NCBI RefSeq assembly: GCF_029714365.1
Contig: NZ_CP121660.1
Coordinates: 310,001-374,000 of the forward strand
DNA length: 64,000 nucleotides
Direction: 5' to 3'
From: Sinorhizobium terangae
Lineage (GTDB): Bacteria > Pseudomonadota > Alphaproteobacteria > Rhizobiales > Rhizobiaceae
The position numbers and the translations under genes are program-made. Under the pieces are notes generated by a model that saw only the letters and a program-made list of their open reading frames with translations, had not been told where the DNA came from and did no database searches. Below, one piece after another: positions 1 through 64,000 of this stretch; the first letter of the stretch is position 1, and each line of letters begins with the position of its first letter.

Positions 1-1
1 C

Positions 2-577
2 GGCTACACGGGATCGCTTCATGGCAGGCTCAAGCGCGCCTTCCTGCCGATCGCGACCTACGTGATGGTCAGCGAGGAAGCGCCCGATCTCGTCGCTTCG
101 GCGATCGCGACCGGCGACGCGATCGGCGATAACCGTCGTGCCGGCGATTATTATCGCGTCGTCGACGGCGGAAAGCGCCTGCTGTGGGGTGGGCGTATCA
201 CCACGCGCGCCGCCTCGACGGATGCGCTCGTGCGGGAACTGAGGGCGGAGATGGTTGGTACCTATCCGCAGCTTTCCGGTCTGAAGACCGAGCTCGCCTG
301 GTCGGGCTTAATGTCTTACGCCCGGCACCTGATGCCCCAGATCGGCCGGATGAGCCCGGGCGTATGGTACTGCACGGCCTTTGGCGGCCATGGGCTCAAC
401 ACGACGGCAATCGGCGGCAAGGTCGTCGCCGAGGGCATCCTCGGCCAATCGGAGCGCTACAAGCTCTATCAGCCGTTCGGACTCGTTTGGGCGGGCGGGC
501 TTGCCGGGCTCGCCGTCGCTCAGCTCACCTATTGGAAACTCCAGGCGCAGGACTGGTGGCGCGAACGCGCCGCCTGA
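2..577 (+). CDS. FAD-dependent amine/amino-acid oxidase (DAO family), C-terminal part
   Basis: The frame is open from the window edge, so the N-terminal FAD-binding half is missing; about 191 residues remain. The tail shows the C-terminal signature of the D-amino-acid oxidase / glycine oxidase / gamma-glutamylputrescine oxidase family: a segment reading LLWGGRITTR, then a Gly-rich FAD-contacting stretch (FGGHGLNTTAIGG) shortly before the end. Such enzymes oxidise C-N bonds of amino acids or amines with FAD. It is followed 18 bp downstream by an amino-acid-type ABC permease, so it probably acts on the imported compound. The substrate cannot be told from the sequence; the nearby FrlB/FrlD-like genes suggest a sugar-amine conjugate, which is inference. 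Confidence 0.85.
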   Translation, partial: GYTGSLHGRLKRAFLPIATYVMVSEEAPDLVASAIATGDAIGDNRRAGDYYRVVDGGKRLLWGGRITTRAASTDALVRELRAEMVGTYPQLSGLKTELAWSGLMSYARHLMPQIGRMSPGVWYCTAFGGHGLNTTAIGGKVVAEGILGQSERYKLYQPFGLVWAGGLAGLAVAQLTYWKLQAQDWWRERAA

Positions 578-595
578 GACAGGAAAGACCCACCC

Positions 596-1567
596 ATGAT
601 CGGTCGATTGATCCTTACCTATCCGGAAGCATCCCGGCGCGCCGGTGCCCTTCTCGTGCTCGCGCTCGTGACACTTGCGCTTTACCAACTCGGGATCAGC
701 TCCGCCTGGATCGGCCGGCTGCTGCCGGCGTCGCAAGGCTGGCTCGGGGAAAATCCGGCGGCCGGCCGCCTCGTTTCGGCACTCCTGATCGCGCTGATCG
801 TGGCGGCAAACTGGAAGGCGCTACGCCAGCTTTCCCGTCGCCAGCAGATCGTCGCCGTTTGGGCCGAACTCTTCGCGCTCCTGATGCTGTTCTTCTATTC
901 CTTCGATCTGTCCTTCGCCTTCATCGCAAAGAAGATCGGATTCCTCGTCACGCAGGGTGTGGTGACCACGCTCTACATCTCGGCGATCTCCATCGTGATC
1001 GCGACGGTCATTGCGCTTGCCGGCGCCATTGCGAAGCTCTCCAGCAACGGCGTCGTCTACGGGCTCGCTACTTTCTACACCTCGCTGTTCCGCGGCCTTC
1101 CGCTGCTCATGCAAATCTACATCATCTATCTCGGCTTGCCGCAGGTCGGCTACGTGATCAGCGCTGTTCCCGCCGGCATCCTGGCGCTGTCGCTCTGCTA
1201 CGGCGCCTACATGACCGAGATCTTCCGTGCCGGCATCGAGAGCATTCCACGCGGCCAGACGGAAGGCGCGACCGCGCTCGGCCTCAGCCCCGCCCAGACA
1301 ATGGGCCTCGTGATCCTGCCGCAGGCGATGCGGGTCATCATCCCGCCGACGGGCAACCAGTTCATCGCGATGCTGAAGGACTCCTCACTTGTGTCGGTCG
1401 TCGGCGTCTGGGAAATCATGTATCTCGCGCGTACCCAAGGCCAGACCGAGTTCCGCCACATCGAGATGCTGATCACCGCCTCGATGATCTACTGGATCCT
1501 CTCGATCTGCCTCGAATACGCCCAGGCTCGCATCGAGGAACGCTTCGGACGCTTCGATGTCCGTTGA
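596..1567 (+). CDS. Polar amino-acid type ABC transporter permease (HisM/GlnP family)
   Basis: This 323-residue inner-membrane protein has hydrophobic segments from about residue 15 onward and a C-terminal binding-protein-dependent permease domain. The EAA loop that docks the ATPase is visible as EGATALGLSPAQTMGLVILP near residues 220-240. It is longer than simple HisM proteins because of an extra N-terminal membrane region of about 100 residues. It moves a polar amino acid or amino-acid conjugate in partnership with the ATPase at 2459. The solute-binding protein is not in the window and is probably upstream. Its stop overlaps the next gene by 11 bp, so the two are translationally coupled. 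Confidence 0.92.
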   Translation: MIGRLILTYPEASRRAGALLVLALVTLALYQLGISSAWIGRLLPASQGWLGENPAAGRLVSALLIALIVAANWKALRQLSRRQQIVAVWAELFALLMLFFYSFDLSFAFIAKKIGFLVTQGVVTTLYISAISIVIATVIALAGAIAKLSSNGVVYGLATFYTSLFRGLPLLMQIYIIYLGLPQVGYVISAVPAGILALSLCYGAYMTEIFRAGIESIPRGQTEGATALGLSPAQTMGLVILPQAMRVIIPPTGNQFIAMLKDSSLVSVVGVWEIMYLARTQGQTEFRHIEMLITASMIYWILSICLEYAQARIEERFGRFDVR

Positions 1568-2441
1568 GGTCTCCTCTGCGGGTGCCGACGGTGCGGCGCC
1601 CGCGCCCGCCAACGGGCGGGCCGCGCTCGTGGTGCTTCTTGCCTTCGCCGTCTTTTCCGGTACGGATGCGATCGTGAAAGTGCTTGCCGCCGGAATCGCG
1701 GCGCCGCAAGTGACGTTTCTGGTAACGGCGGCGGCGCTGCTGATCCTCTTCTGCCATGCTGGCGTCGTTGGACGCCTCCGGCGGCTCATGCCGCGCCAGC
1801 CCGGTCTCGCGCTGCTGCGTGTACTTCTTCTAGCCGGCGACACCTTGCTCATCCATTATGCCTTTGCGGCCCTGCCGCTCGCCGAGGCCTATCTGCTTGC
1901 CTTCCTGACGCCGATTCTTGTGGCGATGCTCGGATTTGTGCTGCTTGGGGAACGGCTTTCTCCGATCGGCTGGGCAGGCGTGGTGATCGGTTTCGCCGGC
2001 GTGGCGGTGGCGTTGAAGCCTGGCGTCGCGCCGCTGAACCTCGGCCATGCTGCCGCCCTCGGCTCGGCGGTTCTTTTCGCGCTCTCGCTCGTTCTCCTGC
2101 GCCGGGCGAAGGCGGCGGAGACCGATGAGGCGCTGGTCGCGAGCCTGCTCGTCGTTCTGACGCCGCTTTCGCTCGGCGTGGCACTCGTCGGCGGCATCGT
2201 CCCCGTCAGCGCGCAAGACTTCGCGCTCGCGTTCGCCGGCGGAGCGTTGCTTCTTGGCGGCCACGCTCTGCTGGTCCGGGCGTTTCGCATTGGCGAAGCC
2301 TCGGTTGTCGCCCCCTTCCAATATAGCCAGATCGTCTGGGGCGGCCTCTACGGCGTGTTCCTCTTCTCAACACCACTCGAATTCCACACGCTGGCTGGCG
2401 CCGGGATCATCGTCCTGTCCGGCTGGCTCGTGCTCAAATGA
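1557..2441 (+). CDS. DMT-superfamily transporter (EamA family)
   Basis: The 294-residue product is almost entirely hydrophobic, with about ten predicted membrane spans arranged as two EamA repeats (roughly residues 20-145 and 160-290), the usual size for drug/metabolite transporters of this family. These act in the inner membrane, commonly as metabolite exporters. Its position is odd: it lies between the permease and the ATPase of one ABC importer, overlapping the first by 11 bp and the second (or its upstream alternative ATG) by 4 bp. This tight coupling suggests it handles a substrate or by-product of the same pathway; which one is unknown. Confidence 0.88.
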
Positions 2442-2458
2442 CATCCGGGAGACTCATC

Positions 2459-3211
2459 ATGCCCACGTCCACCGAAGGACTGTCGGAAATCCAGCTGCGT
2501 GGCGTTCATAAATGGTACGGCCACTACCATGCGCTTGACGACATAAACCTCTCGATCGCCCCACGCGAAAAAGTCGTGATCTGTGGCCCCTCCGGCTCAG
2601 GAAAGTCGACGCTCATCCGCTGCGTCAATCGTCTGGAGACGCATGAAAGCGGCCGGATCGTCGTTGCCGGCGTCGAGCTAGATCATGACGAGAAGCGGGT
2701 GGAGGCGATCCGCCGCGACGTCGGCATGGTGTTTCAGCAGTTCAATCTCTTTCCGCATCTGACAATCCTCGAAAACTGCACGCTGGCACCGATGTGGGTG
2801 AAAAAGATGCCGAAGAAGGAGGCGCGCCAGATCGCGATGCATTTCCTTGAGCGTGTGCGCATTCCCGAACAGGCGAACAAATATCCGGGGCAACTGTCCG
2901 GCGGCCAGCAGCAGCGCGTCGCGATCGCGCGGGCGCTCTGCATGAACCCGCGCGTCATGCTCTTCGATGAGCCGACCTCCGCGCTCGATCCGGAAATGGT
3001 CAAGGAAGTGCTCGATACGATGGTGGCGCTTGCCGGCGAGGGCATGACGATGGTCTGCGTCACGCACGAGATGGGCTTTGCACGTCAGGTCGCCGACCGC
3101 GTGATCTTCATGGACCGCGGCCGGATCGTCGAAGAGGGAACGCCGGACGAGTTCTTCGCGCGCCCCAGGACGGAGCGTGCGAGCCTGTTCCTGAGCCAGC
3201 TTCTCCACTGA
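2459..3211 (+). CDS. Amino-acid ABC transporter ATP-binding protein (GlnQ/HisP family)
   Basis: This is the nucleotide-binding subunit, about 250 residues. Walker A (GPSGSGKST), Q-loop ([13 protein letters not shown]), signature ([15 protein letters not shown]), Walker B ([12 protein letters not shown]) and the switch His (CVTHEMGF) are all present and typical of polar amino-acid importers. An in-frame ATG at 2438 overlaps the previous stop, but the ATG at 2459 has a good ribosome-binding site (GGGAGA 7 bp upstream) and fits family N-termini better, so I chose it. It closes the plus-strand operon and is convergent with the kinase gene that ends at 3236. Confidence 0.93.
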
Positions 3212-3235
3212 AGCGGCCCCCGGACCTCCCGCGGC

Positions 3236-4048
3236 CTAGAATGACAAAGGCTCCTGGGGAAAGCCGCCGATGTGGGTGCAGGTCTCGGCGGCCCAGTCCC
3301 GACCGGCCTCCAGACATGCGGGAAGCGGCTTTCCGGCGACATGAGCCGCGAGAAACGCAGCGATGAAACTGTCGCCGGCACCCGTCGTGTCGACGACCGC
3401 GACTGGCCTGATGCCGGCTTCGACGCGGATAATCCCGTCGGTTGCCACGGAACCCTTCGATCCGCGCGTGACGACGGCGACACGGGCACCCTGCGCCAGA
3501 AGTTCGGCTGCGATTCGCTCCGCCGCCACTTCGTCGGGACCGGCCGAGGCGAAGGCGATGGCGAGCCCCGTGACTCCGAGGTCGTCCGGGTTGGCATTTA
3601 CCGAAATATCCTGCGACAGGCTGACCCCTTCCGCCACCAGCCTGCGCCTGAGCGCGCCGCCGTCGTCCATCCAGCCGATATGGACATGGTCGAACGTCTT
3701 CAGCACAGCCACCTCCGCGTCGTCCGGTGCATAGCCGGCACAGACGCCAAAATCCTCGTAGGAGATGAGGCGCTCGCCCGACGGCAGCACGTCAATATCG
3801 GTGTAGGCGGTGATGCCCGGCCGCTCCTGAAGGTGATCCAGGGTGACGCCGTTGTTCTGCAGCAGCCGGCGCGTGCGCACGCCGTCCGCATCACGCCCGA
3901 CGGCACCGAAGTAGTAGGCGACATGCCCCATCCGGGCGAGCTGTACGGCGACGTTCACGGCGTTGCCGCCGACGAGTGACTGTGAGAGGGGCGGCTGGAA
4001 GCGGTCGATGCAATTGTCGCCGACGGTGGCGAATCGAAGGGGTTTCAT
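3236..4048 (-). CDS. PfkB-family sugar kinase, FrlD-like
   Basis: The 270-residue protein has both PfkB/ribokinase signatures: GGNAVNVAV at residues 28-36 and DTTGAGDSF at 220-228 with the catalytic base Asp226. The length matches fructoselysine 6-kinase (FrlD, about 260 residues) rather than ribokinase or fructokinase (300 or more). Together with the adjacent SIS-domain gene this resembles the kinase-deglycase pair that phosphorylates and then splits Amadori compounds. The assignment rests on length, motifs and neighbours; another ketose substrate is possible. Confidence 0.85.
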   Translation of the reverse strand: MKPLRFATVGDNCIDRFQPPLSQSLVGGNAVNVAVQLARMGHVAYYFGAVGRDADGVRTRRLLQNNGVTLDHLQERPGITAYTDIDVLPSGERLISYEDFGVCAGYAPDDAEVAVLKTFDHVHIGWMDDGGALRRRLVAEGVSLSQDISVNANPDDLGVTGLAIAFASAGPDEVAAERIAAELLAQGARVAVVTRGSKGSVATDGIIRVEAGIRPVAVVDTTGAGDSFIAAFLAAHVAGKPLPACLEAGRDWAAETCTHIGGFPQEPLSF

Positions 4049-4105
4049 GCGGGCCCTCGTGATCGGACATTAAAGCCGCGAATGCGACGACGTGCATTCG
4101 CGGCT

Positions 4106-4187
4106 ACTGCATGATTCCTTAAATCATGCAGAGACCAAAGCTGTACGGCGACCTTTGCGCGTCTGATTACACGCGCGGCGGTGTAGC
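4106..4187. repeat. RIME-like intergenic palindromic element, copy A
   Basis: This element sits between the kinase and SIS genes. Its first half is a perfect palindrome (CTGCATGATT and AATCATGCAG arms, 5-nt centre); its second half carries the GCGCGTCTGATTACACGCGC-type hairpin. The same two-palindrome plan recurs at 9931 and 59725, as known for Rhizobium intergenic mosaic elements. It may end or attenuate transcripts. Confidence 0.7.
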
Positions 4188-4212
4188 GGCCCCGGGAGTC
4201 TAGCATCCGCGG

Positions 4213-5226
4213 TCAGTAGGCGACGCGCTTGTAATAGCGGCGAGTCGTGAGCGGATGGTTGCGCATGACTTCGAGATGGGCGCTGATGCGTTCGAGCACG
4301 GTGGCGAGCAACACCGGCGAAACGAGCGCGCGGACCTCGGAGGAAATGCCGGGCAGCGCAAAATCCGCCGTGTCGAGTACCGTCAGCTTGTCGGTGTAGT
4401 TCGGCGCGAAGTTCTCGACACGTTCGGCGAGCGGACGGAGCGCATCCTCGCCCTTGAAGAGGATGACACTAACGCCCTTTTCGACCAGTTCCAGAGTGCC
4501 ATGGAAGAAGTCGGAGGCATGCACCGGCCGGGTGCGGATCCACTGCATCTCTTCCAAAATGCACATGCCGTAGTAGAAGGCCTGCGGCCATACGTTCCCG
4601 GCGCCGGTGACGATGTGATAGTCGGACCCTGCGAGGATCTCCGCGAAGGTCTCGGCCTTCGGCTCGTAGGCGCGTTTCACCTCCAAGAGCAGTTCCGGCA
4701 TCCGCGCCAATTCGGCGACGATCTCGTCGTGGTTCGCGATCTCGCCGCGCTGCTTCAGGATGGCGAGTGCGATGAACAGCGACTGCAGATAGAAGGACTC
4801 GCAGGACGTGTCGTCCTCGGCGAAGTTGACGAAGACATGATCGCCCCCCTTGCCCAACGGCGTTTCCTCATGGCCGACGAGCGTGATGACGGTCGCCCCG
4901 ATCTCCTTGAGCTTGCCAAGCAAAGCGACGCTCTCTTTCGTCGTGCCGGAGAGCGACGGCACCACGACGACCGACTTCTCCGTCAGATGCGCGCAGCCCG
5001 TAACGACGAGTTCGGCCGGCATGTCGAGGAAGGCGGGGAAGCGCGAACGGCGCAGCAGCAGCTGAGCAGCCGGCTGCATCAGAATCGCCGCTCCGCCCGT
5101 GCCGAGAAAGAAGATATTTTCGGCGCCGGCCGAAAGGCAGGACGCGATCACCGTTTCGAGGCGCTTCTGCAGCGCGATAGCCCCCGACTGTATGCGGAGA
5201 AATCTCTGTTCGTCAAAATTCAGCAT
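4213..5226 (-). CDS. SIS-domain sugar isomerase/deglycase, FrlB-like
   Basis: The 337-residue protein contains two SIS (sugar isomerase) folds. The first shows the phospho-sugar binding Gly cluster (FFLGTGGAA, about residues 39-47) and the Ser/Thr-rich loop (PSLSGTTKES, about 90-99). The size equals fructoselysine-6-phosphate deglycase FrlB (about 340 residues). An upstream in-frame ATG at 5292 exists, but the ATG at 5226 has an AGGA ribosome-binding site 6 bp upstream and starts with a family-like N-terminus, so it is preferred. Paired with the downstream kinase it would cleave a phosphorylated sugar-amine. A candidate operator lies 56 bp upstream of this start. Confidence 0.85.
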   Translation of the reverse strand: MLNFDEQRFLRIQSGAIALQKRLETVIASCLSAGAENIFFLGTGGAAILMQPAAQLLLRRSRFPAFLDMPAELVVTGCAHLTEKSVVVVPSLSGTTKESVALLGKLKEIGATVITLVGHEETPLGKGGDHVFVNFAEDDTSCESFYLQSLFIALAILKQRGEIANHDEIVAELARMPELLLEVKRAYEPKAETFAEILAGSDYHIVTGAGNVWPQAFYYGMCILEEMQWIRTRPVHASDFFHGTLELVEKGVSVILFKGEDALRPLAERVENFAPNYTDKLTVLDTADFALPGISSEVRALVSPVLLATVLERISAHLEVMRNHPLTTRRYYKRVAY

Positions 5227-5281
5227 GGTCCTGCTCTCGGTAAAATGGGTGGTGATCGTCGGGAGCCTGAGCTTCCGAATG

Positions 5282-5292
5282 TTGTAAGACAA
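5282..5292. promoter_or_regulatory. Candidate GntR operator, copy 1
   Basis: TTGTAAGACAA is an 11-bp near-palindrome located 56-66 bp upstream of the SIS gene start. It matches the palindrome at 5412-5422 in 10 of 11 positions. The two copies lie in the divergent promoter region controlled, by inference, by the adjacent GntR/UTRA protein. Confidence 0.5.
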
Positions 5293-5411
5293 CTGACATC
5301 TTGCCGAGAACGAGTCAAGCCACAGCCTTCTGATTTTTCGTTGCAGTTTCCGGTGACAGCAGAACGCTCCTTTGGACTGAGAGCCGTTTGATTCGCTTGA
5401 CCTCCGCGAAT

Positions 5412-5422
5412 TTGTCAGACAA
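5412..5422. promoter_or_regulatory. Candidate GntR operator, copy 2
   Basis: TTGTCAGACAA is a perfect odd-centred palindrome 38-48 bp upstream of the chosen GntR start. With copy 1 it would allow both repression of the SIS-kinase genes and autoregulation. Binding is inferred only. Confidence 0.5.
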
Positions 5423-5459
5423 GAACAGGGCCGAGATCATTTCTTGCCGGAGGCCCGCC

Positions 5460-6191
5460 ATGGACGAACCCCTTCGCGATTCGCGTACCCTGGCCATCCA
5501 GCTTCGTGACCGCATCGCCGATCTCATCCGCGGCGAGGGCCTCAAGCCGGGCGACAAGCTGCCGACCGAGGCGCAGCTGACCCAGCGCTTCAAGATCTCC
5601 CGGCCTGCGCTGCGCGAGGCGCTGAAGCTGCTGGAACAGGATGGGCTCATCTACGTCGAGCACGGGCGTGGCCGCTTCGTCTCGGCGATCTCCGCCGTCC
5701 ACGTCGACCGGCCTATTACGGTCTTCGAGAGCGTGACCGACATGGCGCATCATTACGGCTACAGGCCGCTCAACAAGGTGCTTTCGATCGCTGAGGAAAC
5801 TCCTGACAAGCATGTGGCCGCACAGCTTCAACTGACGGCGACAGACCGGGTCATCCGCATCGAGCGGCTGCGGCTGCAGGGCGAGGAGCCGATCCTCTAT
5901 TGCCTCGATTACGTGCCGCGCAGCATCATTCCGGCCAGGCTCTATGACATCGACTGGACCGGCTCGCTGCTTTCCCTGCTGGAGGAACACAAGAACCGGC
6001 CGCGCATGTCGGCTGCAACGGTCTCTGCCGTCATGCTGCCCGATGAGGTTGTCCAGCGCAATGACCTGCGCGATTTCGGACCGGCGCTGCTCATCACCGA
6101 GACCTGCTTCAATGCTGCCGGCACGCCAGTGAACTACGCGATCGACTATCACCGCGGCAGCCATTTCTCCTTCAGCCTCGTGCGCAAGTGA
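5460..6191 (+). CDS. GntR-family transcriptional regulator with UTRA ligand domain (HutC subfamily)
   Basis: The 243-residue protein has an N-terminal winged helix-turn-helix (about residues 10-75, including LPTEAQLTQRFKISRPALRE) and a C-terminal UTRA effector domain (about 95-235), the HutC/FrlR architecture. The UTRA domain normally binds a small phosphorylated sugar or similar inducer. An ATG at 5388 is in frame, but the one at 5460 is preceded by GGAGG at a 6-bp spacing. The gene is divergent from the SIS-kinase pair, which suggests it is their local repressor responding to a pathway intermediate. Confidence 0.9.
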   Translation: MDEPLRDSRTLAIQLRDRIADLIRGEGLKPGDKLPTEAQLTQRFKISRPALREALKLLEQDGLIYVEHGRGRFVSAISAVHVDRPITVFESVTDMAHHYGYRPLNKVLSIAEETPDKHVAAQLQLTATDRVIRIERLRLQGEEPILYCLDYVPRSIIPARLYDIDWTGSLLSLLEEHKNRPRMSAATVSAVMLPDEVVQRNDLRDFGPALLITETCFNAAGTPVNYAIDYHRGSHFSFSLVRK

Positions 6192-6229
6192 GCTTGGCTA
6201 TCAGAAAACTGCCCGGGTAAGCGGAAGAG

Positions 6230-6265
6230 CTATGTCCTTCGCGCGTCTGATGGACGCGGCGCATT
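6230..6265. repeat. RIME half-element
   Basis: A degenerate copy of the second RIME palindrome (CGCGCGTCTGATGGACGCGG) lies just past the GntR gene, overlapping the end of the next gene on the opposite strand. It could form a weak hairpin between these convergent genes. Confidence 0.45.
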
Positions 6266-6794
6266 AGTCGTACCAAAGCGATGGACTGGGATCGTCCACG
6301 TAGTCGAGTTGAAAGAAGAAATATCGGTCGTCTCCCTCCAGGACCATTACTCCGAGCAGCCTCTTCGGATCGATCCTTCGGAAATGGTCGATGATGGGCT
6401 TGCGGTCGTAGAGCATGGCCGCGCTGGTCCGGTTTCGAAAGCGGGACGTCCGCAGAGTGCCTGTCGGGCTTTGCGCGCGCAAATATTTGACCAAATGGGA
6501 GAACAAATTCCGCGCGGCGGTGCTACGACCGAGCCGATGGAAGCGAAGGGCCAGACGAAGCGGGATTGGAGATGGATCGACCGGCACGAGGCGGTTGCCA
6601 TATGTATTGAACAACAGAGCGTCGGCGCGCAGATCGGCGCGGAAGCGTTTGCCGAACCAGCCCAGGTTCTCCAGCACCCCGTCCAGCGGATGGCCGGTCG
6701 GAACTCCACGCCCTTTCCAAAGCCCGACCATCTCGGTCACCGACACCGCATCCAGGCTATCGAAGTAGGCGAGAGCCTCGTGCTGGGAGCGCAT
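6264..6794 (-). CDS. GXWXG / DUF4334 domain protein
   Basis: The 176-residue protein has the GXWXG motif (VGLWKGRGVPTGHPLDG, about residues 20-36) in its N-terminal half and a DUF4334-like C-terminal half ending in FFFQLDYVDDPSPSLWYD. These two domains normally occur together in proteins of 160-190 residues whose biochemical role is not established. The open frame extends upstream to 6929, but the leading 45 residues are Arg/Ala-rich and unlike the family. The ATG at 6794 has only a weak ribosome-binding site, and a TTG about 30 bp upstream is an alternative start. It is convergent with the GntR gene. Confidence 0.7.
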   Translation of the reverse strand: MRSQHEALAYFDSLDAVSVTEMVGLWKGRGVPTGHPLDGVLENLGWFGKRFRADLRADALLFNTYGNRLVPVDPSPIPLRLALRFHRLGRSTAARNLFSHLVKYLRAQSPTGTLRTSRFRNRTSAAMLYDRKPIIDHFRRIDPKRLLGVMVLEGDDRYFFFQLDYVDDPSPSLWYD

Positions 6795-7133
6795 CTCGAT
6801 GCCCTTGCTCAACGGCGTGCCCAAGTCGTTACACCTGCCGCGTTTACCTAGCGCGCGCCTGCACGAACGTCCATGCTCCCGTTGAATCGGGCGGCATGCT
6901 CCGTTCGCTGCGGCTGCATGTTTCCTCAAACCGGCGTCAAATAGGGATAAAACAAGCAGCGATACCAGGCGCTAAAGCTGCCTTTCCGGGTCCGATAAGA
7001 CGCGCGGCGCTGAGGGGCCGGGCGGTTGACAGAGGCCAGGCGGTGGGCGTCAGATGACTTGAGAACTGCGCTCCGAGGCACTTCCCGCGCAGGAGAGCGG
7101 TTTACCGCCCTTCCGATTCCGCAGGAGCGGCAT
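6795..7133. other. Intergenic region with a RIME half-element
   Basis: The region separates two divergent genes. At 6970-7013 there is a RIME half-element (GGTCCGATAAGACGCGCGGC-like). The reading frame of the following hydrolase is open back to a TTG at 7026, but the upstream codons do not look like its family. No other gene is evident. Confidence 0.5.
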
Positions 7134-8144
7134 GTGGTATTCCTTGTTCAACCCAGGCTGGTCAATGAGCCGTTCGGCGATGCAGGTCTCCTGCTTGATT
7201 TCACTTTCAAGTCGCGAGCGATCCTGTTCGATCTCGGCGACCTGTCTCCTCTTCCGGCTGGCACCCTTTCCAGGATCCGGCACGTATTCGTGTCTCACAT
7301 GCATATGGATCATTTCGCCGGCTTCGACCGGATGCTCCGGTTTCTCCTCAACCGGACGGCAGAGTTTCAAATATTCGGTCCTCCCGGCCTGACAGACGCC
7401 GTCGAGGCAAAGCTGCGATCTTACACGTGGAATCTTCTCAATGAGACTTCCGAGGATTTCTCGATCGTTGCGGCCGAGTGGAATCTCAAGGACGAACTGA
7501 CGCGATCCCGGTTCAGGGCACGCAACCGATTCGGTCGCGAAACGCTCGGTGTCGAGGTGCTAACTTCCCCGCATCTCCTCGTGGAGCCGGACTTCCATGT
7601 CGAAGCGATCGATCTCGATCACGGGATTCCATGCCTCGCATTCGCGTTTCAGGAGAGCCTGCGGGTAAACGTGCATAAGGCGGTGCTGGATCGGCTTGGT
7701 CTGCCGGTGGGGCCCTGGTTGACGGAGGCCAAGCGTCTCGTGAGGTCTCGCGGGGACGCGGGCGCGATCGTGCAAATTCCCGGCCACCGCGACATGAAAC
7801 TGGGCGATCTCCTCAATGCTAAGGCGCTCGTCACTGGCCCCGGAGAACGAGTCTGCTACGCAACGGACCTGGCATTCACCGACGCGAACGTCTTGCGCTT
7901 GCTTAAGTTGGCAAGCGGGTCAGACTACCTCTTCATCGAGGGCGGCTTCCTTGACGAGGACAAGGCCGTTGCAGCTTCCAAAAAGCATCTGACCGCATTG
8001 CAGGCGGGCAGCATCGCCGCAGCCGCGCGGGTAGCAAGGTCCGTTCCCATGCATTTCTCACCGCGCTATCTCGGTCGGGAACAATCGCTGATTGATGAGT
8101 TCCGGGCAGGCCTTGCGAGCAGAGCTCCTGATGCGGATCCTTGA
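7134..8144 (+). CDS. Metallo-beta-lactamase fold hydrolase, RNase Z-like
   Basis: The 336-residue protein carries the zinc-binding HMHMDH motif at residues 55-60, followed by further His/Asp ligands in a C-terminal region (SVPMHFSPRY near residue 307). The HxHxDH motif plus overall size resemble ribonuclease Z (ElaC-like) or related phosphodiesterases rather than class B beta-lactamases. Translation is proposed from GTG at 7134: it has AGGAG 6 bp upstream and gives the usual VFLVQPRLVN start. Its cellular substrate is unknown; tRNA 3'-end processing is one possibility. Confidence 0.8.
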   Translation: MVFLVQPRLVNEPFGDAGLLLDFTFKSRAILFDLGDLSPLPAGTLSRIRHVFVSHMHMDHFAGFDRMLRFLLNRTAEFQIFGPPGLTDAVEAKLRSYTWNLLNETSEDFSIVAAEWNLKDELTRSRFRARNRFGRETLGVEVLTSPHLLVEPDFHVEAIDLDHGIPCLAFAFQESLRVNVHKAVLDRLGLPVGPWLTEAKRLVRSRGDAGAIVQIPGHRDMKLGDLLNAKALVTGPGERVCYATDLAFTDANVLRLLKLASGSDYLFIEGGFLDEDKAVAASKKHLTALQAGSIAAAARVARSVPMHFSPRYLGREQSLIDEFRAGLASRAPDADP

Positions 8145-8210
8145 GGCAAACGGACGACAATCGACACGATTGGTATGAATGAGAGACGGCGGCCGCCCGG
8201 CTCGAGCAAG

Positions 8211-9428
8211 TCAAAGGGCCCCGTTTCGAGGCGGTGCCACGTCGTTGAGATGGTAGTTGCCGACGACGTGATATTTCCAGCGCACCGGATCGTGGAGCGT
8301 GTGGGTGCGCGCATTGCGCCAATAGCGGTCGAGGTTGAGCGCGACCTTCGTCGAGGTGGTGCCGGCCAGCTCGAAGAGCGTGTTGCTGGCGTCAAGCGCC
8401 ACCTCGGTCGTCAGGACCTTGGCGGTGGCGACGGCGAGGCTTGCTTCGATTGCGTGTTGTTCGGTCGGATCGATTTGGGCGACGTCGACCTTTCGTCCCG
8501 CATGTTCGACCACCGCCGTAGCCGCCTCCAGGCCGATGGCGATCTCGCCGATCCTGGCGATCGTCAGCGGATCCTCCGAAGCCTTGTCGACGCCGCTGTC
8601 GATCCAGGGTCGGGCCTTGTTGCGGACGTAATCGACGGTTTCCCGGAAGGCGGCGCGCGCGATGCCGAGGTCGACGCCGGCATGGATGATCTGGCCGACG
8701 GAACCGATGGTGGCGGGTCGTTGGAAGCCGCGATTGAGCCTGACGACGGATCCGAGGTCCACATGGACGTTCTGCAAAACGGTCGTGCCGCTGCCGGTGA
8801 CGCGCTGCCCGAAACTGTCCCAGTCGTCGATGATCTGGACACCATCGGCGCTGCGCGGCACGAAGGACATGGTGAGCTGGTCGGCGGGATCGAGCGCGAA
8901 AACGGCGATCCAGTCGGCAAAGAGTACACCAGTGGAATGATATTTGCGGCCGTTTACGCGATAACCGGCACCATCTTCGCTAAGGCGCGTGCTGTAACGG
9001 CCGCCGGTCTTCGTCCCGTCTTCGGCAAGCGCATTGCCGAACCGGTCGCCGGCAAGCGCCCGGCCGAAAAAGAACTTCTTCTGCTCCTCGGTCCCATCGT
9101 GACGGAGGGCCTCGAGCACATAGAAATGGTTCTGGGGAATCTCGCCGATCGAACTGTCGGCCTCGGAAAGGATCGCCGCGACTTCCGCAAGCACGGCGTT
9201 CGAGACATCGATCCCGTCATAGTCGGATGGAATGCTGATCGCCAGCAGGCCGGATTGCGCAAGCTGATCGAGTTCCTCATAGGGAAGAACGCGCTCCAGG
9301 TCGCGTTCGCTGGCACGTGCCGCCAAGCGGCTCGCCAGCTCTCTTGCAACCGACAAGGCCTCTTCTTCGCTCTCGATGCGCTGCGCGGGCGGCCTCGTCT
9401 TCTCGGCGAACTGCGAGATGGTTCCCAT
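8211..9428 (-). CDS. sfnB: SfnB-family acyl-CoA-dehydrogenase-like flavoprotein (sulfur acquisition)
   Basis: The 405-residue protein has the acyl-CoA dehydrogenase fold (N-terminal helical region to about residue 120, middle beta region, C-terminal helices) and ends with the WRNARTHTLHDPVRWKYH signature of FMNH2-dependent DszC/SfnB-type proteins. In other bacteria SfnB acts in growth on dimethyl sulfone and related organosulfur compounds under sulfate limitation. The window also has an FMN reductase, a DszA-type monooxygenase and a sulfonate-type transporter at 19.5-24.2 kb, fitting a role in C-S bond cleavage. The precise substrate cannot be assigned. Confidence 0.85.
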   Translation of the reverse strand: MGTISQFAEKTRPPAQRIESEEEALSVARELASRLAARASERDLERVLPYEELDQLAQSGLLAISIPSDYDGIDVSNAVLAEVAAILSEADSSIGEIPQNHFYVLEALRHDGTEEQKKFFFGRALAGDRFGNALAEDGTKTGGRYSTRLSEDGAGYRVNGRKYHSTGVLFADWIAVFALDPADQLTMSFVPRSADGVQIIDDWDSFGQRVTGSGTTVLQNVHVDLGSVVRLNRGFQRPATIGSVGQIIHAGVDLGIARAAFRETVDYVRNKARPWIDSGVDKASEDPLTIARIGEIAIGLEAATAVVEHAGRKVDVAQIDPTEQHAIEASLAVATAKVLTTEVALDASNTLFELAGTTSTKVALNLDRYWRNARTHTLHDPVRWKYHVVGNYHLNDVAPPRNGAL

Positions 9429-10188
9429 ATCGATCCTCCGTGGGTCGCAAATAGGTCCTGGATCGCATCAATCCAGGACCATCGCTATCGATTCCCAGAA
9501 CTTCGCTGCGGACGGACGCTGGGTCGTACGTTCCGCAATCTCTCCGGCATCGGCCGGTATCACTGAACGAACATCTTACACCGGGTAAGAAAGGTTGTTC
9601 TATAGAATTTATGGATATTGAACTTTCTTTGCTTCGCTCGCGTCGAGCTTCTTTCCATAGTATGAAGCATGAAACTTATTCTTTCATCAGCCAAATATTG
9701 GTCCGGTCGCAGGAAAGGAGCTATGGTCGCGCGGCAATGACGCTCGTGTGGCGCACCACCGATGACGGGGAATCGTCATTTGATTTCAATCGGAAAGAAC
9801 ACGCTGCGCTCTTCGGCGGCGGCCGCCGGAGACAAGCGGTTGAACAAAATGCTTGATGATCGGCCCCTTTGTCATAAAATACTAACTTGATAGACTATGC
9901 CGTATAACAATGCCCAAGAGCTAAAGGGCCACTGCATGTTTCCTTAAATCCTAGGAGATTTAAGGAAAGAGCATGCAGCAATTCAAAGTGCTACAGCGTC
10001 CTTTGCGTGTTTGATTAGACGCACGGCGCTGTAGGCTGGCCAAAGGAGCGGAGACTTCGCGGGAGGCGTGCGGCGTCTAGTCCAGACATCCCTGAAAATT
10101 CAAACGGCAGCTATGTGTGTGTCTCAAGGTCCTGCGTAGGGGTTGCCCATGACTGGTCCGGCTGCGGCCGGGGCGCAAAGGAGCTCAC
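9429..10188. other. Long intergenic region with AT-rich segment and RIME element
   Basis: Roughly 760 bp without a convincing gene. The part at 9560-9700 is AT-rich compared with its surroundings and includes a perfect 10-bp palindrome TTCTATAGAA at 9598-9607, a plausible promoter/operator region for the minus-strand sfnB gene. A RIME element follows at 9931-10034. An open frame at 9611-9856 (81 codons) has no ribosome-binding site and no recognisable features. Confidence 0.5.
9931..10034. repeat. RIME-like intergenic palindromic element, full copy B
   Basis: About 104 bp with two palindromes. The first has long arms around a CTAG centre (TTTCCTTAAATC pairing with GATTTAAGGAAA); the second is the GCGTGTTTGATTAGACGCAC hairpin. 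The link segment GCAATTCAAAGTGCTACAGC recurs in the copies at 17993 and 59725. Confidence 0.75.
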
Positions 10189-11595
10189 ATGACTGTGCAC
10201 GGATTATTTGCAGCCAAGTCGTCCGCGGCTGCCGGTCTATCGTCGAGGCCCGAGATTGCCATCATCGGGCGTGGATTTTCGGGCATCATGATGGCGATCG
10301 CGCTCATGAAGTCGGTCCGCGTTTCCTTCAATTTGACCATGTACGATCCGCACCCGTCGATCAGCGGCGGCCAGGCCCTGTCGTCGCCGCAGAGCACGGA
10401 GATCCTCAACAGTCGCGTGCGTGATCTGTCGGTTGCCGCCGGACAGCCTGACGATTTCAACGACTGGCTTTGTGCCAACGGTGAATTCCGGGCGGCGGTG
10501 CCGGCGGCCATTCCCGGCTTCCAGCAGATTTTCGTGCCCAAGGGCATCTTCAGCGACTATGTGCATCAGCGCTTTTCCGAGGCGCTTGCGCGCCGTTCCG
10601 ATATCACCGTGAAGTTTTCTCATGAGCCGGTCCACGCCCTGCGCAAGCTCGCCACCGGCCGCCTCACGCTGGTTCGCGATGGCGGAACGGACGAAAGCGA
10701 TGTCGTCGTTCTCGCGACAGGCTTCGGCGTCAGGTCACGCAATGTCGAGATTTCGGATGAAGAGCGGCCGGTCGTCAGAGCCCGCCGGCTCGTCGATCCG
10801 CGCCATGCGGTCCTGCTCGGCAGCGGCATCCGCGTCGTGAACCAGTTGTTCCAGATGCGCGACGGGGGGTACGCAGGCACGATCACGCTGCTCTCGCGAC
10901 ATGGTTTCCTGCCGCAGTCGCATACGCGCCTGTCGGCGGCGCCGAGCTTCCCTGTCGATCCGATGCCGTCGACCCTCAGGGAGATCGTCCGGTTCGTCCG
11001 CAAGGCCTGCGCCGATGCCGAGGCCAAGGGGCAGAGCTGGCAATCGGCGATGAACGGCCTTCGCCGCCGGGCGCGCTCGCTCTGGCAGGCGCTTCCCGCG
11101 CGGGAGAAGCGCCAGTTCAACCGGCATCTGCGCGCCATTTACGACAGCCATAGAAACCGCCTGCCGGCGGCCGTGCATGCGCGTCTCCAGCAGGAGCTTG
11201 CCGAAGGGCGAACCGTGCTTCGCTGCGGATGGGCCGGGCGGCGCGTGCCGGAAGGACTGATGGTCCGCTGGTCCGGCCAGCCGGCGGAGGAATTGCTGCG
11301 CGCCGACCAGGTGATCGACTGCCGCTGCTCGGCGCCGGACATGCAGGCGCCGCTGTTTCAAAGCCTTTTTGCCGGCGGATTGGCCATGCCGGACGAGCTC
11401 GAACTCGGACTTGCCGTCAGCCCCACCGGAGAAGTGCTCGGCAGCAGCGGCCGCACGCCGAACCTCTTTGCGATCGGGCCGCTCGGCGTGGGGAGCCTGC
11501 CTGACATCGATCTCGTTCCGGAGATCGTCACCCAGACTTATGCGGCGGCACGCCTGATCGCGGCCGGCAAACGGATGGCACTGAAGGCGGGATAG
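10189..11595 (+). CDS. FAD/NAD(P)-binding oxidoreductase, COG4529-like
   Basis: The 468-residue protein opens with a dinucleotide-binding fold (IAIIGRGFSGIMMAIAL, about residues 23-39), followed by a second NAD(P)-type region (VLLGSGIRVVNQ) near residue 205 and a C-terminal IGPLGVG segment that usually closes the FAD site. The first motif reads GRGFSG where most relatives have GGGFSG, a conservative change. Ribosome-binding site AAAGGAG lies 5 bp before the ATG. A second, longer member of the family lies at 25040. These proteins are annotated as uncharacterised FAD/NAD(P)-binding proteins; no substrate can be named. Confidence 0.85.
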   Translation: MTVHGLFAAKSSAAAGLSSRPEIAIIGRGFSGIMMAIALMKSVRVSFNLTMYDPHPSISGGQALSSPQSTEILNSRVRDLSVAAGQPDDFNDWLCANGEFRAAVPAAIPGFQQIFVPKGIFSDYVHQRFSEALARRSDITVKFSHEPVHALRKLATGRLTLVRDGGTDESDVVVLATGFGVRSRNVEISDEERPVVRARRLVDPRHAVLLGSGIRVVNQLFQMRDGGYAGTITLLSRHGFLPQSHTRLSAAPSFPVDPMPSTLREIVRFVRKACADAEAKGQSWQSAMNGLRRRARSLWQALPAREKRQFNRHLRAIYDSHRNRLPAAVHARLQQELAEGRTVLRCGWAGRRVPEGLMVRWSGQPAEELLRADQVIDCRCSAPDMQAPLFQSLFAGGLAMPDELELGLAVSPTGEVLGSSGRTPNLFAIGPLGVGSLPDIDLVPEIVTQTYAAARLIAAGKRMALKAG

Positions 11596-11783
11596 ATCGA
11601 ACCGGCGGTTCCGCGCCGCAGTCTTCCCAATTGCGCGAGCAGCCGCGCCGTGAGCGCTTGCCTTGGCCGAATCCCGGAACAGTTTTTCACCGCTGAAAAA
11701 TCTCCTGCGGAATCGGAGCTTCTGATCGCCAAGCGACCAATGGCATAGTCGCCAGCATTGCTCCACGACTGGAAAGGAATGCC

Positions 11784-12800
11784 ATGCTTGCCAGCGACAT
11801 CTCTGCGGCCAGCCGCAGGCCACTGGGCCGCTCCGGCCTGTCGGCTGCACCCATCGGATTAGGCTGCTGGGCGATCGGAGGCCATTTCACGCTCAACGGA
11901 AAGCCGGACGGCTGGGGCGAGATTGACGACGAACAGTCTATCCGCGCCATTCATCTTGGGCTCGAGATGGGTGCGTCGTTGATCGATACGGCCGATGCCT
12001 ATGGAACCGGGCACAGCGAGGAGGTGATCGGCCGAGCGCTGCGTGGGCGACGGGGTGACGCAATCATCGCGACCAAGTTCGGATACACCCACGATCGCGC
12101 TGCCCGCGCCCTTGTCGGCATCGATGTCAGCCCGGCCTACATCGAACGGGCCTGCGCGGCATCGCGCGAGCGCTTGGCGACCGACCATATCGACCTTTAT
12201 CAAATTCATGTCGGGGAGCTTCGGGACGATCAGGCGGACGCGGCCGGCGAGACGCTTGAAAGGCTTGCGGAAAAAGGTGCCATCCGTTTCTGGGGCTGGA
12301 GCACGGACAACGCCGCCGCGGCGAAGCGTATGGTGAAGTTCCCGCATTTCGTCGCGGTTCAGCAGGAACTGAATGTCTTCATTGATGGGCCGGAGATGCT
12401 GGCAATGTGTGAGGGCAACAATCTCGCCAGCCTCAATCGATCGCCGCTCGCGATGGGTTTCCTGACCGGCAAGTTCGGTCCGCAAATGCGGCTGCCGCCG
12501 AGCGACGTGCGCGCCGCCGGCCATAGCTGGGTGCGGTTCTTTGAGGACGGACGGCCGCGTGCCGATTACCTCGACCGCCTCGCGCGGGTGCGGGAACTCC
12601 TTAAGAGCGGTGGTCGGACCTTGGCGCAAGGCGCGCTCGGCTGGATCCTTGCCCGTTCGCCCAGCACCTTTCCGATACCCGGTTTCAAAACGGAGGCGCA
12701 GGTACGTGAAAATCTGGCGGCGCTGGAGAAGGGACCGCTGCCGGAAGCGACAGTAGCCGAAATCAAAACGCTCCTTGCAAACGACGCTGGTCACCGATGA
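11784..12800 (+). CDS. Aldo/keto reductase
   Basis: The 338-residue TIM-barrel protein shows the aldo/keto reductase tetrad: Asp and Tyr in DTADAYG (about residues 72-78), Lys in ATKFG (about 94-98) and His in YQIHVGE (about 138-144). The YTHDRAA insert after the Lys is common in the AKR-11/12-like group of general reductases. It would reduce an aldehyde or ketone with NADPH in the cytoplasm. The ATG has GGAAAGGA upstream. It stands alone, about 190 bp after the FAD protein; its partner pathway is not clear. Confidence 0.9.
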   Translation: MLASDISAASRRPLGRSGLSAAPIGLGCWAIGGHFTLNGKPDGWGEIDDEQSIRAIHLGLEMGASLIDTADAYGTGHSEEVIGRALRGRRGDAIIATKFGYTHDRAARALVGIDVSPAYIERACAASRERLATDHIDLYQIHVGELRDDQADAAGETLERLAEKGAIRFWGWSTDNAAAAKRMVKFPHFVAVQQELNVFIDGPEMLAMCEGNNLASLNRSPLAMGFLTGKFGPQMRLPPSDVRAAGHSWVRFFEDGRPRADYLDRLARVRELLKSGGRTLAQGALGWILARSPSTFPIPGFKTEAQVRENLAALEKGPLPEATVAEIKTLLANDAGHR

Positions 12801-13290
12801 ATTCTCTGAGGAGGGCAGCGCTCCGGCAGTGAGAGCCGGCCGAGCGCTGTCGTTTCCGCGAGCGACACACCCGGAAGATTGGCTCGCCGGCACGGCGAGG
12901 AACGTGCCCTTGAACAAGTGTTGCATTCCCGCAACGGACCCGAGGTGATTTCTGCAATCCGAAATTGTGTCTTTGCAGATCGGCCGGTCTCGTGTAAGGT
13001 GGCCACACTCGCAATTCAAATCAGAGGAGGCGTGAAATGAATCCTGTTCTCGTGACTATGCGCCTCTCTGGCGGGACGGCTGGCAGCACGACGATGTATC
13101 GCACATCTTGCTCGAGCCGATTTTGCTTCCAGGGTCTCTAAACCCCGGATTTCTGCCGATTGGCGCTTTCCCATTTGACCTGACGTGACCGGCTGACGGA
13201 GCGACTGTTCGCATTTCCGCGTCCGCATCCACACGTCTCTTTGACCTTCGAGAGGACCTGGCCGCATTGTCGTGCCGGGACGGAAAAATC
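12801..13290. other. Intergenic region with candidate regulatory repeat and a small ORF
   Basis: About 490 bp. TCTGCAA at 12951-12957 and TTGCAGA at 12973-12979 form a 7-bp inverted repeat with a 15-bp spacer, about 60 bp before a 34-codon ORF with a strong ribosome-binding site at 13037. Nothing else is recognisable. Confidence 0.4.
13037..13141 (+). CDS. Possible small protein or leader peptide (34 aa)
   Basis: A 34-codon frame starting ATGAATCCTGTTCTCGTGAC is preceded by AGAGGAGG at good spacing, the strongest ribosome-binding site in this gap. The peptide contains three Cys and several Ser/Thr residues and has no recognised family. It lies 150 bp before the DUF1127 gene on the same strand. 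It could be a leader peptide, a small protein, or the remnant of a degraded gene. Confidence 0.35.
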   Translation: MNPVLVTMRLSGGTAGSTTMYRTSCSSRFCFQGL

Positions 13291-13527
13291 ATGCGTGAAG
13301 CACAATTTTTAGTTGTTGATACCCTTGCCGCAACGATCGAGGACCTGTGCCGCAAATTCGGCGTCCGGAACACCGCGCGTGCGCTGATCATGGCCGCCTG
13401 GAGGCATCGTCAGACGATGAACCAGGTCTCGCATTTGTCGGATCGCATGCTCCGCGACATCGGCCTTCCGGACGGGAAGCGCGGGCTCCTGGAAGCCAAA
13501 TTTTCGATTTGGGATGTCCGGCTTTGA
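13291..13527 (+). CDS. DUF1127-domain small protein
   Basis: The 78-residue product ends with the DUF1127 pattern: a Trp-Arg-His-Arg helix (AAWRHRQTM), then LSDRMLRDIGLPDG. This domain is common in alphaproteobacteria, in short Arg-rich proteins; some are involved in RNA turnover and phosphate or carbon metabolism, but the role of this one is not known. I start at the ATG at 13291 rather than the upstream TTG/ATG candidates because it matches the usual length better. It stands alone between intergenic regions. Confidence 0.75.
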   Translation: MREAQFLVVDTLAATIEDLCRKFGVRNTARALIMAAWRHRQTMNQVSHLSDRMLRDIGLPDGKRGLLEAKFSIWDVRL

Positions 13528-13844
13528 GGTGCCGTCCGAGCAGGAAGGCGATCGTGATTGCGGGTGGAGGGGCGTCCAGCGCGCCCCTCCACCGAATGCC
13601 CGCGCGCCCACTCGCGGGTCAGCGGTACAGACGGGGCTAGTATGAGCGGTACAGACGGGGGCTAGTATTTGTAGCCTTATAGCGGCGCGTCTCATCAGAT
13701 GTCTGATTGGTCGCGCGTTACTTTGACTTGCTGCATCGGTACGATTTTAAGGGGAACACGCAGTAGAGTTCACGCAGACGTCATTTCACCACCGGGGAAC
13801 CGATCGGCAAGTGCGACGTTTCCCCCAATCGGCGGAGATCTGCC
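13528..13844. other. Intergenic region with a short tandem duplication
   Basis: About 317 bp before the cytochrome gene. At 13621-13668 a unit beginning AGCGGTACAGACGGGG is present twice in tandem (units of 24 and about 24-25 bp). A degenerate RIME-like palindrome (GCGCGTCTCATCAG...) follows near 13684. No gene is evident. Confidence 0.5.
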
Positions 13845-15233
13845 ATGTGGGCCTTGCGGGCGTTGATCGTTTTCGTGGCGGCCATAGTTCTGGCCGCAGG
13901 CGCGTTCTTTTTTCTGGCGTGGCGTTCCGAGATTCCCGAGGAAGCTGCCGCGGCAGAGGCGACGTTCGCTGCGGAACTCGTTGCGAAGGGAGCGCAACTG
14001 GCGGCGCTTGGCAATTGCATCGCCTGCCACACCGTTCCCGGAAAGCCCGCATTTTCGGGTGGCCTTGCCGTGCCGACGCCGTTCGGAACGATTTACTCCA
14101 CCAACATCACCCCCGATCGTGAGACCGGCATTGGCGGTTGGAGCGAAGAGGCCTTCCAGCGGGCCATGAACGAAGGCGTGGATCGGAAGGGCAGCCACCT
14201 CTATCCGGCGTTTCCTTACGATCATTTCACGCATGTCTCGGCAGAGGATAACCGCGCCCTTTATGCCTTCCTAATGACGCGGGCCGCGGTAAAGGCCGAA
14301 GCGCCTCAGAACGATCTCCAGTTTCCACTCACATACCGGCCGCTGCTTGCTGCCTGGAAGCTCGCCTTTCTCGACAGGGGTGCGCTCGAACCGGATACCA
14401 GCCAGAGCGAGGCATGGACGCGCGGGCGCTATCTTGTCGAGGGTCTCGGCCACTGCGGCGCCTGCCACACTCCCCGAAACGCCTTCGGCGCCCAAGATCG
14501 CGACCAGCATTTTGGCGGCGGCGAGGCGGAGGGCTGGCAGGCTTACGCGATCAACAAGGATTCCAAGGCGCCGATTCCATGGGACGAGCAAAGCCTCGCC
14601 TTTTACCTTCGTAACGGCTGGCATGAATTCCATGGCGTTTCGCGTGGGCCCATGGCCGAGGTCACGGGCAATCTGTCGGGCCTCCCCGATAGCGACATCA
14701 TGGCGATCGCCACCTATGTCACCTCGATCATGGGCGATCCCACGCCCGAACGCGGGCAAAGAGCGGCGCAACTGCGCGAGCAGTTCGGGGGGGACTACCG
14801 GGAACAGGCGGCCGATAGCCAGAGTACCCCTGTGAGCGCTTCCGGCGGCAGCCCCGGCGAGGCGATCTATGCTGCCGCCTGTGCAAGCTGTCACGAAGGC
14901 CAGCGACGCCAACCGTTCGGAGGCCTGAATTTCGAGCTGAGCACCGCCGTCAATGCGCCGAACCCGCAAAATATCGTCAACGTCGTGCTGTTCGGCCTTC
15001 CGCCGGCGGACGGCGAGGCAAGTGCGGTGATGCCCGCCTTCCGGCATCTGCTCAGCGATCAGCAGGTGGCCGACGTTCTCACCTACATGCGCGATCGGTT
15101 TTCCGAGGAGCAGCCATGGCCCGGGCTCGTGGAGCTGATCGCCAATACCCGATCCGGCGCGCACAAGGTCACCATCCGGCCGTCGGACGGCATTGAAAGG
15201 GCGCCGCACAATGTCGGCGCCGAGGAGGGATGA
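13845..15233 (+). CDS. Membrane-anchored triheme cytochrome c, electron acceptor of a molybdenum hydroxylase
   Basis: The 462-residue protein has an N-terminal hydrophobic anchor (about residues 4-26) and three CxxCH heme-binding motifs: CIACH at 58-62, CGACH near 204-208 and CASCH near 345-349. Three-heme cytochromes of this kind (alcohol dehydrogenase subunit II type) take electrons from periplasmic dehydrogenases to the respiratory chain. Its stop overlaps the following iron-sulfur subunit gene (ATGATGA), so the three genes 13845-17985 form one operon and probably one periplasmic complex. Confidence 0.9.
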   Translation: MWALRALIVFVAAIVLAAGAFFFLAWRSEIPEEAAAAEATFAAELVAKGAQLAALGNCIACHTVPGKPAFSGGLAVPTPFGTIYSTNITPDRETGIGGWSEEAFQRAMNEGVDRKGSHLYPAFPYDHFTHVSAEDNRALYAFLMTRAAVKAEAPQNDLQFPLTYRPLLAAWKLAFLDRGALEPDTSQSEAWTRGRYLVEGLGHCGACHTPRNAFGAQDRDQHFGGGEAEGWQAYAINKDSKAPIPWDEQSLAFYLRNGWHEFHGVSRGPMAEVTGNLSGLPDSDIMAIATYVTSIMGDPTPERGQRAAQLREQFGGDYREQAADSQSTPVSASGGSPGEAIYAAACASCHEGQRRQPFGGLNFELSTAVNAPNPQNIVNVVLFGLPPADGEASAVMPAFRHLLSDQQVADVLTYMRDRFSEEQPWPGLVELIANTRSGAHKVTIRPSDGIERAPHNVGAEEG

Positions 15234-15733
15234 TGAGCATTTCGCTGACAGTCAACGGCAGCCCGCATCAGGTCGATGTCGATCCGGCGACGCCCCTGCT
15301 TTACGTACTTCGCGATGACCTGGCCTTGAACGGCGCCAAATACGGCTGCGGACTCGGCCAGTGCGGTTCCTGCACCGTTGTTGTGGATGGCGAGGCGGTG
15401 CTTTCCTGCATGGTGCCGGTCATGCTGCTGGAAGGCCGCGAAATCACGACCATCGAGGGCTTGGGCACGATCGACGAGCCCGGACCGTTGCAGCAGGCAT
15501 TCATCGAATTGCAGGCGGCGCAATGCGGTTACTGCATCCCGGGCATGATGATGAGTGCGCACGCTCTCTTGCGCCGCAATGCGCGGCCCAGCGACGCGGA
15601 GATCCGCGAGGCGCTGACGACGAATCTCTGTCGTTGCGGCACGCACATGCGAATTCTGGCAGCGATCCGGCGGGCGGGCGAACTGATGCAGGCTGCGTCG
15701 CTGCCTGAACTTGATAAAGGGAGGGCAGGCTGA
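15230..15733 (+). CDS. (2Fe-2S)-binding subunit of xanthine dehydrogenase-family oxidoreductase (IorA-like)
   Basis: The 167-residue protein has both [2Fe-2S] sites of the family: a plant-ferredoxin motif CGLGQCGSC with a later Cys (about residues 43-73) and the helical motif CGYC...CRCG (about 103-141). It transfers electrons from the molybdenum site to the cytochrome. It overlaps the cytochrome gene by 4 bp and the large subunit by 1 bp. It lacks a signal peptide; such small subunits are carried out with the Tat-exported large subunit. Substrate could be an aldehyde or N-heterocycle as in isoquinoline 1-oxidoreductase. Confidence 0.9.
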   Translation: MMSISLTVNGSPHQVDVDPATPLLYVLRDDLALNGAKYGCGLGQCGSCTVVVDGEAVLSCMVPVMLLEGREITTIEGLGTIDEPGPLQQAFIELQAAQCGYCIPGMMMSAHALLRRNARPSDAEIREALTTNLCRCGTHMRILAAIRRAGELMQAASLPELDKGRAG

Positions 15734-17985
15734 TGGGTATTCTCCAGCACGAAATCACCCGCCGCACCGTGATCGCCGGCACCGGAGGCCTCGTCGTCAG
15801 CTTTTCGCTCGGCCGCGCATTTGCCCAGGCGCCCGCGCCAACGCCACCGGCAGCGACGCCACCGGCACCGCCCGCGTCCCTGCCCGGCAGCCTTGACGAC
15901 GATCGTTTCCTCGATTCCTGGATCCGGATCGATCCTGACAATTCGGTCACGGTCTTTACCGGCAAGGCGGAGCTCGGCCAAGGCATCCGCACCGCCCTCC
16001 TGCAGGTTGCTGCCGAGGAACTGGAGATGGACCCCGCGGAGATCACGTTTGTGACGGCCGACACCGGCCGCACGCCAAACGAGGGGTTCACGGCCGGCAG
16101 CCAGTCGATGCAAAACAGCGGTACTGCCATCAGGAACGCCGCAGCGCAGGTGCGCGCGCTGCTTCTGGCGGAAGCCGCCAAGCGCTTCGGGACAGCGCCG
16201 GCGGAACTCAGGGCCGAAAACAAATCGGTGCTGGCAAAGGATGGGAGAAGCGCGACCTATGGCGAGCTTGTTTCGGGCCAGATGCTGCACGTGGAGGCGC
16301 AGCCGCAGTCGGCCTTGAAGCAGCCCGGGACCTTCCGCGTGATGGGCAAGCCGCTTCCGCGCGTCGATATCCCCGCGAAGGTGACGGGCCGGCCTGCCTA
16401 TGTGCATGACCTACGCATGGACGGCATGCTGCACGCGCGAGTCGTGCGGCCCCCGAGCCCGGCAGCGACGCTGACGGAACTTGATCAAGGCGCGGCCGAG
16501 GGAATGCCCGGCGTCGTTTCCGTCGTGCGCGATGGCAACTTCCTCGCCGTCGTCGCCGAGAAAGAGTTCCAGGCGGTGAGCGCCATGCGGGCTCTGGCGG
16601 CGGCAGCGCGGTGGCAGGAACGCGACACGCTTCCCGACCAGACGACCCTGCCGGCTGTCCTTCAAGGGCTTGAGCGCGAGGTAGGTACCGTCGCAGAGGC
16701 GGGTGCGCTATCGTCCAACGGCAAGGTCTTCGAGGCGACCTACACGCGGCCCTACCAGATCCACGGTTCGATCGGCCCGTCCTGTGCGGTGGCGCATATG
16801 AAGGCGGATGGGACACTGGACGTCTGGTCGCACACGCAAGGGGTCTTTCCCGACCGCGGGGCGATCGCCGAGATGCTAGCGATGCCGGAAGAAAAGGTCC
16901 ATGTCATCCACATGGAAGGGTCGGGGTGCTACGGACACAACGGTGCCGACGACGCGGCTGGCGACGCGGCGCTCATCGCCAGCAAAATTCCCGGCAAGCC
17001 GGTGCGCGTTCAGTGGATGCGCGAGCAGGAGCACAGCTGGGAGCCCTATGGCCCTGCGATGCTGATGAAGGTCAGTGCGACACTCGACGGTCAAGGCAAG
17101 ATCGCGAGCTGGGCCTATGATCTTTGGAGCAATACGCACTCCACGCGTCCGGGCGGGGCCGGCGCGTTGCTCGCGGCGCGCCACAAGGCTCAAGCTTTCC
17201 AGCCGGAGCCGGCCGAGCTCAGAATCAGTCCCTCCGGCAATGGCGACCGAAACGCCAATCCGCTCTACGTGATTCCGAACAAGCGTGTGCTCTGGCACTT
17301 CCTGCCCGACATGCCGCTGCGCGTCTCGGCGCTCCGGGCGCTGGGCGGCTATGCCAATGTCTTCGCGATCGAAAGCACGATCGACGAACTGGCGCTGATG
17401 GCCGAAGCCGATCCGGTCGAATTCCGGCTGAGCCACATGGAGGATCCGCGCGCGCGTGCGGTCATAGAACTGGCTGCGGAGCGCTTCGGCTGGGACAAGG
17501 CGCAAATGCCGAGGAATCGCGGACGCGGCTTCGCCTTTGCCCGCTACAAGAATCTCGCCGCCTACCTGGCGGTTGCGATGGAAGCGGAAGTCGAGCCGGA
17601 AACCGGTCGTGTGCGCATCGTCCGCGTCGTATCCGCCATCGACAGCGGCGAAATTGTCAATCCGGACGGTATCCGCAACCAGACGGAGGGCGGCATCCTG
17701 CAATCGATCAGCTGGACGCTCTACGAGGCCGTGGCATTCGACAGGACGAGGATCACCAGCACCGATTGGTCGAGCTATCCGATCCTGCGTTTTGCAAGCG
17801 TCCCGGACAGTGTCGAGGTGCATATCATCGAGCGCCCCCGCGAACCCTTCCTAGGCACCGGCGAGGCCGCCCAGGGACCTGCGGCAGCGGCTGTCGCCAA
17901 CGCGATCAGAAACGCCACCGGCAAGCGTCTCTATGATTTGCCCTTCACCAGAGAGCGAATACGAAACGCCGTTGGACGCGCTTGA
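15733..17985 (+). CDS. Molybdopterin-binding large subunit, xanthine dehydrogenase/IorB family
   Basis: The 750-residue protein begins with a twin-Arg signal (RRTVIAGTGGLVVSFSLG, about residues 11-28, ending in AFAQA), followed by a Pro/Ala linker and the aldehyde oxidase / molybdopterin-binding domains. Motifs include GKAELGQGIRT (about 77-87) and the C-terminal GTGEAAQGPAAAAVANA segment containing the conserved catalytic Glu. It belongs to the single-chain periplasmic Mo hydroxylases such as isoquinoline 1-oxidoreductase beta subunit. With the iron-sulfur and triheme cytochrome subunits it should oxidise an aldehyde or N-heteroaromatic and feed electrons to the respiratory chain. Confidence 0.9.
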   Translation: MGILQHEITRRTVIAGTGGLVVSFSLGRAFAQAPAPTPPAATPPAPPASLPGSLDDDRFLDSWIRIDPDNSVTVFTGKAELGQGIRTALLQVAAEELEMDPAEITFVTADTGRTPNEGFTAGSQSMQNSGTAIRNAAAQVRALLLAEAAKRFGTAPAELRAENKSVLAKDGRSATYGELVSGQMLHVEAQPQSALKQPGTFRVMGKPLPRVDIPAKVTGRPAYVHDLRMDGMLHARVVRPPSPAATLTELDQGAAEGMPGVVSVVRDGNFLAVVAEKEFQAVSAMRALAAAARWQERDTLPDQTTLPAVLQGLEREVGTVAEAGALSSNGKVFEATYTRPYQIHGSIGPSCAVAHMKADGTLDVWSHTQGVFPDRGAIAEMLAMPEEKVHVIHMEGSGCYGHNGADDAAGDAALIASKIPGKPVRVQWMREQEHSWEPYGPAMLMKVSATLDGQGKIASWAYDLWSNTHSTRPGGAGALLAARHKAQAFQPEPAELRISPSGNGDRNANPLYVIPNKRVLWHFLPDMPLRVSALRALGGYANVFAIESTIDELALMAEADPVEFRLSHMEDPRARAVIELAAERFGWDKAQMPRNRGRGFAFARYKNLAAYLAVAMEAEVEPETGRVRIVRVVSAIDSGEIVNPDGIRNQTEGGILQSISWTLYEAVAFDRTRITSTDWSSYPILRFASVPDSVEVHIIERPREPFLGTGEAAQGPAAAAVANAIRNATGKRLYDLPFTRERIRNAVGRA

Positions 17986-17992
17986 TTGATCA

Positions 17993-18048
17993 GGCAATTC
18001 AAAGTGCTGCAGCGATCTTTGCGCGTCCTGGACGCGCGGCGTTGTAAC
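17993..18048. repeat. RIME-like half-element, copy C
   Basis: GCAATTCAAAGTGCTGCAGC followed by the GCGCGTCCTGGACGCGCGGC hairpin lies directly after the Mo-hydroxylase stop codon. It is the second half of the RIME element and could act as a transcript end for the operon. Confidence 0.65.
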
Positions 18049-18222
18049 GCGCGGGTCCGCCCATCACCGCGGCCTTCCGATCTGGCCGAGCAGCCAGTCT
18101 CGAAAGCTCAGTGGACATCCAATAGTTTTACAGGCTCGTGCGTGTATTTCTGTTTAGCCGCCGCGCAACCTTTATGTCAAAGTTCGCGCGACTCTTGAGT
18201 GAACGTCCTGAAAGGAAATGAC

Positions 18223-18927
18223 ATGGGTACAGAGAAGGTCGCGCTGGTTACGGCAGGCGGGAGCGGCATGGGAGCGGAGGCTGCATGCAAGCTCTCGGCC
18301 GATGGCTACAAGGTTGCAGTTCTCTCTTCCTCGGGGAAGGGCGAAGCGCTGGCCAAGGAGCTCGGCGGCGTGGGTGTCACGGGTTCGAACCAGTCGAATG
18401 AAGACCTGAAGCGGCTCGTGGATCTCGCCGTTTCAACGTGGGGCCGCATCGACGTGCTGGTCAACAGCGCCGGTCATGGCCCGCGCGCTCCGATCCTCGA
18501 AATCACCGACGAAGACTGGCACCGAGGGATGGACACGTATCTTCTGAACGTGATCCGGCCGACGCGTTTCGTGACGCCCATAATGCAGAAGCAGAAGTCC
18601 GGCGCGATCATCAATATATCCACGGCATGGGCGTTCGAACCCAGCGCCATGTTTCCGACTTCAGCCGTTTTCCGCGCGGGTCTCGCCGCCTACACCAAGA
18701 TTTTCGCGGACACCTATGCGGGCGAGAATATCCGGATGAACAACGTTCTTCCCGGCTGGATCGACAGCCTGCCCGCGACCGAGGAGCGTCGTGATAGCGT
18801 GCCGATGAAGCGCTATGGAACGAGCGCGGAGATTGCCGCCACCGTTGCATTCCTTGCTTCAGACGGCGCGGCTTATATCACCGGCCAGAACATCCGGGTC
18901 GATGGCGGGCTGACGCGTTCTCTCTAG
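18223..18927 (+). CDS. SDR-fold protein lacking the usual catalytic Tyr-Lys pair
   Basis: The 234-residue Rossmann protein has the cofactor motif TAGGSGMG (residues 10-17) and NSAG (81-84), and the active-site Ser strand (INIST). Where the catalytic YxxxK is expected, before the conserved AGLAAYTK helix, the sequence is SAVFR (147-151), so Tyr and Lys are replaced by Ser and Arg. The ATG at 18223 has AAAGGAAA upstream; a GTG at 18199 is also in frame. The rest of the fold, including the VDGG cofactor end, is intact, suggesting an atypical reductase or a nucleotide-binding protein without standard SDR catalysis. Confidence 0.85.
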   Translation: MGTEKVALVTAGGSGMGAEAACKLSADGYKVAVLSSSGKGEALAKELGGVGVTGSNQSNEDLKRLVDLAVSTWGRIDVLVNSAGHGPRAPILEITDEDWHRGMDTYLLNVIRPTRFVTPIMQKQKSGAIINISTAWAFEPSAMFPTSAVFRAGLAAYTKIFADTYAGENIRMNNVLPGWIDSLPATEERRDSVPMKRYGTSAEIAATVAFLASDGAAYITGQNIRVDGGLTRSL

Positions 18928-18969
18928 GACGGAGCCGGACCAGCGGAGTTAACACCCTCCTCTCTCCCC

Positions 18970-19164
18970 TGCCGGGCATCTCCCCCACAAGGGGGGAGAT
19001 TGGCCAGAAGCAAGGTCCTGGCCGACAGTGAAATCGCAGATGCCGAAGTCTCTCAACTCACCATCGCGCGCATAGGGTCACTAAACGCCGCGCACAGGCG
19101 GTTAGAGCTGAGTGGGACATTGGCCGCTTGCCGATCTCCCCCCTTGTGGGGGAGATGCCCGGCA
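18970..19164. repeat. MITE-like element bounded by perfect 31-bp inverted repeats
   Basis: The left arm (18970-19000, starting TGCCGGGCATCTCCCCCACA) and the right arm (19134-19164) are exact reverse complements over 31 bp. They enclose 133 bp with no open frame. Each arm itself contains a short hairpin (CTCCCCC and GGGGGGAG). Terminal inverted repeats around a short non-coding body are the structure of a non-autonomous mobile element; a large stem acting as terminator after the SDR gene is an alternative. Confidence 0.65.
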
Positions 19165-19439
19165 AGGCCGTGGGGAGTGCCGTTCTCAGGTAGATCAGGA
19201 GGCCTAATCCGTACTCTGTGGTCACGACGACGATTCACTCGGAGCGGGTCTTGCCCAAGCTGAGACCGGCCGTCGCAGCGATCGTTGCACGTGCAATGCA
19301 GCTTTGGCAGAGCACCGACGGTCCCGGGCGCATTCAGCGGAAAAGCGCCCGTCATTCACCTGCCGCCAAGATGGCCGCAGACAGGTGCCGTACCATGGCA
19401 AACTCTTCTCCTTCAGCGATGCGAAATGGAACTGTGTTG

Positions 19440-19461
19440 CTATAATTCACAAAAATTATAG
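19440..19461. promoter_or_regulatory. Candidate LysR-type operator before organosulfur genes
   Basis: CTATAATT and AATTATAG form a perfect 8-bp inverted repeat with a 6-bp spacer, 43 bp upstream of the FMN reductase start. It contains the T-N11-A pattern of LysR-type boxes. CysB/Cbl-type LysR proteins control sulfonate genes in other bacteria, so a similar regulator is inferred; no regulator gene is next to it. Confidence 0.45.
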
Positions 19462-19504
19462 ATTTAGATGATCACATCTGAAACGGCTTCGACGGAGGTC
19501 ACCG

Positions 19505-20062
19505 ATGCCGGAAAAAAGAGTGGTCGGAATCTCGGGTAACATCACGCGCCCGTCCAAAACCCGGACTTTCGTCGATCATATCGTCCATCGGCTTGCACTG
19601 AATGTGGGAGCCGCGGCACAGACATTCGACATCGAGGACTTTGGGCCTTCCCTGCCGCATGCAAGGCGGCTGGATGATCTCGCTCCCGAAGCGCGGTATA
19701 TCGTCAATCAGGCGATTTCGGCCGACGTGCTGGTCGTCGGTTCACCGACGTACAAAGGCAGCTACACCGGGCTGTTCAAGCACTGCTTCGACCTTTTCGA
19801 TCCCTCGTCCCTGCGCGGCAAGCCGGTCATCCTTGCGGCAACCGGCGGCGGCGAGCGTCATTCGCTGATCGTCGAGCACCAGCTGCGTCCACTGTTCGGC
19901 TTCTTTGAAGCGCTCGCAATGCCGACGGCCATCTACACGTCGGACAAGGACTTCGCGGACGGCGCCCTCATTTCGGAAGCGATCCATGCTCGGGTCGGGC
20001 AGGCGGTCGAGGAAGCAACGCGGGTCCTCGGACGCTCCGACCGACGCAGCATCGCCGCTTAG
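19505..20062 (+). CDS. NAD(P)H-dependent FMN reductase (MsuE/SsuE-like)
   Basis: The 185-residue flavodoxin-fold protein has an N-terminal phosphate loop (GISGNITRPSKTRTF, about residues 8-22) and the GSPTYKGSYTGLFKHCFD segment (about 79-96), both typical of NADPH-dependent FMN reductases of the SsuE/MsuE type. It would supply reduced FMN to the monooxygenase encoded 68 bp downstream. The ATG is preceded by CGGAGGTC. Gene order (reductase, monooxygenase, ABC transporter) matches known sulfonate desulfonation operons. Confidence 0.9.
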   Translation: MPEKRVVGISGNITRPSKTRTFVDHIVHRLALNVGAAAQTFDIEDFGPSLPHARRLDDLAPEARYIVNQAISADVLVVGSPTYKGSYTGLFKHCFDLFDPSSLRGKPVILAATGGGERHSLIVEHQLRPLFGFFEALAMPTAIYTSDKDFADGALISEAIHARVGQAVEEATRVLGRSDRRSIAA

Positions 20063-20130
20063 CCGCGAACAAGCATCGTGAAGCAATCACTCGCTCATGG
20101 CCGATCGGCCGAAAACTCTCGGAGGGTTCA

Positions 20131-21480
20131 ATGACCAAAAAGATCAAGCTCGGCGCCTTTCTGCCCGGCGGCGGCCAGCATATTGCCGCCTGGCGACACC
20201 CGGAGGCTCCGGCCGACGGCGCGACAAGTTTCGAGTTTCACAGGAAGCTGGCGCAGACGGCCGAACGCGGCCTGTTCGACGCCTATTTTCTCGCGGACAA
20301 CCTCTCCGTCGGGCTCGGCGGTCGTGAGGGCGGAAACGCCAAGATAGCAGGGTTCGAACCGGTCACGCTGTTTGCCGCACTCGCACCGCTGACGACGCAT
20401 CTCGGCTTCATCGCAACCGCGTCGACCACCTACGAAGAGCCCTATACGCTCGCCCGCAAATTTGCGTCGCTCGACCTTCTGTCCAACGGCCGGGCCGGCT
20501 GGAACGTGGTGACGTCGGCGGGCGACGAGACGGCTCGCAACTTCAACCGGGAAACGCAGCCGGCCCATGCCGAGCGCTATGAGCGCGCTCGCGAGCATGT
20601 CGAAACGGTGAAGGCCCTCTGGGACAGCTGGGAGGACGACGCCTTTATACGTGACAAGACGACCGGCCGCTTCTTCGATGCCGCACGCGTCCACGACGTC
20701 AATCATCGGGGCAAGCATTTCTCTGTGAAAGGGCCGCTCAACGTGCCGCGCCCGATACAGGGCCACCCGGTCGTCGTCCAGGCGGGACAATCCGAAGACG
20801 GACGCAGGCTTGCCGCTGCGACGGCGGAAGTAATCTTCACCGCCCACCAGAATCTCAGTTCTGCCCAGGAGTTCTACCGGGACATCAAGGCGCGTGTCCG
20901 ACGCGCGGGACGCAATCCCGAACACGTGCTGATCATGCCGGGGGTCGCACCCTTTGTCGGCCGCACGGAAGAAGAGGCGCGCAGCAAGTACGAGCGGCTG
21001 AACGATCTCATCGTTCCTGAAGACGGCGTCGCGCTGCTCAACGGATTGACCGGCGGAACGCTCGACCTGACGGGATATCCGCTCGACGGCCCGCTGCCCG
21101 TCAGCCAGGAGACGGAAGGAATGAAGAGCCGCCAGGCGCTGATCCGCAAGATCGCCGACGAGCACGGTTTCACGATACGGCAGCTCTACCAGTGGATCGC
21201 GACAGCGAGAGGTCACTACACCGTCGTCGGCAGCGTCGAGCAGGTTGCCGACCAGCTCGAGGAATGGTTCCGCAACGAAGCCGCGGACGGGTTCAACATC
21301 CTGCCGCCGTGGCTTCCCGGCGCGCTCGACGACTTTGTCGACCTGGTGATTCCCGAACTGCAGCGTCGGGGGCTGTTCCGGACCGCATATGAAGGCCGCA
21401 CGCTTCGCGAAAACCTCGGCCTCCCCAGACCGGAAAATCCGTGGACGCAATCGCGCGGGGCCGTTCAGGCCGCCGAATGA
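20131..21480 (+). CDS. LLM-class FMNH2-dependent monooxygenase, NtaA/SnaA/DszA family
   Basis: The 449-residue protein is a bacterial-luciferase-like TIM barrel of the NtaA/SnaA/SoxA(DszA) group, recognised by the HIAAWRHP start region (about residues 16-23), the FDAYFLADN strand, and LLSNGRAGWNVVTSAGD (about 116-132). The family oxidises sulfones, nitrilotriacetate or similar molecules with O2 and FMNH2 from a separate reductase. ABC transporter genes follow closely. With the FMN reductase upstream and SfnB at 8211, desulfurisation of an organosulfur compound is likely, though the exact substrate is unknown. Confidence 0.9.
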   Translation: MTKKIKLGAFLPGGGQHIAAWRHPEAPADGATSFEFHRKLAQTAERGLFDAYFLADNLSVGLGGREGGNAKIAGFEPVTLFAALAPLTTHLGFIATASTTYEEPYTLARKFASLDLLSNGRAGWNVVTSAGDETARNFNRETQPAHAERYERAREHVETVKALWDSWEDDAFIRDKTTGRFFDAARVHDVNHRGKHFSVKGPLNVPRPIQGHPVVVQAGQSEDGRRLAAATAEVIFTAHQNLSSAQEFYRDIKARVRRAGRNPEHVLIMPGVAPFVGRTEEEARSKYERLNDLIVPEDGVALLNGLTGGTLDLTGYPLDGPLPVSQETEGMKSRQALIRKIADEHGFTIRQLYQWIATARGHYTVVGSVEQVADQLEEWFRNEAADGFNILPPWLPGALDDFVDLVIPELQRRGLFRTAYEGRTLRENLGLPRPENPWTQSRGAVQAAE

Positions 21481-21505
21481 AACGCCAAAGAGGAGGGCCA
21501 AGCAG

Positions 21506-22351
21506 ATGAGCTTGCAAGATGTCGACAGATCAATCCTCGCCAACGGCGGCGCCGGTGGGGCGAAGGCCGAAGAATATCTTCTGCGGGCCAGCGTAAAACT
21601 TCGAAACTGGCTGTCGCGCTACGGACTTCTCGCTGCCTTTCTCGTCTTCTGGCAGGCAGCCAGCAGCAGCGGCTGGATCAATCCGGCCGTTTTCCCGCCG
21701 ATCGACGCGATCCTTTCTGCCCTGTGGAGAGGCGTCTTCGGCGGGGCATTGCTCGACGATATCGCCATCAGCCTTCAACGATCCGGCCTGGCATTCGTGG
21801 CGGCCATGGTCGTGGCGATACCGGTCGGCCTGTTCATGGGGCAGGTGCGCCCGATCGAGCAGGCGCTCGATCCTATCCTTCAGCTTTTCAGGCAGACATC
21901 GGCGCTGGCGCTTTACCCGGTGTTCATCCTGCTGCTCGGGCTCGGCGAGGCATCTAAAGTCTTCGTGATCTTCTGGGCGACTTTGTTCCCGCTCCTCTTG
22001 AACACGATCAGCGGGGTCAAGGAAGTCGATTCGAAGCTGATCGAAATGGCGCGTGTCTACGGAGCGTCCCGCGCAACCGTCTTCCGCCGCGTCGTCCTGC
22101 CCGGAGCCATCCCCTCCATCTTCGTTGGTCTGCGTCTGAGTGCCACGACTGCGCTTCTATTGCTGATCGCCTCCGAGATGATTGGCGCCAACAAGGGGGT
22201 CGGCTTCCAGGTCATGAATGCCCAGTACAACTTTCAGATACCGCTGATGTTCGCGGCGATCTTCATCCTCGCCGGGCTGGGGCTCATCGCCAACTACGCG
22301 CTTGTCTTTGCTCAGCGCCGCCTGTGCCGCTGGAGCGATGTTTCGATCTAA
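21506..22351 (+). CDS. Sulfonate/nitrate/taurine-type ABC transporter permease
   Basis: The 281-residue inner-membrane protein has about six hydrophobic segments and the EAA docking loop (about residues 184-203, with MARVYGASRATVFRRVVLP). This is the SsuC/TauC permease family. The frame is open from 21389, but the ATG at 21506 has GAGGAGGG upstream and gives the usual start. It begins 25 bp after the monooxygenase stop. A palindromic element separates it from the binding-protein gene. Confidence 0.9.
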   Translation: MSLQDVDRSILANGGAGGAKAEEYLLRASVKLRNWLSRYGLLAAFLVFWQAASSSGWINPAVFPPIDAILSALWRGVFGGALLDDIAISLQRSGLAFVAAMVVAIPVGLFMGQVRPIEQALDPILQLFRQTSALALYPVFILLLGLGEASKVFVIFWATLFPLLLNTISGVKEVDSKLIEMARVYGASRATVFRRVVLPGAIPSIFVGLRLSATTALLLLIASEMIGANKGVGFQVMNAQYNFQIPLMFAAIFILAGLGLIANYALVFAQRRLCRWSDVSI

Positions 22352-22435
22352 TGCATGTCGCCCGAAAGTGTGCAGCGGTTTCGGGACAACGACATGCATG
22401 CAAACAAAGACTTAAAGCACGTGCGACGCGCTTCG
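22351..22435. repeat. Inverted intergenic element, left copy
   Basis: This palindrome-rich segment begins ATGCATGTCG and returns CGACATGCAT at 22390-22399, with a TTTCGGGACAACGACATGCA core. A copy in opposite orientation lies at 24443-24522. The two bracket the binding-protein and ATPase genes of the sulfonate transporter. This copy starts exactly where the permease ends. Confidence 0.65.
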
Positions 22436-22468
22436 CCATCAACTTCTCCAACCAGGAAAGACGAACAC

Positions 22469-23458
22469 ATGACCATCTCCATCCGCTCCCTCGGTCTTGG
22501 CACGCTGTTTGCAATCGGCCTCTCCGGCTACGCGGCGGCGCAGTCGCCCGATGAGGTGACCCTGCGCTACCTTGCCAGCCACGGCAGCGTATCGGCGCAC
22601 GAGTTCGCTGCCGAACTCGGCTACTTCGACGGCACGGGCATAAAGCTCGAGAACGTCGGCTATGCGAGCGGCGGTCCGGAGTCGCTCTTCGGGCTCGCAT
22701 CCGGCAGCGTAGACATAGGCTCCGCGGCAACCGCGGCCGTCATCAACTCGATCGCCAGCGGCAACGATTTTGTCGCCGCCTATCCGACCAATGGCATCAA
22801 CGAACAGGTGAAGAGCATCTTCTACGTGCTCGAAGACAGCCCGATCAAATCCATCGAGGATATCGTCGGCAAGACCATTGCGGTGAACACGCTCGGTGCC
22901 CACCTCGACTACGCGGTGCGGGAAGCGCTGCACAGCAAGGGCTTGCCGCAGAATGCCGCCAACCTCGTAGCCGTGCCGGGCCCGCAGCTGGAGCAGACCT
23001 TGCGCTCGAAGCAGGTCGACATCGCGGCTGTCGGATACTGGCAGGCAACGTTCAACGGCCAGATCCTGGACAATGGCGGCGTGCGCGCGATCTTCGATGA
23101 CACCGACGTCCTTGGCGAGATTGCCGGGGGTTTTGCGGTTCTTCGCCGCGACTTCGTCGAGGAACACCCGGAAGCGGCCAGGAATTTTGTCGAACAGTCT
23201 GCCCGCGCGGCCGACTGGTCGAGGGAAAATCCGGAAGAAGCACGGGCGCTGCTTGCAAAAATTCTCGAAAAACGCGGCGAGAATGGCGCACTCGCCAAGC
23301 ACTGGACCGGCTTCGGGCTGCGCCCGGGGGCGCGAGCGACCGAAAGAGATCTGGATTTCTGGATTGGCGTTCTCGAGCGCGAGGGCAGCCTGCCCGAAGG
23401 CAAGTACAAGGCCTCCGATCTTCTACTCCAGAACACCGCCAGCACTGCTGCAAACTGA
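22469..23458 (+). CDS. Periplasmic solute-binding protein, sulfonate/taurine type (SsuA-like)
   Basis: The 329-residue product starts with a Sec signal peptide (MTISIRSLGLGTLFAIGLSG, cleavage near AAAQS, residue 23) and continues as an NMT1/SsuA-type binding protein (LRYLASHGSVSAHEFAAELGYF; GLASGSVDIGSAATAAVINS). It would deliver an organosulfonate-like solute to the permease at 21506. The start is the ATG after AGGAAAG; a longer frame from 22355 would place the repeat element inside the protein and is rejected. Confidence 0.9.
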   Translation: MTISIRSLGLGTLFAIGLSGYAAAQSPDEVTLRYLASHGSVSAHEFAAELGYFDGTGIKLENVGYASGGPESLFGLASGSVDIGSAATAAVINSIASGNDFVAAYPTNGINEQVKSIFYVLEDSPIKSIEDIVGKTIAVNTLGAHLDYAVREALHSKGLPQNAANLVAVPGPQLEQTLRSKQVDIAAVGYWQATFNGQILDNGGVRAIFDDTDVLGEIAGGFAVLRRDFVEEHPEAARNFVEQSARAADWSRENPEEARALLAKILEKRGENGALAKHWTGFGLRPGARATERDLDFWIGVLEREGSLPEGKYKASDLLLQNTASTAAN

Positions 23459-23468
23459 GGGGACAGCC

Positions 23469-24239
23469 ATGGGAGACGTCCAGGCTTTGCGAAAAGGGGG
23501 GATCGCACTGCGCGATCTCTCGAAATCCTTCCAGATCGGCGGCCGTTCGCTCCGGGTTCTCAGGAACATGAATCTGGACATCCGCTCGGGCGAATGCCTT
23601 GCGATCGTCGGGGCCAGCGGATCGGGCAAGACGACATTGCTGCGCATCCTTGCGGGCCTCGAGGCCGCAGATGCCGGCAAGGTGCTCATCGACAACGAGC
23701 CGATCAGCGGCGTTGGCAACGAACGCGCCGTCATATTCCAGGAGCCACGGCTGCTTCCCTGGCAGACGGTGCTCGAAAACGTCGCGTTCGGGCTGGAGGT
23801 GAGGGGCGGCCAGGCTCGTCACGCCAAGGAGCGTGCACGCCATTACATCTCGTTGGTGGGACTGGCCGAATTTGCGGACGCCTACCCCAAGCAGCTCTCG
23901 GGCGGCATGGCGCAAAGGGTCGGCATTGCGCGGGCGCTGACGGTCCAACCGGAGATCCTGCTGCTTGACGAGCCGTTTGGCGCGCTCGATGCGATGACAA
24001 AACTGACGATGCAGGAGGAGTTGGAGCGAATATGGCGGGATGAGAACGTAACGATGGTTCTCGTCACGCACGATCTCGAGGAGGCGGTCTATCTCGCGGA
24101 CCGTGTCCTGGTTCTTCCGAAGAACAAGGACAGCAACCCGAAGATCATCGAGATCGATCTCGCCCGGCCACGCGATCGAAGCGAGACGCGCTTCGTCCAG
24201 TACCGCAAGGATCTGCTCCGCGAGTTCGGGCTGCACTGA
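23469..24239 (+). CDS. Sulfonate-type ABC transporter ATP-binding protein (SsuB-like)
   Basis: The 256-residue ATPase has Walker A (GASGSGKTT), Q-loop (VIFQEPRLLPWQ, with the LLPW signature of nitrate/sulfonate/taurine importers), signature [15 protein letters not shown], Walker B ([12 protein letters not shown]) and switch His (LVTHDLEEAV). It starts at ATG 23469, 11 bp after the binding-protein stop, with a GAGGGG ribosome-binding site. It completes the transporter. Confidence 0.93.
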   Translation: MGDVQALRKGGIALRDLSKSFQIGGRSLRVLRNMNLDIRSGECLAIVGASGSGKTTLLRILAGLEAADAGKVLIDNEPISGVGNERAVIFQEPRLLPWQTVLENVAFGLEVRGGQARHAKERARHYISLVGLAEFADAYPKQLSGGMAQRVGIARALTVQPEILLLDEPFGALDAMTKLTMQEELERIWRDENVTMVLVTHDLEEAVYLADRVLVLPKNKDSNPKIIEIDLARPRDRSETRFVQYRKDLLREFGLH

Positions 24240-24285
24240 GCGAGCCGCTTCCGCGCGCCTCCTTCCATGGGACGTCCATGCCGCC

Positions 24286-24319
24286 TGCGCTTCACAGTTC
24301 GCTGGAACTGTGAAGCGCA
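24286..24319. terminator. Perfect 15-bp hairpin, possible transcript end
   Basis: TGCGCTTCACAGTTC, a GCTG loop, and the exact complementary arm form a 34-bp hairpin 47 bp after the ATPase gene. There is no T-run, so it is a transcript-stabilising or Rho-linked structure, or a repeat element, rather than a classical intrinsic terminator. Confidence 0.45.
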
Positions 24320-24442
24320 CGCTTCAAGGCGATGGATTGCGCCGTGTCTGCGGTGGAAAGTCGGCGCAGTATCGGCCCAAAACCGAGCGGCTCGGGACCG
24401 AAGCCGGATGAACGCGACACGGCTAAAGCGCGTCGCGTTCAA

Positions 24443-24522
24443 TCGGAGTCTTGCGACGCGCTTTAGGTCATTGCTTTTATGCATGTCGTCGTCCCAAAAC
24501 CGCTACACAGGGCGACATGCAT
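24443..24522. repeat. Inverted intergenic element, right copy
   Basis: ATGCATGTCG (24479-24488) through GGCGACATGCAT (24511-24522) is the reverse-oriented relative of the element at 22351. The similarity extends leftward over a GCGACGCGCTTTAGGTC stretch. Its end touches the stop codon of the small lipoprotein. Confidence 0.65.
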
Positions 24523-24686
24523 CAGTATGGGATTCGAATGCTACCCGTCTCGCTCGCGGCGAATTCAGGCTCAGGATAGGCGCCCTGCCATTGCGCATAG
24601 GTCGTGTTGATGTCACCTGTGCCGGTGCTTGCGCATCCTGAAAGCGCCAGGAGTGCCAACGCTGCAATCAGAAATTTAAGAGGCAT
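24522..24686 (-). CDS. Small lipoprotein (54 aa)
   Basis: This gene encodes a 54-residue precursor with a lipoprotein signal: MPLKFLIAALALLALSGCAS, lipobox LSGC with the lipidated Cys at residue 18. The mature part is only 37 residues (…GDINTTYAQWQGAYPEP…). A GGGAGA ribosome-binding site lies 5-6 bp upstream of the ATG. Signal and ribosome-binding site make it convincing despite its size. It would be attached to the inner or outer membrane; function unknown. Confidence 0.75.
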   Translation of the reverse strand: MPLKFLIAALALLALSGCASTGTGDINTTYAQWQGAYPEPEFAASETGSIRIPY

Positions 24687-25039
24687 GGTATTCTCCCTTC
24701 ACCGGAGATTGCCCAGGCCTCAAGGGCCAGCTCTAAATGTTCCCTCAAATCATCTTCGATGGCAAGCGGTCCTGCGCGCGCGCAAGCAGTCTTACTGTTT
24801 GTTTTTTCAGCTTTTCCGAGCGGCGGGGCGGTAACGGCGATATGACGATCCGTGAAGGGGCCGGCGACGGCGCGCGGGGACGTGAAGGGGTTACTCTCCG
24901 CAACATCGGTGGAGCTGGTTCCTTTGCGCGGCAAGCAGGTGGGCGCGCGCACCATTGACAATTGCGCGACGCGGGGCGAGCCTCCGCACGTGGTGAGGAA
25001 GATCGCCGAGGTGCCCTTGCTGAAGCGGAGGGACGCGAA
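24687..25039. other. Intergenic region with a possible coupled short ORF
   Basis: About 353 bp between the divergent lipoprotein and FAD-protein genes. A 63-codon frame from GTG 24852 to TGA 25043 overlaps the ATG at 25040 (ATGA), which would allow translational coupling, but there is no clear ribosome-binding site and no recognised family. I do not call it as a gene. Confidence 0.4.
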
Positions 25040-26512
25040 ATGAATTTCGTGAGCGGGGGGCGCCCCACGGTCGTTATCGTTGGCGGCGGTTTTACCGGGG
25101 CGGTCGTCGCCGCAACTCTCGCACGCAACAAGAGCATGGAAGGGTGGCAGATCGCCGTCTTCGAGCCGCGCGAGCGCCTCGGCTGTGGCCTTGCTTATGA
25201 CACCGACGATCCGGCGCACCGGGTCAATGTGCCGGCCGGGCGTATGAGCCTCGATCCGGACGACGCCGACGAATTCGTCCGCTGGATGGAGCTTCGGGGC
25301 GAGCCGTGCGACGACCGAGAGGCACGGGCGCCGGACGGCCATCTCTATCCGCGCCGCGGCCTCTTTGGCCGCTATGTCGCCGATGCCGTGACGCCGCACC
25401 TCGGCAACGGCCGCATCGTCCACCACCGGCAGCGGGTGATCAGCGCGGAAAGGCGTGACGGAGATTGGGAAATCCGGGGTGACGCCGGCACGATGGTTCG
25501 CGCCGACATACTGGTGATCGCAACCACCCATCCGGCCCCAGCGGCGCCGGCTGGCATCGACGCCACGTTGCGGGGGCACCCGCGCTATGTACCGGATACC
25601 ACCGTCCCGGCGGCTCTCGCTGCCATCCGCCCCGACGACCACGTCCTGATCATAGGCACAGGCCTCACCGCGGCGGACGTCATCGCTTCCTTGCGCACGA
25701 CCGGGCGGACGGGGCCGATCACCGCCTATTCCCGGCGCGGCCTCCGCTCGCGCGGGCACCCGGCCCAAGCCCAGGACCCCTACGGAGACTTTACGGCGGC
25801 GCCGTCGCGAACGGCGACGGAACTTCTCGTGCGCGTGCGGCGGGCGGTCGCCGACGCCGAAGCGGACGGCTTTTCCTGGCATGCGGTCTTCGATGCGCTT
25901 CGCAGCCAAGGAGGGGAGATCTGGCGCAGCCTGCCAGCCACGGAACGGCGCCGGCTGATCCGCCATCTGCGCCCCTTCTGGGACGTTCACCGCTTTCGCA
26001 TCGCACCGCAGATCGATGCCATCGTCAGGGCCGGACTGCAGTCCGGCGACATCCGCATTCTGGCGGGCCGAATCGATCGGCTCGAGAGAAACGGCGACGA
26101 GATCGCCGTGGCGTTCCGGCGGCGCTACGGTGCCGGGATCGAGCGCTGGGCTGTCGATGCGGTGGTGATCACCACGGGGCCGGCACACAAATCCATCTTG
26201 AAAAGCCAGCCTTTCCTCGAAACGCTTTCGGCCGATGGCTACCTGCAGCCGGATGCCGTCGGGCTCGGCCTTGCCTGCAGCGAGACAAGCCGCGCGCTCG
26301 ACAGTGAGGGCCGGGAGACGGAGACGCTATTCATCGCCGGACCGCTCGCTCGCGGAACTTTCGGGGAGCTAATGGGGCTGCCGCAGGTCAACGATCACGC
26401 CATTTTCGTGGCGGAGCAGGTGGCCGCGCTCGCCGGCGGGCGAGGAGCGGCGAAAGCCGCCCAATCGCGAGACGGCGGATCGGAGGAGTTGCGGTCTGCA
26501 TCGATAAGCTAA
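25040..26512 (+). CDS. FAD/NAD(P)-binding oxidoreductase, COG4529-like
   Basis: The 490-residue protein starts with a FAD-binding motif (VVIVGGGFTGAVVAATLARN, about residues 11-30), has a second nucleotide motif (VLIIGTGLTAADV, about 203-215) and a C-terminal FIAGPLARGTFGE region. It is a paralogue in architecture of the protein at 10189. The ATG is chosen because GGAGGGA precedes it; upstream in-frame codons lack such a site. The family is uncharacterised. It is convergent with the following gene, with 9 bp between stops. Confidence 0.85.
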   Translation: MNFVSGGRPTVVIVGGGFTGAVVAATLARNKSMEGWQIAVFEPRERLGCGLAYDTDDPAHRVNVPAGRMSLDPDDADEFVRWMELRGEPCDDREARAPDGHLYPRRGLFGRYVADAVTPHLGNGRIVHHRQRVISAERRDGDWEIRGDAGTMVRADILVIATTHPAPAAPAGIDATLRGHPRYVPDTTVPAALAAIRPDDHVLIIGTGLTAADVIASLRTTGRTGPITAYSRRGLRSRGHPAQAQDPYGDFTAAPSRTATELLVRVRRAVADAEADGFSWHAVFDALRSQGGEIWRSLPATERRRLIRHLRPFWDVHRFRIAPQIDAIVRAGLQSGDIRILAGRIDRLERNGDEIAVAFRRRYGAGIERWAVDAVVITTGPAHKSILKSQPFLETLSADGYLQPDAVGLGLACSETSRALDSEGRETETLFIAGPLARGTFGELMGLPQVNDHAIFVAEQVAALAGGRGAAKAAQSRDGGSEELRSASIS

Positions 26513-26521
26513 AGCCGGATG

Positions 26522-27466
26522 TCAGCGTTCGCCGCTCAGCTGCTCGATGCAGAAGCGCAGCGTCGCCGCCGAGGTGGCGACGGCCCTGTCGGCGTCGAGG
26601 GCATAGTCCTCGTTCTCGATGCTGATCACATCGTCATAGCCGACCTCCCTCAGAGCCGTGAGGATCTCCAGCCAGCCCCGGACCGGCGTGCCGTGCCCGA
26701 GCGAGACGAAATTCCATGATCGTCCGCGGACCGGCAGTACATGCTTCGGGTCGAGCAGACCGTCGATACGCGCCCTCGGCTCGATGCGCGTATCCTTGCC
26801 GTGGACATGGTAGATGCAGTCGCCGAGCGCGCGGATCGCCGAAACCGGATCGCCGCCCATCCAGATCAGGTGGCTCGGATCGAAATTGACGCCGACGGTT
26901 GGGCCGACGGCGTCGCGCAAGCGGAAGAAGCTCTCGACATTGTAGACGGCCTGCCGGCCATGCTGCTCGACGCAGAGGCGGAGTCCCTTCTTCTCTGCCG
27001 CGGCTGCATAGTCCTCCCAGAAGGGGATGACGCGCTCGCACCACTGCCATTCGAGCATCGCCATCGCTTCCGGCGGCCAGGAGGAGGTGATCCAGTTCGG
27101 GAAGGCATCGCCCGGACCGCCGGCCGGCAGACCGGACATCATAACGATGCGCCGGACGCCGAGCAGCACCGCGAGTTCCAGCGTGTCATGGGCGAGATCT
27201 GTGTCTTTTGCCCCGCTCTCGCCCGGATGCAGCGGGTTTCCGGAGCAGTTGAGCGCGGAGATTTCGAGATTGCGGTCACGCAGCATGCCGAGAAGCCGAT
27301 CACGCGCCGCGCCGCTCGCAAGCAATTCGGCAAAGTCGAGATGCGGTGCGCTCGACCAGCCGCCGAGGCCGAATTCGACGCAAGCGAACCCGAGTTCGGC
27401 GGCGCGGTCCAGGCATGCTTCCAGCGAGAGCGCCGCGAAGCCGTCGGTGTTCAGGCCGATCTTCAT
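26522..27466 (-). CDS. Sugar phosphate isomerase/epimerase (IolE/AP-endonuclease 2 family)
   Basis: The 314-residue TIM barrel begins MKIGLNTDGFAALSLEACLD and shows metal-binding positions of the family: Glu in LCVEQHG (about residues 158-164), His in FDPSHLIWMGGD, His in YHVHGKD and Glu in ISIENED. Members isomerise or epimerise sugars or inositol derivatives. GGGAGGA lies upstream of the ATG. It is preceded 29 bp upstream by a Gfo/Idh/MocA dehydrogenase on the same strand, so the two likely share a polyol or sugar pathway; no kinase or transporter is adjacent. Confidence 0.87.
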   Translation of the reverse strand: MKIGLNTDGFAALSLEACLDRAAELGFACVEFGLGGWSSAPHLDFAELLASGAARDRLLGMLRDRNLEISALNCSGNPLHPGESGAKDTDLAHDTLELAVLLGVRRIVMMSGLPAGGPGDAFPNWITSSWPPEAMAMLEWQWCERVIPFWEDYAAAAEKKGLRLCVEQHGRQAVYNVESFFRLRDAVGPTVGVNFDPSHLIWMGGDPVSAIRALGDCIYHVHGKDTRIEPRARIDGLLDPKHVLPVRGRSWNFVSLGHGTPVRGWLEILTALREVGYDDVISIENEDYALDADRAVATSAATLRFCIEQLSGER

Positions 27467-27495
27467 CCGTTCCTCCCGATCGGCGCGATGGCCGT

Positions 27496-28668
27496 TCAAT
27501 CGGCGTGCGAAACCCTCACCGGCGCACCGGTATCCGCAGCCAATTGGATCGCGTCGAGAATCTGTGCGGCGCGCAGGCCGTCGAGCGTCGATCCGTTCTG
27601 CATGGGATGGTTGTCGGCGATGGATTCGAGAAATTCGTGGATCATGAATCCGAACACTTCCGCGTAGCCGATCGCCACGCCGTCGTGAGGAACGGGGAGC
27701 AGTTCGGCATAGGGGAGGGCCGGGTTGTTCGTCACCAGCGCAAAGGGCGATTGTCCGCTGCCGTCGAAACGCGCGATTTCATAGTGCGCCGGCAGGCGCG
27801 AATTGTAGCGTAGTGCACCCTTCGTCCCGGTGATCGAGAAGGAAAGCGTATTGCCCATGCCAACCGCCACCCGGCTCGCCAGAAACATGCCCTGGCAGCC
27901 GTTTTCGAAGCGAAGCAGGGCGGACATGACATCGTCGTTGTCGACCGGCCTCTTTTCGGTACTGAGCGCAACCTTGTCGTGGCCGATGCCGGCGGCGGCC
28001 GGCAGGAAACGCTCCCTGATCGAAACCGTGGCGATCGCGCCGGCGACCTCGGAGACCTCCCCGCAGAGAAAGCGGACGATGTCGATGGCATGGGTGCCGA
28101 TATCGAGCAATGCACCGGCGCCGGCGCGGCTACGCTCGTACCGCCAGCTGTGTGGCAGGTTGGGATCGGCGGCATATTCGCTTTCGTACTGGACCAGTAG
28201 ATTGACGAGGTCGCCGATCTCTCCCGCCGCGATGATGTCGCGTATCGCCGCAACGGCCGGAATGCGCCGGTAGTTGAAGACGGTTGCGGAGACGACCGGC
28301 GATGCCGTCGCGGCGCGATGGATACGCAGCGCCTCCTCGGCATTGAGGGCGAGCGGCTTTTCGCAGAGAACGTGCTTTCCGGCGGCGATCGCCGCCAGCG
28401 TCACCTCCGCATGGAGCGCGTTCGGCAGGCAGACACTGACGATGCCGATTTCGGGATCGGCGAGAACCGCGTTGAGATCTGTTTCCGTCCTTTCGAACCC
28501 CCAGGTCGCGGCGAGGCGGCCCGCGAGCGCGTCGTTGCCGTCGCAGGCCGTTGCAAGACGAAGACCTGGAATGCGCTTTTCGAAGCGCGGTAGGTTCGTT
28601 CGGTAGCCGAAGGCGTGCGCGGCGCCGATCATGCCGGCACCGATGACGGCGATAGCGTTCCCCTTCAT
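27496..28668 (-). CDS. Gfo/Idh/MocA-family dehydrogenase
   Basis: The 390-residue protein has the N-terminal NAD(P)-binding motif (AVIGAGMIGAAHAFGY, about residues 6-21), the conserved EKPLALN (about 103-109) with catalytic Lys, and a C-terminal alpha/beta substrate domain including DIGTHAIDIVRFL. It would oxidise a sugar or cyclitol hydroxyl. The start is the ATG after GGGAGGAG; the open frame upstream of it has no family similarity. It is the first gene of a two-gene unit with the isomerase at 26522. Confidence 0.9.
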   Translation of the reverse strand: MKGNAIAVIGAGMIGAAHAFGYRTNLPRFEKRIPGLRLATACDGNDALAGRLAATWGFERTETDLNAVLADPEIGIVSVCLPNALHAEVTLAAIAAGKHVLCEKPLALNAEEALRIHRAATASPVVSATVFNYRRIPAVAAIRDIIAAGEIGDLVNLLVQYESEYAADPNLPHSWRYERSRAGAGALLDIGTHAIDIVRFLCGEVSEVAGAIATVSIRERFLPAAAGIGHDKVALSTEKRPVDNDDVMSALLRFENGCQGMFLASRVAVGMGNTLSFSITGTKGALRYNSRLPAHYEIARFDGSGQSPFALVTNNPALPYAELLPVPHDGVAIGYAEVFGFMIHEFLESIADNHPMQNGSTLDGLRAAQILDAIQLAADTGAPVRVSHAD

Positions 28669-29024
28669 GTTCTCCTCCCGGGAAGAGGTGCAGCAGAACC
28701 GCGCAATCAGCGTATGGGAGCACCCCGGCAACGTCAATCGAGCCGCCGTGATACGTCGCCTGCGTCGATGAGGCCGCCGATCCGCTTGCCGAGTTGCTCG
28801 ATGTCGTCGCGCGCACCCATCAGATTTCGGCGGTGCTCGGAAAGGGCGATCAGGTACCTGCTTCGCCGCCGCTCTGAGCGGCGGCACGGGCCGAATTCGT
28901 CCGCGCGACTTCCACGGCAGGTTGCGGGAGCCTTACCCTTTCGGCAGTTCTGGCCTATATTGGAATGGATCTATTGGGCGCAAAATCATCGCGATCCAAA
29001 GAAACTCTGAGGTTGTGGCGGCGA
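28669..29024. other. Divergent intergenic region
   Basis: About 356 bp. The minus-strand frame ending at 28734 reads as protein-like text (…LIALSEHRRNLMGARDD…) but has no credible start, so it may be a gene remnant. The promoter of nfeD is probably in 28930-28990, which is relatively AT-rich (GGCCTATATTGGAATGG). Confidence 0.35.
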
Positions 29025-30392
29025 ATGTCCCGAATCCTCATCCTGCTCTTGGCATTGATATCGGCGTTCGCGTCTCCTGCCCCGTCCGCTTCCGCAGCCG
29101 AGCGTCGGGCTATGGTCCTGCATGTGAACGGCGCGATCAGTCCGGCGACCGCGGAATATGTGACACGTGGCCTTGAGCGGGCCGAAGCGCGTGGTGTCTC
29201 CCTCGTCATCTTGCAGATGGACACGCCCGGCGGCCTCGACACGTCGATGCGTGACATCATCCGCGCCATCCTCGATTCCTCCGTACCGGTCGCAAGTTTC
29301 GTGGCGCCGAGCGGGGCGAGGGCGGCGAGCGCCGGTACCTATATCCTCTATGCGAGCCACGTCGCGGCGATGGCGCCCGGCACGAATCTCGGCGCCGCGA
29401 CACCGATCGCCATCGGCGGTGGGTTGTTCGGCGGCGACGACGAGGGCGACAAGGGTGGTTCCGGCGAGGCTGACAAGCCAAGTGGCGCGAAGCAACCGGC
29501 CAATGCCGGCGAAGCGAAGATGATCAACGATGCGGTCGCCTATATCCGTGGTCTTGCCGAACTGCGCAATCGCAACGCCGACTGGGCGGAGCGCGCCGTG
29601 CGCGAGGCGGCGAGCCTTTCGTCGACCGCGGCCGTCCGCGAAAAGGTCGTCGATTTCATCGCCGTCAGCATCGAGGATCTGTTGAAGCAGGCCCATGGCC
29701 GCACGGTCCGTGTCGGCCAGGCCGATCTCCGCCTCGATACTGCGGGGCTCGCGGTCGAGGACGTTCTGCCCGACTGGCGGACCCGCCTCCTGTCTGTGAT
29801 CACCGATCCGAATGTCGCGCTGCTCCTGATGATCGTCGGCATCTATGGGCTGATCTTCGAGTTTCTGACGCCGGGAACGGTTTTGCCCGGCACAATCGGC
29901 GGCATCAGCCTCCTGCTCGGGCTCTACGCGCTCGCCGTCCTGCCGGTGAGCTACGCCGGCATCGGGCTGATCATCCTCGGCGTGGGGCTGCTGATTGCTG
30001 AGGCGCATGCGCCGTCGTTCGGGGCGCTTGGACTCGGCGGTGGGGTCGCGCTTGTTCTCGGCGCAGCAATCCTTTTCGACACGGACGTCCCGGGCCTGCA
30101 GGTCTCCTGGCCTGTGCTCGGCGGTGTCGCCATCGCAAGCCTTGCCTTCAGCGCTCTCGTCGCCCGGCTCGCCTTCATCTCGCGCCGGCACAAGGTCGTC
30201 ACCGGTGGGGAGCAGATGATCGGCATGTCAGGCACAGTCGACAGTTGGACGGACGGCACAGGCTACGTCATTGCCCGCGGCGAACGCTGGAAAGCCGTCA
30301 GCGGCGAGCCGCTCTCCGCGGGAGAAGATGTGACGGTCATAGACCGCAACGGATTGACGCTGAAAGTCGCGCGCAGTGAATCGCAAAGCTGA
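29025..30392 (+). CDS. NfeD-family membrane serine protease
   Basis: The 455-residue protein has a signal peptide (ILILLLALISAFASPAPSAS), a ClpP-like protease domain with the nucleophile Ser in SGARAASAGTYI (about residue 103) and a Lys-containing helix further on, then several membrane spans (about 265-380) and a C-terminal soluble NfeD/OB-fold domain. This long form of NfeD cleaves membrane-associated proteins such as its partner stomatin. The slipin gene follows 21 bp downstream, the classic pair. An ATG at 28965 is a possible longer start; the one at 29025 gives a proper signal peptide. Confidence 0.9.
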   Translation: MSRILILLLALISAFASPAPSASAAERRAMVLHVNGAISPATAEYVTRGLERAEARGVSLVILQMDTPGGLDTSMRDIIRAILDSSVPVASFVAPSGARAASAGTYILYASHVAAMAPGTNLGAATPIAIGGGLFGGDDEGDKGGSGEADKPSGAKQPANAGEAKMINDAVAYIRGLAELRNRNADWAERAVREAASLSSTAAVREKVVDFIAVSIEDLLKQAHGRTVRVGQADLRLDTAGLAVEDVLPDWRTRLLSVITDPNVALLLMIVGIYGLIFEFLTPGTVLPGTIGGISLLLGLYALAVLPVSYAGIGLIILGVGLLIAEAHAPSFGALGLGGGVALVLGAAILFDTDVPGLQVSWPVLGGVAIASLAFSALVARLAFISRRHKVVTGGEQMIGMSGTVDSWTDGTGYVIARGERWKAVSGEPLSAGEDVTVIDRNGLTLKVARSESQS

Positions 30393-30413
30393 CTGCCTCG
30401 ACAGGAGAAGGTC

Positions 30414-31178
30414 ATGGACATAGTCGGAAGTCTCGCCCCCTTCATCGCGGCGCTGGTGGTGCTGCTCATCATCATCGCCTACGCGATCAGGATCCTGCGC
30501 GAATATGAACGCGGCGTCGTCTTCACACTGGGCCGGTTTACCGGCGTCAAGGGACCGGGGCTGATCCTGCTCGTACCCTATGTCCAGCAGATGGTGCGGG
30601 TCGATCTCAGGACGCGCGTGCTCGATGTTCCGAGCCAGGACGTCATTTCCCACGACAACGTTTCGGTCCGCGTCAGCGCGGTTATCTATTTCCGGGTGAT
30701 CGACGCCGAAAAATCGACGATCCAGGTCGAGGACTTCATGGCGGCGACAAGCCAGCTCGCCCAGACGACCTTACGCTCCGTGCTCGGCAAGCACGACCTC
30801 GACGAGATGCTCGCCGAGCGCGACAGGCTCAACGACGACATCCAGAAGATCCTGGACGTCCAGACGGATGCCTGGGGCATCAAGGTCGCCACAGTCGAAA
30901 TCAAGCATGTCGACATTAATGAATCGATGATCCGGGCAATCGCGCGCCAGGCGGAGGCCGAGCGCGAACGGCGGGCGAAGGTGATCAACGCCGAGGGCGA
31001 GCAGCAGGCGGCGGCAAAATTGCTCGAAGCGGCGGAAATTCTCGCCCGGCAGCCGCAGGCCATGCAATTGCGTTATCTCAGCACGCTGAACGTGATCGCC
31101 GCTGAGAAGAGCTCGACGATCATCTTTCCGTTCCCGATGGATTTGGCCAATATCCTCGCGACCAAGGCGGGCGGTTAG
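30414..31178 (+). CDS. Slipin (SPFH/band 7, stomatin-like protein)
   Basis: The 254-residue protein has a single N-terminal membrane helix ([16 protein letters not shown], about residues 8-23), the band-7 domain ([22 protein letters not shown]…) and an Ala/Glu-rich coiled-coil (about 175-210) before a conserved hydrophobic tail ([10 protein letters not shown]). Slipins form membrane microdomain oligomers and are substrates or partners of NfeD. The gene lies immediately after nfeD in the same operon. Confidence 0.93.
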
Positions 31179-31190
31179 AGCATTTTGCAG

Positions 31191-31208
31191 TCAGGTGGAA
31201 TCACCTGA
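31191..31208. repeat. Short palindromic intergenic repeat
   Basis: TCAGGTGGAATCACCTGA is a 7-bp-arm palindrome with a 4-bp centre directly after the slipin gene and before the IS element. Its surroundings (GCATTTTGCAG…GTCGCACAAATGC) look like an intergenic repeat; it may serve as a transcript end. Confidence 0.45.
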
Positions 31209-31293
31209 CGTCGCACAAATGCGCCAAAAAACGAACAGATAGAGCGGCGGCGCGAACGCACGTAAGTGCATCCCGCTCTAGAGTCTGTCAGAC

Positions 31294-31953
31294 CTACGTT
31301 GAAACGTATCCTGCATGCCTGAGATAGGCGGCGCATTCGTGCGGGCTGAACGCCTTGAGAACTTCGCCGACGCGCCGCCATGTCGCCTCGACGCTACGCT
31401 CGTCGGCCTTGCGCAGCAGGGTCTTGAGTTTGGCGAACATCATCTCGATCGGATTGAGGTCGGGGCTGTAGGGCGGCAGGAAGAACAGATGGGCGCCGGC
31501 GTCGCGGATGGCGCTGCGCGCCGGCTTGCCCTTGTGGCTGCCGAGATTGTCGAGGATGACGATATCCCCGGGGTTGAGGGTTGGCGCCAGGCATTGCTCG
31601 ACCCAGGCGGTGAAGGCAATGCCGTTGATCGGGCCGTCGAGCACGAAGGGTGCGACGATGCGGTCGTGACGCAGCCCGGCGAGGAAGGTCAGCGTCTTCC
31701 AATGGCCATGCGGTATTCTGGCGATCAGCGGCTGGCCGCGCTGACACCAGCCGCGGCTGCGCGTCATGTTGGTTTTGACCCAGGTTTCGTCAACGAACAC
31801 CAGGCGGCGCGGATCAAGTCGATGTTGATGGGTCTTCCAGCGGCTTCGGAAGCGCGCCACCTTCGGCCTGTCCTGCTCGCTGGCGATCAGCGTTTTTTTT
31901 AAATGTCTTGCCTTCGCGGCGCAGGAACCGCCAAACGGTGTCATGCGAGACAT
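31294..31953 (-). CDS. IS630 transposase, catalytic part (second frame)
   Basis: The frame encodes the DDE catalytic domain: first Asp in FVDETW, second Asp in VILDNLGSHKG, final Glu in NPIEMMFAKLK. The spacing and surrounding LPPYSPDLNPIE are typical of IS630. It begins in another frame than the HTH-containing first part; the two meet at a run of eight A (minus strand, 31893-31900). Skipping one A, or a seven-A transcript, would join them into one protein of about 315 residues. It is either expressed by slippage or a frameshifted pseudogene. Confidence 0.8.
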   Translation of the reverse strand: MSRMTPFGGSCAAKARHLKKTLIASEQDRPKVARFRSRWKTHQHRLDPRRLVFVDETWVKTNMTRSRGWCQRGQPLIARIPHGHWKTLTFLAGLRHDRIVAPFVLDGPINGIAFTAWVEQCLAPTLNPGDIVILDNLGSHKGKPARSAIRDAGAHLFFLPPYSPDLNPIEMMFAKLKTLLRKADERSVEATWRRVGEVLKAFSPHECAAYLRHAGYVST

Positions 31954-32242
31954 CGATCCCGGCCGCCTTCAGATCGGCGGCAAGCGCCCGCACCGTCCAA
32001 TCGGTTTTGGCCGCCAGTCGGCGGTGAACCTCATCGGCCGCCGCGCCCCGCAGCATGGGTTTGACATGGCCCCCCATCTTGGCCGGCGCCAAACCGCGGC
32101 CGGACCGGTCGAGCTGGCCGATCCGCACCGCCGTCGCCGCCGATATCCCAAAGCGCAAGGCGGCCGCCCGCACGGTCATGCCTCCGGCCAAAGCGGCGGC
32201 GACGCGCTGGCGTAAATCAAAAGAAAGAGGTCGCGCCATCAT
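31814..32242 (-). CDS. IS630 transposase, DNA-binding part (first frame)
   Basis: The 142-residue frame starts with MMARPLSFDLRQRV and carries the helix-turn-helix (MTVRAAALRFGISAATAVRI) and the second HTH with WTVRALAADLKAAGIDVSHD of IS630 transposases. A GAGGAGG ribosome-binding site precedes the ATG. The family-like sequence stops shortly after the A-run (REGKTFKK), after which the in-frame residues lose similarity and the catalytic frame takes over. Confidence 0.78.
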   Translation of the reverse strand: MMARPLSFDLRQRVAAALAGGMTVRAAALRFGISAATAVRIGQLDRSGRGLAPAKMGGHVKPMLRGAAADEVHRRLAAKTDWTVRALAADLKAAGIDVSHDTVWRFLRREGKTFKKNADRQRAGQAEGGALPKPLEDPSTST

Positions 32243-32329
32243 TGCTGGCCTCCTCACCAGCAATGATCTTGAATCACAATCCCAACAAAAAGGGAATCCT
32301 GTTTCGATTCAGCTTAACGCTGACCGACT

Positions 32330-34219
32330 CTAGTCTCTCGGCAGCCCCGCCGGCCGCAGCTGCTTCTTCAAAGCGGCGATGCGGAAGATGGCATTGGCGG
32401 CGCCGTAGCCGCGATAGCCGCGTCGCTCCACGATCTCGAAGAAAAATCCCTCGCCATAGGTTGGACTGTAGAGCTGGAAGTATTCTCCGTGCTCGTCGCG
32501 ATCGTAGAGAATATTGGCCTCTTTCAGGCGCTCGATCAGATCCGGCTCGAGAGCGAAGCGCGCCTCGATGTCATCATAGTAGTTCGGCGAGATCGGTAGC
32601 GCGCGAAAGCCGTTTGCCTGCAATGCCTCGGCCGTTGCGAAGATATCGTTCGTGGCGAAGGCGAGATGCTGGATGCCGGAGCCGAAGGTCTCCGCGATGA
32701 AATGCCCTGCAAGCGTGTTGCGGTTTTCGGCGCCGTTCAACGTGATGCGCAGCGAGCCTGCGTCATTCTCCACCACCTGGCTGCGCACCAATCCTGCCGG
32801 ATCGACGATGTCGACCATCGGCGTCTTATGCACGTCGAGCAGTGAGTTGTAGAAGAGAAGCCAGGTCAGCATTTCCTCGTATTTGACGGTCTGGGCGACG
32901 TGATCGACGGAGACGAGGCCGGCCGGCACGGGTGATAGGTCATCTTCCACCGGTTCGAATTCGATCCCCCAGATGCGCGCCAGCTCCGACTTTTCGTCGA
33001 GGAAATAGATGACCCCGCCGCCAACGCCGCGGATCGCCGGCACCGAAAGCTCGCCGGGGCCGACGGACTGTGCGAATGGTTCGGCGCCGAGCGCCTTTGC
33101 GCGCTCGACCGTCGCCGCGGCGTCATCGACCATCAGTCCGAAGGCATAAGCCGACGTGCCGTGCACCAGGTAGGAGGCGTTGGCGAAGCCCTCGCGCTCC
33201 GTATTTATCACCAGATTGATTGCGCCCTGCCGGTAAAGCGCCACGCGTTTGCTCTTGTGTGTCGCAGTCTTCTGAAAGCCGAGCGTTCGGACCAGTGCCT
33301 CCAGTTCGGCCGCTTGCTCCTCGTCGGCGGCGAATTCGATGAAGGCGACATCCTTCACCTCGGCGGGTGCCGGCATGGCCGGCACGGACAAGGGTGTGTC
33401 CGGTTCGGCACGCTTGACCTGATCGCCGAGATAGATCAGCGAGCGGCGCCCATCGACCGCGATGGCCCCGGCATTGCCGCCGCGGAACTGGTCGTTGAAA
33501 ATTTCCAGCGACAGATAGCCGTCGTACCCGGTGGCGGCGACGGCGCGCATGAAGTCGGTGACCGGAAGATCACCTTCGCCGGGCATGTTGCGGAAGTGCC
33601 GGCTCCAGTAGAGCAGGTCCATGTCGATCAGCGGCGCATCGGCGAGCTGGATGATGAAGATTTTCTCCTTCGGGATCGACCGGATCGAATTGACTTCGAT
33701 CTTGCGGGAAAGCGTGTGGAAACTGTCGAGGATGAGGCCGACATTGGGGTGGTCGGCGCGCCGGACGATCTCCCAGGCGTCGCGATGATCGTTGATGTGC
33801 CGGCCCCAGGCGAGCGCCTCGTAGCCGACCCTGAGGTTTCGCTTCGCCGCCCGCTCACCGAGCTCGCGGAAATCGGCGGCCGCACGGTCGATGCCGCCCT
33901 GAGCGGCAGGCGATACATTGGAGCAGACGAGCACGAGATCCGTGCCAAGCTCCTGCATGACGTCGAACTTGCGTTCGGCGCGGTCGAAGGTCCGCGTGCG
34001 AAGCGGTTCCGGCATGCCCTCGAAATCCCGGAACGGCTGAAACAAGGTGATATCGAGGCCGAAGTCGCGCGCTATGCGGCCGACCTCCCGCGGGCCTTCG
34101 TCGAAAGCGAGGAAATCGTTCTCGAAGATTTCCACGCCGTCGAAGCCGGCCTTCGCGATTGCCTGAAGCTTGTCCTTGAGATCGCCGCTGATCGAGACGG
34201 TGGCTATGGAGGTCTTCAT
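32330..34219 (-). CDS. quiC: 3-dehydroshikimate dehydratase fused to HPPD-like dioxygenase domain
   Basis: The 629-residue protein has two domains. Residues 1-270 form a sugar-isomerase-like TIM barrel (MKTSIATVSISGDLKDKLQA…; metal ligands in LDSFHTLSR, LSLEIFND) as in dehydroshikimate dehydratase, giving protocatechuate. Residues from about 285 form a vicinal-oxygen-chelate domain like 4-hydroxyphenylpyruvate dioxygenase, with the 2-His-1-Glu set in VDHVAQT, GIQHLAFAT and FFFEIVERRGY. This fusion is known in quinate/shikimate degradation. The TAG stop is shared with the IS630 junction. Start is chosen at the ATG after AGGACAGGA; the open frame upstream belongs to the preceding gene. Confidence 0.9.
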   Translation of the reverse strand: MKTSIATVSISGDLKDKLQAIAKAGFDGVEIFENDFLAFDEGPREVGRIARDFGLDITLFQPFRDFEGMPEPLRTRTFDRAERKFDVMQELGTDLVLVCSNVSPAAQGGIDRAAADFRELGERAAKRNLRVGYEALAWGRHINDHRDAWEIVRRADHPNVGLILDSFHTLSRKIEVNSIRSIPKEKIFIIQLADAPLIDMDLLYWSRHFRNMPGEGDLPVTDFMRAVAATGYDGYLSLEIFNDQFRGGNAGAIAVDGRRSLIYLGDQVKRAEPDTPLSVPAMPAPAEVKDVAFIEFAADEEQAAELEALVRTLGFQKTATHKSKRVALYRQGAINLVINTEREGFANASYLVHGTSAYAFGLMVDDAAATVERAKALGAEPFAQSVGPGELSVPAIRGVGGGVIYFLDEKSELARIWGIEFEPVEDDLSPVPAGLVSVDHVAQTVKYEEMLTWLLFYNSLLDVHKTPMVDIVDPAGLVRSQVVENDAGSLRITLNGAENRNTLAGHFIAETFGSGIQHLAFATNDIFATAEALQANGFRALPISPNYYDDIEARFALEPDLIERLKEANILYDRDEHGEYFQLYSPTYGEGFFFEIVERRGYRGYGAANAIFRIAALKKQLRPAGLPRD

Positions 34220-34263
34220 CGTCCTGTCCTCGCTTCTCTGTTGCAATGGCGGCGATGAGATCG

Positions 34264-35124
34264 TCAGCCGGTCAGCGCTCTGAAATGGCCGAGCATCCGT
34301 GCCGCGTCCGGTTCGAGCCCGGTGAATAGGCGAAAGGCGCCGACTGCCTGGAACACGGCCATGCCGCCGCCGTCGAGCGTGCGGCAGCCGCGCCTTCTCG
34401 CTTCCCGGAGCAATGCCGTTTCCAGCGGGAAATAGACGATCTCGGCGACCCAATGGCGCTCGTCGAGGAGCTCGGCATCGAGCGGCAGCCCCGGATATTT
34501 CGTCATCCCGGTCGGCGTGGCGTGGATGAGGCCCGATGCGTCCCGCATCGCGGCGGCAAGATTCGTGCCGGCCACGATGTCGGCCTCGGGAAAAATGGGC
34601 GAAAGCATCTCGGCAAGCGAATGCGCGCGCTCCGGCTCGCGGTCGAAGACCGTAAGCCGCCGCAGACCGAGCGAAAGCGCGGCGTAGGCCGTCGCGACAC
34701 CTGCGCCGCCGGCGCCGAGCTGCACGGCCGAACCGAGGTCCGCATCCGGCAGGCCGCGCCGGAAGCCTTCGGCGAAACCCCACCAGTCTGTGTTGTGGCC
34801 GTAGCGCCGGCCGCCCTTGAGTACGACGGTATTGACGGCGCCGAGCCGCCGCGCATCGGGGGCGAGCTCATCGAGAAAGGAAATGATCGCCTGCTTGCAG
34901 GGATGGGTGATGTTGAGCCCGGCAAGGCCACGCCGCTCGGCATCGGCGATAAGATGTGGCAAGTCATTCTCCGTTGCACCGAGCGCATTGAGATCGATCA
35001 GCTCGTATTCGTAACGGAGCCCTTGTGCTGCGCCCTCCGCCATATGCATCGCCGGTGTCAGCGAGGCCTGGATGCCGGAGCCAATCAAGCCGGCCTTCAA
35101 AGATCTTACGAGCGTATCGGTCAT
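34264..35124 (-). CDS. aroE: Shikimate/quinate dehydrogenase
   Basis: The 286-residue protein has the shikimate-binding region (GSGIQASLTPAMHMAEGAAQ, about residues 14-33; NITHPCKQ with catalytic Lys about 67-74; NTDWWGF) and the NAD(P) motif (QLGAGGAGVATAYA, about 131-144). The change of the usual S-x-S substrate motif to SLTP and its location in a catabolic operon argue for a catabolic quinate/shikimate enzyme rather than the biosynthetic AroE. An in-frame ATG at 35139 is an alternative start. Confidence 0.88.
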   Translation of the reverse strand: MTDTLVRSLKAGLIGSGIQASLTPAMHMAEGAAQGLRYEYELIDLNALGATENDLPHLIADAERRGLAGLNITHPCKQAIISFLDELAPDARRLGAVNTVVLKGGRRYGHNTDWWGFAEGFRRGLPDADLGSAVQLGAGGAGVATAYAALSLGLRRLTVFDREPERAHSLAEMLSPIFPEADIVAGTNLAAAMRDASGLIHATPTGMTKYPGLPLDAELLDERHWVAEIVYFPLETALLREARRRGCRTLDGGGMAVFQAVGAFRLFTGLEPDAARMLGHFRALTG

Positions 35125-35221
35125 GGTTTCCCGTTCCATGTGTTTTCCGCGCGGACGGCATCCGCGGCGCAGCTGAAGCCGGCCCACCTTTCGCAAGCAG
35201 GCGGGCCGGCGGCTTTCTTCG

Positions 35222-36238
35222 TTACTGGCCGCGCACGGCGCCGATTTCCTTGAAGAGGGTCTGCACCGTCTCCTGGCCGATGTCGGCACTGAACTTCTCG
35301 ATCATCGGCTTGACGGCGTCGCGCAGGCGTTGGGTCTCCTCGGGGCTGAGTTCTTTGACCTCCATGCCGGTCTTGCGGATTTCCTCGAGTGCGGCGGCAT
35401 CCTGCTCGCGCGACACCTTGCGCTGGAAGTCGCGCGCTTCGACCGCGGCCTGCTGCAGGACCGCCTTCTCCTCGTCATTGAGGCCGTCCCAGAACTTCTT
35501 CGAGATCAGCACGATCTGCGGGTTGTACTGGTGACGGGTGAGCGTCATGTATTTCTGCACCTCGTAGAACTTGGCGTTGAGGATGTTCGCGGCCGGGTTC
35601 TCCTGGCCGTCGACGGTTCCCGTTTCGAGCGCGGTATAGAGCTCGGTGTAGGGGAGCGGTACGGCATTGGCGCCGAGCGCGTTGAAGAGCTCGACGGGGA
35701 TCGGCGACTGGATCGTGCGGATCTTCAGGCCCTTGATGTCCTCGAGCTTGGTGACCGGATGGCGGTTGTTGGTGAGGTTGCGAAAGCCGAGCTCCCAATA
35801 GGCAAGGCCGACGAGCCCGGTGTCGGGCAGGCGCTCGATCAGGCCGGTGCCGAATGGGCCGTCCATCACCTTGTCGGCCTCCTCGCCGCTGTTGAACAGG
35901 AAGGGAAGGTCGACGGCGCCGAATTCCTTGACGTTGCTTGCGAGAATGCCGGCATTCAGCACGGTCATCTCGATCACGCCGCCCTGCAACGCCGAGACGG
36001 TCTGGACGTCGCCGCCGAGTGTGCCGCCGGGGAAGAGTTTCACCGCGATCTTGCCGCCGCTCTTCTCCTTCACGAGCTCTGCGAACTTCTCCATGCCCGT
36101 CACCTGCGGATGGCCCTTATTGTTCGCCGAGGCGAATTTTATGGTCTGGTCGCGGATCTCCGCGAGCGCCGATCCGGCCGTGAGCAGCGCCAGGGGCAGG
36201 GCAAGCCCGAGCGCCAGTTTCGTCAATCTGTTCAACAT
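35222..36238 (-). CDS. dctP: TRAP transporter solute-binding protein (DctP family)
   Basis: The 338-residue protein has a Sec signal peptide (LALGLALPLALLTAGSALA, cleavage about residue 26) and a DctP domain. The conserved carboxylate-binding Arg lies in GLKIRTIQSPIP and the family motif GTVDGQENP is present. It binds a carboxylated substrate in the periplasm, by context quinate, shikimate or dehydroshikimate. It follows the two permease genes in the same minus-strand operon. Confidence 0.93.
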   Translation of the reverse strand: MLNRLTKLALGLALPLALLTAGSALAEIRDQTIKFASANNKGHPQVTGMEKFAELVKEKSGGKIAVKLFPGGTLGGDVQTVSALQGGVIEMTVLNAGILASNVKEFGAVDLPFLFNSGEEADKVMDGPFGTGLIERLPDTGLVGLAYWELGFRNLTNNRHPVTKLEDIKGLKIRTIQSPIPVELFNALGANAVPLPYTELYTALETGTVDGQENPAANILNAKFYEVQKYMTLTRHQYNPQIVLISKKFWDGLNDEEKAVLQQAAVEARDFQRKVSREQDAAALEEIRKTGMEVKELSPEETQRLRDAVKPMIEKFSADIGQETVQTLFKEIGAVRGQ

Positions 36239-36303
36239 GTTTTCCTCCCAGGTTGGACCGGTGTTCAGGCCGGCCGTGTTGACAATGCGTGAAGCCAAGC
36301 CCG

Positions 36304-37584
36304 TCAGTGCCCGAACCAGGAGACCGGAACGGTCACCAACTGAGGGAACAGGACGAGCAGGAAAAGAACGATCAGCTCGGCGATCATGAACGGCATGACG
36401 CCCTTCATCAGGTCCTCCATCGACAGTTTCGAAACGCCGCAAATGACGTTCAGGACCGTGCCGACGGGCGGGGTGATGAGGCCGATCGAATTGTTGATGA
36501 TAAAGAGCACGCCAAAATAGACCGGGTCTATGCCCGCCTGCTTGATGACCGGCATCAGCACCGGCGTCATGACCAGGATCGTTGGCGTCATGTCCATGGC
36601 TGTGCCGACGACGACGATCAGGACCATGATCGCCACGAGCAGGGCGGTCTGATTGTCCATGAGCGGCTCGACGAGGGCGGCGAGCGCACCCGGTACGTCG
36701 GCGACCGTGATCAGCCAGGCCGAGACCGCCGCGCAGGCGACCAGGAACATGACGACGGCCGTGATCTTGGCGGCCGCGACGAAGACGTGGAAGAGCTGCG
36801 TCGGCGGAAGTTCGCGATAGATGACCATCGAAACGAAGAGCGAGTAGACAGCCGCGACCACGCCCGCTTCGGTCGGCGTGAAGACGCCGAACTTCAGCCC
36901 GACGATGATGATCACCGGCAGCATGAGCGCCCAGAAGCTGTCGACGAAGGCCTTGAGGCGCACCGCGCCGCTCTCTCTCGGCGGCAGGTCGAACTGCTCC
37001 TTGCGGGCAACGAGGAGCCAGGTGATGCAAAGGGCGGCAGCGATCATCAGCCCGGGGAATATGCCGGCGAGGAAGAGCTTGGTGATCGAGACGCCGCCGA
37101 CCACGCCGTAGAGGATGAAGCCGATCGACGGCGGAACGATTGGCCCGATGATCGAGGCCGATGCCAGCAGTCCGCCGGCGCGCGCCGGATCATGGCCGCT
37201 TTTCAGCATCATCGGCAGGAGAAGGGCGCCAAGGGCGGCCGCGTCCGCGACGGCCGAACCCGACAGGCTCGAAAGGATGCAGGCCGCGAAGATCGCGACG
37301 AAGCCGAGGCCGCCGCGAATATGACCGACCATCGCCATTGCCAGCGCTACGATGCGGCGGGAAAGGCCGCCGGTGTTCATGACCTCGCCGGCGAGCAGGA
37401 AGAAGGGCACAGCCATCAGCGGGAAGCTGTCGGCGCCGTTCAGGACGTTCTGGGCGACGATCTGGGCGTCGAAGAGTCCGAGGTAAAGCATCAGTGCCAC
37501 GCCGCTCAAGATCAGCGCGAAGGCGATCGGCACGCCGAGTGCCATGGGTCCGAGAAGCGCGCCGAGAAAGATGGTGACCGTCAT
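36304..37584 (-). CDS. dctM: TRAP transporter large permease (DctM family)
   Basis: The 426-residue membrane protein has about 12 hydrophobic spans and DctM signatures (PFFLLAGEVMNTGGLSRRIV, SGSAVADAAALGALLLPMM, ITPPVGTVLNVICGVSKLSMEDL). It forms the ion-coupled transport channel. Start is the ATG preceded by GAGGAGG; the longer frame to 37656 runs into the small permease gene. It lies 10 bp after that gene. Confidence 0.93.
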   Translation of the reverse strand: MTVTIFLGALLGPMALGVPIAFALILSGVALMLYLGLFDAQIVAQNVLNGADSFPLMAVPFFLLAGEVMNTGGLSRRIVALAMAMVGHIRGGLGFVAIFAACILSSLSGSAVADAAALGALLLPMMLKSGHDPARAGGLLASASIIGPIVPPSIGFILYGVVGGVSITKLFLAGIFPGLMIAAALCITWLLVARKEQFDLPPRESGAVRLKAFVDSFWALMLPVIIIVGLKFGVFTPTEAGVVAAVYSLFVSMVIYRELPPTQLFHVFVAAAKITAVVMFLVACAAVSAWLITVADVPGALAALVEPLMDNQTALLVAIMVLIVVVGTAMDMTPTILVMTPVLMPVIKQAGIDPVYFGVLFIINNSIGLITPPVGTVLNVICGVSKLSMEDLMKGVMPFMIAELIVLFLLVLFPQLVTVPVSWFGH

Positions 37585-37594
37585 CGTCGCCTCC

Positions 37595-38158
37595 TCAATG
37601 CTTCGGCGAGAGCTGACCGAGCACGGGCTCGGGCAGATCGTCGAGGACTGCCTCATCCTCGCTCTCGCGCACCAAATCGGCTGTAGACACGTCGATGCGG
37701 CCGGTCGCGATCGCGAAGGCGTCCGAAAGGAGGATCAGGAAGGCCGGAACGCCGAAGGCGAGACCCGCGCCATAGAAAAACGCCATCGGGATGCCGGTGG
37801 CCGGCGCGCCGACATGGAGGTTGATCAGCGTCTGCGTCCAACTGCCGCTGATCACCAGCCATGTGGCATAGAGCATCAGTGCATGGCCGCAAAGCACGGC
37901 CACCTTTGCGGCAGGCGGCGGCAAGCGCTTGATCAGGGAGTCCACGCCAAGATGGCCATGCTCGCGCATGGCAACGACGGCGCCGAGAAAGGTGAGCCAG
38001 ACGAAGAACATCCGCGACAGCTCCTCGGAAACGGTGATGCCCTGGTTGAAGGCGTAGCGCAGGACGACATTGCCGAAGACGAGCACGACCATGCCGGCGA
38101 GCAGCAGGGCGATCGTCACCTTCAGCACGAAGAAATAGAAATCGATGATGCGGGCCAT
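37595..38158 (-). CDS. dctQ: TRAP transporter small permease (DctQ family)
   Basis: The 187-residue protein has four membrane spans and the DctQ pattern (NVVLRYAFNQGITVSEELSRMFFVWLTFLGA, VFGNVVLRY). It is the auxiliary membrane subunit of the TRAP transporter. The ATG follows GGGAGGAG. It is the first gene of the operon dctQ-dctM-dctP-aroE-quiC, read from the promoter near 38300. Confidence 0.92.
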   Translation of the reverse strand: MARIIDFYFFVLKVTIALLLAGMVVLVFGNVVLRYAFNQGITVSEELSRMFFVWLTFLGAVVAMREHGHLGVDSLIKRLPPPAAKVAVLCGHALMLYATWLVISGSWTQTLINLHVGAPATGIPMAFFYGAGLAFGVPAFLILLSDAFAIATGRIDVSTADLVRESEDEAVLDDLPEPVLGQLSPKH

Positions 38159-38291
38159 TCGCTCCTCCCAAAGCGATAGGGCGTACCGGCGGCACGTCGC
38201 GACGACGCGCCAGTGGCAGGCCTCCTCCTCCAACGCGCGGCGGTTCGCCGGCGGCCACCACGCTCCTCAGCGCGGTTCGGCAATGGATTTA

Positions 38292-38320
38292 TAAAATGTA
38301 CTAACTAGTTCGAATGTCAA
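38292..38320 (-). promoter_or_regulatory. Candidate promoter of the TRAP/quinate operon with internal operator
   Basis: On the minus strand TTGACA (38320-38315) is followed after 17 bp by ATTTTA (38297-38292). The spacer holds the perfect palindrome AACTAGTT (38303-38310), extended imperfectly on both sides (ACTAACTAGTTCG). A repressor bound there would block polymerase; the adjacent TetR protein is the obvious candidate. Confidence 0.5.
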
Positions 38321-38331
38321 GTGCTGTGCTA

Positions 38332-38360
38332 TTGAAAGAGGATGATAACGTGAATATGAC
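38332..38360 (+). promoter_or_regulatory. Candidate tetR promoter
   Basis: TTGAAA at 38332-38337 and TATGAC at 38355-38360 with a 17-bp spacer read toward the TetR gene. It starts 22 bp from the AACTAGTT palindrome, which could allow autoregulation. Confidence 0.4.
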
Positions 38361-38540
38361 TTGAGGAATTGCTCTTGCGGGGCACAGCTAAGGGTCGAAA
38401 ATCGGCAGCCATCTTCGATGACGTTGGCGGTCTCGGATCGCGAGACGAGGCGTTTCAGGTGTCCATCGAGGCGCCGTGGGACCCGCAGGAAATAGGCATG
38501 ATGATTCAATGGCCTGTCGGGGCCGGGAAGCAGTGCGGAA

Positions 38541-39209
38541 ATGGCGGAGCGGCAGGGGAATGGCAGAAAGAACGATCCGCAAAGGACGCAGGAGGATATC
38601 CTTGCGGTAGCGACGGAAGAGTTTTCGACGCATGGGCTGGCCGGTGCCAGGGTGGATGCGATCGCTGAGCGCACGCGCACCTCGAAGCGGATGATCTATT
38701 ACTATTTCGGCAGCAAGGAGGGGCTCTATCTCGCCGTGCTCGAGCGCTCCTATCGCAGGATCCGCACGCTCGAAGCCGATCTCGAACTCGCCAACCTGCC
38801 GCCGGAAAAGGCGCTGAGGACCTTGATCGAAACAACCTTCGATCACGATGAGGCCAATCCGGATTTCGTCCGTCTGGTCAGCATCGAGAACATCCACCAC
38901 GCGGCGCATATGCTGCGTTCGGAGGCGATCCGTGAGCTCAATGTCTCGGTCATTCAGATGATCGAGGCGATCATCGCGCGCGGTCTCGCCGACGGCACCT
39001 TTCGCCGCAAGGCCGATCCGATCGATGTTCACATGCTGATCAGCGCCTTCTGCTTCTTCCGTGTGTCGAACCGCTATACGTTCGGCACGATCTTCCGCCG
39101 GGATCTCTCGGAAAAGGCGACAATCGAACGACACCGCTCGATGATCGCGGATGCGGTCATCAGCTACCTGAAATCGGAAGGCGGGCCTGCGTCCACCCGG
39201 CCCACTTAG
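38541..39209 (+). CDS. TetR-family transcriptional regulator
   Basis: The 222-residue protein has an N-terminal TetR helix-turn-helix (ILAVATEEFSTHGLAGARVD…SKRMIYYYFGSKEGLY, about residues 20-66) and a longer ligand domain. The LAGARVDAIAERTRTSKRMIYYYF form is common in TetR proteins governing aromatic/hydroaromatic acid catabolism. It is divergent from the TRAP/quinate operon and probably its repressor, with release by a pathway compound. The 5' leader is long (about 180 bp from the candidate promoter). Confidence 0.9.
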   Translation: MAERQGNGRKNDPQRTQEDILAVATEEFSTHGLAGARVDAIAERTRTSKRMIYYYFGSKEGLYLAVLERSYRRIRTLEADLELANLPPEKALRTLIETTFDHDEANPDFVRLVSIENIHHAAHMLRSEAIRELNVSVIQMIEAIIARGLADGTFRRKADPIDVHMLISAFCFFRVSNRYTFGTIFRRDLSEKATIERHRSMIADAVISYLKSEGGPASTRPT

Positions 39210-40189
39210 GGAACGAGTACGGCTGCGCCGCTCAGCCCACCGGCGCGAAGGTCGGCAAGGGCACGGTTGGCCTCATCAAGCGGATAGACGATCGTGTGCG
39301 TCTTGACACCTGCTTCCGCCGCGATGGCAAAAAACTCGCGGCCATCCCGGCGCGTGAGGTTGGCGACCGAAACCAGTTCGCGTTCGCCCCAAAGCACGGC
39401 ATAGGGCATAGCGGGAATATCGCTCATGTGGATGCCGCCGCACACCACCCGCCCGCCCTTGCGCACTGCTTTCAGTGCTGCAGGCACGAGATTTCCGACC
39501 GGCGCGAAGATGATCGCAGCGTCGAGCGGCTCCGGCGGCGGCTCGTGCGAACCGCCGGCCCAGAGCGCGCCAAGGTCGAGGGCGAAGCGCTGTGCCGGCA
39601 CATCGTCCGGGCGGGTGAAGGCGTAGACCTGCCGGCCCTGCCAGACGCAGATCTGGGCGATGATATGCGCGGCGGCGCCAAAGCCATAGATCCCGATCCT
39701 CTTGCCGTCGCCGGCGCGTTTTAGTGACCGCCAGCCGATGAGCCCGGCGCAGAGGAGGGGCGCAAGCGCCACGGGATCGCCGTCGCGATCGAGATCGAAA
39801 GCATAGTCGGCATCCGCAATGACATCGGTGGCGAAGCCACCGTCGCGGGTATAGCCGGTGAACAGCGGATCGTCGCAAAGGTTTTCTGCGCCCGACCGGC
39901 AGTAGAGGCAGTGCTGGCAGGTATGGCCGAGCCAGGGGACCCCGGCGCGCCGGCCGATGCGCGCCGGATCGACGCCGGAGCCTACCGCTTCGATGATGCC
40001 GACGATCTCGTGGCCCGGAACGAGCGGCAGTTTCGGCCGCGGGAGGTCGCCGTCGACCACGTGCAGATCGGTGCGGCAGACGGCGCAGGCCTCGACGCGC
40101 AGGCGGATCTCGCCGGCAAGCGGCTCCGGGAGCGGCCGCTCCACCCCTTTCAATGGTTCACCGATCCTTTCAAGGACCATCGCGCGCAT
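39206..40189 (-). CDS. Zinc-dependent alcohol dehydrogenase
   Basis: The 327-residue medium-chain dehydrogenase has the catalytic zinc ligands (CAVCRTDLH, about residues 35-43; GHEIVG, about 59-64), the four-Cys structural zinc site (CQHCLYCRSGAENLC, about 90-104) and a GFGAAAH cofactor loop. The latter replaces the usual GxGGxG, and the protein belongs to the group of AdhP/YahK-like zinc-binding dehydrogenases. It overlaps the tetR gene by 4 bp on the opposite strand. The AAGGAGG site lies 10 bp before the ATG; a second ATG 9 bp downstream is possible. Confidence 0.88.
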   Translation of the reverse strand: MRAMVLERIGEPLKGVERPLPEPLAGEIRLRVEACAVCRTDLHVVDGDLPRPKLPLVPGHEIVGIIEAVGSGVDPARIGRRAGVPWLGHTCQHCLYCRSGAENLCDDPLFTGYTRDGGFATDVIADADYAFDLDRDGDPVALAPLLCAGLIGWRSLKRAGDGKRIGIYGFGAAAHIIAQICVWQGRQVYAFTRPDDVPAQRFALDLGALWAGGSHEPPPEPLDAAIIFAPVGNLVPAALKAVRKGGRVVCGGIHMSDIPAMPYAVLWGERELVSVANLTRRDGREFFAIAAEAGVKTHTIVYPLDEANRALADLRAGGLSGAAVLVP

Positions 40190-40297
40190 CGGCTCTAGCC
40201 TCCTTGAAGTTGCATAAGCCCGATTGCCGCTCGCTCTGTTCGAAATGCGGCTCAGCAATGATATCCTTTTGGGCCACGGACGTCGAAAGGATCGCAA

Positions 40298-40762
40298 ATG
40301 CCGAAAAGAAGCGCAGGCATCCTGCTCTACAAATACGACGGCGAGGGAATTCTCGTCCTCTTGGTTCACCCCGGCGGTCCCTTCTGGAGCAACAGGGATG
40401 CTGGGGCGTGGTCGATCCCAAAGGGGGAATATGACTCGGATGAAGAGCCAGAGGCTGCTGCGCGGCGCGAGTTCCTTGAGGAAACCGGCGTCGCGATGAA
40501 CGGGACCTTGGTGAACCTTGGCGAGCTGCGGCAGAAAGGCGGGAAGTTCGTCACCGCCTTCGCCGGCGAGAGCGATCTCGACATCACCGATATCCGCAGC
40601 AATATGTTCGAAATGGAATGGCCGCCACACAGCGGCCAGACACAGGCCTTTCCAGAAGTCGATCGCGCCGGATGGTTCAGCCTGCCGGAAGCGCGGGAGA
40701 AAATAAACGCGTCCCAGCGTGCTTTTCTTGATCGCCTCGAGGCCTCGTTGTCACCCAAATAG
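40298..40762 (+). CDS. NUDIX hydrolase
   Basis: The 154-residue protein contains a complete Nudix box, G-x5-E-x7-REFLEETGV (about residues 42-64), the Mg2+-binding site of enzymes splitting nucleoside diphosphate derivatives. The N-terminus MPKRSAGILLYKY and WSIPKGEY are typical of the diadenosine polyphosphate / MutT-like group. It stands alone and is convergent with the siroheme synthase gene, 30 bp away. Substrate unknown. Confidence 0.9.
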   Translation: MPKRSAGILLYKYDGEGILVLLVHPGGPFWSNRDAGAWSIPKGEYDSDEEPEAAARREFLEETGVAMNGTLVNLGELRQKGGKFVTAFAGESDLDITDIRSNMFEMEWPPHSGQTQAFPEVDRAGWFSLPEAREKINASQRAFLDRLEASLSPK

Positions 40763-40792
40763 CTTTCGGAAAGTCGGCGAAGGCTCGCACGG

Positions 40793-41992
40793 TCAATGAT
40801 TGGCGATGTGGGCGACCTGCGTCGCGGCTGCGTCGGCCAGGCCGGCCGCAATACCGACATTGGCGAGCCCGCCGATTTCGTCCGGGACCTCCGTTCGTGA
40901 GCGACGGCGCTCGGCCTGTACCCCCGGCACGATCTCGACGGAAATGCCTTCGATTTCCAGCAGTCGGATTTCCTCACGCATTCCGATGGAAGCGGTGGGG
41001 TCACCGGATTTGAGGCGCACCACGCGCTTGCCGGCCAGGACCAGCTCAACCATGGCATTGTGGATATCGCCCCGGCCATCTGAGACCCGGCTATCCGGCC
41101 GGCCGACGAATTGCCGCCTTGCTTCCCGGCGGGAAAGTTCGAGCACGTCGTTTGAGATCGGTTCGTCGAAGACAATGACATCGGCGGCCTGCAGGGCACG
41201 AACGGCCTTCAACGTCAAGAGTTCAGCATCGCCCGGACCCGCGCCGACGATCGTGACGCGGCCGATGGCAGAGCGGGTCGCGGAAAGGCAACCCAGCTCC
41301 TCCATCAGCCGCGTCTCGACACCCTCCTCCGGTGTCTCCAGAAAGGCGCGATCGACGAACCGCTCCCAGAAGGTGCGGCGCGCCGCGCCCGGTTTCAGTC
41401 GTGCGTTGACCCTTTCGCGGATCGCCTGCGCGATCGTTGCCCAGCCCTTGATTGCCGGCGGCAGCAAGGCCTCGATCCGACGGCGGATCGCTTGCGCGAG
41501 GATCGGCGCGGCGCCGTCGGTCGAAATCGACACGACGACCGGCGAGCGATTGACGATCGAGCCGAACTGGAACTGGCAGAAGGCCAGCTTGTCGATGACG
41601 TTGACGGGAACGCCGGCGACACGCGCCGCATTGAAGAATGCCTCCGCTTCTGCGTCGTCGTCGCAATCGGCAATCGCAAGCGTGGCCCCGGAAAAGACGC
41701 CGGAGTGCCATATCTCGTCGTGATGGACGAGGCGGCCGTCTTCGTGGGCGGCGCCGCGCCTCAAGAGATCGAGGAAGACATTGCTAAGCTCCGTGCGTGG
41801 CGCATGAAGATGAACCTCCGCGCCGCAGGCTGCCAGCAATTCCGCCTTCCAGGCGGCGGCGTCGCTGCCGCCGGCGACGACGACGCGCTTCTTTTTCAAA
41901 GTCCAGAACAGCGGCAGGGTGGCGAGCGGAGCGACACGTTGCTGCGACGGCCTTGCGGTCCGGTCATTCAGCGGCAGCGGCAAGGCATCCAT
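40793..41992 (-). CDS. cysG: Siroheme synthase CysG-like, with degenerate or shortened methyltransferase domain
   Basis: The 399-residue protein has an N-terminal precorrin-2 dehydrogenase/ferrochelatase domain (RVVVAGGSDAAAWKAELL, about residues 36-53) and a C-terminal uroporphyrinogen-III methyltransferase domain (VTIVGAGPGDAELLTLKAVRAL, about 246-267). The latter is unusual: RLKSGDPT where RLKGGDPF is expected, and after EIVPGV (about 350) the conserved rest of the domain (about 100 residues) is missing and replaced by an unrelated tail. It supplies siroheme for NirB if active. It overlaps nasA by 29 bp and ends the nitrate operon. Confidence 0.82.
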   Translation of the reverse strand: MDALPLPLNDRTARPSQQRVAPLATLPLFWTLKKKRVVVAGGSDAAAWKAELLAACGAEVHLHAPRTELSNVFLDLLRRGAAHEDGRLVHHDEIWHSGVFSGATLAIADCDDDAEAEAFFNAARVAGVPVNVIDKLAFCQFQFGSIVNRSPVVVSISTDGAAPILAQAIRRRIEALLPPAIKGWATIAQAIRERVNARLKPGAARRTFWERFVDRAFLETPEEGVETRLMEELGCLSATRSAIGRVTIVGAGPGDAELLTLKAVRALQAADVIVFDEPISNDVLELSRREARRQFVGRPDSRVSDGRGDIHNAMVELVLAGKRVVRLKSGDPTASIGMREEIRLLEIEGISVEIVPGVQAERRRSRTEVPDEIGGLANVGIAAGLADAAATQVAHIANH

Positions 41993-44621
41993 CGATGATC
42001 CCCCTTATCTCTGCGCGGCAGGAGCCGCAATTGGTGCCGGCGCTAAGCCTCTCGCCGATCGCCTGGACACTGTGGCAGCCGTCGCGAATGGCGGCCGTGA
42101 TCTGATTGACGCCGACGCTGAAGCAGGAGCAGACCGTTGCGCCCGGGTCCTCTCTGCCGGCGCCGGGACGACCCGCCGCCACGGCGAAGCGCGTGCCGAG
42201 GTCGGTATGCGAGGCAAGAAGCTGAGAGACCGCCCAGTTGCGGGCGACCGCCACGGGGCGGGACGCAAGGAACAGGGCGGCAAGCAGCCTGTCGCTGTCG
42301 AAGAAGGCGAGGCGGAGTTCGCCGGACTGACGATCAGTATAGCCGATCGGCTCGATTCCGGCCGGGATGGAAAAGGCCCGCCGGCACCAGCCGATCCAGT
42401 CTGCTTGCGGCTCGGAGAAGGCAAGTTCCAGGCGCCAGCCGCCGTCGGCCTTGGCGATCGCCCAGTAAGCAGCATCAATACCTTGCGGTTTTTCGGCGGA
42501 GACCGCGAAACCATAGGCCCGGGCGTCCAAGCGCGTAGCCTTTACCGCCACGTTCTTCGACGCCGGCTGGCCGGAAACGGGGTCCGTGATCGGCGGCACC
42601 AGCGCGTCGATGCGGCCCTTCGAGGCGAACTGATCGTTCCAGTGCATCGGCACGAAAAGGCTTCCCTCCGCTTGGCGCTCGGTGAGGAGCGCGCGGACGA
42701 TCGCTTGTCCGTAGACGCTCTCGATCGTCACCAGATCGGCGTCCGCGACGGCAAGCCTCTCGGCATCGCGCGGATGAATTTCGACGAAAGGTTCGGCGAT
42801 ATGGGCGGAGAGCCGGGCGCTCTTCCCGGTCCGGGTCATCGTGTGCCAATGATCGCGCACCCGACCCGTATTGAGCGTGAAAGGATAGGCATCGTTTGCC
42901 CGTTTGGAGGGGGACACGTCGACGGTTATGAAACTGGCGCGCCCGTCCGCATGGTAGAACCCGCCCTCGGCGAAAAACCGCCTCTCCCGAGGCCGCGTGC
43001 CTTGCGGCTGCGGCCACTGGAAAGGCTTGAGATCGTCATAGCTCGCCTTGTCGATCATCGCGTGAGCACTGATGTCGAAATCGCGGCGGCCATCGTTTTC
43101 AAAACCGGAAAGCGCGCCATGTTCGGCGAAGACTTCGGCGGCGGAGGCATGGGCGAAGGCTTGCGCAAAGCCCATGCGCCGCCCGACCTGCGCCATTTGC
43201 CACCAGTCGGCGCGGGCCTCGCCGGGAGCATGGAGGAAGACGCGCTGGCGGGAGATGCGCCGTTCGGAATTGGTGACGGTGCCGTCTTTCTCGCCCCAGC
43301 CGAGCGAAGGAAGCAACACGTGGGCATGGCGCGCGGTATCGGTCTCACTAAGGATGTCGGAGACGACGACGAAGGGACAGGCCTTGATCGCGGCCTCGAC
43401 CGCGTTAGCGTCGGGCATCGAGACAACCGGATTCGTCGCCATGATCCAGAGCGCCTTGATCCGGCCGTCGGCGACGGCGCGGAACATGTCCACGGCCTTG
43501 AGGCCCGGCTTGCCTGCGAGCGCGGGTGCGCCCCAGAAGCGCCGGACGAGATCACGGTCAGCGGCTTTCTCGATGTCGAGATGGGCGGCGAGCATGTTGG
43601 CCAGCCCGCCGACCTCGCGTCCGCCCATGGCGTTTGGCTGGCCCGTCAGCGAGAAGGGACCCATGCCCGGCCGGCCGATCCGGCCGGTCGCGAGATGGCA
43701 GTTGATGATGGCGTTGACCTTGTCCGTGCCGCAAGCCGACTGGTTGACGCCCTGGCTGTAACAGGTGACGACCTTCTCGGTCGTTTCGAACAGGCGGAAG
43801 AAATCGCGCAATTGCGCCTGCGAAAGTCCGGTCAGCGCCGAAAGTTCCGCGAGGTCCAGCGCCGAAGCGGCCGCAAAGGCCTCGGCGAAGCCCTTTGTGT
43901 GCGCCGAGATATAGTTTTGATCGACGGCGCCGCTCGCCGCCAGATGGGCAAACAGCCCGTTGAAAAGCGGAACGTCGCTGTCCGGGGCAAGCGCCAGATG
44001 CATGTCGGCGATGTCGGCGGTCATCGTGCGGCGTGGATCGATGACGACGACCTTCATCTCGGGGCGGTTTGCCTTGGCCGCGGCAAGGCGCTGGTAAAGG
44101 ACCGGGTGGCACCAGGCGAGATTGGAGCCGGTGAGCACGACGAGATCGGCAAGCTCAAGGTCTTCATAGGCGCCCGGAACCGTGTCGGACCCGAAGGCGC
44201 GGCGGTGACCGGCAACGGAGGACGACATGCACAGGCGCGAGTTCGTGTCGATGTTCGCCGAACCGATAAAACCCTTCATCAGCTTGTTGGCGATGTAATA
44301 GTCCTCGGTCAGCAATTGGCCGGAGACATAGAAGGCGACCGAATCCGGGCCGTGCTCGGCAATGGTTTGCGCGAAGCGGCTGGCGACGAGATCGAGCGCT
44401 TCGTCCCAGCCTGCGCGGCGGCCACCGATCTCCGGATGGAGAAGGCGACCGTGGAGATCGAGGGTTTCGGCAAGTGCCGAGCCTTTGGAACAGAGCCGGC
44501 CGAAATTGGCCGGATGCTCAGGATCGCCCTTGACGCTGACGGCGCCCTCATCGTCCACGCGGGCGATGACGCCGCAGCCGACGCCGCAATAGGCGCAGGT
44601 GGTCTTGACCTCGCGCGCCAT
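41964..44621 (-). CDS. nasA: Assimilatory nitrate reductase catalytic subunit
   Basis: The 885-residue molybdoenzyme starts with the [4Fe-4S] motif CAYCGVGC…CSKG (about residues 9-49), followed by the bis-MGD domains (SNLAWCHPVLYQR; GVNQSACGTDKVNAIINCHLATGRIGRPG). The C-terminus (about 810-880) is a BFD-like [2Fe-2S] domain with CSCF…CGSC, found in NADH- or ferredoxin-linked assimilatory enzymes. It reduces nitrate to nitrite in the cytoplasm. It lies in the operon after nirD, and the longer open frame upstream of 44621 runs into that gene. Confidence 0.93.
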   Translation of the reverse strand: MAREVKTTCAYCGVGCGVIARVDDEGAVSVKGDPEHPANFGRLCSKGSALAETLDLHGRLLHPEIGGRRAGWDEALDLVASRFAQTIAEHGPDSVAFYVSGQLLTEDYYIANKLMKGFIGSANIDTNSRLCMSSSVAGHRRAFGSDTVPGAYEDLELADLVVLTGSNLAWCHPVLYQRLAAAKANRPEMKVVVIDPRRTMTADIADMHLALAPDSDVPLFNGLFAHLAASGAVDQNYISAHTKGFAEAFAAASALDLAELSALTGLSQAQLRDFFRLFETTEKVVTCYSQGVNQSACGTDKVNAIINCHLATGRIGRPGMGPFSLTGQPNAMGGREVGGLANMLAAHLDIEKAADRDLVRRFWGAPALAGKPGLKAVDMFRAVADGRIKALWIMATNPVVSMPDANAVEAAIKACPFVVVSDILSETDTARHAHVLLPSLGWGEKDGTVTNSERRISRQRVFLHAPGEARADWWQMAQVGRRMGFAQAFAHASAAEVFAEHGALSGFENDGRRDFDISAHAMIDKASYDDLKPFQWPQPQGTRPRERRFFAEGGFYHADGRASFITVDVSPSKRANDAYPFTLNTGRVRDHWHTMTRTGKSARLSAHIAEPFVEIHPRDAERLAVADADLVTIESVYGQAIVRALLTERQAEGSLFVPMHWNDQFASKGRIDALVPPITDPVSGQPASKNVAVKATRLDARAYGFAVSAEKPQGIDAAYWAIAKADGGWRLELAFSEPQADWIGWCRRAFSIPAGIEPIGYTDRQSGELRLAFFDSDRLLAALFLASRPVAVARNWAVSQLLASHTDLGTRFAVAAGRPGAGREDPGATVCSCFSVGVNQITAAIRDGCHSVQAIGERLSAGTNCGSCRAEIRGIIDGCLAAAAE

Positions 44622-44623
44622 GC

Positions 44624-44956
44624 CTACTCCGCCGCTGCCAGCGCCAGGCTCTCGAGCGCGATGAAAAGCGCGCCGTTGTCGTTTTTCACCGGGACCGTGC
44701 GGACCTCGCCCTCGTCGGCGCCGAGCGCCTTGCCGGTTTCGAGCGAGATCACCCAGTTGTGCAGCGGGCAAGTCACGGCGGTGCCGTGGACGATCCCTTG
44801 GCTGAGCGGCCCGCCCTTGTGCGGGCAGTGGTCCTCGATCGCGAAGACCTCGTTCTCCGCGGTCCGGAAGACGGCGATCTTGCCCTGCGGCGTTCTCACG
44901 CAACGCGCGCCGCGCAGAGGGATATCGGAAACATTGCCGATTGCGATCCAGTTCAT
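44624..44956 (-). CDS. nirD: Nitrite reductase small subunit (Rieske-like)
   Basis: The 110-residue protein is a single Rieske-type domain. Both ligand pairs of a [2Fe-2S] cluster are present: CPHKGG and CPLHNW. NirD assists NirB in reducing nitrite to ammonium. Start is at MNWIAIGN with GAGGTGAT 7 bp upstream; an ATG 6 bp earlier is also possible. It lies 10 bp after nirB and 2 bp before nasA. Confidence 0.93.
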   Translation of the reverse strand: MNWIAIGNVSDIPLRGARCVRTPQGKIAVFRTAENEVFAIEDHCPHKGGPLSQGIVHGTAVTCPLHNWVISLETGKALGADEGEVRTVPVKNDNGALFIALESLALAAAE

Positions 44957-44966
44957 TTCCATCACC

Positions 44967-47417
44967 TCACTCCGCTGCCTGATTGAAACCGACCGTCGCC
45001 ATCGGCCGGAACTCATGCTTGTCCTTGCCGGAGACGCGCTCCGACCAGGGGTCGACCTGGGCGAATTTCTGGCTGAAGACGAAGCGGTCGAAATAGGCCT
45101 TGCGCTTCTCCGCATCGTTCATGATTTGGCGGCGGATCTCGTCGAGGCCGATGCGTTTTGCCCATTTGTAGATGCGTTCGAGATAGCGGGCCTGCTCGCG
45201 ATACATCTGCGTCAGGGCAACGATGTGCTCCAGCGCCTCGTCCTCGGTCTTGACGAGCCCCAGGACCTCGGTGCCCTTGATGTCGAGGCCCGCGGCGCCG
45301 GCGAAATGGATCTCGAAGCCGGAGTCGACGCAAATGACGCCGACGTCCTTGCAGGTGGCCTCGGCGCAATTCCTTGGACAGCCGGAGACGGCCATCTTCA
45401 CCTTGGCGGGAGTCCACGAGCCCCACATGAACTTCTCGATGCGGATGCCGAGCCCCGTCGAATCCTGCGTGCCGAAGCGGCACCAATCAGAGCCGACGCA
45501 GGTCTTCACCGTCCGCAAGCCCTTGGCATAGGCCTGGCCCGAGACAAAGCCGGCCTTGCCGAGATCGGCCCAGACGGCCGGCAGGTCTTCCTTCTGGATG
45601 CCGAGCAGGTCGATGCGCTGGCCGCCGGTGACCTTGACAAGCGGAACATCGAACTTGTCGACGACGTCGGCGATGGCGCGCAGTTCCTTCGAATTGGTCA
45701 CGCCACCCCACATCCGTGGCACCACCGAATAGGTGCCATCCTTCTGGATATTGGCGTGGACGCGTTCGTTGATGAAGCGCGACTGGTAATCGTCGGCATA
45801 TTCGTCCGGCCAGTCGCAGACGAGGTAATAATTGAGCGCCGGCCGGCATTTCGCGCAGCCGCAGGAGGTCTTCCACTCGAGCTCCTGCATGACGGCCGGA
45901 ATGGTCTTCAGTTTCTTCGCCTTGATGAGACGACGCACGTCGTCGTGGCCGAGTTCGGTACAGCCGCACATCGGCTGCACGGCGGCCGGATTGTAGGCGT
46001 CGCCGAGGGTGAGCGACATCAGTTGCTCGACGAGGCCGGTGCATGAACCACAGGAGGCCGAAGCCTTGGTGTGGGCACGCACGTCGTCGAGCGACGTCAG
46101 GCCCTTTCCGGTGATCGTCGAGACGATCTTGCCCTTGCAGACGCCGTTGCAGCCGCAGATTTCCGCATCATCCGGCAAGGCTGCAACGGCCGCCATAGGG
46201 TCCAGCGGGGACCCTCCTTGATAGGCCTGGCCGAAGATCAACGTGTCGCGCATTTCGGTAATGTCGGTGCCGCGCTTCAACAGGTCGTTGAACCAGGCGC
46301 CGTCCCCGGTGTCCCCATAGAGCACCGTGCCGATAATGCGGTTGTCCTTCAAGACCAGCCGCTTGTAGATGCCGGCGGTGGCGTCGCGCAGCACGATTTC
46401 CTCGCGGCCGTCGCCATCGGCGAAATCGCCGACCGAATAGAGGTTGATGCCGGTCACCTTCAGTTTTGTCGGCGTATCGGAATGGGCGAAGGCGGCGCTG
46501 CGATCACCGGTCAGGTGGCGTGCGGCAACCCGCGCCATCTCGTAGAGCGGCGCCACCAGGCCGTAGACCATGCCGTCAACCTCGGCGCATTCGCCGAGTG
46601 CCATGATGTCTCCGTCGGAGGTCTGCATGCCGGCGTCAACGACGATACCGCGGTTGACGGCGAGCCCGGCTTCCTTGGCGAGGGTGGCATTCGGCCTGAT
46701 GCCGACCGCCATCACGACAAGTGTCGCCGGGATGATGCGGCCGTCGTCGAGCTCGATGCCCTCGACCTTCTCCTCGCCAAGGATCCGTTTGGTATTTGCC
46801 TTGGTGATGACCTTGATCCCCCGTTCTTCGACCGCCTTCTGCAAAAGGTAGCCGGCGGCCGGGTCGAGCTGGCGCTCCATCAGTGTCGGCATGACGTGCA
46901 GCACGGTGACATCCATGCCGCGGGCTTTCAGGCCCGCAGCCGCTTCCAGACCGAGCAGACCGCCGCCGATGACGACAGCCGTTTCGCGCGACTGCGCCGC
47001 GAGCAGCATCGCCTGCACGTCGTCGAGATCGCGATAGGTGATGACGCCGCGCAGGTCCTTGCCGGGCACCGGAATGATGAAGGGCACGGAACCGGTGGCG
47101 ATCACCAGCTTGTCGTAGCTTTCCGTCACACCATGGTCGGAGGTGACCGTCTTGGCATTCCGGTCGATGGCGATGATCTTGTGGCCCTTGTACAGCGTGA
47201 TGCCGTGCTTGATGTACCAACCGTCGCCATGGATGATGATCTCTTCGTAATCCTTCTCGCCGGAAAGTACCGGCGAGAGCATGATGCGGTCGTAATTGAC
47301 ACGCGGCTCGGCGTTGAAGATCGTTACTTCATAGCGCCCGGGCGCCTTCTCGAAGAGCTCTTCCAGCATGCGGCCCGGCGCCATGCCGTTGCCAACGATC
47401 ACCAGTTTCTCGGTCAT
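44967..47417 (-). CDS. nirB: NAD(P)H-dependent nitrite reductase large subunit
   Basis: The 816-residue enzyme has an N-terminal FAD/NAD pyridine nucleotide-disulfide oxidoreductase domain (LVIVGNGMAPGRM; VVIGGGLLGLEAAAG), two BFD [2Fe-2S] segments (CGCNGVCKG…CGSCTG and CGCTELG…CGCAKC) and a C-terminal siroheme/[4Fe-4S] domain with CVGSDWCRFG and CPRNCAEATC. It reduces nitrite to ammonium with six electrons from NAD(P)H. It follows the fused ATPase gene by 4 bp. Confidence 0.95.
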   Translation of the reverse strand: MTEKLVIVGNGMAPGRMLEELFEKAPGRYEVTIFNAEPRVNYDRIMLSPVLSGEKDYEEIIIHGDGWYIKHGITLYKGHKIIAIDRNAKTVTSDHGVTESYDKLVIATGSVPFIIPVPGKDLRGVITYRDLDDVQAMLLAAQSRETAVVIGGGLLGLEAAAGLKARGMDVTVLHVMPTLMERQLDPAAGYLLQKAVEERGIKVITKANTKRILGEEKVEGIELDDGRIIPATLVVMAVGIRPNATLAKEAGLAVNRGIVVDAGMQTSDGDIMALGECAEVDGMVYGLVAPLYEMARVAARHLTGDRSAAFAHSDTPTKLKVTGINLYSVGDFADGDGREEIVLRDATAGIYKRLVLKDNRIIGTVLYGDTGDGAWFNDLLKRGTDITEMRDTLIFGQAYQGGSPLDPMAAVAALPDDAEICGCNGVCKGKIVSTITGKGLTSLDDVRAHTKASASCGSCTGLVEQLMSLTLGDAYNPAAVQPMCGCTELGHDDVRRLIKAKKLKTIPAVMQELEWKTSCGCAKCRPALNYYLVCDWPDEYADDYQSRFINERVHANIQKDGTYSVVPRMWGGVTNSKELRAIADVVDKFDVPLVKVTGGQRIDLLGIQKEDLPAVWADLGKAGFVSGQAYAKGLRTVKTCVGSDWCRFGTQDSTGLGIRIEKFMWGSWTPAKVKMAVSGCPRNCAEATCKDVGVICVDSGFEIHFAGAAGLDIKGTEVLGLVKTEDEALEHIVALTQMYREQARYLERIYKWAKRIGLDEIRRQIMNDAEKRKAYFDRFVFSQKFAQVDPWSERVSGKDKHEFRPMATVGFNQAAE

Positions 47418-47421
47418 TCCA

Positions 47422-49200
47422 TTACTCCGCGGCTTGTTTCTTGAGGGTCTGGGCGGACAACATCGTTCGGGCGGCGCGCTTCGCCCGGATCGCTTCGAGA
47501 TGTTCGGGAGCGGGGCTGGCCCCGCCTTCGTAGGCTTCCAGGAAGTCCAGGAGTTCCTCGCGGTAGGCGTAGTAGTCGGGGTGCGACAGGAGTTCCTTGC
47601 GCGAGCGAGGCCGCGGCAGGTTCACCTCCATGATGTTGCCGATCCGCGCATTGGGGCCGTTAGACATCATCACCACCCGATCGGCGAGCAGGATCGCCTC
47701 GTCGACGTCATGCGTGACGCAGATCGCCGTCACCTGGGTCCGCTTCCACACGTCCATCAGGACTTCCTGCAGCTCCCAGCGGGTGAGGCTGTCGAGCATG
47801 CCGAAAGGCTCGTCGAGCAGCAGCAGCTTCGGTGACAGCGCGAACGCCCGGGCGATGCCGACGCGCTGCTTCATGCCGTTCGAGAGGTCCGCGGCAAGCC
47901 GGTGCATCGCATCGCCGAGGCCGACACGTTGGAGGTAATACTCGACGACGTCGCGGCGCTCGGCGGGCGTCGCGTCCGGATAGACCCGGTCGACGCCGAG
48001 CGCGACGTTTTCGCGGGCGGTCAGCCAGGGAAGCAGCGATGGAGCCTGGAAAACCACCGCCCGATCCGGACCGGCGCCGGAAATTTCCCGTCCATCGAGG
48101 ATGATGCCGCCGGACGAGATCGGATTGAGGCCGGCCATCATCGACAGAACGGTCGACTTGCCGCATCCCGAATGGCCGATGATCGAGATGAACTCGCCTC
48201 TATTCATCTTGAGGTTGAAGCCATCGACCACTGTCAACGCACCTTTCGGCGTCGGATAGACCTTTCGGACCTCGAAAAACTCGACGTAGCTCTTTTCGAT
48301 CGCGGAGCGCGCCTTTCGCGCATAGGCGTCGGGCAGCTTGGTGCCGGCAAGTTTCTGGGTGATCGGCACGACGTTGGGCAAGGCGACGGCGCCGCTTTCT
48401 GCGGTGGTTCGTCCGGCGCCCAGATCCATCAGATATTCGGTGACGGCGCCGCGAAGACGGATGAACTCGGCGTTCGAGTTCATTTCCGCACGGTCGCGCG
48501 GTCGCGGCAGGTTCACCTCGAAGCTGGGACCGAGCGAGGCATTCGGACCGGGCGTCAAGGGGACAATCCTGTCGGCAAGCAGGATCGCCTCATCGACGTC
48601 GTTGGTGATGAGGATGATGGTCTTCTTTTCCTTCGACGAGATCTCGGCGAATTCGTCCTGAAGCTTCGAGCGGGTGAGCGCGTCGAGTGCCGAGAGCGGC
48701 TCGTCGAGCAGGAGCACGTCGGGCTGCATCGCGAGCGCTCTTGCCACGGCCACGCGCTGGCGCATGCCGCCCGAGAGCTCCGCAGGCCGGCGCTCTGTCG
48801 CGTGGGCGAGACCGACCATCTCGATATAGTACTGAACGAGGCTCGCCCTTTCGGCTTTGCTCTTGGCGGAATGCACCGCATCGACGGCAAGGGCGACATT
48901 GGCGCGGACCGACAGCCAGGGCATCAGCGAATAGGATTGGAAGACGACGCCGCGCTCCGGCCCCGGACCCGACACTTCCTTGTCGCGGAAGAGCACCGCA
49001 CCGCGATCCGGCATCGTCAGGCCGGCGAGGAGGGAAATCAGCGTCGATTTGCCTGAGCCGGAAAAACCGACGATGGCAATGAACTCGCCTTCCTCGACCT
49101 TGAGGTTGACGCCTGAAAGGACGTCATTGCGCGATTTTCCCTCGCCGAAGGACTTCGAGACATCGCTCAGTTGAAGAATTGTCCCGCCAAGAACGGTCAT
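47422..49200 (-). CDS. Nitrate ABC transporter ATPase, two cassettes fused
   Basis: The 592-residue protein contains two complete ATP-binding cassettes. The first (about residues 10-260) has Walker [25 protein letters not shown] and [11 protein letters not shown]; the second (about 310-550) has [24 protein letters not shown] and [11 protein letters not shown]. The linker carries no solute-binding domain, unlike cyanobacterial NrtC. One polypeptide thus supplies both ATPases for the permease NrtB. Start chosen at the ATG preceded by TAGGAGG. Confidence 0.92.
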
Positions 49201-49210
49201 GGGGCGCCTC

Positions 49211-50284
49211 CTACCGGTTCGACGAGAAGGTGAAGGCGGACTGGAGAGCATACATGACCCGGTCCAGAACGAAGCCGATGATACCGATCGTCAGCACCGC
49301 AACCATGATGCGGGCGAGCGAGTCTGAAGAGCCGTTCTGGAATTCGTCCCAGACGAACTTTCCGAGACCCGGATTCTGGGCGAGCATTTCGGCCGCGATC
49401 AGCACCATCCAGCCCACACCGAGCGAGAGTCTCAGCCCGGTGAAGATCAACGGAAGGGCGGAAGGCAAAACCAGCTTGCGGATCGTCGTCGCGGTCGAAA
49501 GCTGAAGCACCTTGCCGACGTTCACCAGGTCCTTGTCGATCGAAGCCACGCCGAGCGCCGTATTGATCAGCGTCGGCCACAGCGAACAGAGGGTCACGGT
49601 AACGGCCGAGATCACCAGTGACTTCGGCAGCAGGCTCGACGGATCGACATAAAGCGCCGAGACGACCATTGTTACGATCGGCAGCCATGCCAGCGGCGAG
49701 ACGGGCTTGAAGATCTGGATCAGCGGGTTGATGGCACCGTTGATCGTCTTGGAGAGACCGGAGGCTATCCCGAGCGGCACGGCGACCAGCGTCGCGATCA
49801 CGAAGCCGAGCCCGACCGTCATCAGCGAGGTCGTGATCTGGTCGATATAGGTCGGCTTGCCGGTGAACACGCGATGCTTCACCTGATCGGCCTTGCCATC
49901 GGCAACGAGCTTGGCGTTGCGTTCGTCCTGCCGGGCATAGAAAGCCGTTGCCTTGCTCCGTTCCACGAAATGATCCTGCAGAAGCACGTTGGCCTGGCCG
50001 AAGACGGCCGCAGGCCCGGGAATGGCGCCAAGCGAGGTTTGAACCTTCGGCGCAAGAAAGCCCCAAAGCGCGAGGAAGCACAGGATGCCCGCGAGCGGCA
50101 CCAGCAGCACCTTGCGAATCTCGGACATCTGCTCGGCGACATTGTCGCCGGCTGCCATGCGCAGGATCGGGGTCACCCAGCCGAGGCCAAGCGCGTTGAG
50201 CCAGCCGGCGGCTTTATTGATCCGCTGAAACAGACGCTCTCGTCGTGCGAGTTTCGGGTCAGCCACGGTGATCGCTTGAGTCAT
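49211..50284 (-). CDS. nrtB: Nitrate ABC transporter permease
   Basis: The 357-residue inner-membrane protein has a long N-terminal region (to about residue 150) with one hydrophobic segment, then five further spans and the EAA loop ([27 protein letters not shown]). This is the NrtB layout. Two NrtB molecules probably form the channel with the fused ATPase. It is separated by 10 bp from the ATPase gene and 73 bp from nrtA. Confidence 0.93.
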
Positions 50285-50357
50285 CGATTTGTCTCATCTG
50301 TTGAAAGTTTGGTAGAGAACAGGCGGCCTCGGTGTTTTCGCGCCGCCAGCCCGATGT

Positions 50358-51755
50358 TCAGCCGCCAACGACATCCGACCCGGATATCGTCTGTTCGTTC
50401 TTCAGCCCGATCTTGAGGGAGTCGATGTAGGCGTTCGGCGCCTTGGCATCGAAGGTGACGCCGTCGATGAAGTCGGAGGTCGGCGCCTTGTAGCCGTCGG
50501 TGCCGAAGGGGAAGTCGCCCTTGTCCGCCTTGCCCTCTTCGACCAGCATCCCTGCCGCTTTCATGTAGATGTCGGGCAGATAGACGGACTTCGCCGTTTC
50601 CGCGTACCAGGCGTCGTCCTTGTGCTCGGCGATCTGACCCCAGCGGCGCATCTGCGTCAGGTACCAGATGGCATCGGAGTAGAACGGATAGGTCGCGTTG
50701 TGGCGGAAGAAGACGTTGAAGTCGGGAACGTCGCGCTTGTCGCCCCGCTCGTATTCGAACGTGCCGGTCATCGAGTTGGCGATCACGTCCGCGTCGGCGC
50801 CGACATATTCGCTGCGCGACAGGATTTCGACTGCCTCGGCCCTGTTGGCGTTGTTGTTTTCGTCCAGCCATTTGGCGGCGCGGATGAGCGCCTTTGTCAG
50901 CGCAAGGGTCGTGTTCGGATACTTCTCGGTGAATTCCTTGGTCAGCCCGAAGACCTTCTCCGGATTGTTCTTCCAGATTTCGTAGTCGGTCACCACCGGA
51001 ACGCCGATGCCCTTGAAGACGGCGGCCTGGTTCCAGGGCTCGCCGACGCTGTAGCCGACAATCGTGCCGGCTTCGAGCGTGGCGGGCATCTGTGGCGGCG
51101 GCGTCACGGAAAGAAGCGCGTCCGCCCTGATCTGTCCCGTGACGTTTTCCGGCGAATAGAAACCCGGATGAATGCCGCCGGCGGCCAGCCAGTAACGAAG
51201 CTCGTAGTTGTGAGTGGAAACCGGAAACACCATGCCGAGATTGAATGGCTTGCCCTCGGCCTTGAATGCATCGACGACGGGCTTCAGCGCGTCGGCCTTG
51301 ATGGGGTGGGCCGGCTTGCCGTCCGCGCCGAGCGGAATATTCTCCTTCATCATCGCCCAGACGTCATTCGAAACGGTGATGCCGTTGCCGTTGAGGTCCA
51401 TGGAGAAGGGCGTCACGATATGCGCCTTGGTGCCGAAGCCGATGGTGGCGGCGAGCGGCTGACCGGCGAGCATATGCGCGCCGTCCAGTTCGCCTGTTAT
51501 CACGCGGTCGAGCAGCACCTTCCAGTTGGCCTGCGGTTCGAGCGTGACGAACAGCCCCTCTTCCTCGAAGAAGCCCTTCTCATAGGCGATCGCGAGAGGC
51601 GCCATGTCGGTGAGCTTTATGAAACCGAGCTTGAGTTCGTCTTTCTCGGGCACGAGCATCTCGGCAGACGCGAAAGAGCCGGCGCCGACATAGAGTGCGG
51701 CCGCCCAGGCGGCGAGCGAACACTTCGCGAATTTTCCGGTGGAAGGCCTCGTCAT
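50358..51755 (-). CDS. nrtA: Periplasmic nitrate-binding protein
   Basis: The 465-residue product starts with a signal peptide ([20 protein letters not shown], cleavage after SAEM region near residue 33) and continues as an NrtA/NasS-type nitrate/nitrite-binding protein ([58 protein letters not shown]). It is homologous to the cytoplasmic sensor at 52095, which has no signal. The start is the ATG after AGGAGAAAAAC; the longer open frame includes the terminator leader and is rejected. It is the first gene after the ANTAR leader. Confidence 0.92.
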
Positions 51756-51810
51756 GTTTTTCTCCTGTGTGCCGGCGATGGGAGGCTCGCCTGCGGTTGC
51801 GACGTTCGGG

Positions 51811-51884
51811 GCAAATAAAAAGGCTGCCAAACCGCAGTCCGACGCTCTGCCTCGTTCAGAGCGCGTTCCCGGTTTGGCAGCCTT
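51811..51884 (-). terminator. Intrinsic terminator in the nitrate operon leader
   Basis: On the minus strand the arm AAGGCTGCCAAACCG (51884-51870) pairs exactly with CGGTTTGGCAGCCTT (51834-51820), enclosing a second hairpin (GCTCTG…CAGAGC), and is followed by a T-rich tract (TTTTTATTTG). It lies 64 bp before nrtA, so it would stop the operon unless antitermination occurs. Its 5' arm overlaps the second hexaloop hairpin. Confidence 0.85.
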
Positions 51885-51909
51885 GCCTTCTGCGCCCTTC
51901 ATTGGACGC
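51876..51909 (-). ncRNA. ANTAR-type two-hexaloop antiterminator RNA
   Basis: Minus-strand RNA: first hairpin GCGUCC-AAUGAA-GGGCGC (51909-51892, including one G-U pair), 4-nt linker AGAA, second hairpin GGC-AAGGCU-GCC (51887-51876). Both loops are six nucleotides with A at position 1 and G at position 4, the known requirement for binding by ANTAR proteins. The second hairpin overlaps the 5' arm of the terminator, so NasT binding would prevent terminator formation. The second stem has only three pairs, which is a weakness. Confidence 0.75.
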
Positions 51910-51951
51910 CGATTATTTCGAGCGGACCCCAAGGGCCCTACGCTCTCCACG

Positions 51952-51969
51952 ATGCAGGAACCGTGCCAG
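51952..51969 (-). promoter_or_regulatory. Sigma-54 (-24/-12) promoter of the nitrate operon
   Basis: Minus strand TGGCACGGTTCCTGCA (51968-51953) has the GG-N10-GC spacing and near-consensus elements of RpoN promoters. Transcription would start about 51940, shortly before the hexaloop hairpins. This indicates control by NtrC or a similar activator under nitrogen limitation. Confidence 0.75.
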
Positions 51970-52094
51970 TTTCGTGGACGGACGGATTCTCATGATTTTT
52001 CGGTGATTGGGCCCAAAGCGCAGTGCGCTGGTGAGAGGCGATTAAGCTGTCTCTTGAATAAATTTTGCGCAGTGCACAATAATCGAGCAGGTCG

Positions 52095-53315
52095 TCAGCG
52101 CTGGCTCGCCAGGTAGCCCTCGAGGCGGTCCGGGTCGAAGATCCGGCCGTCGAAAAAGCCGTCGGGACCGAGAATAAGCCCTTTTTCCGAAGCGCCGACC
52201 GGTGCCGCCACGGTCAGGGCGCCCTCGACCTTCATGTTGGCGCCGGGCATCGGCGCAGCGATCGGCTTCAGCGCCTGTCTGTAGATGTCCGGCCGATAGG
52301 TGTCACGCGCACGCTCGGCAAGTGCTGCCGAATGCGGCGTGTGTCCCCAGCGCACCATTTGGCTGTAGAACCAGAGGGCGTGGCTCTGCCAGGGAAAGGT
52401 CGCTCCCTTGGCATGCGGGACAAAGAATTCGGGAATGTCGCCGGTCGCGCCGTCGCCGAGCGTCAGTCGGCCCGTGAGGATCGGCATCAGCATCTTGCGC
52501 GGAAGGTCGAGATAGGCAGGGCTGCTCATCAGCGCCGCGAGTTCTTCGTGATTTGCGCTTTCGCCGCACCACATCGAGCTTCGGTAGAGCGCGCGCAGCA
52601 GCGCGTTCAGCGCGGGGCGGTTCTCGGAGGCGAACCGGGCTGACACACCGAGCACCTTTTCAGGGCTCAGCCGCCAGATCGACGCCTTGGTGGTGACAAT
52701 GCGTCCGGCATGGCGTGCGACCGCGACGCTGTTCCACGGTTCGCCGACGCAGAACCCGTCGATCGCGCCGGTCGACAGTGCATCGGCCATCAGCGGCGGG
52801 GGAACGACGACAATCTCGACGTGGCTTTCCGGATCGATGCCGCAGCCCGCGAGCCAATAGCGCAACTCGTAGTTATGGCCGGAGAAGGGGTGGACGACGG
52901 CAAAACGCAGCGGCGGTTCGCCGGCTGCGCGGCGGCGTTCGACGACGCGCCTCAAGGCTGCGCCGTTGGTGCCCGGGTCGGTGCCGGGCCTGGCGCCCTC
53001 AGCGACCATGCCTTCCCAGAGACCGCGTGACACCGTCACCGCATTGCCGCCAAGTCCGAGCGCAAAGGGCGCCACGAGGTCCAGCGACAGGGGCGTGAGG
53101 CCGAGATTGGCTGCAATCGGCATTGGCGCCAGCATGTGGGCCGCCTGGAAATGGCCGACGGCGATCCGATCGCGGATATTGGCCCAGGAGGTTTCCCGGA
53201 CGAGCTGCACCGTGAGGCCCTCGTCGGCGACGAAGCCCTTTTCGCTGGCGGCAATGAGCACGGCGCTGTCGAAGAGCGGCATGAAGCCGAGGGTGATGTC
53301 GGCGGTGGCAGCCAT
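52095..53315 (-). CDS. nasS: Nitrate/nitrite sensor protein
   Basis: The 406-residue protein is of the NrtA/NasS family ([51 protein letters not shown]) but lacks a signal peptide, consistent with the cytoplasmic sensor NasS. In NasS-NasT systems it holds NasT inactive until it binds nitrate or nitrite. Its ATG follows the nasT stop directly (TAAATG). No signal peptide and the neighbour nasT distinguish it from a transporter subunit. Confidence 0.9.
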   Translation of the reverse strand: MAATADITLGFMPLFDSAVLIAASEKGFVADEGLTVQLVRETSWANIRDRIAVGHFQAAHMLAPMPIAANLGLTPLSLDLVAPFALGLGGNAVTVSRGLWEGMVAEGARPGTDPGTNGAALRRVVERRRAAGEPPLRFAVVHPFSGHNYELRYWLAGCGIDPESHVEIVVVPPPLMADALSTGAIDGFCVGEPWNSVAVARHAGRIVTTKASIWRLSPEKVLGVSARFASENRPALNALLRALYRSSMWCGESANHEELAALMSSPAYLDLPRKMLMPILTGRLTLGDGATGDIPEFFVPHAKGATFPWQSHALWFYSQMVRWGHTPHSAALAERARDTYRPDIYRQALKPIAAPMPGANMKVEGALTVAAPVGASEKGLILGPDGFFDGRIFDPDRLEGYLASQR

Positions 53316-53909
53316 TTACAGGTCCTCCAGCAATCCTGCCGCGAGCACCAGGCTCTGTGCGATTTCGGCTATCTTGCGGTTCTGGTTCATCGCGGTCGTG
53401 CGCAGGAGCTTGTAGGCCTCTTCTTCGCTGATGCCGCGCGACTTCATCAGGATGCCCTTGGCCCGGTCGATCACCTTGCGGTCTGCAAGCTCGCTGCGCG
53501 CTTCCGCCAACTCACGCTCCATGCGTGAAAAGGCGTTGAAACGGCTGATCGCCATATCGAGGATCGACTTCACGCGTTCCTGCCGCAGTCCGTCGACGAC
53601 ATAGGCCGAGACGCCGGCGTCGATTGCCGCTTCGATCATGCTGCTGTCGGATCGGTCAACGAACATGGCGATCGGGCGCTTTACCGAGCGGGAGAGCTGG
53701 AACATGCTCTCCAGCAAATCGCGGTTGGGATTTTCGAGATCGATGACGATCACGTCCGGTTGCAACCGTTCGATCACCCGCCCGACGCCATGGACATCGT
53801 GCACGATGCTCACGCGGCTGTGGCCGGCATCGCGCAAGCCTTCCTCGATGATCGAGGCGCGGATGGCGTTCTCGTCAATCACAAGAATGATCAGGTCGCG
53901 GCGGGTCAT
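53316..53909 (-). CDS. nasT: ANTAR-domain antitermination regulator
   Basis: The 197-residue protein has an N-terminal receiver-like domain (LIILVIDENAIRASIIEEGL; VIVIDLENPN with Asp near residue 53-57) and a C-terminal ANTAR RNA-binding domain (about 130-190, with KVIDRAKGILMKSRGISEEEAYKLLRTTAM). In the NasT family it binds paired hexaloop hairpins to suppress a terminator; such a leader exists before nrtA. It forms an operon with nasS with no intergenic space. Confidence 0.92.
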   Translation of the reverse strand: MTRRDLIILVIDENAIRASIIEEGLRDAGHSRVSIVHDVHGVGRVIERLQPDVIVIDLENPNRDLLESMFQLSRSVKRPIAMFVDRSDSSMIEAAIDAGVSAYVVDGLRQERVKSILDMAISRFNAFSRMERELAEARSELADRKVIDRAKGILMKSRGISEEEAYKLLRTTAMNQNRKIAEIAQSLVLAAGLLEDL

Positions 53910-54134
53910 GCGGCGATCATGATGCAGCGCAGCAAATTTCGCAATATGTTTGCCTAAAAATTTTGCGGCGTCATGAAATGCATGAATTTAAGGCATTGTG
54001 GTGGGCGAAGTGCCCAGATCCAGCCAAGGCTTGAACCGATCTGCAGGCCTCTCCATCTATTTTGAACAACAGTACCAAATTGTTTCGGTCCGTTGGTTCG
54101 GCGGCGATGGTGGCCGCCGTTTGAGGATGAGATC

Positions 54135-55091
54135 ATGGGTTTCATCGACAAGGAAATAGCGCCCGTCGAGGACGGCGCGCTGACGGATGCCTATTCGCAT
54201 GCAATTGCCGGCGCGGTCGATGTGGTCGGCCCGGCGGTCAGCCGCATCGAGCGGGTTGGCGGCAGGGCCGGTCATGGCTCGGGCTTTGCGGTTTCTTCCG
54301 ACGGGCTGATCGTGACGAACAATCACGTCGTCGGGGATTCCAAGGCCGTTCGCGTCACGACACCGGACGGCTTCGCGACGGAAGGTCGTGTGCTTGGTCG
54401 CGACGTCGACACCGACATCGCGCTCATACGGGCGAACTCGGGCGTCGGCGCGTGGGCGCGGTTGGGGGATTCGAAGCGGTTGCGACGAGGGCAAATTGCA
54501 ATCGCCATCGGCAATCCGCTGGGCTTCGAATGGACTGTCACGGCCGGCATCGTCTCGGCGCTTGGCCGCACCATGCGGGCGGCGAACGGGCGTCTGATGG
54601 AGGACGTCATCCAGACGGATGCGGCCCTCAATCCCGGAAATTCGGGAGGGCCGCTGGTCTCGTCGGGCGGCGAAGTGATTGGGGTCAATACGGCCGTGAT
54701 CCAGGGCGCACAGAGCATCGCCTTTGCAGTCGCCTCGAACACGGCGAACTTCGTGATCTCCGAGATCCTCCGATACGGCCATGTCCGGCGGGCGTATATC
54801 GGCATTGCCGGCGACACCATAGAACTGCCGCGCAGGATCGCACTGGCGGCCGGAACCGACCGGACGACGTCGGTGCGGCTGAGGCGGCTGGAACCCGGCG
54901 GCCCGGCCGAGCGCGGTGGTCTTCGGGAAGGCGACTATATCCTGTCGATCGACGGCAAGCCTGTCGGCGGCGTGGACGATGTCGTCAGGCTGATGGACGG
55001 TGAGAGGATCGGCCAGGCGACCGAATTCCTGATCTTTTCGGTGGCGGGCAAGATCGAAAAGAGGACCCTGGTGCCCATCGCCCGATCATGA
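54135..55091 (+). CDS. Deg/HtrA-type trypsin-like serine protease with PDZ domain
   Basis: The 318-residue protein has the S1C catalytic triad: His in VTNNHVV (about residue 65), Asp in DTDIALIR (about 94) and Ser in NPGNSGGPL (about 170), followed by one PDZ domain (about 220-310, with GGPAERGGLREGDYILSIDGKPV). There is no signal peptide, unlike periplasmic DegP, so a cytoplasmic location is suggested. An in-frame GTG/ATG upstream (54093) gives an Arg-rich extension but no signal. It is divergent from nasT. Confidence 0.88.
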   Translation: MGFIDKEIAPVEDGALTDAYSHAIAGAVDVVGPAVSRIERVGGRAGHGSGFAVSSDGLIVTNNHVVGDSKAVRVTTPDGFATEGRVLGRDVDTDIALIRANSGVGAWARLGDSKRLRRGQIAIAIGNPLGFEWTVTAGIVSALGRTMRAANGRLMEDVIQTDAALNPGNSGGPLVSSGGEVIGVNTAVIQGAQSIAFAVASNTANFVISEILRYGHVRRAYIGIAGDTIELPRRIALAAGTDRTTSVRLRRLEPGGPAERGGLREGDYILSIDGKPVGGVDDVVRLMDGERIGQATEFLIFSVAGKIEKRTLVPIARS

Positions 55092-55112
55092 GGGGGCGAC
55101 GCCAACGAGTCC

Positions 55113-55158
55113 GAGGAGCATGGAGCGGGATCCCGGTGGAAACCGCTCGATGCTCCTC
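55113..55158. terminator. Hairpin between convergent genes
   Basis: GAGGAGCA (55113-55120) pairs with TGCTCCTC (55151-55158), with an inner AGCGG/CCGCT stem. It lies between the protease and the convergent small gene and could end both transcripts. A T-run is absent. Confidence 0.45.
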
Positions 55159-55235
55159 GCCCCTCTCCGGATCATTTCATTGTCTCATTGAAACAGTGAA
55201 CGATTTAACTCTTTGAAACTACGTTTGTCCCTATT

Positions 55236-55472
55236 TCAGCAGCGGCCCAGGCTGCCCAGTGCCATCAGGTCGACTGTCGGAAGAACGTTCTTGTCGGTCA
55301 TGTATTCGACTTCCTGGAGCAGGGAGGCCAAAGCCAGTTCCAGGCAATACTGCACGCCTTCGACGTTCAATGTCTTGGCGGAGTCTCGCGCGTAGCTGAC
55401 GAGGCGGGCAAGGGCCAGAAGTTCCTTCTCCCTGTCTTCCACGTCGGTAGGTAACTTGATGGATTGCTTCAT
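55236..55472 (-). CDS. Small conserved-looking protein of unknown function (78 aa)
   Basis: The 78-residue protein is Leu/Glu-rich and predicted to be mostly helical (DREKELLALARLVSYARDSA; LELALASLLQEVEYM), ending in a Cys. It has a good ribosome-binding site (GGGGAAAA) and an isolated promoter region. I do not recognise the family. Upstream, three GCGTGAC copies at 55529, 55549 and 55559 lie at spacings of 20 and 10 bp and may be a regulator site. Confidence 0.65.
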   Translation of the reverse strand: MKQSIKLPTDVEDREKELLALARLVSYARDSAKTLNVEGVQYCLELALASLLQEVEYMTDKNVLPTVDLMALGSLGRC

Positions 55473-55593
55473 GATTTTCCCCAGTGCCACTCGGGGGTCA
55501 CTGCGACCCGCTTTCGTCAGCAATATAGCGTGACTTCCGGGCCGTGGGCGTGACACGAGCGTGACACACGCTGAATGGGAAAAGCGACCCGTC

Positions 55594-56313
55594 CTACGTC
55601 TCCGGTTGATTAAGCAAAACCTTCCACATAGTTGTCGAATTGAACGCCCAGCCGGGTCTTTCGCCGCGCCGTTCGTCCGGCTGAGCCCGGACCGCGTCGA
55701 AAAGCGCGAGGGCATCGGCGCGCTTCTGGTCAACCATCTCCTGTTGCAGCCTTGCCGCCAACGCGACGCGATCGCCATCCGCTGGAAGGTCTGCGTCGGC
55801 AACGATCGCTGCCCATGTGCGCCGCTTGTAGAATATCTGCCCGGCTGCCGCCTCGATCCGTGCTGCATCCGCTGCGGTGATCGAGCCACCCTGCCTGAGG
55901 CGTGCAAGCGTCGCGCGCACATTGACCAGCGGGACCGTGAGCGGCGCATAGCCGAGCTCGGCGGGAGCGTGAAGCAGCGCCACATCCGAGTCGTCCGCGA
56001 GCTCGCCCGCGGCATATTGGCGGTATATTTCCCCGATCCCGACCATTCCGAAGCGCGCGCATTCGGCGGCGCGCAAGGCGCCCATGCTCGCCGCACCAAA
56101 GACCTGTACGCCTTCTGAAAGGGCGAGCAGGATCTCCTTGTGCCAGACAGGAGCCACATGTTCGAAACTACCGTCGACAAGGCCGATGATCGTCGCGCCG
56201 GCGCGTACGGCGCGCAAGATGTCTCCCTGCATCGCCGGCGGCCGGACCGTGAAGGCCGCACCGGCGCGTTCGGGCGCATCGGGGACGGTCGGGCCGACGA
56301 AGACGATCTTCAC
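55594..56313 (-). CDS. tfuA: TfuA-like protein
   Basis: The 239-residue protein shows the TfuA core: IVFVGPTVP at the start, then RPPAMQGDILRAV, ATIIGLVDGSFE, VFGAASMGALRAAE and GEIYRQY. TfuA was first linked to trifolitoxin production in Rhizobium and partners YcaO enzymes to make thioamides, probably by handling sulfur. GTG start at 56313 overlaps the YcaO stop by 4 bp (GTGA), a sign of coupling and joint function. It is the last gene of the putative RiPP operon. Confidence 0.9.
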   Translation of the reverse strand: MKIVFVGPTVPDAPERAGAAFTVRPPAMQGDILRAVRAGATIIGLVDGSFEHVAPVWHKEILLALSEGVQVFGAASMGALRAAECARFGMVGIGEIYRQYAAGELADDSDVALLHAPAELGYAPLTVPLVNVRATLARLRQGGSITAADAARIEAAAGQIFYKRRTWAAIVADADLPADGDRVALAARLQQEMVDQKRADALALFDAVRAQPDERRGERPGWAFNSTTMWKVLLNQPET

Positions 56314-57503
56314 GCCGCCTCCAGTGCCCAGGAGAGCGCCCGCGTGCCGAAGCGGCGCTTGCGCTCGCCTTCCGGGTTTTCCAGCTCCGGAACGAACACT
56401 TTGACAACCCCAAAGGGCAGGTCGTCGCCAAGCAACGGCACGGAGACGACCGGACCGATGCCGGCATTGCGCAGCCGTTGCAGGACGAAAGACAAGAGCG
56501 CATCCGGTCCCCCCTCTTGTCCGGCGTGGACGCGTGTCCGCTCTTGCGGCACAGCCTCGAACAGTTTTTGCGTCTGCTGCGGCAAAGAGCGAACGAATGT
56601 CTCTGGATAGACGTCGTCGCGCGCGCCGCTGATATAGGTGAGCCTCGATTGGGCCGCCTCGGTCACGGCGCGGATTGCCGCTCTCACTGCATTCGGATGT
56701 GCGCCGTGTCCAACCGTGACATGGTGGAAAAGCGGCGCCTTCGCGGTGAGGATGTCTTTCCCGGCTATGACGGCGGTGAAGCAGGGTATGCCGACATCGC
56801 TGGTGATGTCGAAAAGGCGCAGCTCCAGGTCGGCCGCGGCAATCTTCCCGGCCATCGCAGCAAGCACCGCATCGCCGAGCGCCTGGGGTAAAACGCAGCT
56901 TCGAAGCCTCGAGGCTATTGGCGTGATGCGCCACAGCACCTCCGCATCGCGTTCGATCCGTTCGAGGAGCCCATGCAATACCGCTTCGGTTTCACTGTTG
57001 CCGGAGGCGAGACCATCGGAGGATTGCCAGTACCGGCAGTTCTCCACCGTCCGGTCGAGCAGGATGGCCTCCAGCGGAACCCATGTCGGCGCTCCGCCGT
57101 CGAGGTTGCGGCCGAGAACCCAGCGGATAGGCTCGTTGTCGGCAAGGTCCGGCTGGCCGCTCGCGATCAACCCCGGCAGAGACAGGGCTTGATTGCCTTC
57201 GGCCAACAGGTCGCTGCGGCTCGCAACTCTCGCCGGCACGCGCGGCGCGCATGCGACGGCGCGCTCGATCGCCTCCATGGCCGCCGAAACTTTTGCTTCG
57301 ATGTCCGTTATGCCCTTGCCCTGATTGATGACCAGGGACTTTGAGTTCGGAGACACGGCATTCCAGACGGGTATGCCGATGCAATCCAGTCCGGTCAGGC
57401 GCGCGAGCCGCGTGATGCCGAACTCCGGCAAAAGCGGCTCGATACGGCCGAAGGTCGTTTCGGCGGGGCAGAGTCGATCGGAATAGCGAATTGAGCTGGA
57501 CAT
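56310..57503 (-). CDS. YcaO-domain ATP-dependent peptide-modifying enzyme
   Basis: The 397-residue protein has YcaO features: the N-terminal part with GITRLARLTGLDCIGIPVW, the ATP-binding Glu-containing helices (AAMEAIERAVAC and LHGLLERIERDAEVL) and the C-terminal FGVVKVFVPELE region. YcaO proteins activate backbone amides with ATP, giving azolines, or thioamides when TfuA is present. The TfuA gene overlaps it and a small-peptide gene precedes it by 63 bp, pointing to a thioamide-forming RiPP pathway. Confidence 0.92.
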   Translation of the reverse strand: MSSSIRYSDRLCPAETTFGRIEPLLPEFGITRLARLTGLDCIGIPVWNAVSPNSKSLVINQGKGITDIEAKVSAAMEAIERAVACAPRVPARVASRSDLLAEGNQALSLPGLIASGQPDLADNEPIRWVLGRNLDGGAPTWVPLEAILLDRTVENCRYWQSSDGLASGNSETEAVLHGLLERIERDAEVLWRITPIASRLRSCVLPQALGDAVLAAMAGKIAAADLELRLFDITSDVGIPCFTAVIAGKDILTAKAPLFHHVTVGHGAHPNAVRAAIRAVTEAAQSRLTYISGARDDVYPETFVRSLPQQTQKLFEAVPQERTRVHAGQEGGPDALLSFVLQRLRNAGIGPVVSVPLLGDDLPFGVVKVFVPELENPEGERKRRFGTRALSWALEAA

Positions 57504-57517
57504 GGTTTTGAAGAGAC

Positions 57518-57555
57518 GTGCGGGCGGAACCCCCTTGGTCTACCGCCCGTCGCAC
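57518..57555 (-). terminator. Intercistronic hairpin between precursor and YcaO genes
   Basis: On the minus strand GTGC-GAC-GGGCGG pairs with CCGCCCGCAC across a 15-nt loop: ten pairs and a 3-nt bulge. There is no long T-tract, so partial termination or 3'-end protection is expected. It could make the small peptide gene more abundant than the enzyme genes, as is usual for peptide precursors. Confidence 0.45.
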
Positions 57556-57566
57556 ATGGCCGGCGG

Positions 57567-57785
57567 CTAGCCGTCCATGTAGCCACCGAAGACGGCGTCG
57601 GCGGAACTTGCCGCAGCTGCCAGATTGACTGTTTTGACAACCGTGGACCCGGACTTGCGCAATGTGTCGGCGTCGGCCAGCGCGCCCTGCTTTGGCGGAT
57701 CGATCCTGGTGACGGTCCCCGCCTTGAGGTCCGCAAGCCACAAATGATCCTCTCCCGCAATGCCGAAAACAACAACTTCAGCCAT
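57567..57785 (-). CDS. Candidate RiPP precursor peptide (72 aa)
   Basis: The 72-residue peptide has an ordered-looking N-terminal half (about residues 1-30: VVVFGIAGEDHLWLADLKAG) and a low-complexity C-terminal part of Ala, Ser and Gly ending FGGYMDG. It contains no Cys. Its position directly before YcaO-TfuA and after the regulator, its size and its leader/core-like split fit a ribosomal precursor, with thioamidation of backbone bonds in the C-terminus. GAGGGG lies about 10 bp before the ATG. Without product data the core boundary is unknown. Confidence 0.7.
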   Translation of the reverse strand: MAEVVVFGIAGEDHLWLADLKAGTVTRIDPPKQGALADADTLRKSGSTVVKTVNLAAAASSADAVFGGYMDG

Positions 57786-57823
57786 TCATTTCATCCCCTC
57801 TTGCTCTCGCGCGGAATTGCGCC

Positions 57824-59692
57824 TCAAAAGCCTGCCTTCTTCAAGCCCTCGCGGTAATGCTCCCTCTGCCACTCCTCGCGGAAGGGCACGATCGCCATCC
57901 ATCTGTCGAGATCGAAATCCGGGTGGACATCGAATGTCTTGCGCACGAACTGGCGCGCCTTTCTGCGGTCGCCGAGCATGCCCCAGCTTGCCGCCGATAG
58001 TCGGTCGGCGGGCGCTCTGTCCCGCATCCGATCAATGTAACCGAGGGCCTCTTCGTATTGGCCAAGGGAATAGCTGGCACCAGCCGCCGCCCAAAAATAG
58101 GTGTCGGGTGAGATCGGATTGAGATCGATCGCCGTCTTGATCTTTTGAAGTCCCTCCGCTGGGCGTGACGCCTGCACGAGGGTGTCGCCGTAGCTGGCGA
58201 GGACATTGGCGTAGTGCGGGCTCAACGCTTCCGCCCTGTCGAGGAACTCAACGCTCTCGTCGAATTGGCGCATGTAGAGCTTGACCACGCCGAGTTCCAG
58301 ATAGCCGGAGGCGAGTGTTTCGTCGGCGACCACGGCCTCCCGGGCATGTCGCTCGGCCAGCCTCAGCAGCTCACGATCATTGCGTGCTGTCAGCAGCCAT
58401 TCGAAGAAATAGGTCCGGGCCAGTCCGCCCATCGCGGGTGCGAAACCCGCCTGTTGGCCCAGTGCCTGCCTGAAGCTCTTGCGGGCGCGGCGGATCTCGG
58501 GAAGGTTGAGGTCCTTCAGGTGTCGCTGGCCGAGAAGATAGCTTCGATAGGAATCCGCGTGACCCTCATAGGAGCCACGAACGGCCTCGTTCTGTTCAAT
58601 CTGACTGGCAATAGCCGCAGCGATCCGATGCGCAATGCCCCTGCGCGACTGCATCAGCCCATCGCCGATGAGATTGAACCGGTCGGCCCAGATGACCTCG
58701 TCGTTGGCGAAGAAGATCAGCTGGGCAAAGAGGCTCTGGCGGTCACCCTCGTCGGTCAATCGTGTGTCGAGGATATAGCTGATGGCATGCCGTTCGTAGG
58801 TGTTGGCCTTGTCGGCCTGAAGGCCGATCTGCGCCGCGGTATAGGGCGCGATGACACTGACGGAGCGAAGGGCGCATAGGCCGATCGTCACGTCCTCGAT
58901 GAGCGAACTTGCAAAGATCGCCGCGGTGCTGTCTCCACGCTCGGAGTTGGGCGGCAGCAGCACGAGCCGCGGCGGCTTTCTCTGGTGAGAGTCGTCCCGG
59001 GGGAGGATCTCGACGGGCGCGGACGGTTGGTTGCCGATGATCGGCACCGACCGGCTGACGCTGTCGAAGATGACCTGCGCATCATGGTGCCGTCCATCCG
59101 ACTCCAACGCAGCCTTCAAGACTTTGCGGACTTCCTCGTCCGACGGGCTGCGTTCGAGCAATCGCATTGCCGCCGACTTCAGCAGTTCGCGATGCTTGCC
59201 CGCGGCGGCGGGCGCCGCGGCAAGCAGGCTCTCCCTGAGCAGGGACATATGCGTCTCGCGCTGGCGGTTGATCCAGGCATCAAGCGCCCTCCCGTGCGAT
59301 TTCGCGTCCTTCAGGAAGTCGTCGCGCAGCACAGTGGCAATGCGGCAGAAGCGAGCGACGGCGTCGTCGCCGTCGTCGGTCACGGCATCGAGATCGCTCG
59401 TCAAGCTTCCGGGATTGAGCAGGATCGACGACTGCGAAAAGGTCAGGAAGGTTCGACCGAGCTCCATCTGTTGCGCGGTGATGCGGGAAATTGTCTTGCG
59501 CAGGTTGACATAGGCCTGGCTCGACTCGACCCCGTCCCAGAGCAGCCTGGCGATTTCCGCCCGGGATTGTTCGCGACAGCCGTTGGCAATCGCGAGACAC
59601 AGGATGAGCAGACCCTTCTCGGGAAAGGCGACTTCGCGCCCCGCTTCATTTAGTAGGCGCAATCGTCCCAGCGTCTGCAACCTATAGGTCAT
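57824..59692 (-). CDS. SARP-like transcriptional regulator with C-terminal TPR region
   Basis: The 622-residue protein starts with a winged-helix DNA-binding domain (LQTLGRLRLLNEAGREVAFP…, about residues 5-70) followed by a BTAD-like helical part (about 100-215). A TolB-N/adenylate-cyclase-associated-type middle domain follows (SSLIEDVTIGLCALRSVSVIAPY, about 262-360). The C-terminal third has TPR-like repeats (about 380-600). No adenylate cyclase catalytic domain is present. Spaced 38 bp before the precursor gene on the same strand, it probably controls the YcaO-TfuA operon. Confidence 0.82.
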   Translation of the reverse strand: MTYRLQTLGRLRLLNEAGREVAFPEKGLLILCLAIANGCREQSRAEIARLLWDGVESSQAYVNLRKTISRITAQQMELGRTFLTFSQSSILLNPGSLTSDLDAVTDDGDDAVARFCRIATVLRDDFLKDAKSHGRALDAWINRQRETHMSLLRESLLAAAPAAAGKHRELLKSAAMRLLERSPSDEEVRKVLKAALESDGRHHDAQVIFDSVSRSVPIIGNQPSAPVEILPRDDSHQRKPPRLVLLPPNSERGDSTAAIFASSLIEDVTIGLCALRSVSVIAPYTAAQIGLQADKANTYERHAISYILDTRLTDEGDRQSLFAQLIFFANDEVIWADRFNLIGDGLMQSRRGIAHRIAAAIASQIEQNEAVRGSYEGHADSYRSYLLGQRHLKDLNLPEIRRARKSFRQALGQQAGFAPAMGGLARTYFFEWLLTARNDRELLRLAERHAREAVVADETLASGYLELGVVKLYMRQFDESVEFLDRAEALSPHYANVLASYGDTLVQASRPAEGLQKIKTAIDLNPISPDTYFWAAAGASYSLGQYEEALGYIDRMRDRAPADRLSAASWGMLGDRRKARQFVRKTFDVHPDFDLDRWMAIVPFREEWQREHYREGLKKAGF

Positions 59693-59724
59693 GCGGCCCC
59701 CTCGCTGACGGTAAGGTTATCTGT

Positions 59725-59823
59725 ACTGCATGTTTTCTTAAATCGCGACCGATTTAAGAAAACATGCAGCAATTCAAAGCGCTACAGCGCTCTTTGCGCG
59801 TCTGATAAGACGCGCAGCGCCGT
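59725..59823. repeat. RIME-like intergenic palindromic element, full copy D
   Basis: About 99 bp with two palindromes: TGCATGTTTTCTTAAATC opposite GATTTAAGAAAACATGCA, then GCGCGTCTGATAAGACGCGC. Link segment GCAATTCAAAGCGCTACAGC matches the copies at 9931 and 17993. It separates the XRE gene from the SARP gene. Confidence 0.75.
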
Positions 59824-59828
59824 GGTCT

Positions 59829-60287
59829 CTAGCCGTGCAGAGGCTCGGTGCGACGCGCCCCGGAGATCGCGCTCGTCGACTCCATATCCGGTGCCTGGGC
59901 CATGGCGGCAACGAGCGAGATGATCTTCTTGCGCAACACCGGATCGGCGATCTTCAGGAAAGCCCTGTTGAGCGCGATCCCTTCCTTCGAGGCCACGAAG
60001 GAAGAAATCTCGTTCGATTCATGCATGTCCCCGGCGCTGTCCCGTCCCGACGGCTTGTCGTCTTCGCGTTGGAAGAAGAAGCTCGGGTGGACACCCAGGA
60101 TATCGGCGATCGCCTGCAGGCGGCTCGCGCCGATGCGGTTTGTGCCCTTTTCGTATTTCTGTACCTGCTGGAACGTGATGCCCAAGCCGTCGGCCAGCTT
60201 CTCCTGGCTCAGCCCGACCATCAGTCTGCGCATTCGGACACGAGAACCGACAAAGGTATCTATCGGGTTGGGATCCTTTTTATTCAT
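59829..60287 (-). CDS. XRE-family transcriptional regulator
   Basis: The 152-residue protein has a Cro/CI-type helix-turn-helix (about residues 12-70: RMRRLMVGLSQEKLADGLGITFQQVQKYEKGTNRI), then a flexible Asp/Ser-rich part and a C-terminal helical segment. The same layout is found in PhrR/PraR-like rhizobial regulators; that name would be a guess. The ATG at 60287 is preceded by GAGGAGA. Target genes are not evident. Confidence 0.88.
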   Translation of the reverse strand: MNKKDPNPIDTFVGSRVRMRRLMVGLSQEKLADGLGITFQQVQKYEKGTNRIGASRLQAIADILGVHPSFFFQREDDKPSGRDSAGDMHESNEISSFVASKEGIALNRAFLKIADPVLRKKIISLVAAMAQAPDMESTSAISGARRTEPLHG

Positions 60288-60464
60288 CGCAGTGATTCTC
60301 CTCGGAACGGTTCGACCTCGTCCATATAAGTTTGCTCGAATAAATGACGTGATGCAATCAGCGCGCGCCAGAAACCGGGAGCTGAAACACATTTTGTGAT
60401 TGTGTTGCGTCGTGATTATGTCGCGCACAAGGCATATGCGCTGCGCCGGCTGACTGCGAAGGCG

Positions 60465-61088
60465 TCAGACAAACCGGATTGCCGTCGAAGCGATCGCGGT
60501 TGCGCCGAATCCGATAAGCAGAAGCCCGGAAAGGCGCGACGCCCAGGTGGCGAAACCGTCCGGGAGCCGCGTCTTGGCAAGCGCGACGCCGCCGCTCAGG
60601 AAAAACCACCAGGCGAGCGAACCGAGAAAGACGCCCGAGACAACAATTGCGCCTTTTGCTCCTTCGCCGACCGTCGAAAGCCCGAGCCCCGCAAAGATGG
60701 CGGCGAAGGAGAGGATGGTCGTCGGGTTGGCGATCGTCAGGAAGAAGGTCGCGGTCGTCGTGTGAAAGAGATCGCGCGCGTCGATCTCGGCGGCCGCGGC
60801 AACGGGTTTCGGCGCCAATCCGCGCCAGCCGAGCCAGATCATGAACAGGCCTCCCACAATGCCGAGTGGCGTTGCGATCACGGAAAGCGCGGCAGCGAAT
60901 GCCGCAAACCCGACCGCAGCAAGCATCGCGTAGGTGGCGTCTGCGAGCGCGGTTCCGAGGCCGCCGGCGACGCCGGCCCAAAAGCCGCGCGTCAGCGTGC
61001 GGCTGATGCAAAGCGCGCCGATCGGCCCGACCGGCGCGGCAATGGCTAGGCCGAGCAGGAGGCCTTTGCCGAAGAGCAATACGGACAT
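60465..61088 (-). CDS. LysE-family amino-acid exporter
   Basis: The 207-residue inner-membrane protein has six hydrophobic spans and the LysE signature at its start (GLAIAAPVGPIGALCISRTLTRG, about residues 13-35) plus TIANPTTILSF. It exports an amino acid. It starts 2 bp after the Lrp gene stop, so the two form an operon; an Lrp-type regulator with its exporter is a common pair. Confidence 0.92.
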   Translation of the reverse strand: MSVLLFGKGLLLGLAIAAPVGPIGALCISRTLTRGFWAGVAGGLGTALADATYAMLAAVGFAAFAAALSVIATPLGIVGGLFMIWLGWRGLAPKPVAAAAEIDARDLFHTTTATFFLTIANPTTILSFAAIFAGLGLSTVGEGAKGAIVVSGVFLGSLAWWFFLSGGVALAKTRLPDGFATWASRLSGLLLIGFGATAIASTAIRFV

Positions 61089-61090
61089 CT

Positions 61091-61543
61091 CTAGCGGACC
61101 TCCGGTCCTGTGAAGAGGTTATCGGCAACGGTCGAAAGCGCGATGACGGTTTCGCTGCGGGCGAGATATCGCCGTGCCTTCAGCTCCGAGAGAAACGGCT
61201 CAATGTCGCCGAGCGTCGGCATGCGGATCTTGACGCAATAGGACCACGAGCCGGTCACGTGATGGCATTCGGCGACGACCGGGTGCGCCGCCATGAAGGC
61301 ACGGAATTCGGCTTCATCGGCATCGGCCGAAAGGGCGATCCAGACGAAGGCCAGAACTTCGAGGCCAAGGGCGCGATGATCCACGTCGAGCGTAAAGCGG
61401 CGGATCGTGCCACTTGCGACCAGACGGCGGATGCGTTCGTTGACCGCGGACGGCGAGAGGTCGATCGCCGCACCTATATCGGTCAGCGACGTGCGAGCGT
61501 CGTCCGCAAGAATTCCAATGATTTTTCTGTCCGTCTCGTCCAT
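61091..61543 (-). CDS. Lrp/AsnC-family transcriptional regulator
   Basis: The 150-residue protein has an N-terminal helix-turn-helix (DARTSLTDIGAAIDLSPSAVNERIRRL, about residues 15-41) and a C-terminal RAM ligand domain (about 65-140). It probably senses an amino acid and controls the LysE exporter gene that follows. It is divergent from gluconokinase. Confidence 0.92.
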   Translation of the reverse strand: MDETDRKIIGILADDARTSLTDIGAAIDLSPSAVNERIRRLVASGTIRRFTLDVDHRALGLEVLAFVWIALSADADEAEFRAFMAAHPVVAECHHVTGSWSYCVKIRMPTLGDIEPFLSELKARRYLARSETVIALSTVADNLFTGPEVR

Positions 61544-61718
61544 TTCAGAAAAATACGTGGAACTTTGGAGGAATTCAAGTGTTTCCTTGGCGCGGTCCTC
61601 TCTGGCATCGCGGCAGTCCTCCCGCCGATCGGCCGTGCCGCTTGCCCACCGGCGGCGCGGAAGCTATGAGCGGAAGCGCAATTGCTCGCCAGCAGACAGG
61701 GAAGACAGGTCCAGGACA

Positions 61719-62258
61719 ATGATCGAGAAGAGACAGAAAGACACGGTGTCGGAGCACCGATTTCCAGGCTCGATCATCGTGATGGGTGTGTCGGGAAGCG
61801 GAAAATCATCTGTGGGCGAACGGATTGCGAAGGCCTATGGCTATCCCTTCATCGAAGGGGACGCTCTGCATCCGCCCGAGAACATCAAGAAAATGTCCGA
61901 GGGCATTCCGCTGACCGACGATGACCGCTGGCCATGGCTTGCGGCGATCGGCCGTAAGCTCGCGGAAAATGCGGGGCCGGCCGTCGTTGCCTGCTCGGCG
62001 CTCAAAGTGAGTTATCGTCAGAAGCTGCGTGAATGCGCACCGGAGGGGTTGGCCTTCGTCCATCTCCATGGAAGCGAGGCGGTGCTGGCGGAACGGATGC
62101 AGCACCGCACCGGCCACTTCATGCCTGCGTCCTTGTTGAAGACCCAGCTCGCAACCCTGGAAGATCCGACCGGCGAGGCGAAGACCGTGACGGTCGACAT
62201 CGACCAGTCGCTGGACGCAATCGTCGATGAGGCGCTTGGCGCCCTCGGCAGGATGTAG
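61719..62258 (+). CDS. gntK: Gluconokinase
   Basis: The 179-residue P-loop kinase has Walker A (GVSGSGKSSVGE, about residues 24-35), the gluconate region FIEGDALHPPENIKKMSEGIPL and the LTDDDRWPWL block that characterise GntK. It makes 6-phosphogluconate from gluconate. The start at 61719 is chosen because an upstream open frame from 61407 has no family similarity; AGGA precedes the ATG. It stands alone. Confidence 0.93.
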   Translation: MIEKRQKDTVSEHRFPGSIIVMGVSGSGKSSVGERIAKAYGYPFIEGDALHPPENIKKMSEGIPLTDDDRWPWLAAIGRKLAENAGPAVVACSALKVSYRQKLRECAPEGLAFVHLHGSEAVLAERMQHRTGHFMPASLLKTQLATLEDPTGEAKTVTVDIDQSLDAIVDEALGALGRM

Positions 62259-62603
62259 CGCGCGCTCATTGCTCGGGATTCGATGCCATCATCCGTCTCG
62301 AATAGCGGCATCGCGTGGGCGCGACCCATGCCGGGTGCAAAGCATCGATCTGCCGTAGGTGAGCCTTCCCCTTTTCAAATCGTGCTTGGCTGCCAAGCTC
62401 TTTGGAAGGAAATTAGCCGAGCGCGATGTTATCGTTCGCGGCAATGGCCGTGCGGCGTTACGATGCGGTGATTCATGAACCAAAGCGCGTCAGGAAAGAC
62501 GCGCGGCGCTGTCGGCGATCGTGCATCGAGGAGGATGCCCGCGAGGCCTGTTTCTGCCGGCGATGAGGAGATCGCCGCCGGAGGCATGCGGAGGAGAAAA
62601 GAC
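62259..62603. other. Intergenic region with RIME half-element and isovaleryl-CoA dehydrogenase leader
   Basis: About 345 bp. CAAAGCGCGTCAGGAAAGAC followed by GCGCGG (62481-62512) is a RIME half-element. The frame of the following gene is open upstream to 62475, but those codons overlap the repeat and are not family-like. No separate gene is evident. Confidence 0.5.
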
Positions 62604-63767
62604 ATGTATCAAGGTGGACTGAGTTTCGCCCTCGGCGATGACATCGACGCGCTGCGCGACAGCGTACGCCGGTTTGCGAGCGAACGGATCGCGCCACTCG
62701 CGGAAGAGACGGACCGGAGCAATGCGTTTCCCGCGCCCCTCTGGCGGGAGATGGGAGAGCTCGGCGTGCTCGGCATCACCGCCGACGAGGCCTATGGTGG
62801 TGCCGGCATGGGATACCTCGCCCATTGCGTCGCGATGGAGGAAATCAGCCGCGCATCGGCCTCCGTCGGCCTAAGCTACGGCGCCCACTCCAATCTCTGC
62901 GTCAACCAGATCAATCGCAACGGCAGCCCCGCGCAAAAGGCCAAATATCTGCCGAAGCTCATTTCCGGCGAACATGTCGGTGCGCTCGCCATGTCCGAAC
63001 CGGGTGCCGGCTCCGACGTGGTCTCGATGACGCTCAAGGCCGACAAGCGTGGCGACCGCTACGTGCTGAACGGCAACAAGATGTGGATCACCAATGGCCC
63101 GGACGCCGATGTACTGGTGGTCTATGCCAAGACCGATCCGGCCGCCGGCCCGCGCGGCATCACCGCCTTCCTCGTCGAAAGGGGTTTCGCCGGCTTCTCG
63201 ACCGGCCAGAAGCTCGACAAGCTCGGCATGCGCGGCTCCAACACCTGCGAACTCATATTCAGGGACTGCCAGGTGCCGGAGGAAAACGTGCTCGGCGCGG
63301 AAGGCCGCGGTGTCAACGTCCTGATGTCCGGCCTCGACTATGAGCGCGTGGTGCTGTCGGCCGGGCCGCTCGGCATCATGGCGGCTTGCCTCGATGTCGT
63401 CGTCCCCTATCTCCATGAACGCAAGCAGTTCGGCCAGCCGATCGGCGAGTTCCAGTTGATGCAGGGAAAGCTTGCCGACATGTACGTGACGATGAATGCG
63501 GCGCGCGCCTATGTCTATGCGGTGGCGGCAGCGTGCGACCGCGGCGAAACCGCGCGCAAGGATGCCGCCGGCTGCATCCTCTATGCGGCGGAAAAGGCGA
63601 CCGCACTGGCGCTCGAGGCGATCCAGGCGCTTGGGGGCAACGGCTACACCAACGACTACCCGGCCGGCCGCCTGCTGCGTGACGCCAAGCTCTACGAGAT
63701 CGGCGCCGGCACGAGCGAGATCCGCCGGATGCTGATCGGGCGCGAGCTGTTCGCGGAAACGAAATAG
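62604..63767 (+). CDS. liuA: Isovaleryl-CoA dehydrogenase
   Basis: The 387-residue flavoprotein has the acyl-CoA dehydrogenase signatures [16 protein letters not shown] (about residues 131-146) and [25 protein letters not shown] (about 348-372). The active-site Glu of isovaleryl-CoA dehydrogenase lies in the [11 protein letters not shown] segment (about 249-259), a position characteristic of this subfamily. It makes 3-methylcrotonyl-CoA in leucine degradation. GGAGGAG precedes the ATG. The next gene, 58 bp downstream, encodes the following pathway enzyme. Confidence 0.92.
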
Positions 63768-63825
63768 ACGAACGGCGACTGCCGTTCGTCGCGCATCTTG
63801 GTCAAATCCCGTGCCTGAGGGCTTC

Positions 63826-64000
63826 ATGACAATCTTGAGATCGCATATCTCGGCATCCTCCGACCTCTACCAGAGCAACTACGCAGCGATGACGGATGCC
63901 ATCGCGACGGTCGAGGAGGCGGTGCGGCTCGCCGTCAGCGGCGGCGGCGAGAAGGCGCGGGAGCGCCATGTCAGTCGCGGCAAGCTGCTGCCGCGCGACA
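63826..64000 (+). CDS. Methylcrotonyl-CoA carboxylase carboxyltransferase (beta) subunit, N-terminal part
   Basis: The gene is cut by the window end; 58 residues are visible. They read as the start of an acetyl/propionyl/methylcrotonyl-CoA carboxyltransferase: SSDLYQSNYAAMTDAIATVE and KARERHVSRGKLLPRD. The position after isovaleryl-CoA dehydrogenase makes the methylcrotonyl-CoA-specific form (LiuB/MccB) most likely. A GAGG site lies 6-8 bp before the ATG. Confidence 0.88.
   Translation, partial: MTILRSHISASSDLYQSNYAAMTDAIATVEEAVRLAVSGGGEKARERHVSRGKLLPRD

Follow-up and report, generated by a model that had tools for sequence, protein, structure and literature searches.

Our analysis identifies, in the window (the whole 64,000-nt stretch of Sinorhizobium terangae DNA that was analysed), a six-gene cassette that, judged by sequence comparison, is conserved and spread across root-nodule bacteria, and whose predicted product is probably a small sulfur-modified peptide. 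The reading that we favour, with some reserve, is that the locus makes a thioamide-containing RiPP under a PraR/CinS-like switch, with the peptide perhaps acting as a signal. Neither this precursor family nor such a circuit was described in the literature that we searched. The gene order is XRE repressor, SARP/TPR regulator, precursor, YcaO, TfuA and CinS-like protein, and the features are as follows (positions in the window):

59829..60287, minus strand: XRE/HTH_3 regulator, PraR-like repressor, first gene of the cassette (PF01381 match)
59726..59769, no strand: 44-nt palindrome with 20-nt arms in the interval that separates the XRE and regulator genes, a dispersed repeat
57824..59692, minus strand: SARP/TPR regulator, 622 aa, with a SARP-like winged helix and BTAD-like helices, an alpha/beta domain and a C-terminal TPR superhelix
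57567..57785, minus strand: Cys-free precursor peptide, 72 aa, leader at about residues 1-60
57570..57593, minus strand: predicted core VFGGYMDG, residues 65-72, conserved Gly at residue 68
56310..57503, minus strand: YcaO enzyme, 397 aa (PF02624), predicted to activate the backbone amide
55594..56313, minus strand: TfuA, 239 aa, GTG start (PF07812), predicted sulfur-delivery partner
55236..55472, minus strand: helical protein, 78 aa, distant homologue of the CinS anti-repressor (match to a CinS-type profile)

Open reading frames and Pfam matches agree with the earlier note in placing the regulator, the 72-aa frame, YcaO and TfuA in this row on the minus strand, with a 4-bp overlap of ycaO and tfuA and with the Cys-free 72-aa frame directly upstream of the YcaO gene. 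Its four-gene outline was too narrow, however, as the XRE gene and the 78-aa frame of the same cassette had been missed. The palindrome was considered as a conserved operator and rejected: it occurred in the window and in L034 and was absent from the other 29 of the 30 loci tested, and it is dispersed in the genome, with three copies at up to three mismatches.

The argument rests first on the small peptide. With a mean dN/dS of 0.117 (28 pairs from eight Sinorhizobium/Ensifer sequences), the 72-aa frame is under purifying selection, and since 28 of the 38 loci that had been fetched with YcaO also have a homologue ahead of the YcaO gene, we regard it as a real gene. When 297 genomes of the family were searched with a precursor profile, 50 of the 59 matches had a TfuA domain 1.3-2.1 kb further downstream in the same orientation; homologues are thus neither missing nor unlinked to YcaO-TfuA, the two outcomes against which the earlier note had asked its proposal to be checked. 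By sequence, the frame falls into a peptide family that is conserved among rhizobia and their relatives, and a member is also carried by L063 (Pleomorphomonas), which we take to be another family. A search of 385 genomes of the class, in which close relatives were thinly sampled (four genomes of the same order among those listed), matched only the window's own genome, and a protein search with the 72-aa query, limited in reach by its exact-word method, returned a single homologue. The row L110/G027 was dropped as a chance match (17 bits inside a 1473-aa frame).

In members of the family, an N-terminal leader is conserved while the C-terminal core varies and, in several lineages, is repeated; on sequence level, this is the anatomy of a RiPP precursor. 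A G-x-phi-[DE] core motif, picked after the sequences had been inspected, is present in 56 of 68 distinct precursors (mean 3.6 and maximum 10 in 500 shuffles) and is missing from 12 of 69. Tandem repeats, read from the aligned sequences since the pattern behind the automated multi-core list leads to double counting, comprise three GLHE units in L122, three GGYMD units in L132 and four FSGKL units in L135, and L065/L113 repeat a 13-residue core unit. Linkage to YcaO-TfuA and core repeats thus bear out the proposal that the small peptide is the precursor, and we have little doubt that it is the substrate of YcaO-TfuA. The idea that its leader contains a built-in RRE was dropped: Foldseek ranked the TbiB1 and CteB chains, presumably RREs, highly against the 72-aa model, at E values of 0.6 and worse, which is rank without significance; VIA-align listed no RRE for the precursor, and the hhalign probability for a match to 16 PqqD sequences was 0.6%.

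The two enzymes are of an already known kind. YcaO covers the whole PF02624 profile with 206.9 bits, against a cut-off of 25.7; for TfuA, PF07812 scores 154.4 bits (cut-off 30). The best NCBIfam matches are TIGR03266 for YcaO (194.6 bits, below its cut-off of 365) and NF033432 for TfuA (178.6 bits, below 235.2), and an McrA-type equivalog assignment therefore fails for both proteins. The nearest solved structure to YcaO by sequence is MJ1094 (6pe3), and a solved relative of TfuA is 6xp8. Adjacent ycaO and tfuA genes are seen in thioamidated RiPP clusters, and here a conserved, linked small precursor gene is also present; the modification is likely a thioamide, and the conserved Gly has about an even chance of being the modified site. 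YcaO enzymes are versatile, and an azoline or amidine could be considered in place of the thioamide. An amidine-containing ribosomal peptide is indeed on record (PMC8442711), but backbone thioamidation usually involves TfuA as partner (PMC8120280), and azoline formation is unlikely at the window core VFGGYMDG, which is free of Cys, Ser and Thr, so that we consider a different modification highly improbable.

Of the 112 places with TfuA that were counted in the sampled family, 67 lack such a precursor, and most TfuA loci there therefore do something else. YcaO could modify another cellular protein, with the 72-aa product an ordinary small regulatory protein: a YcaO is able to modify the folded housekeeping protein uL16 (PMC13063428), the 72-aa product is itself predicted to be folded (best AF2 model, pLDDT 90.5), and eight genomes keep ycaO-tfuA without an adjacent regulator-precursor pair. 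All eight, however, hold the pair elsewhere (8/8, representing at most two lineages), and C-terminal core repeats are typical of precursor peptides and would be unexpected in a regulatory protein; we therefore regard this alternative as very unlikely. The same eight genomes, together with three congeners in which tfuA is split from ycaO, indicate that YcaO-TfuA can act in trans. The operon has no tfuA in the congeners G257, G045 and G138 and on pSymB of S. meliloti Ak57.

The regulator and the precursor are tightly associated. Over 87 loci (counted without the duplicates L111, L149, L155 and L161, with presence anywhere in the fetched stretch scored at cut-offs that we set), 72 had both genes, two the regulator only, none the precursor only and 13 neither; for the XRE gene and the 78-aa gene, the numbers were 69 with both, five with XRE only, one with the 78-aa gene only and 12 with neither. 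The 74 regulator-bearing loci have the XRE gene upstream of the regulator in 64 cases and the 78-aa gene downstream of tfuA in 63. These locus counts are not independent, since YcaO, TfuA or precursor had served to retrieve the loci, which are moreover related, and all co-occurrence p-values share the weakness of related, differently drawn loci; a difference in second precursor copies (8/8 versus 3/44, Fisher p 2e-7), obtained from such samples of related genomes, was thus not used as evidence. From these sequence counts, two pairs are inherited together, one of regulator and peptide and one of the repressor and the CinS-like protein. The two loci with a regulator and no recognised precursor are L070, which has a 136-aa frame with a similar start, and L151.

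Among the best 25 of the 28 families matched, a Pfam survey of the regulator family gave TPR_2 in 44 of 46 members, BTAD in 10 and Trans_reg_C in 6, and the latter two, besides the TPRs, point to a SARP-like protein; the window's own regulator matched TPR-type families only, among matches of any weight. Its AF2 model (pLDDT 83.6, pTM 0.50) gave TPR and CadC sensor-domain matches in Foldseek. The regulator had been taken for the switch of the operon, and it appears to be more than that, as it stays with the peptide gene as a unit even where the enzymes lie elsewhere.

The XRE protein is 54% identical to G710:C1:423312-423731 of R. johnstonii 3841, its best match there by score, which we took as PraR by position and sequence. 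As two other XRE proteins of strain 3841 are 52-57% identical, we assign it to the PraR type and not to PraR itself. The weak additional matches of the 78-aa profile included, in three of three Rhizobium genomes searched with both queries, the small gene directly downstream of a chromosomal LuxI-type synthase, which is probably cinS; the E-values of these matches over whole genomes were only 0.07-0.37, and others of like strength had no known meaning. Compared as family profiles, the 78-aa and CinS types aligned over 42 columns (hhalign E 3.4e-5, 72% probability), with a score of 27.1, whereas none of 60 shuffles exceeded 14.7. The 78-aa protein is thus a probable distant homologue of the CinS type, the name CinS itself resting on the place behind the LuxI-type synthase. 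The 78-aa profile also matched the L206-L208 family (E 2.6e-5), which did not match the CinS type in turn (E 0.51). CinS is the anti-repressor of PraR (PMC4149787); that paper contains no gene number beginning with RL362-RL366 or RL051, numbers that we had estimated from position, which makes this uninformative. An immunity function of the 78-aa protein was considered and rejected, as over the 87 loci it tracks the XRE gene most closely, then ycaO, and regulator and precursor less, and as it resembles CinS.

In our model, YcaO and TfuA would recognise the leader and introduce a thioamide into the core, with the conserved Gly as the likeliest site, and house peptidases would then free the core, as has been suggested for the thiovarsolins. 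The operon would be held down by the PraR-like repressor until the CinS-like protein relieves it, and the TPR domain of the regulator would read the mature peptide, which would therefore be an autoinducing signal. We give a role of the peptide as ligand of the SARP/TPR regulator somewhat less than even odds, and the packaging of the peptide with its own regulators suggests a signal that is sensed inside the cell.

SARP-type proteins commonly activate biosynthetic clusters, and the regulator may merely be the pathway activator of an exported, trifolitoxin-like antibacterial RiPP used in competition. The core sequences vary between species, as would suit such a factor, and phazolicin and trifolitoxin, both RiPPs from rhizobia, act against rhizobia (PMC9670871). 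Against this stand the co-travelling of regulator and peptide gene away from the enzymes, the anti-repressor-like last gene, and the flanks: among frames of at least 100 aa within a few kb of 54 loci (near-identical loci removed), no dedicated exporter, protease or immunity gene was clear or prominent, which agrees, within the limits of the survey, with the earlier remark that no exporter or protease is nearby. The widest of the at least 14 clusters among those listed, ABC ATPases, occurred in 14 of the 54 loci, and the next in five. We consider export as an antibacterial rather unlikely, and continue to prefer the signalling model.

More than 500 YcaO-TfuA clusters have been reported in Rhizobium, and the products known by 2021 were from Actinobacteria (PMC8120280); with a precursor family that is clearly bounded and has a predicted core, one rhizobial cluster becomes directly testable. 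PraR controls root attachment and nodulation competitiveness (PMC4149787), and if the peptide is the ligand of the neighbouring regulator, plant symbionts would have a thioamide peptide signal that is tied to a PraR-type repressor. More tentatively still, the cassette may represent a form of Gram-negative peptide communication, in which a SARP/TPR protein has a thioamidated ribosomal peptide, either diffusible or intracellular, as its ligand, YcaO-TfuA replaces the AHL synthase within PraR-/CinS-like wiring, and one YcaO-TfuA set can serve more than one peptide-regulator pair.

The cassette can be compared with several known systems. It resembles the YcaO/TfuA pair for McrA-glycine thioamidation in methanogens in the best NCBIfam matches of both enzymes and in a Gly as the likely site, but both equivalog cut-offs are missed, and the predicted substrate is a small dedicated peptide. 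With the trifolitoxin (tfx) locus of Rhizobium, which encodes a TfuA-type protein and has export and resistance functions, it shares the rhizobial host and TfuA; trifolitoxin, by contrast, is described as anti-rhizobial and azol(in)e-modified (PMC9670871). For the thiovarsolins of Streptomyces varsoviensis (varA-varY-varT), precursor, YcaO and TfuA are enough, with no dedicated protease, and the core is likewise repeated with a copy number that varies between species, whereas that core is APR and not G-x-phi-[DE], the host is actinobacterial, and the cited passages name no PraR/SARP-TPR/CinS-like set (PMC6511847). As in cinI-cinS/PraR of Rhizobium leguminosarum, a PraR-like XRE repressor is combined with a CinS-like small protein behind a signal-making gene (PMC4149787), except that two peptide-modifying enzymes, and not an AHL synthase, would make the signal here, and that repressor and anti-repressor stand in one gene row. 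A regulator with TPRs whose gene adjoins that of a small peptide is, finally, also a feature of the RRNPP quorum sensing of Bacillota (PMC10075063), a system of secreted and re-imported propeptides; the cassette described here differs in the SARP-like N-terminus, the predicted modified peptide and the alphaproteobacterial host.

The six-gene cassette, in which an XRE repressor, a SARP/TPR regulator and a 78-aa CinS-like gene accompany a 72-aa precursor gene, ycaO and tfuA, is a real, conserved and testable system, whose gene content, co-inheritance, precursor anatomy and homologies were established by comparison. The earlier note had described four of these genes as a putative thioamide RiPP operon, and ORF and domain calls bore out their positions and minus-strand orientation. 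Together with the predicted core of the precursor, they lie as follows:

57824-59692, minus strand: regulator
57567-57785, minus strand: 72-aa precursor ORF
57570-57593, minus strand: predicted core, VFGGYMDG
56310-57503, minus strand: YcaO (PF02624, 206.9 bits)
55594-56313, minus strand: TfuA (PF07812, 154.4 bits), with a 4-bp overlap with the YcaO gene

The closest NCBIfam models for YcaO and TfuA are the McrA-glycine thioamidation pair, with both scores below the cut-off. By sequence, the solved relatives of YcaO are five distinct sequences, with MJ1094 (6pe3) first and YcaO 6ci7 among them, and TfuA has one, the TfuA domain protein 6xp8. The nearest named relative among the loci is from Sinorhizobium terangae (L034; YcaO 97%). 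The own genome (6.63 Mb in three contigs, with the window on contig 2) has three YcaO and three TfuA matches; its two further YcaO–TfuA pairs (L120, G000:C2:1910303-1911247, and L121, G000:C1:2187670-2188605) are without the precursor family, and at L120 a 99-aa ORF (5807-6106) starts upstream of the YcaO frame.

Gene profiles were run over 99 sequence stretches, window counted, with 4 duplicates removed, and the complete six-gene set was found in 58 loci, including one (L105, genome G202) in which a divergent tfuA adjoins the XRE gene. The arrangement is compact, with median gaps of 22 nt between regulator and precursor, 24 between precursor and ycaO, −4 between ycaO and tfuA, and 103 between tfuA and the 78-aa gene. 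The window's neighbors, an HtrA-type protease, an ANTAR regulator and an NMT1-like protein, occur only in the seven nearest of 78 loci. Flank comparison at 54 loci brought out no prominent exporter or protease family, which agrees with the earlier statement that neither lies nearby; the widest flank cluster, of ABC ATPases, covers 14 of these 54 loci, and the next covers 5. Adjoining the cassette at 49197-53909 are two NMT1-like proteins, a permease-like ORF and an ANTAR response regulator, which look like an ordinary ABC uptake cluster. A palindrome with perfect 20-nt arms (59726-59769) sits between the XRE gene and the regulator, has two more copies with 2 mismatches on contig 1, and resembles a dispersed repeat. 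Two tandem cassettes are found on Rhizobium rhizogenes pC5.7c (NZ_MK318969; L181); the first tfuA appears as two pieces, and the second cassette has ycaO–tfuA and a precursor-like ORF containing three repeats, each about 24 residues long.

Of the 38 named loci retrieved with the YcaO protein as query, 28 contain a homologue of the small ORF upstream of the YcaO gene. The profile for the family search, built from an alignment of 20 small peptides from YcaO loci, gave 59 matches in 50 of 297 family genomes, own genome counted. The co-occurrence with YcaO–TfuA that would be expected of a substrate was indeed found, as 50 of the 59 matches have a same-strand TfuA domain 1.3-2.1 kb downstream; the remaining nine are one chance match (G027) and eight others, taken up below with the splits. 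Linked precursors account for 45 of the 112 TfuA places in the same genomes, and the other 67 are without a precursor. In 385 class genomes, the profile matched only the own genome, and of 72,556 plasmid records, 56 carry a relative of the peptide (tblastn, E up to 0.01), all from rhizobial genera and near kin. Neither Pfam nor NCBIfam has a family for the precursor, any one family matching at most 4 of 62 members (E up to 0.1). Mean dN/dS, computed among eight Sinorhizobium/Ensifer loci, rises from 0.101 for the 78-aa ORF and 0.117 for the precursor (28 pairs for both) through 0.140 for the regulator (16 pairs) to 0.160 for ycaO and 0.175 for tfuA (21 pairs for both).

Of the 87 non-duplicate loci that have at least one component, 72 have both regulator and precursor, 2 the regulator only, none the precursor only, and 13 neither; for the XRE and 78-aa genes, the counts are 69 both, 5 XRE only, 1 78-aa only, and 12 neither. 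As the loci are related and were chosen via YcaO, TfuA or the precursor, and as we set the presence cut-offs ourselves, the p-values of these counts should not be read as if the events were independent. Natural splits of the cassette also occur. The regulator–precursor pair lies apart from ycaO–tfuA in four genomes (L106-L109), at L108 together with the XRE and 78-aa genes; three of these genomes (G270, G009, G003) also have a linked precursor elsewhere, and the fourth (G029) has ycaO–tfuA elsewhere (L149), without the regulator–precursor pair. Eight named genomes, representing at most two lineages, have ycaO–tfuA without regulator and precursor (L044, L047, L048, L050, L056, L059, L060, L071), and all eight have the precursor elsewhere, in seven beside the regulator with the other four genes absent (L194-L200), and in the eighth (G701) at coordinates identical to L106. 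Precursor searches found none in the genomes of L066 (contig edge) and L070, one in that of L051, and two in R. johnstonii 3841 (L054), the second again in a regulator–precursor pair (L201). These splits show that enzymes and substrate can live apart yet stay in the same genome, and that the regulator–peptide pair acts as a unit. In the congeners G257, G045 and G138 (L102-L104), regulator, precursor and ycaO form a row without tfuA, with the 78-aa gene directly after ycaO in two and about 4 kb off in G138; a cassette-type TfuA (339-345 bits) is encoded beside an XRE gene elsewhere in each (L142, L144, L146). The row on S. meliloti Ak57 pSymB likewise lacks tfuA; upstream of it (L180, 1024-1842) is a gene annotated as AAC(3)-VI family aminoglycoside N-acetyltransferase. 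According to PMC13063428, E. coli is without a TfuA homologue, and its EcYcaO thioamidates uL16 in the folded state; tfuA-less rows therefore need not be inactive.

Precursor residues 1-60 are conserved, with M1 and D19 invariant and G8, G11, T24, V25, G46, V53, A56 and the core residue G68 at least 90% conserved (62 rows), and the C-terminus varies around G-x-phi-[DE]. This motif, picked post hoc after inspection of the sequences, occurs in 57 of 69 distinct sequences, and in 56 of 68 distinct precursors versus a shuffle mean of 3.6. Core repeats differ by lineage: three GLHE units (L122), three units of GGYMD, which occurs once in the window's single core (L132), four FSGKL units (L135), and a repeated 13-residue unit (L065 and L113). 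Phyllobacterium-type loci (L065/L111, L112, L113, L114) have two tandem precursors of different types, one of which bears the 13-residue repeats in L065 and L113; neither the XRE gene nor the 78-aa gene was detected at these loci. The best AlphaFold2 model of the precursor (pLDDT 90.5; five models span 65.5 to 90.5) has a three-stranded meander, a helix spanning 35-44 and a short one at 62-66, the last six residues being without regular structure; comparison of the model with solved structures gave no significant fold match. As the window core is without Cys, Ser and Thr, a thioamide fits better than an azoline, and its conservation makes Gly68 the likely candidate site of thioamidation.

Among 46 regulator members, Pfam detects TPRs nearly throughout (TPR_2 in 44), BTAD in 10 and Trans_reg_C in 6; the window regulator matches neither BTAD nor Trans_reg_C (E up to 0.1). 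In its model (pLDDT 83.6, pTM 0.50), we read a putative winged-helix-like N-terminus, BTAD-like helices, an alpha/beta domain and a TPR superhelix; Foldseek ranks TPR superhelices highest, and the CadC sensor domain comes 14th (E 3.4e-6). A protein of R. johnstonii 3841 (G710:C1:423312-423731), taken as a PraR candidate by sequence and position, shares 54% identity with the XRE protein of the window; two other XRE proteins there share 52% and 57%, the latter being that genome's own cassette protein. CinS acts as an anti-repressor of PraR (PMC4149787). Searches with the 78-aa profile covered the own genome and three Rhizobium genomes, R. johnstonii 3841 among them, and gave several weak matches in addition to the cassette copy. 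Each of the three Rhizobium genomes has one such match (E 0.07-0.37) immediately downstream of a LuxI-type synthase gene. The small gene is present at four of 11 synthase places, all of one type (L216-L219), and at L218 its frame shares 4 nt with that of the synthase (manual count). Profile–profile comparison of the 78-aa family with the CinS-type family gave a score of 27.1 (E 3.4e-5; maximum 14.7 in 60 column shuffles). At these places, context and not annotation is the source of the names CinS and PraR. A second family (L206-L208) matches the 78-aa profile (E 4e-4 to 0.002), not the CinS profile, and in G710 and G711 is the convergent neighbor of a PraR-like XRE gene. Every one of 60 distinct sequences of the 78-aa family ends in Cys, His, Asn or Gln, residues that account for 8% of the 19 preceding positions; this terminal residue is perhaps a metal ligand or degradation tag, and the second family also ends in His.

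We infer every biochemical step of the following scheme, the most likely one. The PraR-like protein would repress the operon, and the CinS-like last gene would relieve this repression and thereby give positive feedback. YcaO and TfuA would thioamidate the core while on its leader, house peptidases would release it, and the TPR part of the regulator would read the peptide while the SARP-like part would act on DNA.

The open-licence PMC papers searched, by title and start of abstract, yielded no description of the present precursor or circuit. Malit and colleagues (PMC8120280) report >500 YcaO–TfuA clusters in Rhizobium and 797 precursor families overall, and members of the present family may already be listed in its supplementary tables. 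RRNPP systems are described as Firmicutes systems in excerpts of PMC10075063. For the thiovarsolins, parts of PMC6511847 state that precursor, YcaO and TfuA suffice for the product and that a dedicated protease is absent; their precursors, ranging from a non-repeating form up to five repeats, likewise vary in core repeat number, as the present family does. The enzymes of the cassette are of a known kind, for a predicted thioamidated RiPP; its precursor family is new, and the regulatory circuit built into it is unusual.
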